Below are positions 1 to 64,000 of a stretch of 64,000 nucleotides of DNA, in pieces. The DNA comes from Candidatus Gastranaerophilales bacterium (lineage in GTDB: Bacteria > Cyanobacteriota > Vampirovibrionia > Gastranaerophilales > Gastranaerophilaceae): assembly GCA_944322615.1 (NCBI GenBank), contig CALUPH010000005.1, forward strand, positions 1-64,000, read 5' to 3'. The position numbers and the translations under genes are program-made. Below the pieces are notes generated by a model. That model ran no database searches. It was not told where the DNA came from and worked only from the letters and a program-made list of their open reading frames with translations. Position 1 is the stretch's first letter. Every line of letters begins with the position of its first letter.

Positions 1-200
1 AATAGGAATTGAACCAATAATTTACTACGTAAATTAGGGTTCGCCCCTCTCGAAAAACGATACTCAATCGTTTTTCTAAGGTTCGCTTCCCCCTTAAAAC
101 AATACAAAGTATTCTATGTCATTTATTCTTTTACGAAACAAAAGAAAAACAACATTTTATCTGATTTTGAACTGAATAATAGACCCTAGAAAACAAAAAA
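1..200. other. Hairpin-rich left edge with no confident gene
   Basis: This stretch holds two perfect inverted repeats: GAAAAACGAT (52-61) with ATCGTTTTTC (67-76), and AATTTAC with GTAAATT around 18-36. Two imperfect direct copies of a GGTTCGC-plus-C-run motif lie at 38-48 and 81-96. On the minus strand the frame is open from about 105 to the edge but starts with TTG and has no ribosome binding site. GGTTCAATTCC (minus, 5-15) resembles a tRNA T-loop, but I could not fold a complete tRNA. It may be the end of a structured RNA or repeat that continues outside the window. Confidence 0.3.
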
Positions 201-290
201 CGGAGAAGGTGGGATTCGAACCCACGGTGCAGATTACTCCACACAACACCTTAGCAGGGTGCCGCCTTAAACCTACTCGGCCACTTCTCC
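201..290 (-). tRNA. tRNA-Ser (anticodon GCU)
   Basis: The minus strand folds as a type II tRNA. The acceptor GGAGAAG pairs with CTTCTCC, and the T-arm is GGGTTCGAATCCC. The anticodon loop CTGCTAA carries GCU, which reads serine AGC/AGU codons. A long variable arm is present, as expected for tRNA-Ser. The discriminator is G and the CCA end is not encoded. A T-run follows directly and could end transcription. Confidence 0.95.
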
Positions 291-304
291 AAAGCGATAT
301 AACA

Positions 305-333
305 ATATTATCAAAAGATATTATTTAATTCAA
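305..333 (-). promoter_or_regulatory. Promoter of tRNA-Ser
   Basis: On the minus strand TTGAAT (328-333) lies exactly 17 bp from TAATAT (305-310), about 15 bp before the tRNA 5' end. It is a good match to a housekeeping sigma-70-type promoter. Confidence 0.6.
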
Positions 334-418
334 GTATTAAAAATCCTTAATTTTTAATATTTTAATGACAAAATTTATTTTTTTTGTTTTTAATCCATAT
401 TGTTAAGAGGGAACTAAA

Positions 419-1846
419 TTGAAAATACTTGCAAATTATAATTTTAAACCAAAGTTTGGATATGATAAACAATTAAATGAAGAACTAAAGCAGTCTTTAT
501 CTTCTTATCCGGATAGACAATGGGCTCAAACACTTTCATCTATGAATTCTTATTGTAATAAATTAGAAAATAATTTAATCAAAGAATCAAAAAAAACAGA
601 AAAATCTGATTCTAAATTTCAAGATTATTTAGATATTTTCCTTTCATGTAAGCAATTGTTAGCAGGTTTTGTTTCTATTACATTTGAAGGTTTAAACTAT
701 GCTGATAGAGAATTTACTCATTATCATGATGAATTCCTTAAAAATGGTTCTAAAGACAATGACTGGAGAAAAGATGCTTGTGAAAATTTAAAAGATTGGC
801 TTTCTCCGGAGTTGTTCAAAAAACTAAAAGATAAAAAGGCTCAAGATATCTCTGATACTGCTAGCCAAAATGCAGAAATTGCTGCTCAAACTGATAATAA
901 TATGCCTGTAACTGACTCTTCTCAAGTTTCAAGTGTTACAGAAACTATTTTATCTAAATTATCACCTAAATCATTTTTAGAAGAATTTAAGGCAGATTCT
1001 TTATCTCCAAAAGGCTTTGGGGATGTTGCAGGCATGTACGAATTAAAAAGAGATTTGAATGAAGGTATAATTGAATTTATTCAGAATCCTGAGCAGGCTA
1101 AACTTGATTTTGAAGAGTATGGGAAAACTGTTCCTAATACTATTCTTTTATATGGTCCTCCAGGTTGCGGAAAAACATATATAACTCAAGCTCTTGCTTC
1201 AGAAATTGATGTTCCTTTATATTTATTAAATATAAGCAAAGCCGGTTCTCATTATATAAATATGACATCAAAAAATTTAAAAGCTGCTTTTGATGAAGCA
1301 ATTGCTATTGCTCAAAAAACAGATAGACCTTGTCTTCTATTTATGGATGAAATTGATTCCTTGGGTTTTGATAGAAATTCAAGAATGGAACCTGATGATT
1401 TGAAACAAGTTTCAACTATGTTACAAGCTATTGATTCTGCAAAAAAATCTAATGTTATTATAATTGGTGCTACAAATAAATTTAATTTATTAGACCCTGC
1501 TATAAGACGTAGATTTGATTCAAAAGTTTTTGTAGATGTTCCTGATATGGATTCAAGAAAAGATTTATTAATAAAGAATTTGTCATCTTTGAAAAAAGGC
1601 CAAGCATTGTTGTCTTCTCAAGATGATATTGAAACAATTGCAAAGAAATTAGACGGATTTTCTAATAGTTCAATATGTATTATCTCTAAACAAGCTGCAC
1701 TAAATGCAATGAGAAGAGATAGAGCTGATATTTCTGTTGAGGATTTTATAAAAGCAATTGAAACAACTTCAGAAGAAAAGCCTGATAGAAATCTATATAA
1801 GTCTGATTCTTCTAAAACAAAAAGAAGAATAGGATTTGGTTCTTAA
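419..1846 (+). CDS. Orphan AAA+ ATPase with a novel N-terminal region
   Basis: A 475-residue protein whose C-terminal half (about 200-450) is a classical AAA+ module of the FtsH/Vps4/p97 branch. Walker A is GPPGCGKT (246-253), Walker B is LLFMDEID (306-313), sensor 1 is ATN (351-353), and arginines for the finger position are RRR (363-365). The first ~200 residues are charged and helical and match no family I recognise; a Ser/Thr/Gln-rich linker lies at about 145-175. There is no protease domain and no membrane segment, so it is probably a cytosolic remodelling ATPase. The start is TTG, chosen because AAGAGGG sits just upstream and no better ATG follows. The C-terminus is basic and ends in GFGS. 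The neighbours are a tRNA and the convergent ftsX, so context gives no substrate. Confidence 0.85.
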   Translation: MKILANYNFKPKFGYDKQLNEELKQSLSSYPDRQWAQTLSSMNSYCNKLENNLIKESKKTEKSDSKFQDYLDIFLSCKQLLAGFVSITFEGLNYADREFTHYHDEFLKNGSKDNDWRKDACENLKDWLSPELFKKLKDKKAQDISDTASQNAEIAAQTDNNMPVTDSSQVSSVTETILSKLSPKSFLEEFKADSLSPKGFGDVAGMYELKRDLNEGIIEFIQNPEQAKLDFEEYGKTVPNTILLYGPPGCGKTYITQALASEIDVPLYLLNISKAGSHYINMTSKNLKAAFDEAIAIAQKTDRPCLLFMDEIDSLGFDRNSRMEPDDLKQVSTMLQAIDSAKKSNVIIIGATNKFNLLDPAIRRRFDSKVFVDVPDMDSRKDLLIKNLSSLKKGQALLSSQDDIETIAKKLDGFSNSSICIISKQAALNAMRRDRADISVEDFIKAIETTSEEKPDRNLYKSDSSKTKRRIGFGS

Positions 1847-1871
1847 TATTGATTATTAATTTAAACTAAAA

Positions 1872-2780
1872 CTATACTTGAAGGTGTTTCTTTATTGATA
1901 ACATACTTCCTCCTGCACTGAAGAATATAGCCATTATAAATAAGCAGAATACAACAACATTCATTGCAAACTCTGATGGCTGTACATTTAAGAAAGTATG
2001 AAGTTTCAAAAGCCAATTTTGTACTGTATTTAATGGTATTAAAGAAATTATTGCACCAAGAAATCCATATATTGCTCCTTGTAGAATTAATGGAATTTTA
2101 ATATACCAATTACTTACACCCATTAATCTCATGATTTCAATTTCTTCTTTTTTAGATTGAATTACAAGTTGAATTGTGCAGTTGATTATTATTATAGTTA
2201 ACATTGCAACTGCAATAAGAACTAAGACTGTAACCGTATTGAAAACATTTGTAATTGTTTGTAATTTTTTTGCAATTTCTTGAGCATATGACATATTCTC
2301 AATACCCGAGACTTTTTTCATGTTGTCACATACATTAGTAATATTGGATGGGTCATCAACTGTAACATGCAAAGTATCCGGCAGTGGATTCTCCATTCCG
2401 CTTACATCTATGTCTTTATTCATTTCTTCCCAAGCTTGTTCTTTTGTTATTATTGTTATTTTCTTTACGTGTTCAATTTCTCTTAATCTTGATGACATAT
2501 ATACCGGATCAACGTTTGGTTTTAAATATACTGAAATCTCAAATGCATCACCAAGTTTGTCTACAAAAGAACTCAAAGAAAAACTTGTTCTGAAAAGTGC
2601 TCCAAAAATAGTTAAAATTGCAGCCATTGCTGCTACTATTGCTATATTTATTAATCCTGTTCGTTTTATCCCGTATATTGTTTCCATTGCAATTCTGTAC
2701 ATTATTCTTACAGATGACAAATGGCGCTGAGGAATATGTTTCTTTACTGTTTCTTTTATTATTTTTTTTCTGTTATTCAT
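1872..2780 (-). CDS. ftsX: Cell-division ABC transporter permease FtsX
   Basis: FtsX is the membrane half of the FtsEX complex, which couples septum formation to peptidoglycan hydrolase activation. The protein has a basic cytoplasmic N-terminus, one membrane segment (LINIAIVAAMAAILTIFGAL), a periplasmic domain of about 110 residues and three C-terminal membrane segments, as in the family. The frame opens at 2798, but the ATG at 2780 is preferred: it gives about 302 residues and has GGCAGG correctly spaced, whereas the first ATG has no usable ribosome binding site. With this start it overlaps ftsE by 8 bp, suggesting translational coupling. It is the last gene of the operon. Confidence 0.92.
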   Translation of the reverse strand: MNNRKKIIKETVKKHIPQRHLSSVRIMYRIAMETIYGIKRTGLINIAIVAAMAAILTIFGALFRTSFSLSSFVDKLGDAFEISVYLKPNVDPVYMSSRLREIEHVKKITIITKEQAWEEMNKDIDVSGMENPLPDTLHVTVDDPSNITNVCDNMKKVSGIENMSYAQEIAKKLQTITNVFNTVTVLVLIAVAMLTIIIINCTIQLVIQSKKEEIEIMRLMGVSNWYIKIPLILQGAIYGFLGAIISLIPLNTVQNWLLKLHTFLNVQPSEFAMNVVVFCLFIMAIFFSAGGSMLSIKKHLQV

Positions 2781-3447
2781 ATGTACCTGCCTGGACATCT
2801 CTAATGATGTGACCTTGATCCATTGTTATTACTCTTTTTCTAAAATAATCAACAATATCTCTATCATGTGTAGAAACAATTACAGTTATTCCTTTTTCAT
2901 TAATTTGCTCTAATATTTGCATAATTTCCATTGAATTTTTTGGATCAAGATTCCCAGTCGGCTCGTCCGCGATTAACAATGGAGGACCATTTACTATTGC
3001 TCTTGCGATACTTACTCTTTGTTGCTCACCGCCTGATAGTTCACAAGGCTTTGCATTCATTTTATTTAATAGTCCTACAACTTTTAGTGCACCTGTTACT
3101 CTGTCTTGTATTTCTTTTGAACGCATGCCAAGTGTTCTTATAACAAGTGCTATGTTATCATATACGCTTATGTTCTGTAATAATTTATAATCTTGAAAAA
3201 CAATCCCCATGCATCTTCTTATATTTGGAACTCTGTCATTTGGAAGTTTTGCTATATTAATATTCCCAATCATTACAGTTCCGGATGTCGGAATCTCTTC
3301 TCGATATAATAGTTTCATTAATGTCGATTTTCCTGCACCTGATGAACCAGTCAAAAATACAAATTCACTCGACATAATATCAAGATTTATATTTTGAAGT
3401 GCATAATTATTTTTATATTTTTTATATACGTTTCTTAACTGTATCAT
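2773..3447 (-). CDS. ftsE: Cell-division ABC transporter ATP-binding protein FtsE
   Basis: This is the ATPase partner of FtsX, acting on the inner face of the membrane at the division site. All ABC elements are intact: Walker A GSSGAGKST (34-42), Q-loop in VFQDY, signature LSGGEQQR (137-144), Walker B LLIADEP (157-163) and H-loop STHD (192-195). Its length of 224 residues is normal for FtsE. Its ATG overlaps the stop codon of the upstream transketolase gene as ATGA, and its own end overlaps ftsX, so these genes are likely translated from one message. Confidence 0.95.
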   Translation of the reverse strand: MIQLRNVYKKYKNNYALQNINLDIMSSEFVFLTGSSGAGKSTLMKLLYREEIPTSGTVMIGNINIAKLPNDRVPNIRRCMGIVFQDYKLLQNISVYDNIALVIRTLGMRSKEIQDRVTGALKVVGLLNKMNAKPCELSGGEQQRVSIARAIVNGPPLLIADEPTGNLDPKNSMEIMQILEQINEKGITVIVSTHDRDIVDYFRKRVITMDQGHIIRDVQAGTYE

Positions 3448-4379
3448 TTAATTAGTCCTGTTATTTTTTGTGCTAATTTTTCGGCATTTAGTCCATAAAA
3501 GGCCATTAATTCTTTTGCAGTTCCGCTTTGTCCAAATTCATCATTTGTACCAATTCTGGTTACTTTTGTCGGGTATTTTTCACTTAAAAGCTCACATATT
3601 GCGCTTCCCAAACCGCCTATTATGGAATGATTTTCTATTGTTATTACTCTGTTTGTTTTCTTGGCTGAATTTATTATTGTTTCATTATCTAATGGTTTTA
3701 CTACTGGTACATTTATAATTTCAGCATCTATACCCTTTTCTGATAATATTTTAGCACAATCAATTGTTTCAACCAATGTTTCCCCGTTTGTTATTAGGGT
3801 AATATCCTTTCCTTCTTTTATTATATTTGCTTTTTTATAATCGAATTTGTAATTTGAATCAAATATATCAGGAAGATTTGAACGTGATATTCTTATATAT
3901 ACAGGACCATTGAATTCAGCTGCAAATTTTATAGCTTGTCTTGTCTCTTCTGCATCAGCAGGAACAATAACCGTCATATTTGGGATGCTTCTCATTAATG
4001 AAATATCTTCAAGTGCTTGGTGACTTGCACCATCTTCTCCAACTGTTATTCCTCCGTGGGTTGCTGCTATTTTTACATTTAAGTTTGAATAGCATATGGT
4101 ATTTCTTACTTGCTCCCAAGCTCTACCTGATGCAAACATCGCAAAGGTTGATACAAATGGAATTTTCCCCGTACAAGATAGTCCTGCTGCTGTTGTTATT
4201 AAATCTTGTTCAGAAATACCAACATTAAAAAATCTTTCAGGGAATTCTTTTGCAAATAATTTTGTTTGAGTTGAACTGGATAAATCTGCATCTAAAACAA
4301 CAATATCTTTGTTTACTTTCCCCAGTTCTACTAAAGTTTTTCCGTACTCACTTCTTACTGATTTATATTCTCTGTTCAT
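3444..4379 (-). CDS. Transketolase, C-terminal subunit
   Basis: This is the second half of a split, two-subunit transketolase, which moves two-carbon units between sugar phosphates in the non-oxidative pentose phosphate pathway. The 311 residues contain the pyrimidine-binding domain (VGISEQDLITTAAGLS, with the catalytic Glu of the family) and the C-terminal transketolase domain. THGGITVGEDGASHQ is characteristic. It follows the N-terminal subunit after 11 bp and overlaps ftsE by 4 bp. Split transketolases are known in archaea and many anaerobic bacteria. The linkage to ftsEX is unusual. Confidence 0.93.
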   Translation of the reverse strand: MNREYKSVRSEYGKTLVELGKVNKDIVVLDADLSSSTQTKLFAKEFPERFFNVGISEQDLITTAAGLSCTGKIPFVSTFAMFASGRAWEQVRNTICYSNLNVKIAATHGGITVGEDGASHQALEDISLMRSIPNMTVIVPADAEETRQAIKFAAEFNGPVYIRISRSNLPDIFDSNYKFDYKKANIIKEGKDITLITNGETLVETIDCAKILSEKGIDAEIINVPVVKPLDNETIINSAKKTNRVITIENHSIIGGLGSAICELLSEKYPTKVTRIGTNDEFGQSGTAKELMAFYGLNAEKLAQKITGLIK

Positions 4380-4390
4380 ATAAAAAATCC

Positions 4391-5227
4391 CTAATTTAAT
4401 TCATCAAGTGCTTTTTGTAATTCTTCATCGTTTGGTGCTTTACCGTGCCAACCCGCATTGTTTTCCATAAAGGAAACACCTTTACCTTTTATTGTATTTG
4501 CAATTATAGCGCATGGTTTTGAACTGTTTTTTGCTTTTATTATTGCATTGTATATTTCTAGTATATTATGGCCATCTATTTCTATTGTATCCCAACCAAA
4601 GGCTTCAAATTTTGCTTTTACGTTGCCGACTGATTTTACTTTTTCTGTAGAACCGTCTATTTGAAGTTTATTTCTGTCTACAAATGCAATGATGTTGTCG
4701 AGATTGTTGTGTGCAGCATTCATTACTGCTTCCCAAACACTTCCTTCTTCTATTTCTCCATCACCCATATAAACATATACTTTGCTGTCTATTTTATCCA
4801 GCTTCAGCCCAAGAGCCATACCGCATCCAATTGATAAACCTTGACCTAATGAACCTGTAGAAATTTCTATTCCCTTTAGAACTTTACAACAAGGATGTCC
4901 TTGTAATTTTGAACCGAATTTTCTGAATGTTAATAGTTCTTCTTCTTTAAAGTATCCGCAATGAGCCATAATCGAATATAATGCGGCAGAAGCGTGTCCT
5001 TTTGATAAAATAAATCTGTCTCTGTTTTTGTATTCCGGATTTAATTCGCATTCAGGATAGTGTTTCATACATTTTGTAAATAGAACATTTAATATATCAA
5101 TACAGGATAATGAACCGCCTGGATGTCCTGATTGAGCATTATGTATCATCATTAGAATGTTTTTTCTTAGTTTTTTAGATACTTCTTCTATGTCTTTTAT
5201 TTCCAATTCAGAAATTTGATCTATCAT
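4391..5227 (-). CDS. Transketolase, N-terminal (thiamine-diphosphate-binding) subunit
   Basis: This subunit carries the diphosphate- and metal-binding half of split transketolase. The GDG...N motif is visible as [13 protein letters not shown] followed by DRNKLQIDG. The early HPGGSLS and SKGHAS motifs match substrate- and cofactor-binding histidines of the family. The frame opens at a GTG at 5245, but AAAGGA lies inside that extension and is ideally spaced for the ATG at 5227, which I take as the start (278 residues). It lies 21 bp after the upstream glycosyltransferase gene and 11 bp before its partner subunit. Confidence 0.93.
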
Positions 5228-5248
5228 AAATTTTTCCTTTAACACAAA

Positions 5249-5989
5249 TTAACCATTTTTTTTAGCTGCTTCTATTATAACTTTAAAAAGAAACATAGGC
5301 AAAGTTTTGTATATTCTTTTTATTCGTTCAGGTTGTTTTATTGCTCTGTATAACCATTCGCAGCCCATTATTCTAAAAAATTCAGGTGCTCTTTCTATTT
5401 CCCCTGACCATACGTCAAAAGAACCGCCTACTCCAATAAATATTGCTTCGGGCATTTTTTTTCTGCATTTTGTTATAAATATTTCTTGCTTAGGAGCACC
5501 CAGTGCTACTAATACTAATTTGGGTTCTGATTCTGCTAATGAATCAATTATTTCATCTTCTTTCGAGGATGAAAAATAACCATTTTTATAATAGCTTATG
5601 TTTATTCCTTGAAATTCTGATTTTAACCTTCTTACAGTAGTTTGTATAACATTTTCTTTTGCTCCAATAAGAGCTATCGGGTAGTTAAAAATTTCACAAG
5701 AGGCTATTAGTTCATGTGCTAAATCAATTCCTGGGATTTGTTCTTGTTTTATTCCTTGTAATTTTAGTGCCAGTTTTATTCCTGAACCATCAGGTACAAC
5801 CATATCTGCATTTTTCAATATGGATGAGAAAACTTTACTTTTATCTGCAAGTTCTATCATTTCGGGATTTATTGTGACAATTTGCATCCCCTTTTTTTCT
5901 TTTATACTTTCGAGTATAACTTTTACTGCATCATCAAATGTCAGTAAATCTACTTCATATCCCAATACTTTATGTGTTTTTCTTTCCAT
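5249..5989 (-). CDS. WecG/TagA/CpsF-family glycosyltransferase
   Basis: A 246-residue member of the WecG/TagA/CpsF family, whose known members transfer N-acetylmannosamine-type sugars onto undecaprenyl-linked acceptors at the inner membrane during cell-wall polymer or surface antigen synthesis. Diagnostic motifs are TINPEMIELA, PDGSGIKLA, LGAPKQE and GVGGSFDVWSGE, the last with its conserved Asp. It is the first gene of the operon running through transketolase to ftsEX. There is no ribosome binding site. Instead a strong promoter lies so close that transcription should begin at or next to the ATG (see the promoter entry). The exact sugar and acceptor cannot be read from the sequence. Confidence 0.88.
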   Translation of the reverse strand: MERKTHKVLGYEVDLLTFDDAVKVILESIKEKKGMQIVTINPEMIELADKSKVFSSILKNADMVVPDGSGIKLALKLQGIKQEQIPGIDLAHELIASCEIFNYPIALIGAKENVIQTTVRRLKSEFQGINISYYKNGYFSSSKEDEIIDSLAESEPKLVLVALGAPKQEIFITKCRKKMPEAIFIGVGGSFDVWSGEIERAPEFFRIMGCEWLYRAIKQPERIKRIYKTLPMFLFKVIIEAAKKNG

Positions 5990-5996
5990 AAAATCA

Positions 5997-6025
5997 ATTC
6001 TATCATATAGAAATAAAATTGTTAA
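5997..6025 (-). promoter_or_regulatory. Promoter predicting a leaderless mRNA for the WecG/TagA gene
   Basis: On the minus strand TTAACA (6020-6025) and TAGAAT (5997-6002) are separated by exactly 17 bp. Only 7 bp lie between the -10 box and the ATG at 5989. The transcription start would therefore fall on or beside the start codon, which fits the missing Shine-Dalgarno sequence. Confidence 0.5.
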
Positions 6026-6029
6026 AATA

Positions 6030-7427
6030 TTACAATTTTATTTCGTCATTTAATTTCTCTTTTAGTTCATTTGCCGAATCTTCGTAGCCTATTCTGCCCA
6101 TCAGAGCATATGTATAATTCTTTGATTGTTCAACACCAGGTTGATTGAATGCATCTATATTGTATAAAGCTCCTGTTATTGCGGTTTGAACCTCAAACAT
6201 ATATAATAGCTGACCAAGATAATACGGTGTTACCTTTGGTATTGTTATTGTTACATTCGGTCTTTTATAGTCTATTAATGAAGCCATTGTTGAATCTGCT
6301 TCCGCATGGAATAATTGATTCATTGTTTTTCCGCCCAGGTAACTAATACCTGTATATTCAAATATATTTGGTATTTCTAGCGTTGTATCAAATTCTTTTA
6401 CTCTTAAAAAGTTAATAATCTTATCGTTTGGTCCTTCGTTATACAATTGTATTTGAGAGTGTTGGTCTGTTACTCCTATTGCTTTAACAGGTGTTTGTCC
6501 TGTATTAACGATATTATTATTTTTATCTCGCTCTTTTCCTAAAGATTCTGCCCATAATTGACAATACCAGTCTGCTACAAATCTTAATCTGTTTGAGTAT
6601 GGCATCATTACAGATATTTTTTTGCCTCGTTTTACATCCATTAGGTAATGAATTAAGGCATTTTGAGCTGCTATATTATAATTTATATCTGTATTTTTTA
6701 AGGCTAAATCCATATCTTTTATGCCTTGAGTAATTTCTTCTATATTTATTCCTACTAAAGCAAATGGTAATAGCCCTACAGCTGAAAATACAGAGAATCT
6801 TCCTTCTACATCATCAGGAATATAAAATGTTTTATAGCCTTCTTGGTCTGATAGTTGTTTTAATATTCCGATATTCTTATCGGTTGTTGCTATAACATTC
6901 TTTCTATAATCATCTCCAAGTTCTTTTTCCATTAAGTCTTTTAGCACCATATATTGAGCCATTACTTCTGCTGTTGAACCTGATTTTGTTACTACGTTTA
7001 CTAAAGTTTTCTTTAAATCAAGAATTTTTAATAGAGAATTCATTTGGTCTGGATCAATATTGTCTAAAAAGAAAATGCGAGGATAATTATTTCTTTGTTC
7101 TTTTGTTAAAAAATTCCAATATGGAGGTAAAAGTGCTTCACATACAGCTTTACCGCCAAGTGCTGAACCTCCTAAGCCTAGAATTAATACATTATCAAAA
7201 CGGTTTTCTACCATTGCTGCAAATTCACGGACATACCAGCTTGTTTCTTCGTTATATCCCAAATTCATCCATTGCAATTTTTGTCCGGGTTTATCTTTAT
7301 TTGAATTTAAGTCAGCTATTATTCTGTGTATTGTATCTTTATAACTGTTGAATTCTTCTTCTATATTTAATCCGTTTTCTGCCCCAATAACTTCTTGTTT
7401 TACATTACGATAGTTAAATTCTATCAT
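6030..7427 (-). CDS. pgi: Glucose-6-phosphate isomerase
   Basis: It interconverts glucose 6-phosphate and fructose 6-phosphate in glycolysis and gluconeogenesis in the cytosol. It has two SIS subdomains. LGLGGSALGGKAV and TKSGSTAEV are sugar-phosphate-binding loops, DDVEGRFSVFSAVGLLP matches the PGI signature, and TDQHSQIQLYNEGPND carries the conserved active-site His/Glu region. The frame opens at 7478, but the ATG at 7427 has GAGGTAAA just upstream, giving about 465 residues, which suits the shorter bacterial PGI group. It stands alone, upstream of and on the same strand as the WecG/TagA operon, but that operon has its own promoter. Confidence 0.94.
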   Translation of the reverse strand: MIEFNYRNVKQEVIGAENGLNIEEEFNSYKDTIHRIIADLNSNKDKPGQKLQWMNLGYNEETSWYVREFAAMVENRFDNVLILGLGGSALGGKAVCEALLPPYWNFLTKEQRNNYPRIFFLDNIDPDQMNSLLKILDLKKTLVNVVTKSGSTAEVMAQYMVLKDLMEKELGDDYRKNVIATTDKNIGILKQLSDQEGYKTFYIPDDVEGRFSVFSAVGLLPFALVGINIEEITQGIKDMDLALKNTDINYNIAAQNALIHYLMDVKRGKKISVMMPYSNRLRFVADWYCQLWAESLGKERDKNNNIVNTGQTPVKAIGVTDQHSQIQLYNEGPNDKIINFLRVKEFDTTLEIPNIFEYTGISYLGGKTMNQLFHAEADSTMASLIDYKRPNVTITIPKVTPYYLGQLLYMFEVQTAITGALYNIDAFNQPGVEQSKNYTYALMGRIGYEDSANELKEKLNDEIKL

Positions 7428-7551
7428 TTTACCTCGCTTAATTTCATTATGTTCGGTTTGTGCACTAAAAAGAACCACATAATATTGTACATGCTTACAA
7501 TATATTTTAAAGTGATTTTAAAGTTATATGTTACATATTTTTTACTTTTGA

Positions 7552-7560
7552 TGTTACAAT
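7552..7560 (+). promoter_or_regulatory. Extended -10 promoter of thiL, likely leaderless
   Basis: TGT-TACAAT (TG at 7552-7553, -10 at 7555-7560) forms an extended -10 element only 6 bp before the thiL ATG. There is no Shine-Dalgarno sequence and only a weak -35. A leaderless message is the simplest reading. Confidence 0.45.
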
Positions 7561-7566
7561 TCATAT

Positions 7567-8517
7567 ATGAATGAATTAAGATTTTTAGAAATTATAAATA
7601 AAACTTTGGATTCGTCCTCTTTTTTAGGTGATGATTGTGCTTATTTGGATGATTTTGATATTTTTGTTACTCAGGATACTTTAGTTGAAGATGTTCATTT
7701 CTCTTTATATACAATCAGTCCTTATCTGTTGGGAAGAAAGGCTGTTAGTGTAAATTTAAGTGATTTGGCTGCTGCTTTGTCTATTCCTAAATTTATTTTA
7801 GTATCTTTATCATTACCGAAAAATACAAAGGATTCTTTTGTTTCAGAATTGTATAGAGGAATTAATGACGTTTGCGGTGAATTCGGAGTTAAAGTTGTAG
7901 GCGGTGATATTACAGGTAGTGATAAAGTTGTTATATCTATCTGTGCTATTGGTAAGAAAACATCATTATTCTTATCTTCAAGATCTAAGGCAAAAAAAGA
8001 TGATTATATTCTTGTAACGGGACAATTTGGTAATAGCTCCGCAGGTTTTTATGCTCTTTCTAATTTCTTGCAAGTTTCAGACAAACTTATTAATTCTCAT
8101 CTTAATCCAACTCCAAGAATAAATGAAGCTTTAAAATTAGCTTCTTTAATTGATAATGATATTGCTGTGATGGATTGTTCAGATGGTTTAATTGATGCTT
8201 TGTATAAAATTTCTATAGCAAGTATGCATAATCTTAAAATTGATATTAATTCAGTTCCTGTAAGTGATAATTTAAAAGAATTTTGTTCTTTTAATTCTTT
8301 AGATTATAAAAACTTTGTAAAATGGGGCGGTGAAGACTATGAACTTTTGCTTTGTGTTCCTGAAAAAACTTTCTTAAAGTTAGATAAGAATATTTTTACT
8401 TTAATAGGCAGAGTTCAAAATAAAGATAATAACCCTTCTGTTATTGTTAAAGATAATTCTTCTTCAGAAAAAATTACAAAAGACGTTTTTGAGAAAAACA
8501 GTTTTAATCATTTTTAA
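7567..8517 (+). CDS. thiL: Thiamine-monophosphate kinase ThiL
   Basis: ThiL phosphorylates thiamine monophosphate to thiamine diphosphate, the last step of the cofactor pathway that also serves the split transketolase encoded nearby. The 316 residues show the family motifs in order: GDD (21-23), TQDTLVEDVHF (35-45), NLSDLAAA (63-70) and GGDIT (112-116), which supply Mg/ATP-binding aspartates. DCSDGL and GGEDYELL follow in the C-terminal half. The length is normal. The start is the only suitable ATG and lies directly behind an extended -10 element. No other thiamine biosynthesis gene is in the window. Confidence 0.93.
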   Translation: MNELRFLEIINKTLDSSSFLGDDCAYLDDFDIFVTQDTLVEDVHFSLYTISPYLLGRKAVSVNLSDLAAALSIPKFILVSLSLPKNTKDSFVSELYRGINDVCGEFGVKVVGGDITGSDKVVISICAIGKKTSLFLSSRSKAKKDDYILVTGQFGNSSAGFYALSNFLQVSDKLINSHLNPTPRINEALKLASLIDNDIAVMDCSDGLIDALYKISIASMHNLKIDINSVPVSDNLKEFCSFNSLDYKNFVKWGGEDYELLLCVPEKTFLKLDKNIFTLIGRVQNKDNNPSVIVKDNSSSEKITKDVFEKNSFNHF

Positions 8518-8614
8518 GTTATTTATGTAAATAAAAATAAAGTTTATTTATTTTATGCGCAAAAAATTATTTGTTTGTTTTTGTACCTAGTGTGTAGATA
8601 AATGGATTTTTTCT

Positions 8615-10192
8615 ATGAATATTCTAGCCCAAAAACTTTCTCAACAATCTTTGCCTCAATATATTTATAATCCTGGTCAATATGGTTTAAGTCCTAATAA
8701 TTCAAATGTCAAAGTTCAAAATAATAAAGCTAAAACCTCTATATTTTATATAAATGACATACATGGTCAGGTGCCCAAGATGCAAAGATTAGTTTCTGCT
8801 TCACATCATGCAGGAATGAATGCTGCGAAAAATGGTGCTGATATATTAAAAGTTTGTGCCGGTGATACATTCATAGGATCTGATGAGAAACGAAACCTTG
8901 CAGCTGCAAGGTTTTTAGATACAGCAGGTATCCATGCTCAAACATTAGGTAATCACGAGTTTGATATAACTGCTTCTATTTGCGGAAATTTATTAAAGGA
9001 TTCAAAGGTAAAAACTTTAGGTATGAATTTAAATTTCCCAAATGATTCTTCTCCTTTAGCACAAAACGTTTTGAAATCTACAATTGTTGAAGGTGATAGT
9101 GGTGAAAAATACGGATTGATTGGTGTTCAACCTTCAGATTTAGCTTCAAGGATTAAGAAAAAAGAAATTCTTGAAGGAATTACTACCGATGATAAAGAAC
9201 AGACAATGCGTGAATTGCAAGAAGAAGTTAATAAGTTAAAACAACAAGGTATAAATAAAATTATATTATTGTCTCATGAGGGTAATGCTGTTGAACGTGA
9301 AATTGCTCAAAAAGTAAGTGGTATTGATGTTATTATTGGCGGTCACTCTCACGATTTGATTGAAGGTGTTACGCAAGGTGAAAATTTGTTATATTCGCCA
9401 ATAGGTGAACCTGTTGTTATTACTCAAGCTGGTAGAGATGGTAACCATTATGGCGTTCTAAATTTAGAATTCAATGATGATGGTCAAATTACTTATGTTC
9501 AAAATAACATTATGGATACAAATATTCATAACCCGAATATGGTTATGACAAAGACTATTGATTCTATTTTGGGTAAATCTCCTGAAATAGGAAATTTAAA
9601 TCATGTTGACCCAATTCCGAAAAATAATCTTTTAGAAGAAAACCCATGGGCTGACTTTGTTGCTGATGCCATAAGAACAAATCTCGATGCGGATATAGTT
9701 TTAATTAACTCAGCTAATTTTAGAGGAAGTGTTGATCACGGTGTTGTAACAGAACGTGATATTACAAGTATTTTCCCGTTTAATAATAAATTGTTCAAAG
9801 TTAAATTAAATGAAGAAGATTTAGTTGATGCAATAAAACAATGTGGAAAATCATTAACTGCTAAAAATTCTAAACCTGGAATTATGCAAGTTTCTGGTCT
9901 TACTTATTCATTAGATGCTCAAGGTAATTTGACATCTTTATACTATATTGATAAACAAGGTAATAAAAAACAAATAGATATTAATCATCCTGATGAAGAT
10001 AAAATTTACACAGCTGTTTATGATGAGTTTTTAGTTGGCGGTGGTGATGATCTTGAAATGTTAGAACGTGATGATGATGAAATTATTGAACGTTATTCAT
10101 TTGATAAAGATAAAGTTACTATTGATTATATTAAATCTTTATCTCAGCCGTTTGATGTCCGTAAAGACGGAAGAATTCAAATAACTCAGTAG
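8615..10192 (+). CDS. UshA/5'-nucleotidase-like metallophosphatase without a signal peptide
   Basis: A two-domain phosphoesterase of the 5'-nucleotidase/UshA family (525 residues). The N-terminal calcineurin-like domain has every metal-ligand motif: NDIHGQ (D48, H50), GD (83-84), GNHE (112-115), SHEGN and GGHSHD. The C-terminal domain has NSANFRGSVDHG and a SIFPFNN loop typical of nucleotide binding. Family members are normally secreted, yet the first 40 residues here are polar (Gln/Asn/Ser/Tyr-rich) with no hydrophobic core. The enzyme may be cytosolic or exported by an unrecognised route. It lies alone between thiL and the next operon, with a weak TGGA upstream of its ATG. Confidence 0.87.
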   Translation: MNILAQKLSQQSLPQYIYNPGQYGLSPNNSNVKVQNNKAKTSIFYINDIHGQVPKMQRLVSASHHAGMNAAKNGADILKVCAGDTFIGSDEKRNLAAARFLDTAGIHAQTLGNHEFDITASICGNLLKDSKVKTLGMNLNFPNDSSPLAQNVLKSTIVEGDSGEKYGLIGVQPSDLASRIKKKEILEGITTDDKEQTMRELQEEVNKLKQQGINKIILLSHEGNAVEREIAQKVSGIDVIIGGHSHDLIEGVTQGENLLYSPIGEPVVITQAGRDGNHYGVLNLEFNDDGQITYVQNNIMDTNIHNPNMVMTKTIDSILGKSPEIGNLNHVDPIPKNNLLEENPWADFVADAIRTNLDADIVLINSANFRGSVDHGVVTERDITSIFPFNNKLFKVKLNEEDLVDAIKQCGKSLTAKNSKPGIMQVSGLTYSLDAQGNLTSLYYIDKQGNKKQIDINHPDEDKIYTAVYDEFLVGGGDDLEMLERDDDEIIERYSFDKDKVTIDYIKSLSQPFDVRKDGRIQITQ

Positions 10193-10218
10193 ATTTATTA
10201 TCTTTATAAATATTTAAT

Positions 10219-10247
10219 TTGACCTTTTTTTGCTTATTTTTTAAAAT
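10219..10247 (+). promoter_or_regulatory. Promoter of the oxidoreductase-pgsA-trmL-nnrD-TPR operon
   Basis: TTGACC (10219-10224) and TAAAAT (10242-10247) are separated by exactly 17 bp. Predicted transcription starts near 10254, which leaves about 50 nt of leader before the ATG at 10304 and argues against the longer reading frame beginning at 10253. Confidence 0.6.
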
Positions 10248-10303
10248 TATATATGTATTTGTGGAATTCACATGTTATAGATAGTATATTTTGGAGCAAA
10301 AAG

Positions 10304-11302
10304 ATGAAAACTCATAATGTTGCAGTTATTGGTTGTGGTATTTGGGGTAAGAATGTTGTAAGAAATTTTTATAATCTTAATGCATTACATACAGTATGTG
10401 ATTTGGATGAAGAGAATAGAAAGAATTTAAAAATTCAATATCCTGATGTTAATATAATCGCGGATTCTAATGAAGTATTTAATAATCCGGAAATAAATGC
10501 AGTTGCGGTTGTTACACCAAGCCATACACATTATAAAATTGTAAAAAAAGCGATTGAATCAGGTAAACATGTATATGTAGAAAAACCGATTTCAACAGTT
10601 TCTGCAGAGGCTAAAGCTTTGACTGATTTAGCTGATGCTAATAATATGGTTTTGATGGTCGGACATTTATTAATGTATCACCCTGCAGTAAACAGATTAA
10701 AAATGCTTATTAATGAAGGTGCATTGGGTGAAATTAGATATGTTCAAAGTGACAGATTGAATATTAATCATTTTAAAAATGATAGAAGTGTAATGTGGGA
10801 TTTAGCTCCGCATGATGTTTCTATGACAAGTTATATATTAGGAAAAGAACCTGTTAGAGTTATAAGTGCTGTCGGTGCTTCTTCTGATAATAATGATATT
10901 ATGGATGTTACCCATGTAACCATTGAATATGAAGGTGGAATTATTGCTCATTTATCTGACAGTTGGATTCATCCGCAAAAAAGAGTTAATTTGTTGGTAA
11001 GAGGTACTAAAGCTACAGCAATATTTGATGATACTGTTGCTGAAAATAAACTTCAGATATTTGAAAGTTCATCACCTAAGGTTTCTAAAAATGAAGTTCT
11101 TGATTATATAGAAATTGAACCGTTAAAACTAGAGTGTCAGCATTTCCTAAATTGTATTGAACAAGGTAAACAAGCAAGAAGTGACGGACACAATGGTTTT
11201 AATGTTGTGAAAGTTTTGGAAGATGCAGAAAAAATTATGCTTGGAGAAAAAGTTAAAGCATTAGATTCTGTTAATTTTGCACTTTCAAGAAGTAAAAAAT
11301 AG
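10304..11302 (+). CDS. Gfo/Idh/MocA-family NAD-dependent oxidoreductase
   Basis: A 332-residue dehydrogenase with a Rossmann nucleotide-binding site GCGIWG (10-15), the EKP motif (93-95) that contributes the family's catalytic lysine, and the C-terminal alpha/beta substrate domain (WDLAPHDVSM). Close architectural relatives act on nucleotide-linked or free sugars, for example the UDP-N-acetylglucosaminuronate 3-dehydrogenases of surface-polysaccharide pathways. The substrate cannot be fixed here. The frame opens at 10253, but the ATG at 10304 has GGAG at proper spacing and starts right before the Rossmann strand. It is the first gene of a compact five-gene operon. Confidence 0.88.
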   Translation: MKTHNVAVIGCGIWGKNVVRNFYNLNALHTVCDLDEENRKNLKIQYPDVNIIADSNEVFNNPEINAVAVVTPSHTHYKIVKKAIESGKHVYVEKPISTVSAEAKALTDLADANNMVLMVGHLLMYHPAVNRLKMLINEGALGEIRYVQSDRLNINHFKNDRSVMWDLAPHDVSMTSYILGKEPVRVISAVGASSDNNDIMDVTHVTIEYEGGIIAHLSDSWIHPQKRVNLLVRGTKATAIFDDTVAENKLQIFESSSPKVSKNEVLDYIEIEPLKLECQHFLNCIEQGKQARSDGHNGFNVVKVLEDAEKIMLGEKVKALDSVNFALSRSKK

Positions 11303-11319
11303 TAGTATTGGGGATATTT

Positions 11320-11958
11320 ATGGCAAATTTATTAACAATTTTAAGAATGATTCTTGCAGTAGTTGCAATAGAGTTTTTATTTTCAGGCAGACCTGATTTA
11401 GCGATAGCATCAGTATTTTTAACATTATTTGTAATTATATTAGATGGCTTAGATGGTGTAGTTGCACGTGCTTTAAATGAACAGTCAAAATTTGGTTCTG
11501 TATTCGATATATTAGGAGACAGAGTCGTTGAAAATCTTTATTGGATTGCTTTTGCTGTAATAGGTTGGGTTGGCGTTTGGGTTCCAATGGTAGTAGTAGC
11601 TCGTGGTATTCTTACTGACGGTTTTAGAAGTATTGCACTTGCTCAAGGCTATACGGCTTTCGGATCTTCAACAATGATGCAAAATAAATTTTTCCATTTT
11701 CTTACTGCTTCAAGATTTTCTCGTGCATTATACGGCTTCGCCAAAACAGTTGTTTTTATTATGTTAATTGTTGCAAATATACCTAATATGGAATATTTTA
11801 ATGGAATGACAGTTAATTCATTCTTATTTTATACTGATATTCAGCCTTATTTGATTAAAATCGCAGATGTTTTAGTTTATATTACTGTTGCTATGTGTAT
11901 AATAAGAGGAATTCCTGTTTTAATAGAAAGTCAAAGATTTATTAATAATGATAAATAG
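11320..11958 (+). CDS. pgsA: CDP-alcohol phosphatidyltransferase, probably PgsA
   Basis: An inner-membrane enzyme that most likely joins CDP-diacylglycerol and glycerol 3-phosphate on the way to phosphatidylglycerol. The family signature DG-x2-AR-x8-G-x3-D-x3-D is complete (D45, G46, R50, G59, D63, D67). Several hydrophobic segments lie around it. I start at the ATG at 11320, which has GGGGA directly upstream, rather than the in-frame TTG at 11308. Its end overlaps trmL by 11 bp. Other CDP-alcohol transferases (phosphatidylserine or inositol synthases) share the signature, so the acceptor is an inference. Confidence 0.82.
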   Translation: MANLLTILRMILAVVAIEFLFSGRPDLAIASVFLTLFVIILDGLDGVVARALNEQSKFGSVFDILGDRVVENLYWIAFAVIGWVGVWVPMVVVARGILTDGFRSIALAQGYTAFGSSTMMQNKFFHFLTASRFSRALYGFAKTVVFIMLIVANIPNMEYFNGMTVNSFLFYTDIQPYLIKIADVLVYITVAMCIIRGIPVLIESQRFINNDK

Positions 11959-12406
11959 TAAATTTAATATTGTATTAATTGAACCTGAAATTCCTCAAAA
12001 TACAGGAAATATTGCAAGACTGTGTGCTTGTACCGGTGCTCATTTGTTTTTAGTTGGTAAACTTGGATTTTCTTTAACGGAAAAGCATTTAAAAAGAGCC
12101 GGTTTAGATTATTGGGATAGTGTTGATATATCTAAGTATAATTCTTTAGAAGATTTAAAGTCTGAATTTCCGAACTCTAAATTTTATTATCTTACAACTA
12201 AATCAAAAAATTTATATACAAATAAAAGTTTTAATGCTGGTGACTTTTTTGTTTTTGGTCCTGAAACGAGAGGTATTCCTGAAAATATTTTAAACGAAAA
12301 TAAAGATGATTCAATTACAATTCCAATGCAAGAAGGTCAAAGAAGTTTAAATCTTTCAAATTCGGTAGCAATTGTTTTATATGAGGCAATAAGACAAAAT
12401 GGTTAA
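11948..12406 (+). CDS. trmL: tRNA (cytidine/uridine-34-2'-O)-methyltransferase TrmL
   Basis: A short SPOUT-fold methyltransferase (152 residues) that 2'-O-methylates the wobble base of tRNA-Leu isoacceptors. It is diagnosed by EPEIPQNTGNIARLCA at the N-terminus, the knot motif FGPETRGIP and the C-terminal QEGQRSLNLSNSVA. The length matches TrmL, which lacks the extra RNA-binding domains of TrmH. It overlaps both neighbours (11 bp with pgsA, 8 bp with nnrD), so it is expressed as part of this operon. Confidence 0.93.
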   Translation: MINSKFNIVLIEPEIPQNTGNIARLCACTGAHLFLVGKLGFSLTEKHLKRAGLDYWDSVDISKYNSLEDLKSEFPNSKFYYLTTKSKNLYTNKSFNAGDFFVFGPETRGIPENILNENKDDSITIPMQEGQRSLNLSNSVAIVLYEAIRQNG

Positions 12407-13268
12407 GTTAATTGATAACAAATTAGTTTTTGGTATGCTCCCTAAAAGGCAGGAAGACTCAAATAAGGCGACTTTTGGAAGAATATTAAATGTTGCCGGG
12501 TCAAAATCATATATTGGTGCAGCATTTCTTTCTTCTATATCTGCTTTAAAAGTTGGTGCGGGTTATTTATCACTTGCTTGTCCTTCTGAAATTGTTCCTG
12601 TAATCTCGTCTATGGCCCCTGAACTTACTTTTATACATTTGAATTCAGATGCTAATGGAAGCATTTCTGCTGATAATACCATTGAAAATATATATTCTTA
12701 TAATGTTGTTTCAATGGGATGTGGTTTGACTGCAAGTGATGAAGTCAAGAAATTTGTTTTTTATATACTTAACAACTTAAATAAATCACAAAAAGTAGTT
12801 ATAGATGCCGATGGAATAAATGTTTTAGCTAATCATAAAGGTGAAATATCTTTAAAAAATACAGTAATTACTCCACATCCAAAAGAATTATCCAGACTTT
12901 TAAATGTTTCTGTAGAGGAAATAATAGAAAATAGAGAAAAATACGCACGTATTACATCTCAAACTTATGAGTGTATAACTGTATTAAAAGGTCATAACAG
13001 CATTGTAACTAATGGTGAAAAAATATTTATAAATCAATCCGGCTCTTCAGCTTTAGCAAAGGCAGGAACCGGTGATGTACTTACCGGAATTATTGCAGGA
13101 CTTTTAGCTCAGAAACTTTCACCTTTGGATGCGGCAATAATTGGTACCTATTTGCACGGTCTTGCTGGTGATATTGCAGCTGCTGATTTAACAAAATATT
13201 CAGTGTTAGCTTCAGATGTAATTGATTATCTGCCGTTTGCTTTAAAGATGGTGCTTGCTGAAGAGTAG
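12399..13268 (+). CDS. nnrD: ADP-dependent NAD(P)H-hydrate dehydratase NnrD
   Basis: A ribokinase-fold repair enzyme that converts damaged NAD(P)H hydrates back to NAD(P)H. Motifs are NVAGSKSYIGAAFLSS near the N-terminus, VIDADGIN, TPHPKE and the anion-hole/catalytic GTGDVLTG near residue 225. At 289 residues it contains only the dehydratase. The NnrE epimerase domain that is often fused N-terminally is absent, and no free-standing epimerase gene is seen in the window. It overlaps trmL by 8 bp. Confidence 0.92.
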   Translation: MVKLIDNKLVFGMLPKRQEDSNKATFGRILNVAGSKSYIGAAFLSSISALKVGAGYLSLACPSEIVPVISSMAPELTFIHLNSDANGSISADNTIENIYSYNVVSMGCGLTASDEVKKFVFYILNNLNKSQKVVIDADGINVLANHKGEISLKNTVITPHPKELSRLLNVSVEEIIENREKYARITSQTYECITVLKGHNSIVTNGEKIFINQSGSSALAKAGTGDVLTGIIAGLLAQKLSPLDAAIIGTYLHGLAGDIAAADLTKYSVLASDVIDYLPFALKMVLAEE

Positions 13269-13275
13269 GTGGTTT

Positions 13276-14202
13276 ATGTCTACAGATTTGATTAAAAGTT
13301 TGCAAGAAAAACTGAAACAAACGCCAAATGATAATAAGCTTATAGAGGAATATGCCATTGCGCTTTCTGATATCGGTGAAAATCAAGAGGCATTAAAAAA
13401 TTTTATATATCTAAAAAAAGTTTCACCGGATAATCCTCAGGTATATTATAATATTGGGATTATTCTTGAAAAGATTGGTAAAATTGATGATGCAGTTTTA
13501 TCATATGAGAAAGCTTTATCTATTTCTCCAAATGATACCGATATTATGTATAACCTTGCAAATGTTTATATAAAATCAGGTTTTTATGATGAAGCTGAAG
13601 CTCTATTATTAAAAGTTATTGATGTTGATAAAGATGATGAAAATTCATTTTTTCATTTGGGAGAAATTTATACAAGAAAACGAGATTTTGAAAAATCAAT
13701 TTTATATTTAAATAAAGCTCTGGAAATTAAATCTGACGATATTGTTGCAAAATTTTATTTGGCATATGCATATAAAGAAATCGGTAATATTGATTTAGCT
13801 GTCAAATTTTATCAGGAAGTTATATCTCAAAATCAAGATTATAGTTGGGCTTATTATAATCTGGCATCAATATATTTAGAGCAAAATAATGATGAGCAAG
13901 CTATCTTGTATTTGGAAAAAACAATCAAAACAAATCCTTCTGATATTAAGGCTATAAAATTGCTTGTTAAGTTATTTTCAAAACATAAAAAATATTCTGC
14001 TGCTGAGAAAATATTAAGACAAGCAATACATGATATGCCTGAAGAAGCTGATATATATTATTTTTTAGCTAAAGTATATAATGAGTTAAAAAGTAGAATA
14101 AATTATGTTAAATACTTAAAGATGGCTTGGAAAAAACAGATTACTTTTTCGGGTGATGTTAAACAATTAGAAGAAGAAATAAAAGAAGCTGAAAAAAGAT
14201 AA
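13276..14202 (+). CDS. TPR-repeat protein
   Basis: About 308 residues made almost entirely of tetratricopeptide repeats (roughly seven or eight), with typical W/L-G-Y-A-F-P spacing such as AVLSYEKALSISPNDTDIMY and QAILYLEKTIKTNPSDIKAI. TPR solenoids bind partner proteins, and no catalytic domain is attached. It lacks a signal peptide or membrane segment. The ATG at 13276 has AGGTGG immediately upstream and is preferred to the TTG at 13255, which would overlap nnrD. It is the last gene of the operon and is followed directly by a strong terminator. Confidence 0.88.
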   Translation: MSTDLIKSLQEKLKQTPNDNKLIEEYAIALSDIGENQEALKNFIYLKKVSPDNPQVYYNIGIILEKIGKIDDAVLSYEKALSISPNDTDIMYNLANVYIKSGFYDEAEALLLKVIDVDKDDENSFFHLGEIYTRKRDFEKSILYLNKALEIKSDDIVAKFYLAYAYKEIGNIDLAVKFYQEVISQNQDYSWAYYNLASIYLEQNNDEQAILYLEKTIKTNPSDIKAIKLLVKLFSKHKKYSAAEKILRQAIHDMPEEADIYYFLAKVYNELKSRINYVKYLKMAWKKQITFSGDVKQLEEEIKEAEKR

Positions 14203-14233
14203 AAAGAGGATTCATAATTGAATCCTCTTTTTT
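14202..14233. terminator. Bidirectional intrinsic terminator
   Basis: A perfect stem AAAAGAGGATTC/GAATCCTCTTTT with a 6-nt loop, followed by T-runs on both strands. It ends the plus-strand TPR operon and also the minus-strand SRP RNA, whose 3' end abuts it. Confidence 0.85.
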
Positions 14234-14490
14234 GCCGTGCCACTATCTATCGGCAAGTATAAATAAGGTTTTCGTTACATATACCTACTTCGCAAATAAA
14301 TACACCCACAGTTTACACCTTAGTGCTGCTACGTTCCCGTCCTGACACGGTTCGATGGACTATGCCATAAATACCTGCGCTATCAACGGTATATATAAAG
14401 TCTGCCGTATTCATACAAGTCTCACAATAGGCTCTGCACCCCGCTATGCGTTCGGGTCGAGAGATCCGCAAGGTCCCCGTGGAGCACGGC
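14234..14490 (-). ncRNA. ffs: Signal recognition particle RNA, large type with Alu domain
   Basis: The minus strand carries the SRP RNA core at 14323-14353: GTCAGG, ACG, a GGAA tetraloop, CGT, then AGCAGC, flanked by GAACC. This is the helix-8 Ffh-binding site with its asymmetric internal loop. The ends pair as GCCGTGC (5', 14484-14490) with GCACGGC (3', 14234-14240), closing a 257-nt rod. The 5' segment (CCGTGCT...CGGGGA...GCATAGCGGGG) resembles the Alu domain of the ~270-nt Bacillus SRP RNA, so this is the long form rather than the ~100-nt 4.5S form. Exact ends are inferred from pairing, the promoter and the terminator. Confidence 0.92.
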
Positions 14491-14496
14491 TTTTTA

Positions 14497-14525
14497 ATTA
14501 TAAAATAAAAACATTTTCATCGCAA
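14497..14525 (-). promoter_or_regulatory. Promoter of the SRP RNA
   Basis: On the minus strand TTGCGA (14520-14525) and a perfect TATAAT (14497-14502) are exactly 17 bp apart. The predicted +1 is the G at 14490 that begins the closing helix of the RNA. The promoter lies in the gap after the enolase stop codon. Confidence 0.75.
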
Positions 14526-14526
14526 A

Positions 14527-15774
14527 TTAATTATTATTTTCAAGTTCTTCTTCAATTCTTATTAATTGATTATATTTGGATGTTCTTTCACTTCTTGCAA
14601 TTGATCCTGCTTTTATTTGTCCTGCATTTACTCCTACAGCCAAATCTGCAATAAATGTATCTTCTGTTTCTCCGCTTCTATGCGAAATTATTGTGTTATA
14701 GTTATTTCGCTTTGCAAGTTGAATTGTATCTAAAGTTTCTGTAAGTGTTCCTGTTTGATTTGGTTTTATTAGTATTGCATTTCCGATTTTTTCTTTAATT
14801 CCTGTTTCTAGTTTTTTGTAATTTGTTACAAATAAATCATCCCCTACTAGCTGACATTTCTCTCCGAGTTCTTTAGTTAGTTTTTTCCAACCTGCGTAGT
14901 CTTCTTCATTTAAACCGTCTTCTATTGAGTGAATAGGATATTCGTTTACAAGTTCAGATATGTATTTAATCATTTCTTCGCTTGTTAATTCTTTTTCTTC
15001 TCCTTTTAAATAGTATTTACCATTTTTATAAAATTCAGAAGCGGCAATATCTAAACAAATTTTTACTTCATTAGTTGTATAGTGAGCATCATTTATTGAT
15101 TGAATAATTAAATCAAGAGCTTCTTTATTTGTCTTTATGTTAGGTGCAAATCCTCCTTCATCACCAACTGAAGTGGAAAATCCCTGTTTATCTATTATTT
15201 CTTTTAATTTATAGTATATCTCAGCACAGATTTTGATGCTTTCTTTTATATTGTTACTACATACTGGTTGTATCATAAATTCTTGAAAATCGAGCTTGTT
15301 ATTTGCGTGTCTTCCTCCATTTATTATGTTCATCATAGGCAGGGGAAGCTTGTTTCCGTATATTCCCCCTATATATTTATATAAAGGTAATTGAAGTTCA
15401 TTTGCAGCTGCTCTTGCTACTGCAAATGATACACTTAGTATTGCATTTGCTCCATATTTTGATTTATTTTCTGTTCCGTCTGATTTGCACATTAATGTAT
15501 CAATTTTTCGTTGATTGAATACATTTAATCCTATTATTTGCGGTTTTATATGATTTTCTATATTTAAAATAGCTTGATATATACTTTTACCATTGTATTC
15601 TTTGTCATTATTATCTCTTAGTTCTATTGCTTCGAATTTTCCGGTAGAAGCTCCGGATGGAACAGAAGCTCTTCCTATTTGTCCGCTTTCTAAAATTATT
15701 TCTGTTTCAATTGTTGGAATTCCTCTAGAATCAATTATTTGTCTTGATTTGATTTCTTTTATTTTTGATTTCAT
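14527..15774 (-). CDS. eno: Enolase
   Basis: Enolase interconverts 2-phosphoglycerate and phosphoenolpyruvate in glycolysis. The protein has the capping N-terminal domain (IDSRGIPTIE, SVPSGASTG with the mobile loop Ser/Gly) and the barrel with metal ligands in DIAAS, SIEDG and VGDDLF. The signature ILIKPNQTGTLTET contains the catalytic lysine, and SHRSGETED closes the active site. At 415 residues it is slightly shorter than the usual ~430, missing a little at the C-terminus but no active-site part. The start has AGAGG about 9 bp upstream. It stands alone, divergent from the BI-1 gene. Confidence 0.96.
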   Translation of the reverse strand: MKSKIKEIKSRQIIDSRGIPTIETEIILESGQIGRASVPSGASTGKFEAIELRDNNDKEYNGKSIYQAILNIENHIKPQIIGLNVFNQRKIDTLMCKSDGTENKSKYGANAILSVSFAVARAAANELQLPLYKYIGGIYGNKLPLPMMNIINGGRHANNKLDFQEFMIQPVCSNNIKESIKICAEIYYKLKEIIDKQGFSTSVGDEGGFAPNIKTNKEALDLIIQSINDAHYTTNEVKICLDIAASEFYKNGKYYLKGEEKELTSEEMIKYISELVNEYPIHSIEDGLNEEDYAGWKKLTKELGEKCQLVGDDLFVTNYKKLETGIKEKIGNAILIKPNQTGTLTETLDTIQLAKRNNYNTIISHRSGETEDTFIADLAVGVNAGQIKAGSIARSERTSKYNQLIRIEEELENNN

Positions 15775-15819
15775 ATTTTGTACCTCTTTTTTTAAATGGT
15801 CTCATAATGTTTTGAAATA

Positions 15820-15828
15820 TGGTATAAT
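15820..15828 (+). promoter_or_regulatory. Extended -10 promoter of the BI-1 gene
   Basis: TGG-TATAAT (TG at 15820-15821, -10 at 15823-15828) is a perfect extended -10 element with no clear -35. Transcription would start near 15835, leaving about 20 nt of leader that contains TAGGAGGG before the ATG. Confidence 0.6.
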
Positions 15829-15855
15829 CTATATGTATATTTCTTAGGAGGGAAA

Positions 15856-16593
15856 ATGAAAAGTACAAATCCAATTTTTAATGAAAGTGTTTATGAACAA
15901 GCATATGCTTTGACTGAAAAGCCTATGACAGTTGCAGGTACAATGAATAAACTTTTAATTCTATCACTTATAATGATGATTTCTGCGGCTGCTGTATATT
16001 ATCAATTTTCAATGGGACGTTATGATTTTGTTAATATTTTAATTTGGATAGGTCTTATAGTAGGGCTGGTTCTTGGTATAGCAATTCCTTTTATGAAAGA
16101 TAAATCACAGTATTTAGCTCCAATATATGCTTTTGCAGAAGGTGCTTTAATTTCAGGTATTTCTTGTTTCTTTGAAAAAATGTACGAGGGTATTGTTACG
16201 CAAGCAATTTCCGTTACTTTTTTGGTTGTATTCTCAATGGCTATATTATATAGAACAGGTATAATCAAGGCTACTCAAAAATTTAGAGCTGTGATTCTAA
16301 CTGCTACACTAGCAATTGGTATTTTCTATTTGATTTCGATTGTTTTATTATTGTTCAAGGTAAATGTTCCATATTTTTATAACAATTCTACTCTTGCAAT
16401 CACAGTCAATATTGTTATTGCGCTTATTGCTGCATTAAATTTAATTATAGACTTCGATAATATAGATAGAGGCGTTAATGCTCATTTACCTTCTTATTTT
16501 GAATGGTATTGCTCTTTTGGACTCTTAGTAACAATTGTATGGCTATATATTGAAATATTAAGGTTATTGGCAAGAACAAGAAGTCGCAATTAA
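15856..16593 (+). CDS. Bax inhibitor-1/YccA-family membrane protein
   Basis: A 245-residue polytopic inner-membrane protein with about seven hydrophobic segments. The order and the C-terminal part (NLIIDFDNIDRGVN followed by EWYCSFGLLVTIVWLYIEILRLL) match the YccA/YetJ branch of the Bax inhibitor-1 (TMBIM) family. The aspartates in DFDNID correspond to the pH-sensing di-aspartyl region described for YetJ, a calcium-leak channel. Other members modulate FtsH, so the precise role is open. A perfect TTAGGAGGG ribosome binding site fixes the start. A terminator follows. Confidence 0.88.
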   Translation: MKSTNPIFNESVYEQAYALTEKPMTVAGTMNKLLILSLIMMISAAAVYYQFSMGRYDFVNILIWIGLIVGLVLGIAIPFMKDKSQYLAPIYAFAEGALISGISCFFEKMYEGIVTQAISVTFLVVFSMAILYRTGIIKATQKFRAVILTATLAIGIFYLISIVLLLFKVNVPYFYNNSTLAITVNIVIALIAALNLIIDFDNIDRGVNAHLPSYFEWYCSFGLLVTIVWLYIEILRLLARTRSRN

Positions 16594-16613
16594 TAACTCA
16601 AATCTTTATATAA

Positions 16614-16646
16614 TAAAAAAGACCGATTTTATATCGGCCTTTTTTT
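16614..16646. terminator. Bidirectional terminator between the BI-1 gene and the dehydrogenase
   Basis: The stem is built on GACCGAT/ATCGGCC around a short T/A loop, flanked by an A-run on the left and a T-run on the right. It can serve both convergent genes and overlaps the end of the dehydrogenase frame. Confidence 0.75.
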
Positions 16647-17625
16647 ATAATTCATTTTTACAAGTTCCTGTATTATAAAAATCCAGCAGATTATTTAAAC
16701 TATTTATAATCATTTCATTAACAGCTGAATCTGTAAAAAATGCCATATGTTGTGTAAGAATTACATTTGGGAATTGTCTTAGATATGCCATATCTCTGTT
16801 TTTTATTATATCTGTTGAGAAGTAATGATGATATATTTCATCCTCATTATCAAATACATCCAAAGCAAGTGCCCCAATTTTTTGTGTTTCAATACCTTCA
16901 ATTAAATCTTGTATGTTTGTCAATTCACTTCTTGCTGTATTTACGATAACAACTCCGTCTTTCATTTTAGATATGCTATTTTTATTTATTATTTCTTTGT
17001 TTTCAGGTGTTAGTGGTACGTGAATTGTAATAATATCTGATTCTTTCAAAAGTTTATCAAAATCAACATATTCAGCAAATTCTTTTACTGAATTATTTTG
17101 ATATTTGTCATATGCAAGAATTTTACATCCAAAGCCTGACAGATTTTTAATTACGGTGTATCCTATTCTACCTGTACCGATGACGCCTACGGTCATATGT
17201 CTCATTTCTTTTCCCATAAGACCATTTAGTGTATAATCATTTACATTTTGTCTCCACATTGCAGGTTTGTATTTCCTTATTGTAAGTAGCATTAACATTA
17301 TAGTAAAATCAGCTACTCCGTTCGGGGCATATGTTACATTACAAACTTTAAATCCAAGTTTTTTTGCGTAATCTAAGTCATAATGATTATAACCAATAGT
17401 TCTTGTTGAGATGTATTTTACGCCGTAGTCTTTTATTTTATCCAAAAGTTCTTTATCTAATTTACTGAATCCAAGCGTTGTAATAGCATCTGCATTTTTA
17501 CATAAATCTATTGTTTTTTCGTCTAAAATCTCGTCAGTACTAACTATTTCTATTCCGTTTTTAGTCTGGAATTCTTTTATTATTGATTCTTCATATGGTC
17601 TTTTTTCAAAAACTGCGATTTTCAT
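16645..17625 (-). CDS. D-2-hydroxyacid dehydrogenase, D-lactate/VanH type
   Basis: A 326-residue NAD-dependent dehydrogenase of the D-lactate dehydrogenase/VanH group. It has the Rossmann motif GTGRIG (150-155) and the catalytic triad: Arg232 in NTARSEL, an acidic residue around 259-263 and His293 in TQHMAFF. KYISTRTIGYNH and APNGVADFTIM are also typical. Its likely reaction is pyruvate to D-lactate for NAD regeneration. The gene begins 1 bp after the stop of the third radical SAM gene, with CAGGA just upstream, so it shares their transcript. A role with them in making or using a 2-hydroxyacid is possible but unproven. Confidence 0.85.
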   Translation of the reverse strand: MKIAVFEKRPYEESIIKEFQTKNGIEIVSTDEILDEKTIDLCKNADAITTLGFSKLDKELLDKIKDYGVKYISTRTIGYNHYDLDYAKKLGFKVCNVTYAPNGVADFTIMLMLLTIRKYKPAMWRQNVNDYTLNGLMGKEMRHMTVGVIGTGRIGYTVIKNLSGFGCKILAYDKYQNNSVKEFAEYVDFDKLLKESDIITIHVPLTPENKEIINKNSISKMKDGVVIVNTARSELTNIQDLIEGIETQKIGALALDVFDNEDEIYHHYFSTDIIKNRDMAYLRQFPNVILTQHMAFFTDSAVNEMIINSLNNLLDFYNTGTCKNEL

Positions 17626-17626
17626 A

Positions 17627-18622
17627 TTAAAATCCTGCTATATTCTCTTCTCTTGAGTGTTCTACTTCGCATTTAACTTGGAATATTTGTCCGTATAATT
17701 CGCAGTTCATACCCATTTCTTTTGCTTTTGTCTGTGTATATTTCATTAAATTATATATTGGCTTTAAGTCATTATCTACATTTTTCATAATCCAGTTAAA
17801 GTCGAGGTTTAATACTACACTCTTTATATTTATATCTTTGCATTTTTCGAGCCAAAGTTTTATTTCTTCTTCTGTATCGTTCAAACCCGGTACTATTATG
17901 TATTTTGCTTTGACATAATCTGCACCTATAGGCTGATTCTTTGCATATTCCTCAAGATGTTTCCATACTTTGTCATATGATTTTACTTGTTTTACTTTTT
18001 CGTGTACTTCTTTTGAACCTGCATCTATTGATACTAAAACTCTTACTACACCCTTTTTTAAACCTTTAATTATTGCATTACTTTTCTTTATTGCATTTGT
18101 ATGTATTATTATTTTTGTAAAATCGTGTTTTATAAATTCATTTAATAGAGCTTCAAATTCTCTGTATATTGTAGGTTCTCCGCCTGCAAAATCTATAGTT
18201 CCGTCTTTTTTTAAGATGTTGTTTTTTATCATATCTTTTATTAAAGGTAGAACTTTATAAACTTTAGTGTTTTCCAGTACATCTTTGTCTCTTGGTGCTT
18301 CGCAATATATGCAGTTTGAATTACAAGGAACCCAAGGCGTTAGCAACAGATAATCAATATAATCTTCATCATCCCAGTTCTTATATGCTGTATTTACGCA
18401 TTCTTTACATAGTTCAGGACAAGAATTTTCTCTATATTTCCTTCGTTGCTCTCGTTTTATATCAAAAAATTCTTTCCAATCTATTTTTTGTCCATAATAA
18501 TTCTCATATATAATTGGTCTTCCGCCATATCTCGGATTAAAGTTATTGCAGGAACGAATTCTGTTACAATGATCTAAAACCATTCCGTGTTCTATATAAC
18601 TACAACTTTCAAAACTTTCCAA
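17627..18622 (-). CDS. Radical SAM protein, paralogue C, with N-terminal cysteines
   Basis: A 331-residue radical SAM enzyme. The cluster motif CNSNCIYC (C100, C104, C107) binds the 4Fe-4S cluster that cleaves S-adenosylmethionine, and AGGEPT is the glycine-rich SAM-binding motif. Before the barrel lie extra cysteines C7, C25, C72 and C75, three or four of which align with the same positions in its paralogues and could hold a second cluster. There is no C-terminal SPASM cysteine array. The start is TTG with AAGGATA upstream. It is third in the tandem array, 10 bp after paralogue B and 1 bp before the dehydrogenase. Substrate unknown. Confidence 0.85.
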   Translation of the reverse strand: MESFESCSYIEHGMVLDHCNRIRSCNNFNPRYGGRPIIYENYYGQKIDWKEFFDIKREQRRKYRENSCPELCKECVNTAYKNWDDEDYIDYLLLTPWVPCNSNCIYCEAPRDKDVLENTKVYKVLPLIKDMIKNNILKKDGTIDFAGGEPTIYREFEALLNEFIKHDFTKIIIHTNAIKKSNAIIKGLKKGVVRVLVSIDAGSKEVHEKVKQVKSYDKVWKHLEEYAKNQPIGADYVKAKYIIVPGLNDTEEEIKLWLEKCKDINIKSVVLNLDFNWIMKNVDNDLKPIYNLMKYTQTKAKEMGMNCELYGQIFQVKCEVEHSREENIAGF

Positions 18623-18632
18623 TTTTATATCC

Positions 18633-19622
18633 TTATATTAATTTATATTCTGTTACTAAATATCTGAAATTATTATATTCAACCAAGTTTAAATTAAGTT
18701 CTTTTGCTCTTTGAATTATATAATTACATAATTCTATCAAATATTGAGGTTTTTCTTCATCTTTTGCTCTTAATTCTTTACAATAATCGTTTTCAATATC
18801 TATTACTATAGATTTTATTCCTGATTTAACAGTTAATTCCATCCATTTATCAATTTCCTCTTTGTTGGTATTAATTTCAGGAATTAATATATATTTAGTT
18901 TCCACATATATTTTGTTTTCAAGTTTTTCTTGAGCTTTTGCATATTTTTTAGCATTTTGCCAAAATTTATCAAATTTATCTACTCTTTTTACTGTTTTAT
19001 ACATTTCTTTTGTTCCGGAATCGGCTGATAAGCATACTGAAAGTTTTCCTTCTTTTATTCCTTTTTCAATTGCTTTTGAATATTTTATTCCTGAAGAATG
19101 TACTGTAATTCTTTCTGCTCCATTTTTTAGTAAAAAGGTTACTAATTCTTCAAATTCATTTAAAATAGTCGGTTCACCGCCTGCAAAAGTGATTTCTCCA
19201 TCCGGTCTAAACAATTTTCTCTTAAAAAGATCTTTTATCATTGGCATTACTTTATAATGCGGACGAGAGTTAAAGGCTTTTTTATCCCATTTCGTATAAC
19301 AATATATGCAGTCGCTATTACAGTGTGTCCAGTGATTAAAATGTATGTAATTGATATATGGTTTTGTATCTTCCCATCCACGATTTACAAGATTAAAACA
19401 TCCTTCGCATCTTGGGTCTATAATGCCATTTTTATTGTCGTTAATAAACTTTTCTTTTAAATTTAGTATTTCATCCCAGTTAACGTCTTTTCCATTGTAG
19501 TTTTCTTTTATGTAGAGTCTGCCGCCGCCTTTATGACAACATAAACAACACATTTCTATGTGATCATTTTCAAAGCTTAATCCATGTTGAAGCCAATGAC
19601 AGCTTGTATATTCTTGCATCAT
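18633..19622 (-). CDS. Radical SAM protein, paralogue B, with N-terminal cysteines
   Basis: A 329-residue paralogue of its two neighbours. The cluster motif is CNSDCIYC (C101, C105, C108), followed by AGGEPT. The N-terminal region has C8, CC at 25-26, a further CC at 28-29 and CEGC (72-75), then GWED before the barrel, so it has the richest set of accessory cysteines. The segments SCHWLQHG and NYNGKDVNWDE match SCxxIExG and NYxGxxIDWDxxF in the other copies. It overlaps the stop codon of paralogue A by one base (TAATG), indicating translational coupling. Confidence 0.85.
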   Translation of the reverse strand: MMQEYTSCHWLQHGLSFENDHIEMCCLCCHKGGGRLYIKENYNGKDVNWDEILNLKEKFINDNKNGIIDPRCEGCFNLVNRGWEDTKPYINYIHFNHWTHCNSDCIYCYTKWDKKAFNSRPHYKVMPMIKDLFKRKLFRPDGEITFAGGEPTILNEFEELVTFLLKNGAERITVHSSGIKYSKAIEKGIKEGKLSVCLSADSGTKEMYKTVKRVDKFDKFWQNAKKYAKAQEKLENKIYVETKYILIPEINTNKEEIDKWMELTVKSGIKSIVIDIENDYCKELRAKDEEKPQYLIELCNYIIQRAKELNLNLVEYNNFRYLVTEYKLI

Positions 19623-20596
19623 TATGCTCCTTCTTTTTCTTTTTTGAATTTCATCATGTGTTCGGCTCGTTCATATAATTCATATTTTAGACCTAAGTTC
19701 TTAGCTTTTTCTTGTGTATAATTGAAGAATTCTATTATTTCATCAGGGACGTTATCACGTCTTGCATAAAACCATTTTGATTCTATTTCTTGTAAAACAC
19801 AGTTGATGCCGTTTTCTTTTGCTTTTTTTAGCCAGAGTTCTATTTCATCTTTGTTGTCATTTAGTCCTGGTATAACAATATATTTTACTTTTACGGCAAA
19901 TGGATCTTTTTGATGAGATGCATATCTTTTTAAATTTTTCCATACTTTGTCAAATGATTTTACTTGCTTTACTTTTTCATGCATTTGTTTTGAACCTGCA
20001 TCAATAGAAACAATTAAATCAACACGGCCTGTTTTAAGTCCTTTTTCTATTGCTCTTGAGTATTTTATACAAGAGGAATGTATTCTTGTAAGCGGAAAAC
20101 CATAGTCCATAAAGATATGCAAAAGTTTATCGAATTCTTTTAGAAGAGTTACTTCCCCTCCGCCAAAACTAACGTGTCCGTTTGGACGTAATATATCTCT
20201 TTTTATCATATCTTTTAATATTGGTAAGAAATTATAATTCTTATATTTATTATATGCTTCTTTGTCATTCATAGTATGGCAATATGAGCATCTTGAATTA
20301 CATTTTGTCCAATAATCAAGATTAATCATACTTATTTTAGTATGATCATCAGGCCAATCTCTTTCTTCTAAGGAAATACAACCTTCGCATTTTGGGTAAA
20401 TCTTCCCGCTTTTGTGTAAATCTTTAATTTTCTTTTTGAAATCAAAAAAATTATCCCAATCAACAGGTTCCCCTTTGTAGTTATCTTTTACGATTGTATT
20501 ACCGCCGCCTTTTGCACTATACAAGCAGCATACCTTATAACTATCTATATCAAAATTTATGCCTGATTCTATCCAATAACAACTTTTATAACGCAA
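19622..20596 (-). CDS. Radical SAM protein, paralogue A, first of the operon
   Basis: A 324-residue radical SAM protein opening the array. The cluster motif is CNSRCSYC (C99, C103, C106). The SAM-binding motif is GGGEVT rather than GGEPT. Accessory cysteines are C6, CC at 23-24 and CEGC (70-73). SFDKVWKNLKRYA and KYIVIPGLNDNKDE recur almost unchanged in the other copies. The start is TTG with GAGGGA well placed, and a TATAAT lies about 25 bp further upstream, so the array is probably transcribed from here. The C-terminus is Lys/Glu-rich. The function is unknown; peptide or surface-glycan modification are possibilities. Confidence 0.85.
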   Translation of the reverse strand: MRYKSCYWIESGINFDIDSYKVCCLYSAKGGGNTIVKDNYKGEPVDWDNFFDFKKKIKDLHKSGKIYPKCEGCISLEERDWPDDHTKISMINLDYWTKCNSRCSYCHTMNDKEAYNKYKNYNFLPILKDMIKRDILRPNGHVSFGGGEVTLLKEFDKLLHIFMDYGFPLTRIHSSCIKYSRAIEKGLKTGRVDLIVSIDAGSKQMHEKVKQVKSFDKVWKNLKRYASHQKDPFAVKVKYIVIPGLNDNKDEIELWLKKAKENGINCVLQEIESKWFYARRDNVPDEIIEFFNYTQEKAKNLGLKYELYERAEHMMKFKKEKEGA

Positions 20597-20646
20597 AATA
20601 AATCCCTCATATAATTATAATTTTATCATAAGCGATTTAAAATGTG

Positions 20647-20674
20647 AAAGGCATTCTTATTGAATGCCTTTTTT
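20647..20674. terminator. Hairpin between the radical SAM array and the 449-aa protein gene
   Basis: A perfect 10-bp stem AAAGGCATTC/GAATGCCTTT with a 5-nt loop. The better T-run is on the plus strand, although the upstream gene is on the minus strand, where it overlaps the stop codon. It is therefore probably a moderate terminator for the 449-residue protein gene. Confidence 0.55.
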
Positions 20675-22006
20675 ATTATCTTTTTTAATGTCTTCTGCAA
20701 CGTGAAATTTTGTTGTTCCTGTTTTAATTTCTCTGTATTTGTAAACAGCTTTTGGGATAAGGTAGCCTAAAATTACGCAAGATATGCCAATGTTTGCCAT
20801 TACAGATGCGACTTTAAGTCCTTTGGCTTTATTTAAGAAGCTCTTTACTGGTGTATTCGCAGATTTAAAAGCATCTTCCATTAATGTTAAATTTTGTGCA
20901 AGATTATCAAAAGCCTTCATATCTATGAACTTAGAAGTATCAACAACTGATTTTCCTGCTTTGTCTTTTACCGTAGAAACAATTTTTGATTTCTTTGCAG
21001 CTTGAACAAGGGAATTGTCAGGATTTTCTACTATAAAATTCAATTTTTCCGTAAGTGACTTTGTTAGTGGTGCTTTTGCTACATCAGCTGAAATTTTTCC
21101 GTTTTTTAATGCTTCTGTAAATTGTCCATCCATTAATACATCAATTGGTAAGTCAATTGGTGTTTTTAAAACCTTTGATGAAAACTTGTTTATTCCATCT
21201 TCAATCATTCCTCCAAATTTATATAAGAAGAATAAAAAGCTCCCTTCTTTTATTGCGTGTTCGAAGAATTCTGTTTTGTTTCTTGAACAAGCTAATCTTT
21301 CAGTAGTTATTCCTGCATCAATAATTTTCATATTATGTACAGGATTAAACATTACCGCATCAGAAACATTTTTCAATAAACCTTTGAATGCTGGTGTATT
21401 TCCTTTGTTCTTTTTACCGGAGTTAAATTCATTAAAATTTGAGAAAATTTCTGAGTTATCTTGTGGTGAAAGAGTAAATGTATCTTTCATTTCATTCTTC
21501 ATATCATTTATGACTGTATTTTTTGTATTCTTTTGTTTTGTTTTTGTTAATAAAAAGAAAGTTGCTAGTGTAAGAGCTGTTGCTGCGATAATTTTCCCTT
21601 TATATAAATTTTTGGCCTTTTGTCCACCATCTTTAAGACAGTCAGCCAATGCATCTTTAACAGTTTGTGTTTTTGAATTGGACATTACACCTTTTGCATT
21701 ATCCAAAGCCCAAGTTGCATATTCTTTATTTGCAATAATTCTTGGGTCTACTTCAGGGTTTATTTTTGCTGTTTTGTATGCAGTCCAATCAATTAATTTT
21801 TTATAAAATGGAATCCCGCCTATCCATATAGCTTGTGTGCCAAATTCATCAATGGCTCTGTCCATTCCTTCGACTTTTCCGCCTTCTTTAAATGATTTAT
21901 AAGTTAAGCTAGTGCTGTCGACGCCGTCTTTTACCATTATTGGTATTAATGAATCTTTATTTCCTAGTGTAGATATTATCTTTGTTGTTATAGCTTGTAT
22001 TGTCAT
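20657..22006 (-). CDS. Uncharacterised membrane protein with a PAFKG motif
   Basis: I do not recognise this 449-residue protein. It has one hydrophobic segment near 143-160 (ATALTLATFFLLTKTK) and another near 400-425 (VASVMANIGISCVILGYLIP), with a long polar region between them. Around residues 200-207 the sequence NTPAFKG is followed by a segment rich in Met/Phe/Asn. This F-[KS]-G pattern recurs in another protein of the window. The N-terminal third is soluble and basic. AAAAGGGAAAG precedes the ATG. A 27-codon ORF lies directly upstream on the same strand and may act as a leader peptide. Probably lineage-specific. Confidence 0.7.
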   Translation of the reverse strand: MTIQAITTKIISTLGNKDSLIPIMVKDGVDSTSLTYKSFKEGGKVEGMDRAIDEFGTQAIWIGGIPFYKKLIDWTAYKTAKINPEVDPRIIANKEYATWALDNAKGVMSNSKTQTVKDALADCLKDGGQKAKNLYKGKIIAATALTLATFFLLTKTKQKNTKNTVINDMKNEMKDTFTLSPQDNSEIFSNFNEFNSGKKNKGNTPAFKGLLKNVSDAVMFNPVHNMKIIDAGITTERLACSRNKTEFFEHAIKEGSFLFFLYKFGGMIEDGINKFSSKVLKTPIDLPIDVLMDGQFTEALKNGKISADVAKAPLTKSLTEKLNFIVENPDNSLVQAAKKSKIVSTVKDKAGKSVVDTSKFIDMKAFDNLAQNLTLMEDAFKSANTPVKSFLNKAKGLKVASVMANIGISCVILGYLIPKAVYKYREIKTGTTKFHVAEDIKKDNKKGIQ

Positions 22007-22027
22007 TTTCTTTCCCTTTTTCTGTGT

Positions 22028-22111
22028 TTACAAGCCCCATATTAAGTTTCTTAATTTGACAAATGGGGTGTTTGCCTTTTGATATTTTTTTGTTCGTCGT
22101 AAGTTTTTCAA
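22028..22111 (-). CDS. Possible 27-residue basic leader peptide
   Basis: A TTG-initiated ORF with a strong ribosome binding site (AAAAGGAG, 6 bp spacing) ends 21 bp before the 449-residue membrane protein gene. The peptide is very basic at its start (MKNLRRTKKYQK) and ends in LIWGL. The tidy spacing suggests it is translated, perhaps as a leader peptide or a small protein. Only its signals support it. Confidence 0.4.
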   Translation of the reverse strand: MKNLRRTKKYQKANTPFVKLRNLIWGL

Positions 22112-22130
22112 GTTTTTCTCCTTTTACTAT

Positions 22131-22164
22131 AAAAAAGCCTTCTTAAAAATAAGAAGGCTTTTTA
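22131..22164 (-). terminator. Strong intrinsic terminator
   Basis: The stem AAAAAGCCTTCTTA/TAAGAAGGCTTTTT has a 4-nt loop and a T-run. It closes the short transcription unit that starts at the promoter at 22263-22268. Confidence 0.8.
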
Positions 22165-22191
22165 TATTTTGTCATAACAAAACCGATACGA

Positions 22192-22245
22192 TTATATCGT
22201 AAAGCCTCCTTTATTATAGCTGCGTCGATTTTGTCTGTTTATCAT
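22192..22245 (-). CDS. Possible 17-residue peptide in a short transcription unit
   Basis: A tiny ORF (MINRQNRRSYNKGGFTI) starts with ATG about 10 bp after CAGAGGT and lies between an extended -10 promoter and a strong terminator. AAAGGAGG inside it precedes a further 10-codon frame. The unit of about 100 nt could instead be a small regulatory RNA. The evidence is the signals only. Confidence 0.35.
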   Translation of the reverse strand: MINRQNRRSYNKGGFTI

Positions 22246-22262
22246 GATCTTACCTCTGTTTA

Positions 22263-22271
22263 ATTATAGCA
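22263..22271 (-). promoter_or_regulatory. Extended -10 promoter of the short unit
   Basis: On the minus strand TGC-TATAAT (TATAAT at 22263-22268) is a perfect extended -10 element. It lies 18 bp before the 17-codon ORF and downstream of rplI. Confidence 0.55.
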
Positions 22272-22316
22272 TATAAAACTTAAAAATAATTTTTTTTGCT
22301 TTATTTCTAATATGTT

Positions 22317-22811
22317 TTATTCTGCTGTTTCTTCTGTTTCTTCAATTTCTTCTTTTAATACTTCTGAAGCTGTAACATTAACACCAAGTGTAACTTTTAC
22401 TTTAGAAGTTAATTTTATTGTCATGTTAAAGCTTCCTAATTTATTAATTGGAGCATCTAGAGAAATTGTTTTTCTGTCTATATCTAAATTTGTTTTTGCC
22501 TTGATTTCTTCAGCTAATCTTTTTGTAGTAATTGCACCAAATAATTTACCTGATTCTCCTGCTTTTGCTGAGAATTCAATTAAACCAAGTTCTTCAATTT
22601 TCTTTGCCATTTCTAAAGCTTCAGCATGTAATTTTTCTTGTTTTGCTTTAATTCTGGCTAGATTTTTTTCTCTATTTTCTTTTGCACCTTTTGTTGCAAT
22701 TTCTGCAAAATTTTGTGGAAGCAAGAAATTTCTGGCATATCCGTCTTTAACATTTACTATATCGCCTGCTTCACCAATATTTTGTACGTCTTTTTTTAGA
22801 ATTACTTCCAT
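22317..22811 (-). CDS. rplI: 50S ribosomal protein L9 (bL9)
   Basis: bL9 binds 23S rRNA and spans the L1 stalk base. The N-terminal globular domain is unmistakable (LKKDVQNIGEAGDIVNVKDG, GYARNFLLP), followed by the long connecting helix (about 41-75) and the C-terminal domain (about 80-150). At 164 residues it is a little longer than most, with an acidic Glu/Thr tail. AAGGAGATA precedes the ATG. It stands apart from the other ribosomal genes here, with its own promoter. Confidence 0.96.
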   Translation of the reverse strand: MEVILKKDVQNIGEAGDIVNVKDGYARNFLLPQNFAEIATKGAKENREKNLARIKAKQEKLHAEALEMAKKIEELGLIEFSAKAGESGKLFGAITTKRLAEEIKAKTNLDIDRKTISLDAPINKLGSFNMTIKLTSKVKVTLGVNVTASEVLKEEIEETEETAE

Positions 22812-22852
22812 TTTATATCTCCTTAACTGTATTTTGTCGAATAAGTATTAAA

Positions 22853-22881
22853 ATCATAATAAAAACATAACATTTTGTCAC
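22853..22881 (-). promoter_or_regulatory. Promoter of rplI
   Basis: On the minus strand GTGACA (22876-22881) and TATGAT (22853-22858) are exactly 17 bp apart, about 40 bp before the rplI ATG. Confidence 0.5.
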
Positions 22882-22929
22882 GTCTATATTAATAAATTTA
22901 ACTGTAGTTAATGTTTTGGCTTTTATATT

Positions 22930-23130
22930 TTATTCAACAATTGCTGCATTAAGGTCTTCAACCATTTTATCAGGATCAATTCCATGAACTTTGGCGCCTG
23001 CTTCTAAATTTTCAAATCTTGCTGCTGCGCATCCAATACAGCCAAAACCGTATTTTTGAAATACTTCTATTGTCTCAGGATGAGCTTGCAATACTTCTAT
23101 TATTCCCATATCTTTTGTTATTTTTGCCAT
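22930..23130 (-). CDS. DUF1858 redox-disulfide domain protein
   Basis: A 66-residue protein consisting only of the DUF1858 domain (hybrid-cluster-protein-associated redox disulfide domain). The conserved core HPETIEVFQKYGFGCIGC has a CxxC pair, followed by an acidic helix. These mini-proteins are widespread in anaerobes and are thought to bind a metal or act in thiol redox chemistry; the function is not settled. GGAAAGGATAAATAA precedes the ATG. No hybrid cluster protein gene is in the window. Confidence 0.85.
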   Translation of the reverse strand: MAKITKDMGIIEVLQAHPETIEVFQKYGFGCIGCAAARFENLEAGAKVHGIDPDKMVEDLNAAIVE

Positions 23131-23205
23131 TATTATTTATCCTTTCCTTGATTATTCACACTTTATCATTAAAAATTATACATCAAAAGTATTGGAAAGG
23201 TGTAT

Positions 23206-23385
23206 ATGCTCAATTTTCTTATTGATGTTTTTTGTAAAGATACTATTATCGGTTTATCTCAATTTGAAGATATTCGTAAAAATCGTTTATATAAAAATAA
23301 ATATTCTCCACTTTTTAAAAAAGTGAAGAATACTAAAGTAAATTTTAATCCACGTTTTATTGATCAGATTGCTTGTCGTCCTTAA
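23206..23385 (+). CDS. Small hypothetical protein (59 aa)
   Basis: This plus-strand ORF has real expression signals: GGAAAGG 5 bp before the ATG, and TTCACA/TATACA boxes about 16 bp apart starting near 23154. The product has a hydrophobic start (MLNFLIDVFC) and then a basic stretch rich in Lys/Asn/Tyr. I do not recognise it. Its last 29 bp overlap the 3' end of the convergent bifunctional-nuclease-family gene. An in-frame GTG at 23200 is less likely as the start. Confidence 0.45.
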   Translation: MLNFLIDVFCKDTIIGLSQFEDIRKNRLYKNKYSPLFKKVKNTKVNFNPRFIDQIACRP

Positions 23386-23866
23386 GCAATTTTTCAAAAT
23401 CGGATGGCTTTATACTCTGAATAAAATTTCTAAATTCTTGTGACTCGGCTTCATCTTTTTCGCTATCACACGATACACTGCCATCTGCTAAAACTTTTGC
23501 TGATACAAAAATGGGAGCATCTACTCTTATTGCTACCGCTATTGCATCGGATGGTCTTGAATCGATTGTTACTTCTTTCCCATCTTCATTTGTCAGGTAT
23601 ATTGTTGAAAAATATGTCTCTTTTTCTACATCATTAATTTCAACTCTATCTACGCTGTAGCCGGTTTTTTCTATAACATCAATTATTAAATCGTGCGTCA
23701 TCGGTCTTAGTACTTTTATATTTTCAATTTTTCTTATAATTGCACTTGCTTCGGCACTGCCTATCCATATAGGTAGTGCTTTCCTGTTATCTTTATCATT
23801 TAAAACTATTATAGGAGAACCGCTTGCTGTATCGATTGCTATACCCATAACTTTCATTTCTATCAT
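23357..23866 (-). CDS. Bifunctional nuclease family protein (DUF151)
   Basis: A 169-residue protein of the BFN/DUF151 family, whose plant founder has RNase and DNase activity; bacterial roles are poorly known. The hallmark core is present: LPIWIGSAEASAI, followed by RPMTHDL and SRPSDAIAVAIR. The family usually contains a conserved acidic and polar pocket in these same stretches. The C-terminal tail is short and acidic. AAGGA overlaps the stop region of map just upstream, so it is the third gene of the adk-map transcript, in the place where infA often lies in other genomes. Confidence 0.88.
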   Translation of the reverse strand: MIEMKVMGIAIDTASGSPIIVLNDKDNRKALPIWIGSAEASAIIRKIENIKVLRPMTHDLIIDVIEKTGYSVDRVEINDVEKETYFSTIYLTNEDGKEVTIDSRPSDAIAVAIRVDAPIFVSAKVLADGSVSCDSEKDEAESQEFRNFIQSIKPSDFEKLLKDDKQSDQ

Positions 23867-23876
23867 GTTTTTTTCC

Positions 23877-24629
23877 TTATAGTAATTTTGTTAGTATTTC
23901 CGGTCCATCATCTGTTACATGTACTGTATGTTCAAAATGAGCTGAAGCTTTTTTATCTTTTGTTACTACAGTCCATTCATCATCAAGAACTATTACATCA
24001 TCACAACCCAGATTTAACATTGGTTCTATCGCAATTGTCATTCCTTTTTGTAAAATCAATTGATTGTTTGTTCTGTAATTGAATACAAATGGATCTTCAT
24101 GCATTTCTCTGCCGACACCGTGTCCGCCGTATTGTCTTACTATTCCCAAATTATATTTTTTTGCAACATCTTCGATCGCGCCTGCAACATTTTCCAGTCT
24201 ATCATTACTTTTCATATGTTCAAGACCTGCAAATAAAGATTCCTCTGTTGCTTTTAACAACATTTTCTTTTCTTCCGAAATTTCTCCTACTGCATATGTC
24301 CAAGCACTATCTCCTACAAAACCCTTATATGTTGCACCTATATCGATACTTATTATATCTCCGTTTTTTAATACAACATCATTAGAGGGTATTCCATGTA
24401 CGACTTGTTCATTTATTGATGCACATATTGTTCCGGGAAATCCGTGATAGCCAAGAAATGTTGGGTCGGCTTTATTACTCTTTATTATTTTATATGCTAT
24501 TTCATCAAGTTCTTTTGTAGTTACTCCTTCTTTTACAGCTTCTTTCATTGCTGCATGTACTAATGCAACTACGTTTCCTGCTTGTTTCATCAGATTAACT
24601 TCAAATTTTGATTTTCTATGTATAGACAT
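23877..24629 (-). CDS. map: Methionine aminopeptidase, type I
   Basis: It removes the initiator methionine from nascent proteins. The pita-bread fold residues are all present: substrate His78 and the five metal ligands Asp96, Asp107, His170, Glu202 and Glu233. GGHGVGREMHEDP is the type I signature. At 250 residues it has no N-terminal zinc-finger or SH3-binding extension. It starts directly at the end of adk with no gap, a classic spc-operon arrangement. Confidence 0.96.
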   Translation of the reverse strand: MSIHRKSKFEVNLMKQAGNVVALVHAAMKEAVKEGVTTKELDEIAYKIIKSNKADPTFLGYHGFPGTICASINEQVVHGIPSNDVVLKNGDIISIDIGATYKGFVGDSAWTYAVGEISEEKKMLLKATEESLFAGLEHMKSNDRLENVAGAIEDVAKKYNLGIVRQYGGHGVGREMHEDPFVFNYRTNNQLILQKGMTIAIEPMLNLGCDDVIVLDDEWTVVTKDKKASAHFEHTVHVTDDGPEILTKLL

Positions 24630-25286
24630 TTATTTTATTGCTCCTGTAAGATTTTTGTATATTGTATCTATATCTAAGCTTGCATCTAATTTTGTTAATA
24701 ATCCTCTATCTGCATATAATTTAATTAATGGTTCTGTTTGTTCAAAATAAGTTGCGAATCTTTTTGTTGCAACTTCTTCTGTATCATCATCTCTTCTTGT
24801 TAATGTTCCGCCACACTTTTCACATTTTGTTTCATCTTTTAGTTGCATTGTCTTTAGATTGTATATTGCTCCACATTGGCTGCAAGAACGTCTGTTAACC
24901 AGTCTTTCTACTAATTTTTCTTGTGCTACTTCAAAATAAAATACTTGTGGTTTTACATTATTATCTTTGTCTATTTCTGATAAAATTTCATCCAAAGCAT
25001 ATGCTTGTTCTAAACTTCTTGGATATCCGTCTAAAATAAAGCCGTTTTTACAATCATCTTTTAATAGTCTGTTTTTTATTATTTTTGACACTAATTCTAT
25101 TGGAACAAGTTGACCTTTTTCCATAAAACTGTTTGCAAGCTTTCCTTCTTCACTTCCTGAAGCAACTGCTTCTCTTAAAAGAGAGCCTGTATCTATATGT
25201 GGAAGATTATATTCTTTTGATAATATTTTAGTTTGTGTTCCTTTTCCGCTTCCGGGTGGACCAATAAATATAAATTCTTTTTTCAT
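24630..25286 (-). CDS. adk: Adenylate kinase with zinc-binding LID
   Basis: It balances adenine nucleotides (ATP + AMP to 2 ADP). The P-loop is GPPGSGKGT (9-17) and the AMP site is visible as DTGSLLR and GYPRS. The LID carries four cysteines, C135, C138, C155 and C158, arranged as a structural zinc site as in Gram-positive and other long-form kinases. At 218 residues it is the long form. Although it follows secY as usual, a terminator and a separate promoter lie between them, so adk-map can be expressed independently. Confidence 0.96.
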   Translation of the reverse strand: MKKEFIFIGPPGSGKGTQTKILSKEYNLPHIDTGSLLREAVASGSEEGKLANSFMEKGQLVPIELVSKIIKNRLLKDDCKNGFILDGYPRSLEQAYALDEILSEIDKDNNVKPQVFYFEVAQEKLVERLVNRRSCSQCGAIYNLKTMQLKDETKCEKCGGTLTRRDDDTEEVATKRFATYFEQTEPLIKLYADRGLLTKLDASLDIDTIYKNLTGAIK

Positions 25287-25322
25287 TTTTCCGTCCTCGT
25301 GTCTTATATTTCTAACTAATCT

Positions 25323-25331
25323 ATTATATCA
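25323..25331 (-). promoter_or_regulatory. Extended -10 promoter of adk-map
   Basis: On the minus strand TGA-TATAAT (TATAAT at 25323-25328) lies about 37 bp before the adk start. This leaves room for the CGAGGA ribosome binding site. Confidence 0.55.
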
Positions 25332-25349
25332 CATCAATTTTTTTTGAAT

Positions 25350-25383
25350 AAAAGAAATGAACCTGAAAGGGTTCATTTCTTTT
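25350..25383 (-). terminator. Terminator after secY
   Basis: A 13-bp perfect stem AAAGAAATGAACC/GGTTCATTTCTTT closes the rpsE-secY transcript. The tail after it is T-rich. Confidence 0.7.
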
Positions 25384-25397
25384 ATTTTTTATTTTAT

Positions 25398-26741
25398 TTA
25401 TTGTTTCAAAAAGCTTTCATAATTTTTTGGAAGTAAGTTTGTTCTGACTTGATTTATAAAGTCTAACGCAACTCCAACCATAATTATTAATGATGTAGCA
25501 CCTATACCTTGAAGTGTTGTTATTCCTGTAATGTTACAAGAAATAGATGGAATCAAGGCTATGGTTGCTAAGCCCAAAGCTCCAATAAATGTTGTTTTAC
25601 TTAATATCTTATCTAAAGCTTCTGCAGTGGGTTTACCAGGTTTTATACCAGGTATTGATGAACCATATTTCTTTAGATTCGTTGCAATTTCCTTTGGTTG
25701 AAGATTTGGAATAATTGAAGCATAGAAAAATGTTAATCCAAAGATTAATAAGAAATAAATTATATTATATGTTATTTCAGATGGTCTCAAAAAATTTGAA
25801 AGACCTACTATGATATTTCTTAAAACATCATTGCTAATATTGGCATTTCCAAACAATTCCAATATCGTTGTAGGGAACAATAATATTGCGATTGCAAAAA
25901 TTATTGGCATTACACCACCAGGATTTAGTTTGAATGGTATAAATGTATTTGTTCCGCCATATACCTTATTTCCAACCTGTCTTCTTGGATTTACTATAAT
26001 AACTTTTCTTGCTGCTTCTTGCATAATTACAATGAATACCATTGTCGCAAAAAATATTAAAAGTAATAACAATAGACCAAGCTGCAAAGAGGTATCTTCT
26101 TGTATTAACATAACGGTCTTTTCTGCATAAAAAGGAATCTTTGAAATGATCCCGCAGAAAATAAGCATTGAAGCACCATTTCCAATTCCTCTTTCTGTCA
26201 TTAATTCTGCCATCCACATTGTTAATGCTGAACCTGCTGTCAATATGACTATTGAACCGATTGCAAATGCTACTAAATTTACATCGGGCATAATAGCACT
26301 ACGTGAAGTTTTTAGTAAATATACTACAAACACTAATGCTTGTATTGCGGCAATTACTATTGTAAACATTCTCGTATATTGTGATATCTTTCTTCTGCCA
26401 GCTTCACCTTCTTCTTTTTGTAATTGCTCTAAATGTGGTATTACTACTGCTAATAACTGCATAATAATTGACGCAGTTATATATGGACCTATACCTAGAG
26501 CAATTATAGATACATTCCCGATTGCACCACCGGAGAACATATCCAAAAAGCCGATAAGATTATTTGTTGCAGCAAGATTTGCCAAGTTTTGTCCATCTAT
26601 TCCAAATAATGGAAGTTGAGCACATAGTCTGAAAATCATAATCATTACCAGAGTGAATATGATTTTTGTTTTCAAACCTGCAATATTTAGATTTGATAAC
26701 ATAGCCTGTAAATTTTGCTGATTTGGCGTATATTGTTGCAT
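25398..26741 (-). CDS. secY: Protein translocase subunit SecY
   Basis: The pore-forming subunit of the Sec translocon in the inner membrane. The 447 residues hold ten membrane segments. Recognisable parts are the plug region after the first helix, DMFSGGAIGNVSIIALGIGP, ITASIIMQLL, WMAELMTERGIGNGASM and the cytosolic loop with KPGKPTAEAL. The N-terminus has a Gln/Asn-rich extension of about 20 residues before the first helix. Its ATG overlaps the rplO stop by one base (TAATG). Confidence 0.96.
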   Translation of the reverse strand: MQQYTPNQQNLQAMLSNLNIAGLKTKIIFTLVMIMIFRLCAQLPLFGIDGQNLANLAATNNLIGFLDMFSGGAIGNVSIIALGIGPYITASIIMQLLAVVIPHLEQLQKEEGEAGRRKISQYTRMFTIVIAAIQALVFVVYLLKTSRSAIMPDVNLVAFAIGSIVILTAGSALTMWMAELMTERGIGNGASMLIFCGIISKIPFYAEKTVMLIQEDTSLQLGLLLLLLIFFATMVFIVIMQEAARKVIIVNPRRQVGNKVYGGTNTFIPFKLNPGGVMPIIFAIAILLFPTTILELFGNANISNDVLRNIIVGLSNFLRPSEITYNIIYFLLIFGLTFFYASIIPNLQPKEIATNLKKYGSSIPGIKPGKPTAEALDKILSKTTFIGALGLATIALIPSISCNITGITTLQGIGATSLIIMVGVALDFINQVRTNLLPKNYESFLKQ

Positions 26742-27193
26742 TATACTAACTGAGCCTTTCCACCTGCTTTTTCAATTTTTTCTTTTGCTGATTCTGTAAA
26801 GTATCTTGCACTTACTGTTACTGCTTTAGTTAATTCGCCATTACCTAATACTCTTAGTGCTTCTGCTTTTGAAGATACTTTTCCTGCTTCTTTTAATGAT
26901 TCTAATGTAATTTCGTCAGCTTGTATATTAGCCAAGTCGCTTACATTAATTTCTGCATAGCACAATGCGTTAAAGTTTTTAAATCCTTTTAATTTTGGCA
27001 TTTGTCTGTAGCCTGGCATTTGACCACCTTCAAATCCTCTTTTTGATGATCTTCCGGCTCTTTGTCCTTCACCATTGTTTCCGCGACAAGATGTTTTTCC
27101 CCATCCTGATGATCTTCCGCGACCTACTCTTTTTATTTTTCCGGTAGAACCTTCAGCCGGTCTTAAATCTTCTATTTTAATTCTATCTGTCAT
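26741..27193 (-). CDS. rplO: 50S ribosomal protein L15 (uL15)
   Basis: An early-assembly protein of the large subunit. The Gly/Arg-rich N-terminus (GRGRSSGWGKTSCRGNNGEG) threads into 23S rRNA, and the globular part follows (KLKGFKNF, SLKEAGKVSS). The start is the ATG at 27193, with AAAGGTGA just upstream, rather than the in-frame GTG at 27202; this gives about 150 residues, the usual size. It lies between rpmD and secY in standard spc order. Confidence 0.95.
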   Translation of the reverse strand: MTDRIKIEDLRPAEGSTGKIKRVGRGRSSGWGKTSCRGNNGEGQRAGRSSKRGFEGGQMPGYRQMPKLKGFKNFNALCYAEINVSDLANIQADEITLESLKEAGKVSSKAEALRVLGNGELTKAVTVSARYFTESAKEKIEKAGGKAQLV

Positions 27194-27210
27194 TTTAATC
27201 ACCTTTCATA

Positions 27211-27393
27211 CTACTCAGCTACTTTTAGTAAATGAGGGATAGCATTAACCATACCCATTATTACTGCTGAATTTTCGTGTTCTACTGTTTGATCTTTTTT
27301 TGTTAAGCCCAGAGCTTTTGCTACTCTTCTTTGCTTTTCTGTTGAACCAATCAGGCTCTTTACTAATGTTATTTTTACTTTTTTATTTGCCAT
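27211..27393 (-). CDS. rpmD: 50S ribosomal protein L30 (uL30)
   Basis: A 60-residue large-subunit protein with the classical uL30 ferredoxin-like fold pattern: VKITLVKSLIGSTEKQRRVAKALGL up to the mid-part, ending in GMVNAIPHLLKV. GAGGAA precedes the ATG. It is in conventional order between rpsE and rplO. Confidence 0.94.
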   Translation of the reverse strand: MANKKVKITLVKSLIGSTEKQRRVAKALGLTKKDQTVEHENSAVIMGMVNAIPHLLKVAE

Positions 27394-27406
27394 TATTCAA
27401 TTCCTC

Positions 27407-27946
27407 TTAGTTAAGCATATCTTTTAATGATAAACCACGTCTTTTTGCTACTACATCAAATGGTTTTAATGCTTGTAGTGCATTTAATGTTGCATTTGCT
27501 GCGTTTAATGGTGATTTAGAACCAAGTGATTTACTTAATATGTTTTCTACACCTGCTAATTCTAATACTGCACGAACTGCACCGCCTGCAATAACTCCGG
27601 TACCTTGTGATGCCGGCTTTAACATTACACTTCCTGCTCCTGAACGGCCTGTTATAGGATGAGGAATTGTTGTTCTATATATTGGTACATTGATTAAATT
27701 TTTTCTTCCGTCAGCTACTGCTTTTTGGATTGCAATAATTACTTCTGCTGCTTTTGCACAGCCTACGCCTACTTGTCCGTTTTTGTTTCCTACTACTACA
27801 ATAGCTCTGAAACTTAATTTCTTACCGCCTTTTACAACTTTTGTAACTCTTCTTACTTGAATTACTTGTTCTTTCCATTCTGTTTGTTGTGGTTCAGCAG
27901 TTGTTTCAATTTTTCTTTTTTTAGATTTTACTTTTGTTTCTTCCAC
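27407..27946 (-). CDS. rpsE: 30S ribosomal protein S5 (uS5)
   Basis: uS5 acts in decoding fidelity and mRNA helicase activity at the entry channel. Both domains are clear: the S5 dsRNA-binding domain ([32 protein letters not shown]) and the C-terminal domain ([19 protein letters not shown]). The first ~20 residues are a Lys-rich extension. The start is GTG with AAAGAAAGG upstream. It heads the operon here; rplR and the other upstream spc genes are absent, and a structured leader precedes it. Confidence 0.95.
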
Positions 27947-27979
27947 TTTGATAACCTTTCTTTAAGTTTTTATTAATCC

Positions 27980-28046
27980 TAAAAAATAAAAAAACATGAC
28001 TATAAGGCTTTAGCTTACCTTAGTATAAGCACCTTTTTTACATGTT
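27980..28046 (-). promoter_or_regulatory. Structured leader/terminator upstream of rpsE
   Basis: On the minus strand an outer stem AACATG/CATGTT (28041-28046 with 27993-27998) encloses an inner stem TAAGG/CCTTA (28018-28022 with 28003-28007), directly followed by a long T-run. It can be the terminator of the upstream ftsQ operon or, since a TATAAT lies before it at 28084-28089, an attenuator in the rpsE leader. The sequence does not decide between these. Confidence 0.5.
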
Positions 28047-28083
28047 ATTGTTGGATTTTGATTTTTTCTGACCCTTTTATCGT

Positions 28084-28089
28084 ATTATA
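28084..28089 (-). promoter_or_regulatory. Candidate -10 box upstream of rpsE
   Basis: A perfect TATAAT on the minus strand lies 24 bp after the ftsQ stop and about 140 bp before rpsE. I see no good -35 at 17 bp, so it may be weak. Confidence 0.35.
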
Positions 28090-28112
28090 AAAAAAATATT
28101 TTGCAATACTTT

Positions 28113-28952
28113 TTATTCCATTTTTAAGTATTTTGAATCTTTCCAAGATAAATCAATGTATTGAATTTTTTCTGACATTTGTTTTATTTGAGGTAATATA
28201 TCGTGAATTGATTTTATTCGCTCAAATACTGAAACATCTATTTCTCCTAGTTTTAACTTCGCTGATTCAAGTTGTGCAAATGCATTATGCTTTATTCTTA
28301 AGTCTATGTATTCTACTTCCTCACCTGAGTATTCTTCTAATAGTTTTGCCAGTTTGTATAAGTTATTTATTTTTTCTACATCCCACTTTTCATAGTCATC
28401 ATTGTTTGTACCATATGTTAGGACCTTTACTGCTTTAAATTTATCAGACAAAGGTAAATATTCTCTTCCGATTAATTCTCCCGTTATTGCCAGTGCTGCT
28501 ACTGCAGGTGCTTCTTCTGATGGTGATATTGTTATTGCAGGTGTTACTTCTTCTACCATTACTACATATCTTGCAGGAAACCAGAATCTTCTTACATATG
28601 CACGTTTTACCGGTGATAATTGCTCTATTCCATTCGCTATTTCTGCAGGATTAATTTGATATATAGGTTTTTTCTCTATTGGAAATTTTTTCATTTCATT
28701 TAATATCTTTTTATCTGAAACTATTTCATTTCCTAATATCTCAATATGTTTTCCTACACCATTATCATATATGTTGTTTGGTAATAACCAATAATGACAT
28801 ATTGCAAGTCGATATGTCGCATAGAAAATAAAAAGAATGAATGCAAATCTTACTAATTTGTATATTCTTCTTATTGCAATTTCTCCGCGTCTTGCTTTTC
28901 TGCGCAGTTTTTGTTGCTTTATTCTTCTCTGTACGGCATAATCGTTTGACAT
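28113..28952 (-). CDS. ftsQ: FtsQ/DivIB-type division protein with POTRA domain
   Basis: A bitopic membrane protein of the divisome (279 residues). It has a very basic cytoplasmic tail (about 1-30), one membrane helix (about 33-52), then a periplasmic POTRA-like domain (IEILGNEIVSDKKILNEM, SPVKRAYVRRFWFP) and the FtsQ beta domain. Sequence identity in this family is low, so the call rests on topology, the POTRA pattern and its place directly after ddl. It overlaps ddl by one base. Confidence 0.85.
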   Translation of the reverse strand: MSNDYAVQRRIKQQKLRRKARRGEIAIRRIYKLVRFAFILFIFYATYRLAICHYWLLPNNIYDNGVGKHIEILGNEIVSDKKILNEMKKFPIEKKPIYQINPAEIANGIEQLSPVKRAYVRRFWFPARYVVMVEEVTPAITISPSEEAPAVAALAITGELIGREYLPLSDKFKAVKVLTYGTNNDDYEKWDVEKINNLYKLAKLLEEYSGEEVEYIDLRIKHNAFAQLESAKLKLGEIDVSVFERIKSIHDILPQIKQMSEKIQYIDLSWKDSKYLKME

Positions 28953-29899
28953 TATCTGTCTAATCCTGCATTATTTAATATCATTAATACTAAATCATCA
29001 TATGATATTCCCATTACTGCTGCTTGGGCTGGTAAATCACTTGTATCTGTCATTCCTGGGCTTGTATTTATTTCTAATATATAAGGTATTCCTTCTGATA
29101 TTAAGAAATCAACTCTGCTTACACCGCTGCATCCGCAAGCTTTGTATGCTTCTATTGCTTTTTCTTTTACTGATTTTGTCATCTCTTCTGATAATTCAGC
29201 CGGTAGTATAAATTCTGTCATACCTTTTGTATATTTTGCTTCGTAGTCATACCATTCATTTTTTGGTCTTAATTCAAGAATTTCAGTTGCAAATGTTTCT
29301 CCATTATTGTCTAATACGCCTACTGTTGCACAAATACCAACTAAAAATTCTTCTATAAGTATATCTTGATTGCATTTTGCTGATTTATTATATAATTCTT
29401 CAAGCTCTTCAGGTCTGTTTACTTTATACATTCCTATACTTGAACCCTCGCAAACAGGTTTTAACATTAGTGGGTATTTCAAGTCTTTTACTGCTTCTTT
29501 TACATTTTCTCCTTTTTTTACAAAAACAGATTTAATTAATGGCAGATTGTATTTTTTTAGTACTGTTTTTGTATATTCTTTATTTATGCAAGTTGCACTT
29601 GAAAATACTCCGCAACCTGTATATTCAATTCCTAATAACTCTAACGTGCCTTGTATACAGCCATCTTCTCCGTATTTGCCATGCAAGGCATTATATGCAA
29701 CTTTGATGCCTTTATCTATTAATGTTTTTCCTATATTTTTATCAACATCTATGAGTTCTGCATTCTTATAACCAAGTCTTTTTAATGCTTCGTATACGTT
29801 TTTACCTGAACGTAAAGAAACTTCTCTCTCGCTTGAAAGTCCTCCGCATAATACTGCTATTTTTGTGTCATTAGAATATTTTCTGTCATTGTTTCCCAT
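28952..29899 (-). CDS. ddl: D-alanine--D-alanine ligase
   Basis: An ATP-grasp enzyme that makes the D-Ala-D-Ala end of peptidoglycan precursors. Motifs are CGGLSSEREVSLRSG (14-33 region), HGKYGEDG (73-80), MLKPVCEGSS and the magnesium site EINTSPGMT. The omega loop reads YDYEAKY, with K202 and Y203. The tyrosine is the residue found in D-Ala-D-Ala ligases, whereas D-lactate-preferring enzymes have Phe here. The start overlaps murB by 43 bp, so the two are tightly coupled. Confidence 0.94.
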   Translation of the reverse strand: MGNNDRKYSNDTKIAVLCGGLSSEREVSLRSGKNVYEALKRLGYKNAELIDVDKNIGKTLIDKGIKVAYNALHGKYGEDGCIQGTLELLGIEYTGCGVFSSATCINKEYTKTVLKKYNLPLIKSVFVKKGENVKEAVKDLKYPLMLKPVCEGSSIGMYKVNRPEELEELYNKSAKCNQDILIEEFLVGICATVGVLDNNGETFATEILELRPKNEWYDYEAKYTKGMTEFILPAELSEEMTKSVKEKAIEAYKACGCSGVSRVDFLISEGIPYILEINTSPGMTDTSDLPAQAAVMGISYDDLVLMILNNAGLDR

Positions 29900-30777
29900 A
29901 ATTTGTACTCTTTCGTTCCTTTGTCACCTATATATTTTATTTCAGGTTGAAGTTCTATTGTGTATTTTTCTTTTACTGTTGAATACATTTTGTACATTAA
30001 TGTTATTACATCTTCTGATGTTGCGTTATTATAGTTTAAGATGAAATTAGCGTGATTTTCAAAAACTATTGCTCCGCCGGACTTTTCTCCTTTCATTTTA
30101 CATAAGTCTAAAAGTCTTCCCGCTGAATCATTTTCAGGATTTTTAAATATGCTTCCGGCATTTCCGTATGAAAGAGAAGGTTGATGTTGCTTTCTAAAAT
30201 CTATATTCCTTTTCATTATTTCTTCTATTTGTTCATTTGTACCTTCTTTGAGGGCAAATTCTGCATCAAGTACTATATATTTGGAATTAGATATCTTTGA
30301 TTTTCTGTATGAAAATTCCATTTCATTTTTATTGATTGTTTTAATCTCTTTTTTATTTAAATCGAAAACTCTTGCTGAAACAAATGTATCAGAAATGTAT
30401 TGGTTATGCGCTGAAGCATTCATGCATATCATACCGCCAAAACTTCCCGGAAATCCTATCAGAAACTCAAATCCGCTAAGACATCTTTTTTGGCATTCTT
30501 TTGATATAATCGGTCCTTTTACACCACATTCTATGTGTAGTTTTGTCCCTTGGAATGAAAAGTTGTTTATATTTTTTGTGATTATGATACTTTTGTCTAT
30601 GTAATCTGAACTAAAAAGTACATTAGAACAATTTCCTAAAACAATATCATATTCATCAGACTTGAGTAATTCTATTAACTCTTCAACTGTTTCGGGAAAT
30701 GCAACTTTTTTTACTATTCCGCCAATTCTGAAGGTTGATTCATTTTTTATTTCATAATTATTATATATTTCGACCAC
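29857..30777 (-). CDS. murB: UDP-N-acetylenolpyruvoylglucosamine reductase
   Basis: The FAD enzyme that reduces enolpyruvyl-UDP-GlcNAc to UDP-MurNAc using NADPH. The FAD-binding domain includes GNCSNVLFS, and GFEFLIGFPGSFGGMICMNA matches the diphosphate region. SYGNAGSIFKNP has the catalytic serine and LQPEIKYIG the catalytic glutamate. At 306 residues it fits the type II (short) MurB group. It starts with GTG immediately after the murC stop codon. Confidence 0.94.
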   Translation of the reverse strand: MVEIYNNYEIKNESTFRIGGIVKKVAFPETVEELIELLKSDEYDIVLGNCSNVLFSSDYIDKSIIITKNINNFSFQGTKLHIECGVKGPIISKECQKRCLSGFEFLIGFPGSFGGMICMNASAHNQYISDTFVSARVFDLNKKEIKTINKNEMEFSYRKSKISNSKYIVLDAEFALKEGTNEQIEEIMKRNIDFRKQHQPSLSYGNAGSIFKNPENDSAGRLLDLCKMKGEKSGGAIVFENHANFILNYNNATSEDVITLMYKMYSTVKEKYTIELQPEIKYIGDKGTKEYKLWETMTENILMTQK

Positions 30778-32172
30778 TTATTTTGCCTTTTCATATTCTT
30801 CATTTAATAACTTACCGAGCTTTGTTATTGTTCCTGCTCCAAGTGTAAGTACAATATCATTATTTCTTAGTTCTTTAAGTACTTTTTGAGGGATATTTTC
30901 TATTGAGCCTGATATATATTTACAATCATTATGTATTATCTCTTTTGAAAAATGTTCGGATGTTATACCTTCTATTTTATCCTCGCCGGCAGAATAAACA
31001 TCTGTAACTATTAACTTATCAGCAGAGTTAAATGAGTTCTTAAATTCGTCCCACAAGCTTTGAAGTCTTGAATATCTGTGTGGTTGGAAAATCGCAACAA
31101 TTCTTTGATTTTCTTTTTTACCTTTTTTTGCACTTTCAAGTGTTGTTTTTATTTCGCTTGGGTGGTGTGCGTAATCATCATATACTGTTATATCATTAAA
31201 TTCTGCAACTTTTTGAAAACGTCTGCCCATTCCTGTAAAACTATAAAAATATTTACTTATTTCTTTTACATTAACTTTTGCTGTTTTTAATGATACATAT
31301 ACTGCTAATGCATTATATACATTGTGTACACCGGGAATAGATAATTTTATAATATCAATTTTATTATCAGCATTGTATATATCAAATTCTGAACCAAAAC
31401 CATTATATTTTATATTTTTTGCGGTGTAATCAGCAGATTCTAATCCGAAAGTTATATAATTATATTTTGGATATAGTTTCATAAACTTTTTATTGCCGTC
31501 ATTATCATTATTTATTACTACAATTTGATTATGTTTATTTGACAGATATTTATTAAATGTTTTTGCCATGTCTTCAAATCCGTTTTTGTAATAATCCAGA
31601 TGATCTTCTTCCATATTATTTATTACGGCAATATCTGTTGAATATTTTTGAATTGTTCCGTCTGATTCGTCTAACTCTGCTATAAAATATTTATCTTCAT
31701 TATATGCACCATTTGTATTTATATCAGGGATTATTCCTCCAACCACGAATGAAGGATTAAGTCCTGCCTTTGACAATATATATGAGGCTAAGCCGCTTGT
31801 AGTTGTTTTGCCGTGAGTTCCGGAATAACCTATGAAATATGAATTTTCTCTTTCTGAAAACTCATCAGATATCATTTTTAATATATCTGAACGGTGATAA
31901 ATGTTTAATCCAAGTTCTTTCGCCTTTATAATTTCTACATTTGATGGTTTAATTGCACTACTTGCAACTACTATTATATTTGGTTTTATTAAATCAGGAT
32001 TATGTCCAATCGTTACTTTTACACCTTTTTCTTCAAGTAAATGTGTATATTTGCTTTCTTGCACATCTGAGCCGGTAACATTTGCGCCTCTTTCTATTAA
32101 ATATTTCGCAAGAGCACTCATTCCGACTCCGCCTATTGCAATAAAATGAAAACTCTTATTATCAAGATTCAT
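30778..32172 (-). CDS. murC: UDP-N-acetylmuramate--L-alanine ligase
   Basis: It adds the first amino acid to UDP-MurNAc. The N-terminal UDP-binding Rossmann domain begins IAIGGVGMSALA, the ATP P-loop is GTHGKTTT (118-125), and NNMEEDHLDYY and YDDYAHHPSEI are Mur-ligase hallmarks. The frame opens at a TTG at 32187, but the ATG at 32172 has GAAAG upstream and starts the normal N-terminus, giving 464 residues. It is the first gene of the murC-murB-ddl-ftsQ operon, with a TATAAT at 32209-32214 upstream. Confidence 0.95.
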   Translation of the reverse strand: MNLDNKSFHFIAIGGVGMSALAKYLIERGANVTGSDVQESKYTHLLEEKGVKVTIGHNPDLIKPNIIVVASSAIKPSNVEIIKAKELGLNIYHRSDILKMISDEFSERENSYFIGYSGTHGKTTTSGLASYILSKAGLNPSFVVGGIIPDINTNGAYNEDKYFIAELDESDGTIQKYSTDIAVINNMEEDHLDYYKNGFEDMAKTFNKYLSNKHNQIVVINNDNDGNKKFMKLYPKYNYITFGLESADYTAKNIKYNGFGSEFDIYNADNKIDIIKLSIPGVHNVYNALAVYVSLKTAKVNVKEISKYFYSFTGMGRRFQKVAEFNDITVYDDYAHHPSEIKTTLESAKKGKKENQRIVAIFQPHRYSRLQSLWDEFKNSFNSADKLIVTDVYSAGEDKIEGITSEHFSKEIIHNDCKYISGSIENIPQKVLKELRNNDIVLTLGAGTITKLGKLLNEEYEKAK

Positions 32173-32235
32173 AGGTTTTTCTTTCAACTAATCTACATGT
32201 TATATTTTATTATAAAAACAAAAGCTTAAGATGTT

Positions 32236-32907
32236 TTATTTATTTTTTTCTTTTTCTTTCTGTCTTTCATATTCTAAACGGTTTATTCTGACTTGTTCAT
32301 CTTGAATTGTTCTGTTTACTTCTCTTCTTATGAGATTTTTCATACAATTATCAAAATCTTTTGGATAGTATGTCTTACACATATTGTAACCGCTTTGAAA
32401 GTTATATCTTCTTAAATACCAATACTCATATAATGGTACAATCTCTTTTTGATATCTTGTACTTACACTTGCTGTTATATTTTCAGGTAAAGGTGATGTA
32501 TATGCCATATTTATTGGAACTATCTGCTTCCAGTACATATCAAAAACTGCATCTTCTATTTCTTTTTCATAGCAGCATCTTCTTCTTACATCATATTTAT
32601 ATTTTTTTCCGTTGTACCTTGTAACTAATGAAACTATTGTTCCTTCTTGTCCGTTTAGTAGGTTGTATATTTGATCTTCATACAAATATTTTGTCTTCTT
32701 TTTATCTATTGATATAATTTCACTTCCTAATGGAATCTTTCTTTCTTCTGCAGGTGAATTTGGTAAAAATTCCTGTATAAAGCTTTTATTATTTGTATGG
32801 TCTTTAAATAATTTTATTCCTATTCCGCAGTTTGTATATGCTTGGCAACTTAGTGCATAGGTACATAATATAATTCCGATTATTAATAATGTAATCTTTT
32901 TATTCAT
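32236..32907 (-). CDS. Exported PDZ-domain protein
   Basis: A 223-residue protein with a signal peptide (about 1-23, KK then LLIIGIILCTYAL, cleavage after CQA). A single PDZ-like module follows (about 25-110: GIGIKLF, FLPNSPAEERKIPLGSEIISID), then a Cys/Arg/Tyr-rich helical tail of unknown fold. There is no protease domain. It probably binds peptides or partners in the periplasm. GAGGAGAG precedes the ATG. It has its own promoter and is divergent from the symporter gene. Confidence 0.78.
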   Translation of the reverse strand: MNKKITLLIIGIILCTYALSCQAYTNCGIGIKLFKDHTNNKSFIQEFLPNSPAEERKIPLGSEIISIDKKKTKYLYEDQIYNLLNGQEGTIVSLVTRYNGKKYKYDVRRRCCYEKEIEDAVFDMYWKQIVPINMAYTSPLPENITASVSTRYQKEIVPLYEYWYLRRYNFQSGYNMCKTYYPKDFDNCMKNLIRREVNRTIQDEQVRINRLEYERQKEKEKNK

Positions 32908-32926
32908 ATAACTCTCCTCTTACACT

Positions 32927-32955
32927 ATTATAGTTGTATTTTTTTTATTACACAA
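32927..32955 (-). promoter_or_regulatory. Promoter of the PDZ protein gene
   Basis: On the minus strand TTGTGT lies exactly 17 bp before a perfect TATAAT (32927-32932), about 20 bp before the ATG. Confidence 0.5.
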
Positions 32956-32960
32956 ATTAT

Positions 32961-32981
32961 AACTTTTTTGTCAAAAAAGTT
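32961..32981. repeat. Perfect inverted repeat in a divergent promoter region
   Basis: AACTTTTTT and AAAAAAGTT are separated by 3 nt, between the PDZ-protein and symporter promoters. It may be an operator or a hairpin; no regulator is known. Confidence 0.35.
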
Positions 32982-32999
32982 TTTCAATTTGTTAAATGG

Positions 33000-33028
33000 T
33001 TGAATTATTCTTTAAATAATTGTACAAT
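33000..33028 (+). promoter_or_regulatory. Promoter of the symporter gene
   Basis: TTGAAT (33000-33005), exactly 17 bp, TACAAT (33023-33028). Transcription would start near 33035 and includes the AAGAGGT ribosome binding site. Confidence 0.65.
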
Positions 33029-33058
33029 TAGGGCACTTTAGTATGATAAGAGGTATTT

Positions 33059-34459
33059 ATGAAATTACATGTTCAAACTTTATTTGTTGCCATTGGTTTA
33101 GGTATTAAACGTAATTGGCATATATTTCTTGCAATTATTGCAGGTATATTATTTGGTAATTTTTTACACGAAAAGTTAATTCTTGATTATTCTGATATGT
33201 CACAATTGAGTAGCATTGTTACAGGTGATATGCAAATAGATAATCCTACTCCATTTATGAAGTTAGCAATGCTGTTAAACATTATTGGTCAAGCTTTTAT
33301 TAGAATAATCCAAATGGTTGTTATACCTTTGGTTTGTAGTGCTATTGTCGTTGGTATTTCCAGTATTGGCGATAGTAAGCAAATTGGTAAGTTCGGTAAG
33401 AAAATGATATTCTATTATGGAATTATTACCGTACTTGCTGTTGTGATTGGTGCTGTTTTAGTACTTGGTTTTAATCCTGGTGTTGGTGTTCAGGATTTAA
33501 TTAATCAAAATTCTGCAATTGAAATTCAAAATCAAGTTAATAGTGTTATAGAACAACAAAAAGGTCAAATTGGAAATTTATTTCTTGGGATGATTCCTCA
33601 AAATCCTTTAGAATCTCTTGCTAAAGGGGAAATGATTCCGATTATTTTCTTTGCATTGATTTTCTCTCTTGCTTTATCTAAAGTTGGTGAAATAAATAGA
33701 CCCATTGTTTCTTTCTTTGAATCTGTTTTCGCTGCTACTATGAAGATTACTGATTGGATTATGATATTTGCTGCTCCCGGTATTTTTGCTTTAACAGCTG
33801 TATCAGTTTCCAGTTTCGGTTTGGGAATCTTTTCTACTATTTCAAAGTTTTTAGCAGTAGTATTCTTAGGTTTTTGTATTCAGTTCTTTGTTGTTTATCC
33901 TTTAGTTTTAAAACTGTTTAGTAAAGTTCCTGTAAGTACATTCTTTACTGCAATTATTGAAGCTTTATTAGTAGCGTTCGGTACTGCAAGCAGCAGTGCT
34001 ACATTACCTTTAACTATTGCTTGTTGTGAAAAACGCGGTATATCTCATAAAATTTGTAGTTTTGTTCTTCCGTTAGGTGCAACACTTAATATGGATGGTA
34101 CTGCTTTATTCCAAACTGTTGCGGTTATATTCCTAACACAAGCTTATGGTGTTACACTTGAACCAATTCAAATTATACAAATTATGATTTTAGCTATAAT
34201 TGCATCAAGTACTTGTGCCGGTATCCCCGGAGCTGGTTTGATTACGATTGCACTTGTATTGAATGGACTTGGTTTAACTCCACAGCAGTTAACTGCAGGT
34301 TTCGCTTTCTTGTTCACTATTGACCGTGTTGTTGATATGATTAGAACTACCGTCAATGTTGCAAGTGATGCAGTTGTTGCTGCTGTAATTGCTGACAATG
34401 AAAATGAAATTGATTATGATTTATTAAATAATACTGAACAGTACAAAGAAATCATTTAG
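33059..34459 (+). CDS. Dicarboxylate/amino acid:cation symporter (DAACS family)
   Basis: A 466-residue inner-membrane transporter related to GltP/DctA, which takes up glutamate, aspartate or C4-dicarboxylates with protons or sodium. The family core is clear: the serine-rich hairpin followed by ATLPLTI, the NMDGTALFQ motif that lines the substrate and sodium sites, and ATSSTCAGIPG-like re-entrant loop IASSTCAGIPGAG. About eight membrane helices plus two hairpins are visible. The substrate cannot be read confidently. It is monocistronic, with its own promoter and terminator. Confidence 0.93.
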   Translation: MKLHVQTLFVAIGLGIKRNWHIFLAIIAGILFGNFLHEKLILDYSDMSQLSSIVTGDMQIDNPTPFMKLAMLLNIIGQAFIRIIQMVVIPLVCSAIVVGISSIGDSKQIGKFGKKMIFYYGIITVLAVVIGAVLVLGFNPGVGVQDLINQNSAIEIQNQVNSVIEQQKGQIGNLFLGMIPQNPLESLAKGEMIPIIFFALIFSLALSKVGEINRPIVSFFESVFAATMKITDWIMIFAAPGIFALTAVSVSSFGLGIFSTISKFLAVVFLGFCIQFFVVYPLVLKLFSKVPVSTFFTAIIEALLVAFGTASSSATLPLTIACCEKRGISHKICSFVLPLGATLNMDGTALFQTVAVIFLTQAYGVTLEPIQIIQIMILAIIASSTCAGIPGAGLITIALVLNGLGLTPQQLTAGFAFLFTIDRVVDMIRTTVNVASDAVVAAVIADNENEIDYDLLNNTEQYKEII

Positions 34460-34486
34460 TTGATTTCTATATATTTGCAAAAAGAA

Positions 34487-34519
34487 AAGCTCCCTTTTGG
34501 GAGCTTAATTTTTTTTTTA
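34487..34519 (+). terminator. Terminator of the symporter gene
   Basis: The stem AAGCTCCC/GGGAGCTT is followed by an 11-nt T-run. Confidence 0.85.
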
Positions 34520-34525
34520 TTTGAT

Positions 34526-34744
34526 TTAATCTACCAAAACTTGTTGAAGTTCAACATTTGGTTTTCCCAATACTCTCACTAGCTCTAACACAGATGCTTT
34601 CATTTGACAACGTTGTGAAGTACCGTTGAAAAAGTCTGTGTAAAAACAACCTTCACAAACACAACCTCTTTTGTAGCATTCTAAGGCTGTATTTGTCCAT
34701 CTTCTTACAGCGATGGATCTACCCATATCTCTGCTTCTAAGCAC
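34526..34744 (-). CDS. Cys-rich mini-protein (72 aa), unknown function
   Basis: I do not recognise this protein. It is Arg-rich at the start and has a compact cysteine cluster, CYKRGCVCEGC, plus a later cysteine in SQRCQMK, enough for a zinc or iron-sulfur site. The last third (ASVLELVRVLGKP) looks like a short helix resembling a DNA- or RNA-binding helix-turn-helix end. The GTG start has a perfect AAGGAGG 8 bp upstream, and a good promoter precedes it, so it is very likely expressed. Confidence 0.7.
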   Translation of the reverse strand: MLRSRDMGRSIAVRRWTNTALECYKRGCVCEGCFYTDFFNGTSQRCQMKASVLELVRVLGKPNVELQQVLVD

Positions 34745-34830
34745 TAGATTTTCCTCCTTGAAATAATCCCCAATGATTTAGTAATGTATTTTCTTATTAG
34801 CATGTACATTCCCTAATCTCTAATACTATT

Positions 34831-34858
34831 ATTATATATGTTTAGTTCTCTATTTCAA
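34831..34858 (-). promoter_or_regulatory. Promoter of the Cys-rich mini-protein gene
   Basis: On the minus strand TTGAAA (34853-34858), 16 bp, perfect TATAAT (34831-34836). The leader is about 80 nt. Confidence 0.65.
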
Positions 34859-34937
34859 GAAAACAATACTCAATTATTACGTTATGATACAAAATTTAAT
34901 AATATAAATATTTGTGTATTATATTTATTTGTTGCAT

Positions 34938-34968
34938 AAAAAAGAAGAACTTAATTGTTCTTCTTTTT
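34938..34968 (-). terminator. Terminator after pheT
   Basis: The perfect stem AAAAAGAAGAAC/GTTCTTCTTTTT with a 6-nt loop lies just downstream of the pheT stop codon, with flanking A/T runs. Confidence 0.8.
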
Positions 34969-34990
34969 CAATTTATTCACTTATTACAGA

Positions 34991-37444
34991 CTATCTGAAG
35001 TTAATTGTCGGGAATTTCTTCATTAACCCTGATTTTATAGTGTTTATTTGATTTTCTATAACTTCATCTGTTAATGTTTTTTCTTCATCCTGAAGTGTTA
35101 TTCTGTATGCCAGGCTCTTATACCCGGACTGTATATGTTCTCCTTCATAAATATCAAATAAATTTGCATTTTTGAATAACTTGCTATCTGCACTTTTCTT
35201 TATTGCTAAAACTATTTGATCGTTATTTATGTCTTTTTCTATTGCAAAAGAGATGTCTCTTTGTACTTCAGGAAATTGTGGAAGCGGTTTGTATTTTGCT
35301 ATATGGTTTGATGTTGCTTTAATTAATTTCCCTAGATTTAATTCAAATAAATATACATCTTGATTGATTTTCATTTTATCTTTTATTATTGGATAAATTT
35401 CACCAAAGTATCCTATTGTTTCCGGTGTTTTTCCTAAAAGAACAACTTTTGCACTTCTTCCAGGATGTAAATATTCACAATCGTCTGCAGGTGAGTATTT
35501 GATTCTTCCTGAAATATTTAAAAGATTAAATAAACTTTCCATTACTCCTTTTAGCGTATAAAAATCAATCTTTGATGATTTCTTCCACAGGTTGGAATTT
35601 GTATCTCCTGTCATAATACCGGATATCATTTGGTTTTCTTCAACACCACTATCAATTTTTTCAGCAGGTTTCTTTATGAAATATGTTTTACCTGTTTCAT
35701 ATAACCAAATATTTTTTTGTCCGTTATCGAAGTTATATTTTAATGTACTTAGTATATTTGCTATTGTAGTTTGTCTTAGCATTGTATGTTCATCTGACTG
35801 AGGGTTTTGTACATACACTGCTTCTTCTTTGTTATAGTTTAGTCCGAATTGCTTTAATAATGGTTCACCTATTAATGATGATGTCATAGCCTCATTGAAT
35901 CCGTAGCCGAGAAAAAGGTTATTAATTGCTTTTAATAATTTTGATTCTTCTGATATTTCAGGTGATTGTGTTTTGTTTGGTAATGTTGGCGCAATTTTAT
36001 CATAACCGTATATTCTTGCTATTTCTTCAATTAAATCAACTTCTTGTTTTACATCATTTACCCTAAAACTTGGTACTTTGAATTTGGCTGCAGCTTCATT
36101 CTTTCCTAATAATTCAAAGCCTAAATTTTCTAATATTTCTATGCAGGTTTGAGATGGTATTTCTATTCCTAAAATTCTCTTTATTTGATTGAATCTTAGA
36201 GTTATTTGAACATCTTCAAGTTTATTTTTGCCTGTTTCTGCTATGCCTTCTACTTTTGCATCTGCATATTCTGTTAATAATTGCATTGCTCTTAGAAGTG
36301 CAGGTCTTGTTGATTCAATATCTACACCTCTTTCAAACCTTGCACAAGCTTCACTTCTGTATCCTATGCTTCTTGAACTTTTTCTGTTTGTAGGAGCAGT
36401 AAAGTATGCAGATTCTAATACTATATTTTTCGTATTTTCATCAACTTCTGAATTTTCTGCTCCAAACACACCTGCAACACATACGCCTTTTTCTTTTGTT
36501 GCACATAATATACTATCGTTATTAAGTTGTCTTTCTACTCCGTCAAGTGTGACTATTGTTTCGCCTTCTTTTGCTCTTCTTACACATATATAGCCATCTA
36601 ATTTGTCCATATCAAATGCGTGTAATGGTTGTCCATATTCAAGTAAAACATAGTTTGTTATATCTACAACATTATTTATTGATCTGATTCCTGATACTTC
36701 AAGTCTTCTTTTCATCCAGCTTGGTGATGGTTTTATTACAACATCTTTTAAAATACCTGCCGCATAGTATTTACAAGCATCTTCCGCAAGTATTTCTACT
36801 TTGAATTTATCAGTATATAAATCTTTTGTTGATTCAATTTTTGAAAAATTTAACTTCTTATTGAATAAAGAACAAATTTCTCTTGCAACACCTATTACAG
36901 ACATTTCATCACCTCTGTTTGCAGTTGGTGCAACATCTATAATTGTATCTTCTTTTATATTTAATAAATCTTCCAGTTTTGTTCCCAATTCTATATTTTC
37001 ATATAAACGGTTTAATATTAATATACCGTCTTCTTCTTGCATTCCTTCAAGGCCAAGTTCATCTTGAGAACATAGCATACCTTGTGATTCTACACCTCTT
37101 ATTACAGCAGGGGTTAGTTCGAACTCTTCACCTGTTTTACGATTTAATACTTTTGAACCAACAGATGCATATGGAATAATTTGTCCTTCTTCTATGTTTT
37201 GTGCTCCACAAACAACTGTTTTTAAAGCATTTCCTAAATCAACTTCTACAAGATGTAGCTTGTCTGCATTTGGGTGTTGGGATATTTTTTTTATTTTAGC
37301 TGTTATTATATTTGTAAATTTAGCACCTGTTTTTTCAATATCTTCAACTTCTAAGCCGCTCATTGTAAGTTCATGTACAATTTGTTCTACTGTTAAATCA
37401 CTTATGTCAACAAACTCATTTAGCCATTCTAGTGAAATTTTCAT
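34991..37444 (-). CDS. pheT: Phenylalanine--tRNA ligase beta subunit
   Basis: The tRNA-binding and editing subunit of the alpha2-beta2 synthetase. The 817 residues follow the family plan: N-terminal half-domain (MKISLEWLNEFVDI), EMAP/tRNA-binding domain (about 40-150, HPNADKLHLVEVD and GAQN), B3/B4 editing domain (GIRSINNVVDITNYVLLEYGQPLHAFD), B5 (about 400-475), the catalytic-like core and the C-terminal anticodon-binding FDX-ACB domain (about 725-817, PQFPEVQRDISF). AGAGGATA precedes the ATG. pheS, usually adjacent, is not in the window. Confidence 0.96.
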   Translation of the reverse strand: MKISLEWLNEFVDISDLTVEQIVHELTMSGLEVEDIEKTGAKFTNIITAKIKKISQHPNADKLHLVEVDLGNALKTVVCGAQNIEEGQIIPYASVGSKVLNRKTGEEFELTPAVIRGVESQGMLCSQDELGLEGMQEEDGILILNRLYENIELGTKLEDLLNIKEDTIIDVAPTANRGDEMSVIGVAREICSLFNKKLNFSKIESTKDLYTDKFKVEILAEDACKYYAAGILKDVVIKPSPSWMKRRLEVSGIRSINNVVDITNYVLLEYGQPLHAFDMDKLDGYICVRRAKEGETIVTLDGVERQLNNDSILCATKEKGVCVAGVFGAENSEVDENTKNIVLESAYFTAPTNRKSSRSIGYRSEACARFERGVDIESTRPALLRAMQLLTEYADAKVEGIAETGKNKLEDVQITLRFNQIKRILGIEIPSQTCIEILENLGFELLGKNEAAAKFKVPSFRVNDVKQEVDLIEEIARIYGYDKIAPTLPNKTQSPEISEESKLLKAINNLFLGYGFNEAMTSSLIGEPLLKQFGLNYNKEEAVYVQNPQSDEHTMLRQTTIANILSTLKYNFDNGQKNIWLYETGKTYFIKKPAEKIDSGVEENQMISGIMTGDTNSNLWKKSSKIDFYTLKGVMESLFNLLNISGRIKYSPADDCEYLHPGRSAKVVLLGKTPETIGYFGEIYPIIKDKMKINQDVYLFELNLGKLIKATSNHIAKYKPLPQFPEVQRDISFAIEKDINNDQIVLAIKKSADSKLFKNANLFDIYEGEHIQSGYKSLAYRITLQDEEKTLTDEVIENQINTIKSGLMKKFPTINFR

Positions 37445-37501
37445 CTCTTTATCCTCTTTAAAATATATATTTTATTCTAGTATAAAGACATTTTTATGTC
37501 A

Positions 37502-39922
37502 TTAAATATCATTTTTAGATTTTCTTTTATAAAATTTAATTTTATATTTCCCCTTAAATTTTTTATTTGAATATATGTTTATTCTTTTTAATGAATTATT
37601 AATTATCCAGGAAGGATAATTATCAAAAGGAACTAAAAGCTTTCCATTTCTTTTTGTTCTACAATATATTTGTGAATTCGAATTGTTTATTTCAATATAA
37701 TAGTTTCTAATTTCTTTTGTTTTATTTTCTGGTTCAAAATAAATAAAATCGAAAGTTTCTCCTGATATTTCAGCAGGAAAGTTTATTTCTAATTTATCTT
37801 CATATATATAGCTGTAATTATCTACAATAACTTCTTTTATCGGTAGAGTTTTTACCGAATTTCCCCATACCTCCGGTAAAAAATTCAGGTTCCAAAATCC
37901 AAAAATATTATCTAATATCTTTAAGTCATTTTGAGTATATTCTTTTATTTTATCATCTTTAATTAAAAAAGTGTTTTCATTGTCTTTAACTACATTATAT
38001 TTTATTGGTTGTAATAAATATTTATATAATGAGTTTAGTCTTAATGAAAGATGAATGTTATCGTGAAATATTGAATTAGAATCGATTAAAATAATATCAG
38101 GTGGTGTTTGTTTTAATTTTGCAGTTATATCATCTGACTGCTTTGTTGTTATTGCATTGTAAAAAGAAATAAACTTTATTGGAATTTTTTTATTTAAATA
38201 TAAATAATGCATGCCTCTATTTGTTAAATCCAAAAAGACGGAACTTTTATCACTATTATTTTCAATAAAATTTTTTATATTTTCAATGCGTTTTGTATAA
38301 TTATAACTTAATGCTATTGGACCAACATTATTAAGAGAATAATTACTGTATATTGTATTATAACTTTTGAATTTTGATGGTAAATGTAAAAAGGAATAGA
38401 ATATTACTCCGATTATAATAAGTGCTAGTAAAATATTGTATTTTTTTGTTGAATATTTATATATAAAATAAGGTAAAATGACGTATAAATAAGCTTGTGA
38501 TAAAAACTCAATTCTACTAAAAATCCCATTATCCGTTCTACCTAATGTATAACTTAACGATATTATAGGGAATATTATTGAAAACAATAAAAATAAAATT
38601 GAATAGGCATCTCCTTTATTTTTAATTTGTTTAATTAGTTCAATTAGTAAAACAGGCAGGAAAAATAATGCAAATAACTTATATGTTTGAACAATTAATC
38701 TGGGTACTATAAAAACAAAAGCTCCGAATGTGTTACCAAAAGAATAAAGGTTGCCTTTTATATATTCAGGTGCTTCTTTTAAGTATTCCAAAATTGTTGT
38801 ATGCATTAAGCACATGAGTATAATTATGGGAAACAAAGCAAAAATTATTTTAATAACTTTTTTCTTATCTTCTTGTTTATATATTTGCATTATTTGGTAA
38901 ATAAGTATAGGTATACTTGCAATTAACCAAAAACTTCCGACTGTTGTCCAAGTTAAGCAAAAAATAAATGATATAATACTAAATATACATAGCCAAATAT
39001 AGCGTTTTTCTATTAACTTTTCTTTTAACAACAATAAATATGTTGTTATAAAAAATACGGTAAGGTTAGTACCTTTGAAAAATAATAAAGGAGCCATAAA
39101 TAGTCGGTTTTTATCAAAAATAATTAGTCCTGAAAAAATTGTTAGAATTAATAATGTATTTTTAAAAAAGATTTCACCTAAGCAATATCCGTAAATATTA
39201 TTTTCCTGAAAAATATAACAGCCAATCCAGCTTGGTATTATATCAATATAACCGTGCACTAACATTATATCTTTGTAGTATTCAAGATTAAAGTTATTAT
39301 GCATTAAAAATGTGGCAAATTTTTCTCCGAAATGATGATCATCTGTTGGACCGTATGCTACATTATAAGAGCTAAAAAGTATTGCAAAAAGAACAGCAGT
39401 TATTATTAGTATAGAAAATCTGTTACACTTCTCCTTCGTTTTTATTTTTCGAACATCAAATAAAGAGAGTAATATTAAAAAAATTACTGTCATGAATATA
39501 ATTGGATAGAATTTTCCATTAAGAGGATATAAAAAAACAAATCCAATTGCACCTATAAATTGAAATTTTAATAGAAAGAATTTTATTTTTTCTATAAATG
39601 GGAATAATATAATCTTTTTTTGTTGGATATCATTTTCTTTTTGTTTTTGTTTTTGTTTTTGTTTTTGTTGGAAATATTTTATTCTTATTATGCAGATAAT
39701 TGGTAATAACAAGAAAAATATAATTAAATATAAAAAATAAATATATATATCCAAAGACTTATTGTAATCAAGGTATATTGATGTTCCAGTAAAAAAATCG
39801 TTTAAATTAGAGTAAAAACAATGTTTATATAGGATATCATATATTTTAATACCAAGTATAGCTGATAAAAAACTTGATATTAATATATCTATAAATTTAA
39901 AATTGTCTATTAATGTTTTCAT
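37502..39922 (-). CDS. Large polytopic membrane protein, GT-C glycosyltransferase-like
   Basis: An 806-residue protein with about 13-14 membrane segments over the first ~540 residues and a soluble C-terminal domain of about 260 residues. The first large outer loop contains acidic-histidine residues (GPTDDHHFGE), the place where GT-C transferases such as oligosaccharyltransferases carry catalytic acids. The membrane count fits that class, but I find no decisive signature. Near residues 85-97 there is a (Gln-Lys)5 run encoded by a hexanucleotide repeat. TTGGGA precedes the ATG. It lies just upstream of pheT and is otherwise alone. Confidence 0.65.
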   Translation of the reverse strand: MKTLIDNFKFIDILISSFLSAILGIKIYDILYKHCFYSNLNDFFTGTSIYLDYNKSLDIYIYFLYLIIFFLLLPIICIIRIKYFQQKQKQKQKQKENDIQQKKIILFPFIEKIKFFLLKFQFIGAIGFVFLYPLNGKFYPIIFMTVIFLILLSLFDVRKIKTKEKCNRFSILIITAVLFAILFSSYNVAYGPTDDHHFGEKFATFLMHNNFNLEYYKDIMLVHGYIDIIPSWIGCYIFQENNIYGYCLGEIFFKNTLLILTIFSGLIIFDKNRLFMAPLLFFKGTNLTVFFITTYLLLLKEKLIEKRYIWLCIFSIISFIFCLTWTTVGSFWLIASIPILIYQIMQIYKQEDKKKVIKIIFALFPIIILMCLMHTTILEYLKEAPEYIKGNLYSFGNTFGAFVFIVPRLIVQTYKLFALFFLPVLLIELIKQIKNKGDAYSILFLLFSIIFPIISLSYTLGRTDNGIFSRIEFLSQAYLYVILPYFIYKYSTKKYNILLALIIIGVIFYSFLHLPSKFKSYNTIYSNYSLNNVGPIALSYNYTKRIENIKNFIENNSDKSSVFLDLTNRGMHYLYLNKKIPIKFISFYNAITTKQSDDITAKLKQTPPDIILIDSNSIFHDNIHLSLRLNSLYKYLLQPIKYNVVKDNENTFLIKDDKIKEYTQNDLKILDNIFGFWNLNFLPEVWGNSVKTLPIKEVIVDNYSYIYEDKLEINFPAEISGETFDFIYFEPENKTKEIRNYYIEINNSNSQIYCRTKRNGKLLVPFDNYPSWIINNSLKRINIYSNKKFKGKYKIKFYKRKSKNDI
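39638..39667. repeat. Hexanucleotide repeat (TTTTTG)x5 inside the membrane protein gene
   Basis: Five perfect tandem units of TTTTTG (CAAAAA on the coding minus strand) encode a Gln-Lys run in a predicted cytoplasmic loop. Because the unit is 6 bp, copy-number changes stay in frame. Confidence 0.9.
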
Positions 39923-39981
39923 ATAAATATCCCAAGATGTATGTTATCACAATTTTTATTACATTACTAATAGTTAACTTT

Positions 39982-40009
39982 TTGCAAATTATTCTTATTT
40001 AGTTAGAAT
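39982..40009 (+). promoter_or_regulatory. Promoter predicting a leaderless cyclase mRNA
   Basis: TTGCAA (39982-39987), 16 bp, TAGAAT (40004-40009), then only 6 bp to the ATG at 40016. No Shine-Dalgarno sequence is present. Confidence 0.5.
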
Positions 40010-40015
40010 TATTGT

Positions 40016-41980
40016 ATGAATAAGAATTCTAAATCAAAAATATTAATTTTATTTATATTATTTATTGTTTCAGTTTCTATTTATATATTGTCTTCAAATT
40101 TGCTTGAAAATAAGGTAAATGATACTTTAACAAAAATTTTAGTAAAAATTCAAAATAAAAAAGTTTCGGATAATATTGTATTAATTGTTATTGATGATAA
40201 GTCTTTAAACAAAATCCCTTGGCCTTGGAGTAAAGATCTTTTTTCTGATATGTTTAATTTTCTTGAGAAGGAGTCTGGAGCTAAGTCTATTGTTTTTCAA
40301 AATTTAATTGTTTTTCCTGATACTTATAATCCTCATTCTGATGAGTTATTTTTTAAAAATTTGAAAAATTATAATAAGTTGATTAATAGTTATATTTTGT
40401 TAAATTCAAATGTAGCTGGTGATGTTCTTCCAGAAGAATATATTCCTATCTTTGAAAGTAAGTCAAATATCAAAATAATTAATAAAACAAGTAAAAAACT
40501 TGTACCTTCTTATAAAGCTGTAATTAAGTTGCCTAAGGATTACTTGCTTAATTCAAAGTATTTTGCATCTTCAATAATCCATGAAGATAATGATGAGATT
40601 GTTCGAAATTATATGCCAATAGTCTATTTTAATGGAAACTTTTTACCATCTTTAGCACTTAGTGCATATTCTATGTATACAGGAATTGATACTTTTGTCT
40701 TATATGATGATTTTTTGTGTTCTAATGATAATTGTTCAACACTTAAAATGCCGATTCGTTATAGTAAAGGAAAAGACTATATTGGAAATAGTGTTTATGG
40801 TTTTTTAACTGATATAAATTGGTATAAACCTCAAACAACTTACTATTCACACAAAACATTCTCTGCTGACGATGTATTAATTTCGTATTATGCATTGAAA
40901 AAAGGCAAGGTGCCTAAAATTAAGCCTTCTGAGTTTAAAAATAAAATTGTTATAATTGGTTTAAATGCTGATAAAAATGTCTGGGATCAATTAAGTGAAA
41001 CTCAAATTTTAAAAAAACAGGCTGATATTGATATACATGCTTCTATAATTGATAATATGCTTACAAATTCATTTAAAACAAAAAATACAAATAATTATTC
41101 GTTAATTATTACACTAGTATTTTCTCTTTTTATCGCAAGAGGTTTTAGAAATTTCAAAAATAATATATTATTTACAACGATGCTTTCATCTATATATTTT
41201 ATTTATTATTTATATGAATATTTTATAAATGTCTTAGTTCCGCCTATTTCCCCAATTTTAACTATGTATTCTGTTGCTATATTAAAAAATATATATTCTA
41301 TAGTTACAACAGATAAGACAAGTGAAATGTTAAAGCATGCAATGGGTAAGTATGTTTCAAAAGATGTAATGAAAAAGGTTATAGCTGATATTGATAAATT
41401 GAAATTAGGAGGTGTAAGAGCAGTTGTAACAATACTATTTGTTGATATTAGGAATTTTACACAAATTTCTGAAAAACTTTCTCCGCAAGAAGTATCTTCA
41501 ATTTTAAATGAATATTTTTCAACTATTGAACCAATCATTGGTAAATATCATGGAATAGTAAATAAATATATGGGAGATGGTCTTTTAGCTGTATTTGGTG
41601 AACCAATAAAAAATTCTCAACACGCTATGAATGCTATAAAATCTGGAATTGAAATTGTTGATAAAGTTAAAATTTTGAGAGAAAAACTTATTTTAGAAGG
41701 TAAACCAATAATAAATATTGGTATTGGTATAAATACAGGTGAGGTTTTTGCCGGAAATATTGGTACTGAAGAAAGGTTAGAATATACAGTTATTGGTGAC
41801 AATGTAAATTTAGCATATAGAATTGAAGCATATAATCAGATTCTAAAAACACAATTTTTGATAAGTGACTCAACATATGAATTTGTTAAAGATTATGTTG
41901 ATGTTGTAAAATTAAGCCAAGTAAGTATAAAAGGTAAGTCTAAACCAATAGATATTTATGAAGTTTTGAGTATAAAATAA
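40016..41980 (+). CDS. CHASE2-domain class III adenylate cyclase
   Basis: A 654-residue membrane receptor that likely makes cyclic AMP in response to an extracytoplasmic signal. It has one N-terminal membrane helix (about 7-26), a CHASE2 sensor domain (about 30-345, with VIDDKSLNKIPWPWSKD), then three membrane helices, then a class III cyclase domain (about 460-640). The metal-binding aspartates lie in LFVDIRNFT and YMGDG. The lysine of NKYMGDG and the aspartate of VIGDNVN match the adenine-selecting pair, and N-x-A-x-R is intact, so it should be active on ATP. Its stop overlaps the recG start (TAATG). Confidence 0.92.
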   Translation: MNKNSKSKILILFILFIVSVSIYILSSNLLENKVNDTLTKILVKIQNKKVSDNIVLIVIDDKSLNKIPWPWSKDLFSDMFNFLEKESGAKSIVFQNLIVFPDTYNPHSDELFFKNLKNYNKLINSYILLNSNVAGDVLPEEYIPIFESKSNIKIINKTSKKLVPSYKAVIKLPKDYLLNSKYFASSIIHEDNDEIVRNYMPIVYFNGNFLPSLALSAYSMYTGIDTFVLYDDFLCSNDNCSTLKMPIRYSKGKDYIGNSVYGFLTDINWYKPQTTYYSHKTFSADDVLISYYALKKGKVPKIKPSEFKNKIVIIGLNADKNVWDQLSETQILKKQADIDIHASIIDNMLTNSFKTKNTNNYSLIITLVFSLFIARGFRNFKNNILFTTMLSSIYFIYYLYEYFINVLVPPISPILTMYSVAILKNIYSIVTTDKTSEMLKHAMGKYVSKDVMKKVIADIDKLKLGGVRAVVTILFVDIRNFTQISEKLSPQEVSSILNEYFSTIEPIIGKYHGIVNKYMGDGLLAVFGEPIKNSQHAMNAIKSGIEIVDKVKILREKLILEGKPIINIGIGINTGEVFAGNIGTEERLEYTVIGDNVNLAYRIEAYNQILKTQFLISDSTYEFVKDYVDVVKLSQVSIKGKSKPIDIYEVLSIK

Positions 41981-44397
41981 TGTTTAATAATTATCTTGAT
42001 AATGTTGATATAGAACAAATTAAGCGTGCTATTCAAGTTGAAGAAAAATATAAATATATAAACATTATGGGAAAAGAATCTGCTTTCTCCGGATTTATGA
42101 TAAAGCAATTAAAATTTATTTATAAACTTTCAGGAAAAAATCCTAAATGGCTTCCTGTTATTGAATCTTTTGAGTTTTATCCGCAAGAAAATATTTTTCA
42201 ACGAAAAAAAACAATTAATAGATTTATTACTATATTAAAAAAAGAAATGCAACTGGAAAAAGCAGTCGAAGAAGAAAAGTCAAAAGAAGCTGTTAAATCT
42301 ATTTTTGATGCTGATGTTGTTATGTTAAAGGGAGTTGGTCCAAAGTTTGGATATTTACTAAATAAACTTGGTATTTTTTCTATATATGATTTAATTAGTT
42401 ATTTCCCCAAAAAGTATATAGATTATTCCTCTCGTTGTTTAATAAAGTCATTGAAAGAAAATCAAAGTGTTACTATTTATGGAAAAATATCGGCCTTAAA
42501 GGCTTATACAACTAAGAAAAATTTAACTATAATTAAAGTTTCGGTTAGCGATGAATCCGGAACATTAGATTTAAATTTCTTTTATTCAAAAATTAATAAA
42601 TTCTCGATAGAAAGATACAAGTCGCAGTTTCCAAAAGGTGCTTCAATAATTGTTTCAGGAAGCGCTAAATTTGATAAATTTTCAGCAAAAATGACAATTG
42701 ATAAACCTCAGTTTCAAGTTTTAGGTGAGAATATTGCCCAAAATGATAACTTAAATCTGGCAAGAATTGTACCAGTTTATCCATTGGTAGAAAATCTTAA
42801 TATAAAAGCACTAAGAAAGGCGATACACAATGCTATAGAAGAATATAAACCTTCCATTGAGAATCTTGTTCCTAATGAATTTATAGAAAAATACTCTATG
42901 TATGATAGAAAAAAAGCAATTGAAGTAATTCATTTTCCGCCCGATAATTCACAGTTAGAAATTGCTCGATTTACGTTAGTGTATGAAGAGTTATTTTTAT
43001 TACAATTAAAAATGCTTTCCTTAAGAGATTTTACATCTAAATCATATAAAACTGTTGCCTTAAATATAAAAGATGATGGTTTGGTTCATACCTTTATAAA
43101 AAGTTTACCATTTGAATTAACTGATGGCCAAAAAAAGGCAGTAAATGAAATTTTAAATGATATTAACTCTGATAAGCCAATGCAAAGACTATTGCAAGGA
43201 GATGTGGGTAGCGGTAAAACGGTTGTTGCTTGTATTATGCTTTTGGCAGCGATTGAAAACGGTTTTCAAACAGCAATAATGGCCCCGACTGAAATATTAG
43301 CTCAACAGCATTTTAACAACTTTGTAAAATGGCTAACACCTTTGGGGTTAAATGTTGCTTTGTTTACTTCTTCTAATACAAAAAAACAAAGAGATAAACT
43401 TGAAAAAGATTTGAGAAACGGTCAAATCAATATCGCAGTCGGTACTCATTCTTTGATTCAAGATAATGTAGAATTTAATAACTTAGGTGCAATAGTAATT
43501 GATGAACAGCATCGTTTTGGTGTTAAACAAAGAAATATATTGAAAAATAAAGCAGAAGTACCTCAAATGCTTACAATGACAGCTACTCCAATACCAAGAA
43601 CATTAGCTCTTACTGTGCATGGTGATTTAGATTTAACAATTATAGATGAACTTCCAAAAGGTAGAAAACCAATAAAGACAGCGTTGTTAACTGCTTCTCA
43701 AAGGAAAAAAGCATATGAGTTAATTCGTGAAGAAATAAATAAAGGTCATCAAGCATATATTGTTTTTCCTTTAATTGATGAATCAGAAACATTGTCAGCG
43801 AAAGCGGCTACGAAAGAGGCTGAAAATCTTCAAAACGGTATTTTTTCTGATTTAAAAATTGGGCTTCTACACGGAAAAATGAAAACAGATGAAAAAGATA
43901 AAGTAATGTCTGATTTTAAGAATAAGGTTTTTGATATTTTGGTTTGTACAACTGTTGTTGAAGTAGGCGTTGATGTTCCTAATGCAACGGTAATAATGAT
44001 TGAAAATGCAGAAAGATTTGGACTATCTCAATTGCATCAATTAAGAGGCAGGGTTGGTAGAAATAGTCTTCAATCATATTGCATTTTGGTCTCTTCAACA
44101 AAAAATGAAGACACAATTAACAGATTAAATGTTTTAGTGCAAACAAATGATGGTTTCGTAATTGCAGAAAAAGATTTAGAAATCAGAGGTCCAGGAGAGT
44201 TCTTAGGTATAAGACAAAGTGGATTGGTTGAACTTCATCTGGCAGATTTAACAAAAGATTTATATATTCTAGAAATGGCAAGAAATGATGCAAAAGAATA
44301 TGTAAAATCTTGTGATAAAGAAAACTATCCAAATGCTTTAAAACAATATCTCAATTCTACTTTGAGCATGATTAATGAAATACCGACTGCCGATTAA
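41980..44397 (+). CDS. recG: ATP-dependent DNA helicase RecG
   Basis: RecG remodels stalled replication forks and branch-migrates Holliday junctions. After a 110-residue N-terminal extension (IEQIKRAIQVEEKYKYINIMG and downstream, a feature of cyanobacterial RecG), it has the wedge OB-fold domain (KSLKENQSVTIYGKISALK). Helicase motifs follow: I GDVGSGKT (about 406), II DEQH (about 508), TATPIPRT, VVEVGVDVPNA and QLRGRVGR, and the C-terminal RecG part (GPGEFLGIRQSG). Length 805. It is translationally coupled to the cyclase gene by a one-base overlap and ends 12 bp from the convergent GT39-like gene. Confidence 0.95.
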   Translation: MFNNYLDNVDIEQIKRAIQVEEKYKYINIMGKESAFSGFMIKQLKFIYKLSGKNPKWLPVIESFEFYPQENIFQRKKTINRFITILKKEMQLEKAVEEEKSKEAVKSIFDADVVMLKGVGPKFGYLLNKLGIFSIYDLISYFPKKYIDYSSRCLIKSLKENQSVTIYGKISALKAYTTKKNLTIIKVSVSDESGTLDLNFFYSKINKFSIERYKSQFPKGASIIVSGSAKFDKFSAKMTIDKPQFQVLGENIAQNDNLNLARIVPVYPLVENLNIKALRKAIHNAIEEYKPSIENLVPNEFIEKYSMYDRKKAIEVIHFPPDNSQLEIARFTLVYEELFLLQLKMLSLRDFTSKSYKTVALNIKDDGLVHTFIKSLPFELTDGQKKAVNEILNDINSDKPMQRLLQGDVGSGKTVVACIMLLAAIENGFQTAIMAPTEILAQQHFNNFVKWLTPLGLNVALFTSSNTKKQRDKLEKDLRNGQINIAVGTHSLIQDNVEFNNLGAIVIDEQHRFGVKQRNILKNKAEVPQMLTMTATPIPRTLALTVHGDLDLTIIDELPKGRKPIKTALLTASQRKKAYELIREEINKGHQAYIVFPLIDESETLSAKAATKEAENLQNGIFSDLKIGLLHGKMKTDEKDKVMSDFKNKVFDILVCTTVVEVGVDVPNATVIMIENAERFGLSQLHQLRGRVGRNSLQSYCILVSSTKNEDTINRLNVLVQTNDGFVIAEKDLEIRGPGEFLGIRQSGLVELHLADLTKDLYILEMARNDAKEYVKSCDKENYPNALKQYLNSTLSMINEIPTAD

Positions 44398-44409
44398 TAT
44401 AATATTTGT

Positions 44410-46101
44410 TTATATTTCTGTTTTTTCAAATACAAATAATGTCCAATCACCGGCTTGAGTGATGCTGTCAATTCTGTAATTGTCTTTAAATGCGTATAGA
44501 AGACTGTTTTTTAATGCAGAAAATGATAAAAATATAAATGGTGTCCTGTCATATTCTTTATTGTCGTTAACTATATTTTGTATTTTATCGTTCGATAGAA
44601 AAGACACTGTATTTAAAAAAATAATACCTATCCTATCTCCCTTTTTCATTTTTGAGTTAAAGTTTTCATTTACATATTTTATAATAATTTCATTAGGAAA
44701 TTCCTTAAAATAATTTCTATAAATTGTTTTTCCTTTGTTAATTGTTTCATAATAGTTATTATTGTTAAACATGAAATAATTAAAGTTAAATTTGTTTATT
44801 GAATAAAAATTATATCTTGTATTTCTGTTTAAGTATCTTTCAAATTTATCCTTATCGTAATATGTCAGTAAAACATAATCTTTGTTTTTAAGACGAGAGT
44901 TTTCCAGTAATTGTACAACGGCTAAATGTCCTTCACTTCTTGTTCTTTTCGGAGCTGAATCTGTTGAAGTTATTAAATAAAATATATTTAAAATTATAAA
45001 GATTGAAGTTAGAACTATTTTTATAGATTCTTTTTTGAAGGAACTTAAACCAAGAGCAAATATTAAAATTAAAATAGGGTAAATTTCACAACTGTATTTT
45101 GTTATAAGGATTATTTTCCCTAAAATGGATAGAATTATTAATGAGATGAAAAATAAAAATGCAGATATGAAATAATAATTAATAGTTGTATTCTTTTCTT
45201 TTAAACCTCTATATATACCAATTAATCCGATAATAGAAGGCAATATTGCAAATATGATAAATATATAATTGATATTTCCGTCTTTAAAAATATATGCCAA
45301 GATAGTATCTGGTACGTTTACTATATTTGTTTGTATTGGTGAAAAGTAATCTACAATGCAAAATAATATTTTTGAAATTGAAAAATTAGACCAAAACTGT
45401 GATAACGATTGTGAAAATGCAACTGTAAAAAGAAAAGGTAAAATAAGTAATACGACCAGTATAAATGGGGAAATGTATTTTAGTATTATTATTAAATTTT
45501 TAGTTTTTTCCTTAAAAAATTTATTTTCTTTATATAAAAGAATGAGTAAAGTCGTAATATTTATGAGAGAAAATATAATACCCAATGTATGCGTTGCACA
45601 AATTAAAGCATTTGCGCAAAAGAATATAATAAAATTAAACGCATTTTGTTTCTTTTCGAGTTTTATAAAAAATAACAAGGTTAGAGAGCAAAGAAGCATT
45701 AGCAAGCTGTATAATCTTACTTCTTGTGCAAAATAAATATGAAACGAACTAATAGCTGTCAAAAATGAGCATAATATACCAAGTTTTATGTTTTTAGCTT
45801 CTTTTCCCACAAAGAACATAGTAATAATTGTTAATAATGAAGGAACAACTGATGAAATTCTTAAAGAAATATCGCTGTCTTTAAATAGAAACATCCAAAT
45901 TTTTAAGTAAATATAATACAAAGGAGCATGACAGTTTCTGAACATTTCTGTAAGGAAATCTGTAAAATCTTTTTTTGAAGCTATAAACCAACTGACATAT
46001 TCGTCATTCCATAATCCTTCAGGTTTATCGATGAACCAAAGTCTAAATAAAAAAGCTATTAAAAAGATAATAAATAGTTTAAAAAAAGTATTGTTTTTCA
46101 T
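44410..46101 (-). CDS. Glycosyltransferase family 39 (ArnT/PMT-like) membrane protein
   Basis: A 563-residue integral membrane transferase. The first outer loop has WNDEYVSW (Asp33-Glu34), the acidic pair that acts as catalytic centre in ArnT and PMT enzymes using polyprenyl-linked sugars. PLYYIYLKIWM and HIYFAQEVRLYSLLMLL follow the family pattern. About 11 membrane segments end near residue 380 and a soluble periplasmic domain of about 180 residues closes the protein. It probably moves a lipid-linked sugar onto an envelope acceptor. The adjacent GT2 (46164, divergent) could supply the polyprenyl-sugar donor. Confidence 0.82.
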   Translation of the reverse strand: MKNNTFFKLFIIFLIAFLFRLWFIDKPEGLWNDEYVSWFIASKKDFTDFLTEMFRNCHAPLYYIYLKIWMFLFKDSDISLRISSVVPSLLTIITMFFVGKEAKNIKLGILCSFLTAISSFHIYFAQEVRLYSLLMLLCSLTLLFFIKLEKKQNAFNFIIFFCANALICATHTLGIIFSLINITTLLILLYKENKFFKEKTKNLIIILKYISPFILVVLLILPFLFTVAFSQSLSQFWSNFSISKILFCIVDYFSPIQTNIVNVPDTILAYIFKDGNINYIFIIFAILPSIIGLIGIYRGLKEKNTTINYYFISAFLFFISLIILSILGKIILITKYSCEIYPILILIFALGLSSFKKESIKIVLTSIFIILNIFYLITSTDSAPKRTRSEGHLAVVQLLENSRLKNKDYVLLTYYDKDKFERYLNRNTRYNFYSINKFNFNYFMFNNNNYYETINKGKTIYRNYFKEFPNEIIIKYVNENFNSKMKKGDRIGIIFLNTVSFLSNDKIQNIVNDNKEYDRTPFIFLSFSALKNSLLYAFKDNYRIDSITQAGDWTLFVFEKTEI

Positions 46102-46163
46102 TCTTATTTTATGTTTTCATGTATATTAATAAGATAATTTTATCATATATCTGTTTGGTGAGT

Positions 46164-47102
46164 ATGAAATTAATAATTCAAATACCTTGTTATAATGAAG
46201 AAGTTGCATTACCTGTGACATTGTCTCAATTGCCAAAGCATATAGATGGCATTGATGAAATTGAAGTTTTAATATCAGATGATGGAAGTACTGATAGAAC
46301 AATTGAAATAGCAAAGTCTTATGGGGTCAATCATATTGTAACATCAACACACCATAGAGGTTTAGCAAAAACATTTTTGGCAGGTATCCAATGTGCTATA
46401 GAAAGAGGTGCGGATATAATTGTTAATACTGATGCTGATAATCAGTATTGTGCTGATGATATAGAAAAACTTGTTAAGCCAATTCTTGAAAAAAAAGCAG
46501 ATATAGTAATTGGTGCAAGACCAATAAAACAAATAAAAGAATTTTCTCTATTCAAGAAGTTTTTACAATTCCTAGGTTCAAAGGTAGTTCGTTTATTAAG
46601 TTCTACAGCAACTGATGATGCTCCAAGTGGCTTTAGAGCATTTTCAAGAGATGCTGCATTATCTATCAATGTTTTTGATAATTATACTTATACAATTGAA
46701 ACTGTTATTCAGTCTAAAATAAAAGGTTTACACATTTTATCAGTACCAATCAGAGTTAATTCTTGTTATAGAAAATCAAGGCTTGTAAAAAATATTTTTA
46801 CTTATGTTCAAAAAAATTCATTTACAATTTTAAGAATGTTTATTATATATAGACCATTCAGATTTTTTGCTGCAATTGGTTCTTTTATCTCGTTTGTTGG
46901 TTTAATTTTGCTTTCCAGATTCTTATTTCTTTACTTTTTAGACCACGGTAACGGACACATACAATCATTGATTATTTCATCAATTTTAGTTATTACAGGC
47001 ATTCAGATTATAATTTTTGGTGTTTTGTCTGACTTATTGGCAATAAATAGAAAACTCATTGAAGATATACAGGTTCGAGTAAAAAAAATGGAAAACAAAT
47101 AG
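46164..47102 (+). CDS. Family 2 glycosyltransferase (polyprenyl-phosphate sugar synthase-like)
   Basis: A GT-A enzyme of about 312 residues. The nucleotide-sugar site is IPCYNEE at the start, DDGS (39-42) and NTDADNQY (DAD 90-92) for the metal. Two membrane segments at the C-terminus (FFAAIGSFISFVGLILL and SLIISSILVITGIQIIIFG) give the layout of dolichyl/undecaprenyl-phosphate mannose- or glucose-synthase-like enzymes (DPM1/GtrB). The frame opens at 46119, but the ATG at 46164 has GGTGAG upstream and begins the first strand. It is divergent from the GT39-like gene, a pairing that makes sense as donor maker and user. Confidence 0.88.
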   Translation: MKLIIQIPCYNEEVALPVTLSQLPKHIDGIDEIEVLISDDGSTDRTIEIAKSYGVNHIVTSTHHRGLAKTFLAGIQCAIERGADIIVNTDADNQYCADDIEKLVKPILEKKADIVIGARPIKQIKEFSLFKKFLQFLGSKVVRLLSSTATDDAPSGFRAFSRDAALSINVFDNYTYTIETVIQSKIKGLHILSVPIRVNSCYRKSRLVKNIFTYVQKNSFTILRMFIIYRPFRFFAAIGSFISFVGLILLSRFLFLYFLDHGNGHIQSLIISSILVITGIQIIIFGVLSDLLAINRKLIEDIQVRVKKMENK

Positions 47103-47107
47103 TCTTG

Positions 47108-47136
47108 TTGTACTGGAACATAGGCTAAGATAAAAT
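47108..47136 (+). promoter_or_regulatory. Promoter close to the tolC-like start
   Basis: TTGTAC (47108-47113), 17 bp, TAAAAT (47131-47136), then 9 bp to the ATG. The predicted mRNA would have only 0-3 nt of leader. Confidence 0.4.
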
Positions 47137-47145
47137 TTTATTAAA

Positions 47146-48642
47146 ATGAAACATAATCTTTCTATGAGGATTTTGTTTTCGATATTGTTTTTTTTCATTT
47201 TTCAACTTTCAGCACTTTCAAATGTTGCTGAGTATATAGACTCTTATACAAAATGCAGCGAAAATCAAAGTTATAAATCATTTTCTCAGATTATAAAAGG
47301 TGAAGCTTCTATTTCTGATATTGAAAAGCAGATGATATTAGATAAGGAAATATCAAATGAATTAAATTCCCCTTTTGTTTATACAGATTTGGAAGAATGT
47401 ATAAAAATTGCTTTGGATAAAAATTATGATATTCAAATTAGTGATGCAGGCAGACTTGAATCATATTGGTTAAATAAGAATGCTTATTTTCAATTACTTC
47501 CTGATGCATATTATGATTTTAATATAAGTAATTTAGGAGGTAGCTTTCTAGTTGGTGGTATTGTTGCAACTACAGTTCATGAAGTACCGATACAAAGTAT
47601 CTTTGGTGTAGAATGGTCTACAATAAATCAAGGTAAATATTTCTTTTATTTAGCACAGACAAAAAATTTATTAAAATCATCATCGGCTTCATTAGAATAT
47701 ACAAAGGACGAAATTTTGCTAAATACCGTTTTAGCATATTATGATTTATTAGGTATTAAGATGGAAATGGAAGTTCAGAAGGTTAATCGATATGATAGGT
47801 TGGAACAATTAAAATATACACAAGCAAGATTTGATGCGGGATTAGGTACTTTATATGATGTAAAAAGAGCACAAGCTGAATTTGCAGGAGCGCAACTTGA
47901 ATATACAACAACTATCAATTCATTAAGATTAGCACAAGCAAGTTTGGCTAATATATTAGGAATTGATGTTCTAACTGCAGTATATCCCTTTGAGTTTGAA
48001 GTTGATAGCAGAGAACTAATTGATCCAAATATAGATATAGAAGATTTATATAAATTTGCACTTGAAGCAAGAGAAGATATAAAAGCAAAAGAAGCTGAAA
48101 TTAATGCGTATAGAGCACAACGAAGTGCAAACTATACTGATATAGTGCCTGCTGTCACAGTTTCATATCAAAATGGTTATGTTGGTACAAAAAGAGCAGG
48201 CATGTATCCAAATAACAGAATCACATTAGATGTTAGAGCTTCGCTTGGAAAAAATATGCTTTTAGGTACTATTACGCAAATAAAAGCTGATTCTGCAGTT
48301 GTAAAACAGAAGAAATTGGAACTTATAAATCTAAAAAGAAAAGTTAAAGAAGATATCTTAAATTCTTATTATGATTCGTTGAATGCAATAAAAAAAATTG
48401 AAGCTTCTAAAGTTGAAGTTGAAACTGCCGATGTAAGTGTTGATTTATCCCTTGCAAATATGAAAGCTGGTGAAGCTACTTTTATTGATGTAATTTCTTC
48501 TCAAAATTTAAAAGTAAAAGCAAACATAAATTTAATAAAAAATATGATAGAATATAATAAGGCACAGACAAAATTATTATTTAATATTGGTCTAATATCA
48601 CCTAAAAATGTTTTAAAAGGATATAAAAGTAAGTTCTATTAG
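47146..48642 (+). CDS. TolC-family outer-membrane efflux protein
   Basis: A 498-residue exported protein. After a signal peptide (FSILFFFIFQLSALS) and a linker of about 60 residues, the two OEP repeats appear. The first begins LEECIKIALDKNYDIQI and contains LYDVKRAQAEFAGAQLEYTT; the second begins LEAREDIKAKEAEI and contains KKIEASKVEVETADVS. These form the trimeric outer-membrane channel with a periplasmic coiled-coil tunnel used by RND, ABC and type I systems. No adjacent inner-membrane pump is encoded, so it may serve several. Its presence supports a two-membrane envelope. No Shine-Dalgarno sequence is evident. Confidence 0.88.
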   Translation: MKHNLSMRILFSILFFFIFQLSALSNVAEYIDSYTKCSENQSYKSFSQIIKGEASISDIEKQMILDKEISNELNSPFVYTDLEECIKIALDKNYDIQISDAGRLESYWLNKNAYFQLLPDAYYDFNISNLGGSFLVGGIVATTVHEVPIQSIFGVEWSTINQGKYFFYLAQTKNLLKSSSASLEYTKDEILLNTVLAYYDLLGIKMEMEVQKVNRYDRLEQLKYTQARFDAGLGTLYDVKRAQAEFAGAQLEYTTTINSLRLAQASLANILGIDVLTAVYPFEFEVDSRELIDPNIDIEDLYKFALEAREDIKAKEAEINAYRAQRSANYTDIVPAVTVSYQNGYVGTKRAGMYPNNRITLDVRASLGKNMLLGTITQIKADSAVVKQKKLELINLKRKVKEDILNSYYDSLNAIKKIEASKVEVETADVSVDLSLANMKAGEATFIDVISSQNLKVKANINLIKNMIEYNKAQTKLLFNIGLISPKNVLKGYKSKFY

Positions 48643-48675
48643 TTGTGTTTAGTAGTTTTTTTGAAAAGAGATGCA

Positions 48676-49761
48676 ATGAATATTTTAAAAGAGATTGTGA
48701 ATAAAATTTTCTCAGTAAAAAAATCGAGTATGGAAAAAGAAATATTTCAGCAGTCAGATATAATATTTGAATTAATACGCAAGTACGTAAAAAAAGATTA
48801 TTCAATTAATATTGATGTTCCAGATAATGTTTCCAAAATAGCATTAATTGCAAGCGGGTCATCGTATCATAGTGCAACAATAGCTGCGAATTTTCTGAGA
48901 GAAAAAGTACATTGTGAAGCTCAGTCATATTATGCAAGCGAGGTTGCTCTTGCAGAAAGTTTTGATGTAGATAACTCTACTTTATATATTTTTATATCTC
49001 AATCCGGTGAAACTTCTGATACAAATAAGTCATTAGATAAAATAAAGACAAAAACAGATAAAACTCTTTCTGTAACAAATACAAAAAATTCAACTCTATA
49101 CAACAATACAAAATATAAGATTTTAACATATGCAGGTGTAGAAAAATCTATTGCATCTACAAAAGCAATGAGTGCTCAATTATATTGTTTGTTTTTAATA
49201 TCTGCAAAAATAATGCAACAAAAAGAACTTCCTGTTCGTTCTTTTGTAGAGGAATTGTTGTGTGTTCCAGAGTATATAAAAGAAACTTTTTCAAAACGGG
49301 AAGAAATCAAGCATTATTCAAAAATTTTGGCAAACTATGAAAATGCGGCAATTTTAGCTTCGGGGATGTTTTACCCTCTTGCTAAGGAAGGGGCTTTAAA
49401 AATAAAAGAAACTTCTTATATTAATACTACTGCATACCCTACCGGAGAGTTTTTGCATGGTCATATTGCTATATTAAATAAAAAATGTGCTGTTATTTCT
49501 ATTGTAAATAATCAGAACATTCAATTTACTTTGGATGTTTTGAATAAAATTACAAAAAATTATAAAACTGATTCTTTAATAATTTCTGCATTTCCGCTTC
49601 CAAATATTGGTAAAAATACTATTATTCCAGTTCAATCGTCAGTTGATGTAGATTTCTTATTTTCAGCATTGGTTGTATTGCAGTTGTTAGCGTTTGAAAC
49701 TGCTTCATTTTTGAATAGAAATATAGATAGACCTGATGGTCTGGAAAAAGTTGTAAAATAA
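48676..49761 (+). CDS. GlmS-like double-SIS isomerase/deaminase domain protein
   Basis: About 361 residues, consisting only of the sugar-isomerase half of glucosamine-6-phosphate synthase. Two SIS domains are seen: ASGSSYHSA and SQSGETSDT in the first, then KSIASTKAMSAQL, and ALKIKETSYI with TAYPTGEFLHG in the second, ending in DRPDGLEKVVK as GlmS does with its C-tail. The N-terminal glutamine amidotransferase is missing, so it more likely acts as an amino-sugar deaminase/isomerase (AgaS, FrlB or NagB-II type) than as GlmS. The start is the ATG at 48676, with AAAGAG upstream, not the earlier in-frame ATG at 48643. Confidence 0.85.
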   Translation: MNILKEIVNKIFSVKKSSMEKEIFQQSDIIFELIRKYVKKDYSINIDVPDNVSKIALIASGSSYHSATIAANFLREKVHCEAQSYYASEVALAESFDVDNSTLYIFISQSGETSDTNKSLDKIKTKTDKTLSVTNTKNSTLYNNTKYKILTYAGVEKSIASTKAMSAQLYCLFLISAKIMQQKELPVRSFVEELLCVPEYIKETFSKREEIKHYSKILANYENAAILASGMFYPLAKEGALKIKETSYINTTAYPTGEFLHGHIAILNKKCAVISIVNNQNIQFTLDVLNKITKNYKTDSLIISAFPLPNIGKNTIIPVQSSVDVDFLFSALVVLQLLAFETASFLNRNIDRPDGLEKVVK

Positions 49762-49836
49762 ATTTTAATTTCTGTAAATATTTTTGTTTTATATGTATAA
49801 AAAAATATTTATGGTTTTTATATTCTTGGGTTTTAT

Positions 49837-51336
49837 ATGCAAATAAATATAAATAAATTTCATTTTTTATATCCTAATACTGTAAATACAAACAGACAGT
49901 ATGGTTTGAAATACCCGAATTTGGCTCCATTAGCGCAAGATACAGTTTCTTTTTCAGGCAGAGGAAAATTAATTGCTGAAAGCATGATTGATGCACCTCC
50001 TGAAAGAACTTGCAGACAAGTTGAAATTAATGCAGAACCTGCAAGATTTTATTTGGAATCTGTTTTAAATGAATATTTAAAACCGTTAACTCAAGTTAAT
50101 TCTGATTCAAATCCCAAGGAATTCCCTATTTTAGAATGTACGACAAGAGTTAAGAAATCAACAAGTATAAGAGAAAAAGTTGTATCTAAGTATTCTAAAA
50201 TATATACTGCAGAAGCTGATGAGTTCTCTGAAAGAGTTGTTGATGAACTTTTGAAATACTTTAAATTGCGTGATGGAATTTCTCGTGATTCAGTTGTTCA
50301 AGAAGCAAAGAAAAATATAGCAAGTAAAGTTCCTCCTTATGAATTTGCTTCATATTATTTTTCTACAATAACTTCAGATTTTAAGGAAAAAAATTGTTTT
50401 AATTTTTCTGATTATTCAGAAGAAAAAATGAAACAAATTTTCGCACAAATAACTGATACTTTGGAAGAAGTACCAAAATCTCCGCATACCGATGGTTCAG
50501 TATATATAGAACCAACCTCAATAAAAGGTGTTAAACATTACGCAAATGATATAGTTGGCGCTAGAATCACTATGAAAGAATCTGATCCTGAATATACCGG
50601 GTTGGTTTTAGCTGCATTAAAACAAGCTGTAGATGATGGTCTTTTAAATATTACTTCTATAGAAAATAACTTACCCGATCCTAAAAAACTTCCTCAGGGT
50701 AAAGAAATATCTGATTATGCTTATGCAACAGATTCTCAACTTAGAAAACTTGCAAAAGCTGCCGATGCAAAACTTATTAGAAATAAATCAAAATCAGGTT
50801 ATCTTGCTATCCATATAAACGTAGATTTATCAAGTCCTTTGTTCTCTTGTTATAAAGGTGTTTTTGATGGTTATACAGGTGAAATACAGATTATTGGTTC
50901 AGATGTTGAACAATTAAAAGATGTTGAAGATTTATGTTATAAACTTAAAGATGATAAAAATGCTATTCGTTCCGAATATAAGCCATTTAAAACTCATTTT
51001 AAGACTTATTATAATGATGAAACTAAAGAGGCTTTTGAAGACTATACATATGCTTTGTATCTGGCTCAAAGAACGCTTCCGCCTAACTCTAAAAGAACAG
51101 ATTTCTTTCCATCTATTGAAGAACTTGGATTTGAAGGTAAAGTTCCTAAAGAACTTGATTTTAATTATTTAAGAAGATTAAAAGAAAAATGCGATTTTTC
51201 TGCTAAACTTGCTCAAAAACAAGAAGAGATGAAAAATGGTGATAAGAGTAGTCATTCGGAAACAATTAAAACTATAAAACATAATGGCAATATCAAAACA
51301 GTAAAAAGCCTTATATCTTATATAATAAGAGGTTAG
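49837..51336 (+). CDS. RelA/SpoT-type alarmone synthetase-like protein
   Basis: A 499-residue protein with a RelA/SpoT nucleotidyltransferase-like domain. Recognised in order: TRVKKSTSIREK (about 101-112), comparable to the R-x-K-S-x-x-S-I-x-x-K ATP-site motif; HYANDIVGARITM (about 236-248), with the metal-binding Asp; SGYLAIHINV (about 319-328), with the guanine-stacking Tyr; and GEIQIIGS (about 348-355), with the catalytic Glu. No HD hydrolase, TGS or ACT domain is attached. About 90 extra residues precede it, including a polar N-terminus ending in QDTVSFSG, and a C-terminal helical part follows. It may synthesise (p)ppGpp or (pp)pApp-like nucleotides, or be a toxSAS-type toxin. The ribosome binding site is weak (GGG). 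Confidence 0.7.
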   Translation: MQININKFHFLYPNTVNTNRQYGLKYPNLAPLAQDTVSFSGRGKLIAESMIDAPPERTCRQVEINAEPARFYLESVLNEYLKPLTQVNSDSNPKEFPILECTTRVKKSTSIREKVVSKYSKIYTAEADEFSERVVDELLKYFKLRDGISRDSVVQEAKKNIASKVPPYEFASYYFSTITSDFKEKNCFNFSDYSEEKMKQIFAQITDTLEEVPKSPHTDGSVYIEPTSIKGVKHYANDIVGARITMKESDPEYTGLVLAALKQAVDDGLLNITSIENNLPDPKKLPQGKEISDYAYATDSQLRKLAKAADAKLIRNKSKSGYLAIHINVDLSSPLFSCYKGVFDGYTGEIQIIGSDVEQLKDVEDLCYKLKDDKNAIRSEYKPFKTHFKTYYNDETKEAFEDYTYALYLAQRTLPPNSKRTDFFPSIEELGFEGKVPKELDFNYLRRLKEKCDFSAKLAQKQEEMKNGDKSSHSETIKTIKHNGNIKTVKSLISYIIRG

Positions 51337-51770
51337 TTATATGACTTTAATAATTTACTGATAAAGTTTGTCAGATATGGAACAAAAAATATTTTTCCCA
51401 TTATTATGCCAAAGATAATATATAAAAGTATAAGATGAATAATAATTTCAATTATATTAAAAGATAAATTAAAAATTGGTAAAATTAAAATTCTTACAGA
51501 CATTATATAATTTAGTTTTGCAGTTATTATGTTTATAAACGGAATTAATGCCAAGACCGAAAAAATAATATTTAATGTAAGCTTTAATATTGCAAGTAAG
51601 ATAGCTATTACCATAGATTGAATTATATTATACATTAGAAAATAACGTAATTTTTTCTTTGCAAAATGAGCAATTAAAAGCCAAACCAAACCTATAATTC
51701 CCATAGTAAAATAAGACAAAATTGAAATAATTTTTTCTATTGGTGAAACTTTTATTAAATTATGCTGCAT
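51333..51770 (-). CDS. Small membrane protein, Tic20-like
   Basis: A 145-residue protein with about four hydrophobic segments. The pattern KKLRYFLMYNIIQSMVIAIL after the first hairpin recalls the R-x-x-x-x-NxxQ segment of cyanobacterial Tic20/Ycf60 proteins, relatives of a chloroplast import component whose bacterial role is unclear. This is a family-level guess. It overlaps the TPR gene by 11 bp upstream and meets the alarmone-synthetase-like gene tail to tail with a 4-bp overlap. Confidence 0.5.
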   Translation of the reverse strand: MQHNLIKVSPIEKIISILSYFTMGIIGLVWLLIAHFAKKKLRYFLMYNIIQSMVIAILLAILKLTLNIIFSVLALIPFINIITAKLNYIMSVRILILPIFNLSFNIIEIIIHLILLYIIFGIIMGKIFFVPYLTNFISKLLKSYN

Positions 51771-52824
51771 CTTTTGAATCCTTAGTATCTCTATTTTGTA
51801 TATATTCTTGAATAGTTTCTATATATATTAATTTAAGTTCATCGTTTTCTGTATCAATATCAATTGCTTGTTTATATGAAGAAATAGCAGAACGTAAGTC
51901 TTTCATCATTACGTATGTATTACCTAATAGTGTGTATGCTTCAAAGTTTGTAGGTTCTATTTGTATAACTTTATTGTAGAATTCTATTGCCGTTTCATAT
52001 TTTTTTATAGAACAATATAAATTACCAAGTAATAAATAACTGTTGGAAATATTAGGATTTAAAGATATAGCATTTTCATACATTTTAATTGATTCGTCAA
52101 TATTTCCTTGTTCAAATAAAGAAATACCATAGCAAATAAATGCTTGATAGTATGAATCATTATTGTTGATAACTGTTTCAAATAATTTATTTGCTTTATT
52201 ATATTCATTTGCAGATGAATATGCATTTGCACAGTATAAAAGTAATGAATTATTATTGGGAGAAAGTTGAATTGCTTTTTCAAAATATGATGTAGCATCA
52301 ATTTTTCTTCCCAATTTCATTAAAACAAATGCAATATTTACATAGTTTTCAGGAGAATCGTCTTTTAGTTTAAGCGCTTTTTCAAAATATATCAAAGCTT
52401 CATCATAATTTTCTTGGTCTTGATATAAAAGTGCAATTGCAGAGTATACTTGATAGTTATTTTTTTCAATATGCAATGCTTTTACATAATTATTCATTGC
52501 CTGTTGAAACTCTCTAAGTTCGGCGTGTGCATTTCCCAAGTTAAAATATACGGAAAAATTATCTATTCCTAAACTTACTGCTCTGGAATAATAGTTTATT
52601 GCTTTATTATATTCTTGTTTATAAAAGTATAAACTGCCAAGATTTGTTAAAGCAACAAAATTAAGTGGTTCTATATTTAGTAAGCTTTCATATACATTTA
52701 TTGCTAAATCATATTCTTTCTCATTTGAATACAAATTAGCTAAAGCTAAATAATTCTCTGCATTATTTGGACTTTCGACAATTTCTTTTATTAGATATTC
52801 AATTTTTTCAATACTATTATTCAT
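51760..52824 (-). CDS. TPR-repeat protein
   Basis: About 354 residues of consecutive tetratricopeptide repeats (roughly ten), such as AINYYSRAVSLGIDNFSVYF and ALIYFEKALKLKDDSPENYV. There is no catalytic domain and no membrane anchor. The frame extends upstream to 52860, but that part overlaps the promoter. The ATG at 52824 lies 7 bp behind TATAAT, indicating a leaderless message. It is transcribed with the Tic20-like gene, which it overlaps by 11 bp. Confidence 0.85.
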   Translation of the reverse strand: MNNSIEKIEYLIKEIVESPNNAENYLALANLYSNEKEYDLAINVYESLLNIEPLNFVALTNLGSLYFYKQEYNKAINYYSRAVSLGIDNFSVYFNLGNAHAELREFQQAMNNYVKALHIEKNNYQVYSAIALLYQDQENYDEALIYFEKALKLKDDSPENYVNIAFVLMKLGRKIDATSYFEKAIQLSPNNNSLLLYCANAYSSANEYNKANKLFETVINNNDSYYQAFICYGISLFEQGNIDESIKMYENAISLNPNISNSYLLLGNLYCSIKKYETAIEFYNKVIQIEPTNFEAYTLLGNTYVMMKDLRSAISSYKQAIDIDTENDELKLIYIETIQEYIQNRDTKDSKDAA

Positions 52825-52831
52825 AAAAGTA

Positions 52832-52860
52832 ATTATACTAAATAATAACTGTAGTAGCAA
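52832..52860 (-). promoter_or_regulatory. Promoter predicting a leaderless mRNA for the TPR gene
   Basis: On the minus strand TTGCTA (52855-52860), exactly 17 bp, perfect TATAAT (52832-52837), then 7 bp to the ATG at 52824. Confidence 0.6.
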
Positions 52861-52874
52861 ATAAAATCATATAC

Positions 52875-53810
52875 TTACTTGTTATGTATGATTCTGTCAA
52901 AATATTCTATTGTTTTTAAAAGCCCTTCTTTTATTTGAATTTTAGGTTCCCATTTGAGATTTTCTTTTGCAATAGATATATTTGGTTCTCTTTGCGTTGG
53001 GTCATCAGATGGTAATTCTTTAAAAATAATCTCTGATTTTGAATTTGTAAGTTCAATAATCAATTTAGCAAATTCCAATATAGTATGTTCATCAGGATTA
53101 CCTAAATTAACTGGCTTATCATAATTGCTTTCCATTAATTTGATAAGTGCATCAACTAAGTCTGATACATAACAAAATGCTCTTGTTTGAGAGCCTGTTC
53201 CGTATACGGTTATTGGTTCATTTTTTAATGCTTGGACAATAAAATTAGATACTACTCTTCCATCATTTAAAGCCATTCTTGGACCATAAGTGTTAAAAAT
53301 ACGTGCTATTCTAATATCCACATTGTTTTGTCTGTGGTAGTCCATCATAAGCGTTTCTGCACATCTTTTTCCTTCATCATAACAGCTACGAATGCCAATA
53401 GGATTGACATTTCCCCAATATGTTTCAACTTGCGGATGAATTTGCGGATCTCCGTATACTTCACTTGTGCTTGCTTGTAGAATTCTTGCCTTGCATCTTT
53501 TTGCAAGACCAAGCATATTTATTATACCTATAACTGATGTCTTTATTGTTTTTATTGGATTGTACTGATAATGTATAGGAGAAGCTGGACAAGCTAAATT
53601 ATATATTTGATCTACTTCTGCCAAATATTCATTAATAATATCGTGTCTTACAAGTTCAAACCTGTTGTTTCCGATTAAATGCCTTATATTATCTTTTGAA
53701 CCTGTAAAAAAATTATCCAGACATATTATATCATTTCCGTCGTTTAAAAGTTTTTCAGATAAATGTGAACCGATAAAACCAGCACCACCTGTTATTAATA
53801 TTCTTTTCAT
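52875..53810 (-). CDS. UDP-glucuronate decarboxylase (UDP-xylose synthase)
   Basis: A 311-residue extended short-chain dehydrogenase/reductase. The NAD site is TGGAGFIGS (7-15), and the catalytic residues are Thr/Ser near 114-116 (ASTSEVYG), Tyr144 and Lys148 (SCYDEGK). [34 protein letters not shown] and [10 protein letters not shown] are hallmarks of UXS rather than of UDP-glucose epimerases. The product is UDP-xylose, a donor for surface glycans. The gene overlaps the ABC exporter gene by 4 bp (ATGA), so both are co-translated. GAGGAAATA precedes the ATG. Confidence 0.92.
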
Positions 53811-55621
53811 AAAGTTATTTCCTCTGAATTTTTAAATTGCATTTCATATAGGTGCTTGTATTGACCGTTTTCAATAGAAAGTAATTCTTTGTGTGTACCA
53901 AGCTCAACTAATTCACCATCATTGATTACTGCAATCCTGTCAGCATTTTTAATAGTAGATAGTCTGTGTGCTATTACAAAAACAGTTTTATTTTTTATTA
54001 AATTGTCTAAAGCTTTTTGTACAACTGCTTCAGATTCATTGTCTAAAGCTGATGTTGCTTCATCTAAAATAATTATTGGTGTATTTCTTATCATTGCTCT
54101 TGCAATAGCAACTCTTTGTCTTTGACCGCCTGAAAGTGTCAGTCCTCTTTCTCCTAAAATTGTTTCTAATCCATCAGGAAGTGCAGCTATAACATCATCA
54201 AGATGCGATGCTGAAAGAGCCGTGTTTAATTCTTCTTGTGTTGCATTTGGGTTTGCAAGTAAAATATTTTCTCTGATTGTTCCTGTAAATAAAAAATTAT
54301 CTTGAAAAACAAACGATATATTTTTTCTAAGTTCATTTAATTTAAAGTTTTTAATATCAATTCCATCGAATTTAATTGAACCTGATTTTACGTCATAAAA
54401 TCTTGGAATTAAATTAACAAACGTGGATTTTCCACCTCCTGAATTTCCGACTATAGCAAGTGTTTCTCCCTTTTTAACGTATAAATTAATATCTTTTAGT
54501 ACAGGTTTATTATCAACATATTCAAAGTAAACATTTTCAAAAGTAACACCGCTTGTTAAAGTAGGAATATCAATTGTTGTTTCTTTATCTTTAATCATTG
54601 GTACATAATCAAAAAGTTCAAATACACGACCCATAGCAACGAATATATTTTGAATGCTTGTCATTGTATTCCCCAATGTTTTTATAGGCTTATATAAAAG
54701 TAATAAAGATGTTACAAATGAAGCAAAAGAACCTGCTGTCATTTGTCCTGAATATATTAGTTTTGTACCATAGAATAGTACAAAGGCTATTCCAAATGAA
54801 GCAATCAAATACATTATAGGTGACATCCAGCCAACTCGTTTAGTAAGAGAAATTGAGACATCAAAACTTTTGTTTATACCATCAGTAAATAATTTTTTTT
54901 GTCTTTCTTGTAAATTATATGCTGTAACAACTTTGTTGCCGGAATAAGTTTCATTTATTGTTGTCATAATATCACCAGTTATGACAGTGTTTTTATTAGA
55001 AACAGATTTGATTTTTTTTCTAATGAAAAATACAGGTACAAAAGCAATAGCTAAAACTAAAACACCTACAATCGCGAGTTTCCAAGAACTATAAAGCATA
55101 ACTGTAATTAAAGACATTGCACCAAACAAGCTTATAATGAAAGTTTTAATTTGTTCCACTATGCCTTTTGATGCTGAATCAGGGTCTGTAAGATATCTGT
55201 TAATAATTAATCCGGATGAATTTTCATCAAAAAACGAAGTATCCATAAAAACTAATCTTGCGAATAAATCATTTTTTACTGCATTTGTGATTTTTAAACT
55301 GGTCCAGTCTGTAAGGTATGAATTCAGATATCTTAATACACCTTGAAAAACAGCAAAAAATATTATAGCGAAAGGCATACCGTATGCCATAGCCATATAT
55401 GGTATTTCTACTCCAAAAATTATTAAATTTTGCTGACCTACGACATAGTCCATATATGGTTTAAGTGCAAAAGATACAACACCATCTAATAGTCCTACTG
55501 GTATAGCTATTATAAAACCTAAGATTACTTTACCCAGAAAAGGTTTTATATATGGGAAAATTCGTTTTAATAACCATCCGTATTTGAATGAGGTTAAAGC
55601 TTCTGATTCTTTTAATTTCAT
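53807..55621 (-). CDS. MsbA-like ABC exporter (permease-ATPase fusion)
   Basis: A 604-residue half-transporter that works as a dimer. The first ~330 residues hold six membrane helices of the type IV exporter fold; the ATPase follows with Walker [11 protein letters not shown]-loop FVFQDNFLF, signature LSGGQRQR, Walker [13 protein letters not shown] and H-loop IAHRLST. It resembles MsbA lipid A/lipid-linked glycan flippases and related multidrug exporters. Its coupling to the UDP-xylose synthase gene suggests a lipid-linked or glycan substrate, which is an inference. AAGGATTAAC precedes the ATG. Confidence 0.9.
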
Positions 55622-55712
55622 GTTAATCCTTATAATTTGTTTCTAAAACTATATTTAATATTGTATAATGAATAAAAGTAAGTTTGTAATTTGAAACATA
55701 AATTAATAGAAA

Positions 55713-56810
55713 ATGACGAATACATATAGAAGTTGCCATTCAATAGAAGGTGAATTATTTTTTAATCATTTAAATAAAGTCGGTTATTGTTGCATGCTTA
55801 CACCAAATGGTGGTCAGCCGATTTTGTATGAAAATTATCAAGGTGAGCTTATTGATTGGGATAAATTTTTCAAACAAAGAGATGAACACATTGAACTTAT
55901 GAAAAGGGGTTTATCTTTACCTGCTTGTACAGACTGTCTGTGGATTAAAGATGCAAAATGGGAAGTTCGTAAAAAAGAATTCAGATATATTTTATTCAAT
56001 ATTTGGGTTAAGTGTAATTTATATTGTATTTATTGTTCAAATCATAAGGATGAAAATGTATTGAATAATACGAAAGAGTATAATTTAATACCTGTTATTA
56101 AAGACATGATAGAAAAAAAGCTATTAACAGAAAATACTAAAATTGATATAGCCGGGGGTGAAGCAACTCTTGATAAGAATTTTGATGAATTCCTTTCATT
56201 GCTTATAGATAGTGGAGTTAAAAACATAAATATAAATACGAATTCAACAATATTTTCAAAAAGTATAGAAGATGGAATAAAGAAGGGAGTTGTATCTATT
56301 ATTTCTTCTGTTGATTCGGGAACTCCTAAAAAGTTTGCATACATAAAGAAGAAAAAACTATGGAATAATGTGTGGCAAAATATTTCAAAATATTCAAAAA
56401 GTATTAATCAAAACATAAATAATAATTCCGTAAGAACAAAATTTATTATTATTCCTGGTATCAACAGTTCCAAAAGTGAAATTTTAAAATTTATTCTCAA
56501 ATCAAAGAAATCAAATGTTTCAGGAGTTATTTTAAACATTGATTTGCATTGGTTAAGACAGCATTATGATGATAAAAATACAATGACAGAAATTATAAAT
56601 TTAACTAAATATTTTATTAGAATTGCAAATATATTAGATATAGATTGGCAAATATGGGCACATATTGAAGATTTAATAAAAAGATATAATCTGGTTCAAG
56701 AATCTTCGAAAATAGATATTGATTTTATTTTTGATAAAACTAAAAATAAAAAAACTATATTGGACAAATTCTTTATAATAATTTTAAGAATTATATCTTT
56801 AACTATGTAA
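55713..56810 (+). CDS. Radical SAM protein, paralogue D (unlinked fourth copy)
   Basis: A 365-residue member of the same family as the three tandem copies at 17.6-20.6 kb. The cluster motif is CNLYCIYC (C101, C105, C108), the SAM motif is AGGEAT, and the accessory cysteines C8, CC at 26-27 and CTDC (72-75) are in the same places. YENYQGELIDWDKFF and FIIIPGINSSKSE match the shared pattern. It has a C-terminal extension of about 35 residues ending in a hydrophobic stretch (FFIIILRIISLTM), which the other copies lack. There is no clear ribosome binding site; it is divergent from the MsbA-like exporter gene. Confidence 0.84.
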   Translation: MTNTYRSCHSIEGELFFNHLNKVGYCCMLTPNGGQPILYENYQGELIDWDKFFKQRDEHIELMKRGLSLPACTDCLWIKDAKWEVRKKEFRYILFNIWVKCNLYCIYCSNHKDENVLNNTKEYNLIPVIKDMIEKKLLTENTKIDIAGGEATLDKNFDEFLSLLIDSGVKNININTNSTIFSKSIEDGIKKGVVSIISSVDSGTPKKFAYIKKKKLWNNVWQNISKYSKSINQNINNNSVRTKFIIIPGINSSKSEILKFILKSKKSNVSGVILNIDLHWLRQHYDDKNTMTEIINLTKYFIRIANILDIDWQIWAHIEDLIKRYNLVQESSKIDIDFIFDKTKNKKTILDKFFIIILRIISLTM

Positions 56811-56893
56811 CAAAATTTTTACAATATCCGTGAAAATAGCATTTTTAAAGATTTAGGACCCTTTTTAGTTTAGCGTGTTAGAAGGGGTTTTTT

Positions 56894-59566
56894 ATGGAAA
56901 TTGGATCATTTTCTGAATTTAGAACAAATCCGGTGTATACAAATAATTCTGTTGTCCAAACAGATAATGAAGATAAAAAATCAGTAAAAAAAGAAAAACT
57001 TGTTGAAACAGCAAAGACAGTTGCACCAATAGCAATATCTTTAGCTGCAATTCCTGTAACAGCATTAATTGCTACAAAAATTACAACAAGTAAAGTTGCG
57101 GGTTTAAATAATAATTTAGTTAATGATTTAAAAGGACAGATAAAAAATTTAAGTGATGATCTTGCAAAAATGCAGGCGTTAGCTGAACAAAGAGGAATAT
57201 TATCTACTCAAAATATGCAAAATGTTGTAAACAGTTCAAAAAAAGAAAATGCTAAAATTTGGTCTGTTTTATTAGCTCTTGCCGGACTTGGAACAGCATA
57301 TAAAGCAGGTGACCTTTCTGACGATGTAAAAAAAGATCTTCCGAAAAAAGTATCTGATAAAGTTAGTGATTTAGATTCAAAATCATCACGTGCTATTTCT
57401 GCAGCGGAACAAGCAATAGCTTTAAATGGAAATAGTTTAGGGCAAAAGTATGTTGAAGATATCAATGGAATACAATTATTAAAAAACTCTAATTCTTTAA
57501 ATAAAAATGCTCAAAAATATGCACAAGCTGTCGAAGAAATAAAGACTTCAGCGCCTAAGCATTTATATGAAGCACCAAGTATAAAACCAATAACAAAATC
57601 TAACCCGACTTTATGGTCTGTTACATCAGAATTTGCACCTGTAAAAGAAGGCGGGCTTGGTTCTGTTCCTGTTGAAATACAAAATAATGTTACTAAACTT
57701 GGTATAAATATTCCAACTTTTATTCCGATGTATCAACAAAAAGGTATTGCATCATTCAGACAAGAAGGCAATGAATATATTTATTCTTATAAAGGAAAAG
57801 ATTTTAAACTTGAAAAAGTAGCTTCTTTTAAATTAGATGCATATCAAAGTGCTAAGTCTAAAACAGAAGATGTTGAAATTTATTTGTCTTCTACTAAAGA
57901 CGAAGCAGGAAGAGAAAAGCAACTTATCTTTGTGAAAAATGATAATTATTTTAACGGTACAATTTATCAAACAAGTGAAAAAACTGAAGAACCTGAAAAA
58001 TTCGCATTTTTCTCTAAAGCTGTTTACGAGTTTGCAAAAGCAAAAGAAGATCCAAAGAGTGTTAAAGGATTAAATATATTTGATAGCAAAGCATTTGATT
58101 CTATTCAAGCTCCTGACGGTTTAGTTTTAAATGATTGGCAAGCATCTCCAATTGCCGCTTTAGCAAGATATAAGGTACCAATGGAAAATGCATATGGTGA
58201 ATTATCAGACGAAGCTGCAAAAAAATTATCAGATATGACTATTATTACTATTGGTCATAATGCTATGTATCAAGGTTCTACAAGAAACAATAACAATGAT
58301 GCTCAAAGAAAAGAATCAACAACTAATATACTGAACACATTATTTGATAATTATGCATACGATATTGTTTCAAATGCTACTACAAATGCTTCAGAAACAG
58401 ATCCTACCGATGATGGCTTAGAAAATTTAGATAATGTTCTAATCATGAATAAACAAGATGGCTATTCAAATCATACAAACCTTTTAAATATGGGAATATG
58501 CTTGAGTGATTATTTCCACCCTGTTTCTCAAAATTATGCTAATGAAATCATATCAGATGATCATCCTGAATTAGCAGGTGAGTTAAGATGGGCATTAAAT
58601 CAAAAAGCGAAATCAGGCTCTTTGGTCGGAATTATAAATGGTAATGATTTTAATAATTTGTCTATAGAAGCAAAAAAATCACAAATTTTACAACAAACAA
58701 GAGTTGAGCCGTTAACATATAACAAAACGTCTGATATATCAGATGTAATGGCTGCAAGATTGGAGAACAAAATAAACTTTTATAATGATTATATGCTCCC
58801 ATTCACACATAAAAATGATAAGTCTAATTCTGACGAAAATGTTGAGAAAGTGAGAAAACTTTCAAGTAAATTAGAATTTGTAGAAGGCAACAAAGGTACA
58901 GAATTACCTGTCTTATCTGATGAAGAACTTGCAACTACACCTGTTATAACATCTGTAGGCCGTTTGGTTTCACAAAAAGGCATAGGTATAATGTCTGATG
59001 CAATAAAATTACTTCTTGATAATTGGGAAAAGGATTTCCCAGGTAAAAACAAACCTATTTTTTACCTGGCAGGTCAAGATGGTGAAAATGGAACTCAAAG
59101 AAAATACATTGAAGATTTGAAAAACAAGAAATTAAAACCTGAAGATTCAAATAGAGTAGTATTTGCACACGGATTTGCTCCAATGAGCGCATTAACTGCA
59201 TCTTCTGATTTCTTTTTACTTCCAAGTATATTTGAACCTTGCGGATTAACACAAGGTGAATCATTTGCACTTGGTACTCCGGTAATAGGAAGTGCTGTTG
59301 GCGGTATTGTTGATACTGTAAATAGAGACGGTAAAACAAACGGTATTCTAACAGATAAAACTAAACCACTAACTGCTGAAGGTTTTTATCAAGCAATGAA
59401 GGAAGGATTAAAAATATACTTTGAAAACCCTGAACAATATGAAAAGATGGTTCAAGATTCATTGAGTGAAGACTTTAGTTGGATTCAAAAAGGTAAGCAA
59501 GGTCCTATTTTTGATTATCTTGAAAAATTAGGTATTGATAAGTCAACTTTGCCTGAAATCATGTAA
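56894..59566 (+). CDS. glgA: Glycogen synthase with a membrane-anchored N-terminal extension
   Basis: An 890-residue chimera. From about 229 onward it is a GT5 glycogen/starch synthase: WSVTSEFAPVKEGGLGSVP with the ADP-glucose-binding K-x-G-G-L (KEGGL, 241-245), NYFNG, LNDWQ, SVGRLVSQKG, and the catalytic E-x7-E (E781, E789) in FEPCGLTQGE. The first ~228 residues are unrelated: a polar N-terminus, a hydrophobic segment at 41-62, a coiled-coil-like stretch at 70-100 and a second hydrophobic segment at 122-138. Typical GlgA is about 480 residues, so this is nearly double and likely membrane-associated. AGAAGGGG precedes the ATG. No other glycogen gene is nearby. Confidence 0.86.
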   Translation: MEIGSFSEFRTNPVYTNNSVVQTDNEDKKSVKKEKLVETAKTVAPIAISLAAIPVTALIATKITTSKVAGLNNNLVNDLKGQIKNLSDDLAKMQALAEQRGILSTQNMQNVVNSSKKENAKIWSVLLALAGLGTAYKAGDLSDDVKKDLPKKVSDKVSDLDSKSSRAISAAEQAIALNGNSLGQKYVEDINGIQLLKNSNSLNKNAQKYAQAVEEIKTSAPKHLYEAPSIKPITKSNPTLWSVTSEFAPVKEGGLGSVPVEIQNNVTKLGINIPTFIPMYQQKGIASFRQEGNEYIYSYKGKDFKLEKVASFKLDAYQSAKSKTEDVEIYLSSTKDEAGREKQLIFVKNDNYFNGTIYQTSEKTEEPEKFAFFSKAVYEFAKAKEDPKSVKGLNIFDSKAFDSIQAPDGLVLNDWQASPIAALARYKVPMENAYGELSDEAAKKLSDMTIITIGHNAMYQGSTRNNNNDAQRKESTTNILNTLFDNYAYDIVSNATTNASETDPTDDGLENLDNVLIMNKQDGYSNHTNLLNMGICLSDYFHPVSQNYANEIISDDHPELAGELRWALNQKAKSGSLVGIINGNDFNNLSIEAKKSQILQQTRVEPLTYNKTSDISDVMAARLENKINFYNDYMLPFTHKNDKSNSDENVEKVRKLSSKLEFVEGNKGTELPVLSDEELATTPVITSVGRLVSQKGIGIMSDAIKLLLDNWEKDFPGKNKPIFYLAGQDGENGTQRKYIEDLKNKKLKPEDSNRVVFAHGFAPMSALTASSDFFLLPSIFEPCGLTQGESFALGTPVIGSAVGGIVDTVNRDGKTNGILTDKTKPLTAEGFYQAMKEGLKIYFENPEQYEKMVQDSLSEDFSWIQKGKQGPIFDYLEKLGIDKSTLPEIM

Positions 59567-59569
59567 TAC

Positions 59570-59598
59570 TTGCCAATAAAAAATACATCAATTATCAT
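59570..59598 (+). promoter_or_regulatory. Promoter predicting a leaderless mRNA for the first TPR-glycosyltransferase
   Basis: TTGCCA (59570-59575), exactly 17 bp, TATCAT (59593-59598), then 6 bp to the ATG at 59605. No Shine-Dalgarno sequence. Confidence 0.5.
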
Positions 59599-59604
59599 AA
59601 AGTT

Positions 59605-61743
59605 ATGGATAAATCTTATTCAAAACTTGTTGATATTGCTTACAATATGCACGTTTCAGGTAAGTTAGATGAAGCGTTAGATGTCTATAATAAACTTTTA
59701 TCTATAAATCCTGATGATTTAAATGTTAAGAATTTGTATGCACAATTAAATGTTTCAAAGAAAAACTATGATATAGCTTTGCAAATATTTAATGAAATAT
59801 ATGAAAAAACAAATCTGCAAGATATAAAGATAAATATTGCACAGATATATTTAATAAAAAATATGTATAAAAGTGCAATTGATATTTTAATTGATTTCCC
59901 TGAAGATAATAAGAGTGTTTTGAATATTCTTTCTGTTTCGTATTTGAATGAAAAGGAATATGACAAAGCAAAAGCTTGTTATAAGAAATTGGTTAAACTT
60001 ATTCCTAATGACTATAGAAATTTTTATAATATTTCTATATGCGAAAAATATTTAAACAATATTGAAGACTCTTTGAAATATGCATTAAAGGCTTTTGAAA
60101 TAAATTCGACTGATATTGATGTAATCATACATATTGCATTAATTTATGAAGCCCAAAATGATATAAATAATGCAATATTCTATCTTGAAAAAGTTAATGA
60201 ACTTAAAGTTGATGAGAATATACTTTATCATATCGGAGTTTTATATAAAAAAACAAGCAATTATATAAAAGCAGTATCTTATTTTGACAAAGTTATTCAA
60301 TTAAATCCTAATAATAAAAATGCAATGTTAAATATTGCATCTACATATAAGTTCATTGATATGGCTAATGCGCTTGAAATATATCAAGATATAAATAAAA
60401 TATATCCTGATGATTTGACTGTTTATTTTCAAATTTACAGTATTTATTATGAAATGCTGGATTTTAAAAATGCACTTAATATATCAATTGAATTAATCAA
60501 TAAAAATCCTAATGAATATATTTATTATTTAATGGCTGGAGATTGTTATTTAGAATTATATGAATATAATAGCGCTATTGAATATTATAAAAAGTCTTTG
60601 GACCTTTTTCCTGATAATGTCCAAGTAAAAGAGAGTCTAGCCAAGGCTTATTATTCAAACGGAGATTTAAAGTTAGCTGATAATATTCTTTCTGATATAA
60701 ATTCCGATTGTTATACTTATACATTTATTCATTTAAAATTAAGAAATTTACAGAAAGTTCTGACAGGATTTTATAAGTGGTGTACGAATCTTAGACCTGC
60801 AGATTACGGAAAGAACAAGGCTAGAAGTTTTTTCTATAAGTTAAATTTAGATAAAAAGTATTCTATTACAGAGGAAGAATTTACTTCTCTTGGTTTTCAA
60901 ACTAAAACTGACAATAGTAATTTAATTTTAAATTTTTCTAAGAAAAATGCACAATTAGATTCAGATATTACAAATAAGAATATTCTCATATATACTATGC
61001 ACGGTATTGGCGATTTTATAATGTTTTCAAGATATATAAAAATATTAGAAAATAAAGTCCAAAATATTCTTTTATACGTCCCAAAATCTATTGAAAGAAT
61101 AGTAAAATATAATTTCCCGAATATACAAGTATTTGTTGCTAACGAAAATGTACCTGAGTCATTATATGATATTTCCATGCCTGAACTACTTACATTGTGT
61201 TATTCCGGGACTGATTTAATGAATATTCCATATTCAAAAGGATATTTATCTGTTCCAGATGATGAAATTAAAGAAAAATCAAAATTAAATATTTTTGACA
61301 GCAAAAAGAAAAAGGTAGGAATTTTCTGGCAGGGAAATCCTACAATTCTTTTAAATCGTTCGGTAAAGTTAGCTGAATTTATTCCTTTATTTGATATTCC
61401 AAATATACAAATATACTCATTCCAAATCTCAAAGATTGATGATGAATCTGAAAAAATAAAAAAAACATTGTCATTAATCGATTTGTCATCATATATTAGA
61501 GACTATACAGATACAGCTATTTTCTTAAAAAATATTGATATTCTTGTTACTATAGATACATCAATTGCGCATTTGGCTGGTGCAATGGGAATTAAAACAT
61601 TTTTATTACTTCCGTATGATAGTGAATGGAGATGGTTTACAGATGAAGAAAAAACTCCATGGTATGATAGTATAAAAATATTTAAGCAAAAAGAACCAAA
61701 CAATTGGAAAGACGTTATACAAAGAGTTAAAAATGAAATTTAA
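59605..61743 (+). CDS. TPR protein with C-terminal glycosyltransferase-like domain, copy 1
   Basis: A 712-residue protein. The first ~370 residues are about nine TPR repeats. The C-terminal part (about 430-712) is a GT-B-like domain: NILIYTMHGIGDFIMFSRY, KKKVGIFWQGNPT, then VTIDTSIAHLAGAMGIKTFLLL and WRWFTDEEKTPWYDS. This module resembles heptosyltransferase-like (GT9-related) domains found fused to TPRs in proteins that probably glycosylate other proteins or surface structures. It is a tandem paralogue of the next gene, overlapping it by 11 bp. The donor and acceptor are unknown. Confidence 0.8.
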   Translation: MDKSYSKLVDIAYNMHVSGKLDEALDVYNKLLSINPDDLNVKNLYAQLNVSKKNYDIALQIFNEIYEKTNLQDIKINIAQIYLIKNMYKSAIDILIDFPEDNKSVLNILSVSYLNEKEYDKAKACYKKLVKLIPNDYRNFYNISICEKYLNNIEDSLKYALKAFEINSTDIDVIIHIALIYEAQNDINNAIFYLEKVNELKVDENILYHIGVLYKKTSNYIKAVSYFDKVIQLNPNNKNAMLNIASTYKFIDMANALEIYQDINKIYPDDLTVYFQIYSIYYEMLDFKNALNISIELINKNPNEYIYYLMAGDCYLELYEYNSAIEYYKKSLDLFPDNVQVKESLAKAYYSNGDLKLADNILSDINSDCYTYTFIHLKLRNLQKVLTGFYKWCTNLRPADYGKNKARSFFYKLNLDKKYSITEEEFTSLGFQTKTDNSNLILNFSKKNAQLDSDITNKNILIYTMHGIGDFIMFSRYIKILENKVQNILLYVPKSIERIVKYNFPNIQVFVANENVPESLYDISMPELLTLCYSGTDLMNIPYSKGYLSVPDDEIKEKSKLNIFDSKKKKVGIFWQGNPTILLNRSVKLAEFIPLFDIPNIQIYSFQISKIDDESEKIKKTLSLIDLSSYIRDYTDTAIFLKNIDILVTIDTSIAHLAGAMGIKTFLLLPYDSEWRWFTDEEKTPWYDSIKIFKQKEPNNWKDVIQRVKNEI

Positions 61744-63751
61744 TTATCAAGAAATTTCCGATACAGCATATAAGCTACATAAGAAAAATATGTTGGATGA
61801 AGCCGAAAAACTGTATAAAGAGTTATTGAATATCAGACCTGATGACGTAAATGTTTTAAATTTAATTGGTTTATTGTATCTGGCAAAACATAATACAACT
61901 GAGGCAATAAATTATTTATCAAGGGCTTATATCTTAAAAAAGTCTGCATACATAGCATCAAATTTGGCAAAAGCATATTATTTTAATTCAGAGCCAGAAA
62001 AAGCAATTAAAATATATAAACAAGCATTATCGTATGAAGAAAATGATGACATATATTATTCAATAGCTTTAGCTTATAAAAAATTAAATGATTATGAGAA
62101 TATAATACTGAATTATAAAAAAGCTATTGAAATAAATCCTAAGAATTATTCTGCATTATATAATTTATCTCTTGCATATAACGATATTAAGGATATTAAT
62201 AATGCAATATTTTATGCAGAAAAATGTATAGAGATAAGAAATGATGATGACGATATTTTTGCACTTTTGTCCGGATACTATGAAGATAAAAAAGATTATG
62301 AGTTATCCATAGAGGCATTGAGGCGAGCTATATTTATAAATAATAAAAAGTATATATATTTCTATAACCTTGGTGTTTTATTATCAAAGAAAGAACATTT
62401 TAATGAAGCTGAAGCTGCATATATGAAATCAATCGAATTAAATAATACTCATATTGAGTCATATATAAACTTGGCATCATTATATAAGGATAAAGACAAT
62501 AATAAAGCATTAGAATATTTACAAAAAGCTTATGATATTAATCAAACGGATGAAAATTTGTTATTAAGTCTAGCGCAAACATTTAGATTGCTTTATAGGA
62601 ATAGAGAAAGTATTGAAATTTTAGAGAAACTTACTCAAAATAATAAAAATTGTGCTGAAGCATATTCGCAAATTGCAATAAATTATATGGATTTATGCGA
62701 TTATAATAGAGCCCTTGAAAATTATAACCTTGCATTGTCTTTAAATAATGAAAACTTGAATTATAAACATGGCAAAGCTGTTGCACTTAAATATTTAGGT
62801 TGTATTGAAGAATCTAAAGAGATTTTAGAACAAATTATAACAAATCCGGATTCATCAATTCAAAGTACAATTACGCTTGGAATGTTATATTTGGCAGACA
62901 GACAATTTGAAAAAGGGATGAAATTATACACTCAAAGAAGTAAAGAAAGTAAATTTATTGAAGTTTTTAAAGAAAAAATATGGAATAAAGAAGTAGATTT
63001 AAAAGATAAAAATGTATTAATATATTCAGATTGCGGATTTGGCGATACATTAATGTATTCAAGATTTTTACCCATATTGAATAAACAGGTTAAAAGTTTA
63101 ACACTTCAGACTGATAAAGAGCTTTTATCTTTATTAAAAGAATCATTACAAGGAATAAATATAATAAAAAAGAGTATAACCCCGCCGCAATATGACATTG
63201 TAATGTCATTAATGGATATACAGTATGCTTTAAATATGGACTTTTCTCAAGTTAAGAATACTCAGCCATATTTGACTGCTGATATAAATCTTATAAAAAA
63301 ATATTTTTCATTGGACATTTTTAAAACAAAAAATAAAAAAATAGGTTTATGTTGGCAAGGAAATAAAAGAATATTTAAGAACAGGTCAATTAATTTTGAA
63401 TATATAAAAAAACTTATTACAAAAGGAAACTGTACTTTCTATTCATTCCAATTGCAAAGTGATATTCAAGACTTTGATAATTTCTATAATTTAAAGGATT
63501 ATATTAATGATTTTTCAGATACAGCCGCTTTGTTAATGAATATGGATTTAATTATAACAATAGATTCATCAGTTGCACATTTAGCTGGAGCATTAGGTGT
63601 AAAAACATATTTACTTCTGCCTAAAACAGCAGAATGGCGTTGGTTTTATGATGAAGAAAAAACAATTTGGTATAATAGTGTAAGAATTTTTAGACAAAAC
63701 GAGTCAAATAATTGGGAAGAAGTTATTGAAAGAGTATACAAAGAAATATGA
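61733..63751 (+). CDS. TPR protein with C-terminal glycosyltransferase-like domain, copy 2
   Basis: A 672-residue paralogue of the preceding gene with the same plan: about ten TPR repeats (1-370), then the GT-B-like domain (NVLIYSDCGFGDTLMYSRF, KKIGLCWQGNKR, IDSSVAHLAGALGVKTYLLL, EWRWFYDEEKTIWYNS). The end sequence NNWEEVIERV parallels NNWKDVIQRV in copy 1. Differences are larger in the TPR part than in the transferase part, suggesting duplicated catalysis with different partners. It overlaps copy 1 by 11 bp and the next gene as ATGA, so all three share an operon. Confidence 0.8.
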   Translation: MKFNYQEISDTAYKLHKKNMLDEAEKLYKELLNIRPDDVNVLNLIGLLYLAKHNTTEAINYLSRAYILKKSAYIASNLAKAYYFNSEPEKAIKIYKQALSYEENDDIYYSIALAYKKLNDYENIILNYKKAIEINPKNYSALYNLSLAYNDIKDINNAIFYAEKCIEIRNDDDDIFALLSGYYEDKKDYELSIEALRRAIFINNKKYIYFYNLGVLLSKKEHFNEAEAAYMKSIELNNTHIESYINLASLYKDKDNNKALEYLQKAYDINQTDENLLLSLAQTFRLLYRNRESIEILEKLTQNNKNCAEAYSQIAINYMDLCDYNRALENYNLALSLNNENLNYKHGKAVALKYLGCIEESKEILEQIITNPDSSIQSTITLGMLYLADRQFEKGMKLYTQRSKESKFIEVFKEKIWNKEVDLKDKNVLIYSDCGFGDTLMYSRFLPILNKQVKSLTLQTDKELLSLLKESLQGINIIKKSITPPQYDIVMSLMDIQYALNMDFSQVKNTQPYLTADINLIKKYFSLDIFKTKNKKIGLCWQGNKRIFKNRSINFEYIKKLITKGNCTFYSFQLQSDIQDFDNFYNLKDYINDFSDTAALLMNMDLIITIDSSVAHLAGALGVKTYLLLPKTAEWRWFYDEEKTIWYNSVRIFRQNESNNWEEVIERVYKEI

Positions 63752-64000
63752 TTATCGGTGAAGAATATATTGTAGAAATTGAGAAAATGTTAAATCAAGG
63801 TTTAGCTCTTGCTCGAATAAATAATATTCCTGTATTTGTATCAGGTGCTTGCCCTAAAGATAAATTACAAATAAAAATTACACATATAAATAAAAATTAT
63901 TTGACAGCAGAAATCGTTAAAATAATAGAACCTTCACCATATAGAATTAAGCCTGAGTGCGTTTTTCATAATATATGCGGAAGTTGTGATTGGCTGCATA
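63748..64000 (+). CDS. RlmD/TrmA-family 5-methyluridine methyltransferase, N-terminal fragment
   Basis: The gene runs off the window after 84 codons. The start ATG overlaps the upstream stop (ATGA). The visible part contains the TRAM/OB-fold domain (VEIEKMLNQGLALARI, VFVSGACPKDKLQIKI) and the start of the 4Fe-4S motif, CVFHNICGSC, characteristic of the RumA (RlmD)/RlmC group that methylates uridines in 23S rRNA. The catalytic methyltransferase domain lies outside, so the exact target cannot be assigned. Confidence 0.82.
   Translation, partial: MIIGEEYIVEIEKMLNQGLALARINNIPVFVSGACPKDKLQIKITHINKNYLTAEIVKIIEPSPYRIKPECVFHNICGSCDWLH

Follow-up and report, generated by a model that had tools for sequence, protein, structure and literature searches.

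A putatively membrane-tethered GT5 glycosyltransferase encoded in addition to an ordinary glycogen synthase in Gastranaerophilales

The window analysed here, 64,000 nucleotides of a Candidatus Gastranaerophilales contig (GenBank CALUPH010000005.1, positions 1 to 64,000 of the forward strand), carries a gene for a GT5 enzyme of 890 residues with an N-terminal extension. The reading that we favour, with little more than even confidence across the combined analyses, is that this protein acts as a membrane-tethered alpha-glucan synthase beside soluble GlgA, with a way of working like that of plant SS4. The open reading frame starts with ATG, and its strand, coordinates and length had been given correctly in the preliminary description. 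The host genome is a Gastranaerophilales MAG with a 1.96-Mb assembly in 29 contigs. It is related to Candidatus Gastranaerophilales genomes, among them that of Ca. Avigastranaerophilus faecigallinarum, whose protein is 90% identical across the 890 residues. A separate ordinary GlgA (482 residues) is encoded on a different contig of the same genome, and the pair of hydrophobic segments described below is absent from it. An ordinary-size GlgA match was also obtained in most of the congeners that carry the extended GT5. Literature searches found no paper on the 890-residue protein or on a membrane-anchored bacterial GlgA. The gene, its parts and its neighbours are as follows (residue numbers are those of the 890-residue protein).

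53807..55621, minus strand: MsbA-like ABC transporter gene, divergent neighbour, kept in most loci of the genus
56873..56893, plus strand: leader gcgtgttagaaggggtttttt before the start, a diverged form of the genus leader GTGTGTTTATAAAAGGGGT
56894..59566, plus strand: gene of the putatively anchored GT5 enzyme (ORF of 890 codons, ATG start; Pfam, orthologs and AlphaFold model)
56894..56920, plus strand: N-terminal tip, residues 1-9, MEIGSFSEF (genus consensus MxxGVFS[DEN]F)
56921..57016, plus strand: variable linker, residues 10-41, probably disordered (pLDDT below 40; indels)
57017..57076, plus strand: hydrophobic segment 1, residues 42-61, probable transmembrane (TM) helix (KD19 2.07; invariant P45 and P54)
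57107..57235, plus strand: helical, coiled-coil-like stalk, residues 72-114 (predicted helix, heptad-like pattern)
57251..57304, plus strand: hydrophobic segment 2, residues 120-137, weak or short TM helix (KD19 1.08 at 120)
57320..57427, plus strand: predicted helix of low confidence, residues 143-178 (AlphaFold model)
57446..57601, plus strand: folded N-terminal addition to the catalytic module, residues 185-236 (pLDDT about 71-98)
57617..58561, plus strand: GT5 N-terminal catalytic domain, residues 242-556 (Pfam; K251xGG, D414, H455-N456)
58682..58933, plus strand: insertion-rich stretch relative to ordinary GlgA, residues 597-680 (alignment with GlgA of the same genome)
58934..59452, plus strand: GT-B C-terminal domain (GT1-type in Pfam), residues 681-853 (R690, K695, and E781 in motif FEPCGL)
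59605..61743, plus strand: TPR protein gene whose product has a C-terminal half resembling that of the next gene; downstream, often conserved
61733..63751, plus strand: TPR protein gene, weak GT9-like C terminus; conserved downstream neighbour

Residues 242-556 matched PF08323 (GT5 starch/glycogen synthase) with 80.6 bits against a curated cut-off of 22.7, which places the protein in this family. The glgA model TIGR02095 scored 169.9 bits, below its curated cut-off of 328, which leaves the protein outside the GlgA subfamily. K251xGG, H455-N456, R690, K695 and E781 were invariant or present in at least 90% of 44 alignment rows, and D414-W was also kept; the roles of all these motifs are presumed from general knowledge of GT5 enzymes. 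Relative to ordinary GlgA, insertions of ~25 residues after HNxxYQG and of ~80 residues at 597-680 were found. The core, described earlier as complete, thus has every catalytic motif but belongs to a divergent family. Domain searches revealed nothing beyond the GT5 and GT-B domains, other than the two hydrophobic segments. AlphaFold gave a confident model for residues 185-890, and its best structural match in Foldseek was plant SS4 (6gne; E 7e-25, TM 0.77 on the target), followed by A. tumefaciens GlgA, cyanobacterial GBSS and E. coli GlgA. SS4 ranked first in phmmer as well; the identity to SS4 was only about 20%, however, and GlgA proteins followed closely.

GlgA is indeed normally soluble and half this size, as had been pointed out; among eukaryotes, however, plant SS4 and fungal Ags1 are GT5-type enzymes that associate with membranes. 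Bacterial GlgA (TIGR02095; E. coli 2qzs, A. tumefaciens 1rzu) has the same GT-B fold and the KxGG, HN, R/K and FEPCGL motifs, but is soluble, about 480 residues long and free of the extension and the insertions, and it forms a separate clade. SS4 reportedly associates with the thylakoid membrane by means of its N-terminal coiled-coil region (PMC5996153). The 890-residue protein also has a coil-like helix, but its extension carries hydrophobic segments of its own; we treat the likeness as an analogy and claim no homology between the extensions. Ags1 has a glycogen-synthase-like intracellular domain that transmembrane regions attach to the membrane (PMC5753165), but it is a much larger, multi-domain protein, and neither its extracellular domain nor its multi-span region has a counterpart here. 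Judged by sequence, the 890-residue protein is a divergent GT5 glycosyltransferase, inside GT5, outside the GlgA subfamily model, and neither an SS4 nor an Ags1. A GT5-domain tree contained three groups, namely ordinary GlgA, the N-anchored proteins (100/100), and proteins with an N-terminal SFxG-type tag, some of them C-anchored; deep branching within the latter two is unsure, because five rows (four distant N-anchored, one C-anchored) still contained sequence from outside the core. On this tree, the extended GT5 is an order-wide clade apart from GlgA.

The putative product is a glucan, which is supported by the motifs, by the match in fold to SS4 and GlgA, and by a leader held in common with a GH13 branching-type enzyme. 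GTGTGTTTATAAAAGGGGT was found directly 5′ of the start in many orthologs of the extended GT5. A leader of the same kind precedes a C-anchored GT5 and a tagged GH13 enzyme of 802 residues in the window's genome (G000); the latter (G000:C19) is closest to trehalohydrolases and branching enzymes. When the pattern TGTGTTTAT-N0-10-GGG-N3-10-RTG, which was drawn up post hoc after three genes had been seen, was scanned in three whole genomes (G000, G004 and G012), it yielded only four distinct sites and one control match. The four sites precede the genes of the extended GT5 in G004 and G012, and those of the C-anchored GT5 and the tagged GH13 enzyme in G000. The leader of the window gene itself did not match this pattern: it is a diverged form, whereas the C-anchored GT5 has a leader of the TGTGTTTAT type. 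Canonical GlgC, ordinary GlgA and a 705-residue GH13 enzyme were without the leader. The post hoc pattern suggests that the leader-bearing alpha-glucan genes are co-regulated.

Because the MsbA-like ABC transporter gene and the TPR genes with their GT9-like C terminus are conserved around the GT5 gene, an envelope role has to be considered. The protein would then be a membrane-bound GT5-fold transferase that glucosylates a lipid- or surface-linked glycan and serves the MsbA-like exporter and the TPR/GT9-like transferases. Most loci of the genus keep this neighbourhood, an SDR sugar epimerase gene is often found there too, and the divergence of the core (170 bits with the glgA model, cut-off 328) is consistent with such a role. 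However, the rare leader is common to the GH13 branching-type enzyme and another GT5, the gene has different neighbours in other families of the order, among them an NTP-transferase gene flanked by two such GT5 genes, and the nearest folds are those of starch and glycogen synthases. We therefore regard an envelope glycan enzyme as unlikely. Elsewhere in the window, several related radical-SAM-like genes without evident partners were seen at 17627-20329 and 55713-56810 (the one at 55713 by Pfam, others by eye); the copy adjoining the GT5 gene is present only in the closest relatives. The bacterial large SRP RNA lies at 14235-14489 on the minus strand.

Hydropathy was measured with the KD19 window, for which the classical TM threshold is 1.6. 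Segment 1 peaked at 42/43 with 2.07 in the window protein and with 1.58-2.11 in orthologs, where it has no charged residues. Segment 2 peaked at 120, with values of about 0.7-1.4 in orthologs. Both peaks agree with the hydrophobic segments noted earlier at residues 41-62 and 122-138. The threshold was reached by segment 1 in essentially all orthologs, and not by segment 2. At least one segment of TM strength is thus conserved in orthologs, as would be expected of an integral membrane protein. The dN/dS value was 0-0.32 (mostly <0.2) for segment 1 and mostly 0-0.17 for segment 2. Segment 1 is a convincing candidate TM helix, whereas segment 2 is a plausible membrane segment. The proposal of membrane tethering is therefore well supported for segment 1, on hydropathy, conservation and selection, and is only plausible for segment 2. 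Attachment to a granule surface, the other site proposed earlier, would look the same as a membrane in these analyses.

The region between the two segments was predicted to be helical with a heptad-like pattern, which bears out the coiled-coil-like stretch proposed earlier. In an 18-row alignment of the module, tip residue F6 was invariant; residues 1-38 had a mean pairwise identity of 26%, with indels. AF2 gave no confidence for residues 1-141 of the full protein, and a model of the anchor module alone was poor (pTM 0.18) and uninformative. Because the confident fold starts at about residue 185, we count residues 1-180 as the anchor or mobile part and assign residues 185-236 to the enzyme. 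The extension of ~228 residues given in the preliminary description is conserved coding sequence, but only residues 1-180 of it would form the anchor. From its N terminus, the proposed module starts with a short FSxF tip and a disordered linker; a strong TM helix and then a coiled-coil stalk follow, and a weaker hydrophobic helix lies beside the enzyme. This module would hold an active, retaining GT5 alpha-glucan synthase at the membrane.

The same extension could instead be a soluble coiled-coil domain for oligomerisation or granule binding, with the hydrophobic segments packed in the oligomer and not inserted in a membrane. The weakness of segment 2 and the two invariant prolines in segment 1 fit such a domain, and the N terminus of plant SS4 works through coiled coils and partner proteins (PMC5996153). 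Nevertheless, segment 1 is uncharged in orthologs and passes the TM threshold in nearly all of them, and most distant members retain a hydrophobic helix despite a different sequence, which makes a soluble domain rather improbable. In these distant members, from other Gastranaerophilales families, the order was mostly a strong segment followed by a weaker one; two members (both L064) had weaker hydrophobic segments throughout.

Topology was predicted from the hydropathy above and from flanking charges. Segment 1 is of TM strength, but the charges, analysed by the positive-inside rule, gave an ambiguous orientation; positive charge before segment 1 is compatible with N-in. GT5 enzymes use nucleotide-glucose, which is cytoplasmic. 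The catalytic domain should therefore be cytoplasmic as well, and we infer that the likeliest arrangement is a hairpin with two crossings, in which the coil lies outside and the tip and the enzyme are both in the cytoplasm. One crossing only would put the enzyme and the tip on opposite sides of the membrane. A single-crossing protein with its catalytic domain outside the cytoplasm, where it would either use external glycans as substrates or serve for binding without catalysis, would agree with segment 1 being the only strong TM helix and with the positive charge ahead of it. It is nonetheless quite improbable, since the GT5 donor is cytoplasmic and every catalytic motif is retained.

We examined 35 genomes of the genus, and 34 of them, the window's genome included, carried the extension, either complete or in pieces at contig ends. 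In the aligned orthologs, the reading frame runs without interruption from the conserved start, MxxGVFS[DEN]F. Pairwise dN/dS was 0.11-0.28 for residues 1-236, compared with 0.05-0.12 for the catalytic core. Within the extension, the two hydrophobic segments were most constrained (mostly 0-0.18), and the values were highest in the tip and the linker. By these measures, the extension is real coding sequence under purifying selection. Translation from near residue 225, which would leave a normal soluble GlgA, accords with the presence of a C-terminal part of enzyme size, but we reject it as extremely improbable because residues 1-236 are conserved genus-wide under purifying selection with an intact frame, residues 185-236 belong to the predicted fold, and the conserved leader sits directly 5′ of the far-upstream start.

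The same genome encodes a C-anchored, SFKG-tagged GT5 of 956 residues (G000:C15:4705-7572), which was present in only 6 of the 35 genomes examined. It resembles the 890-residue protein in its GT5 domains, in having a strong TM segment, a coil and a weak segment, and in an FSxF-like terminal tip. However, it belongs to a separate clade and its anchor is C-terminal, in mirror order to the protein that starts MEIGSFSEF: the enzyme is followed by a weak hydrophobic segment (822), a coil, a strong TM segment (886), a linker and the end NPFSNFNQYVS. Its orthologs end in NPFANFNQYVS, NGLFSNFAKYV, QNLFAGFPKYQ and GNLFQHFSQYV. Comparison of the N- and C-terminal modules by hhalign gave a probability of 68 and an E value of 5e-5 over a coil-rich alignment. 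Common descent of the two anchors is thus weakly supported by sequence; convergence or coil similarity could also explain the likeness.

A genome scan for more N-terminal tips with the DNA pattern ATG..[VI]FSxF gave 24 matches against 19 in the control, which is not an enrichment, and the known C-terminal tip was the sole convincing match to FSxFx[QK]Y. These scans do not support the FSxF tip alone as a general tag. Clear matches to the N-terminal-module profile were confined to the extended GT5 and, in two congeners, a GHKL-like-looking protein. The latter (L061:1938-4505 and L062:1200-3842) is a large protein with the same tip and anchor module, a GHKL-ATPase-looking stretch and a C-terminal LHE[MI]SHK; it had no convincing match in Pfam, NCBIfam or PDB.

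Bacterial glycogen synthesis is usually regarded as cytosolic, and the start of the glycogen particle in bacteria is poorly understood. As a membrane-tethered alpha-glucan synthase, the anchored GT5 would be a second, spatially fixed enzyme alongside soluble GlgA, by analogy with plant SS4. It would probably start or position glucan at the membrane, where the putatively co-expressed GH13 branching-type enzyme would work with it; some species may add another anchored GT5 to the pair. The findings suggest that part of the glucose polymer in gut Melainabacteria may be made at the membrane and not free in the cell. An order-wide anchored synthase beside a normal GlgA would make membrane glucan initiation testable in a bacterial sister lineage of the photosynthetic cyanobacteria; concrete handles for such tests are offered by the leader that the genes share and by the mirrored anchor modules. 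A broader and more doubtful idea is that Gastranaerophilales have a second, spatially separate alpha-glucan pathway. Its tagged N- and C-anchored GT5s, GH13 branching-type enzyme and perhaps a GlgC-like NTP-transferase would have a specific leader in common. A swappable anchor module, whose terminal FSxF docking tip is usable at either protein end, would gather them at a single membrane site. In chloroplasts, starch is initiated at a membrane-associated site, and such a pathway would be the bacterial equivalent of that site.

In family f6, a tagged nucleotidyl-transferase of the sugar-nucleotide type is encoded between two N-anchored GT5 genes (L063:1310-9087, genome G039); its homolog in the window's genome (G000:C10:2671-4260) has weak similarity to GlgC. 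Two more divergent N-anchored GT5 genes lie <10 kb apart at L064:1-9369 (genome G048), and the second is followed by a gene for a 160-residue protein in which a hydrophobic segment and a coil are likewise present. Many Gastranaerophilales proteins have a low-complexity N terminus (often MK[IV]N..I[NS]) that ends in an [IVLP][SN]F[KGSAT]G-like motif before the first domain. Such SFxG-like N termini were seen at window 49837-51336, G000:C15:4705-7572, G000:C19 (L212:297-2705) and G000:C10 (L214:1593-2195 and 2431-4275), and in L072, L080, L081 and L158. The motif was ~13-fold denser in the first 85 residues (7/22,440 versus 2/82,224) of the ORFs examined, a sample biased toward such proteins, and it may be a lineage-specific N-terminal tag.
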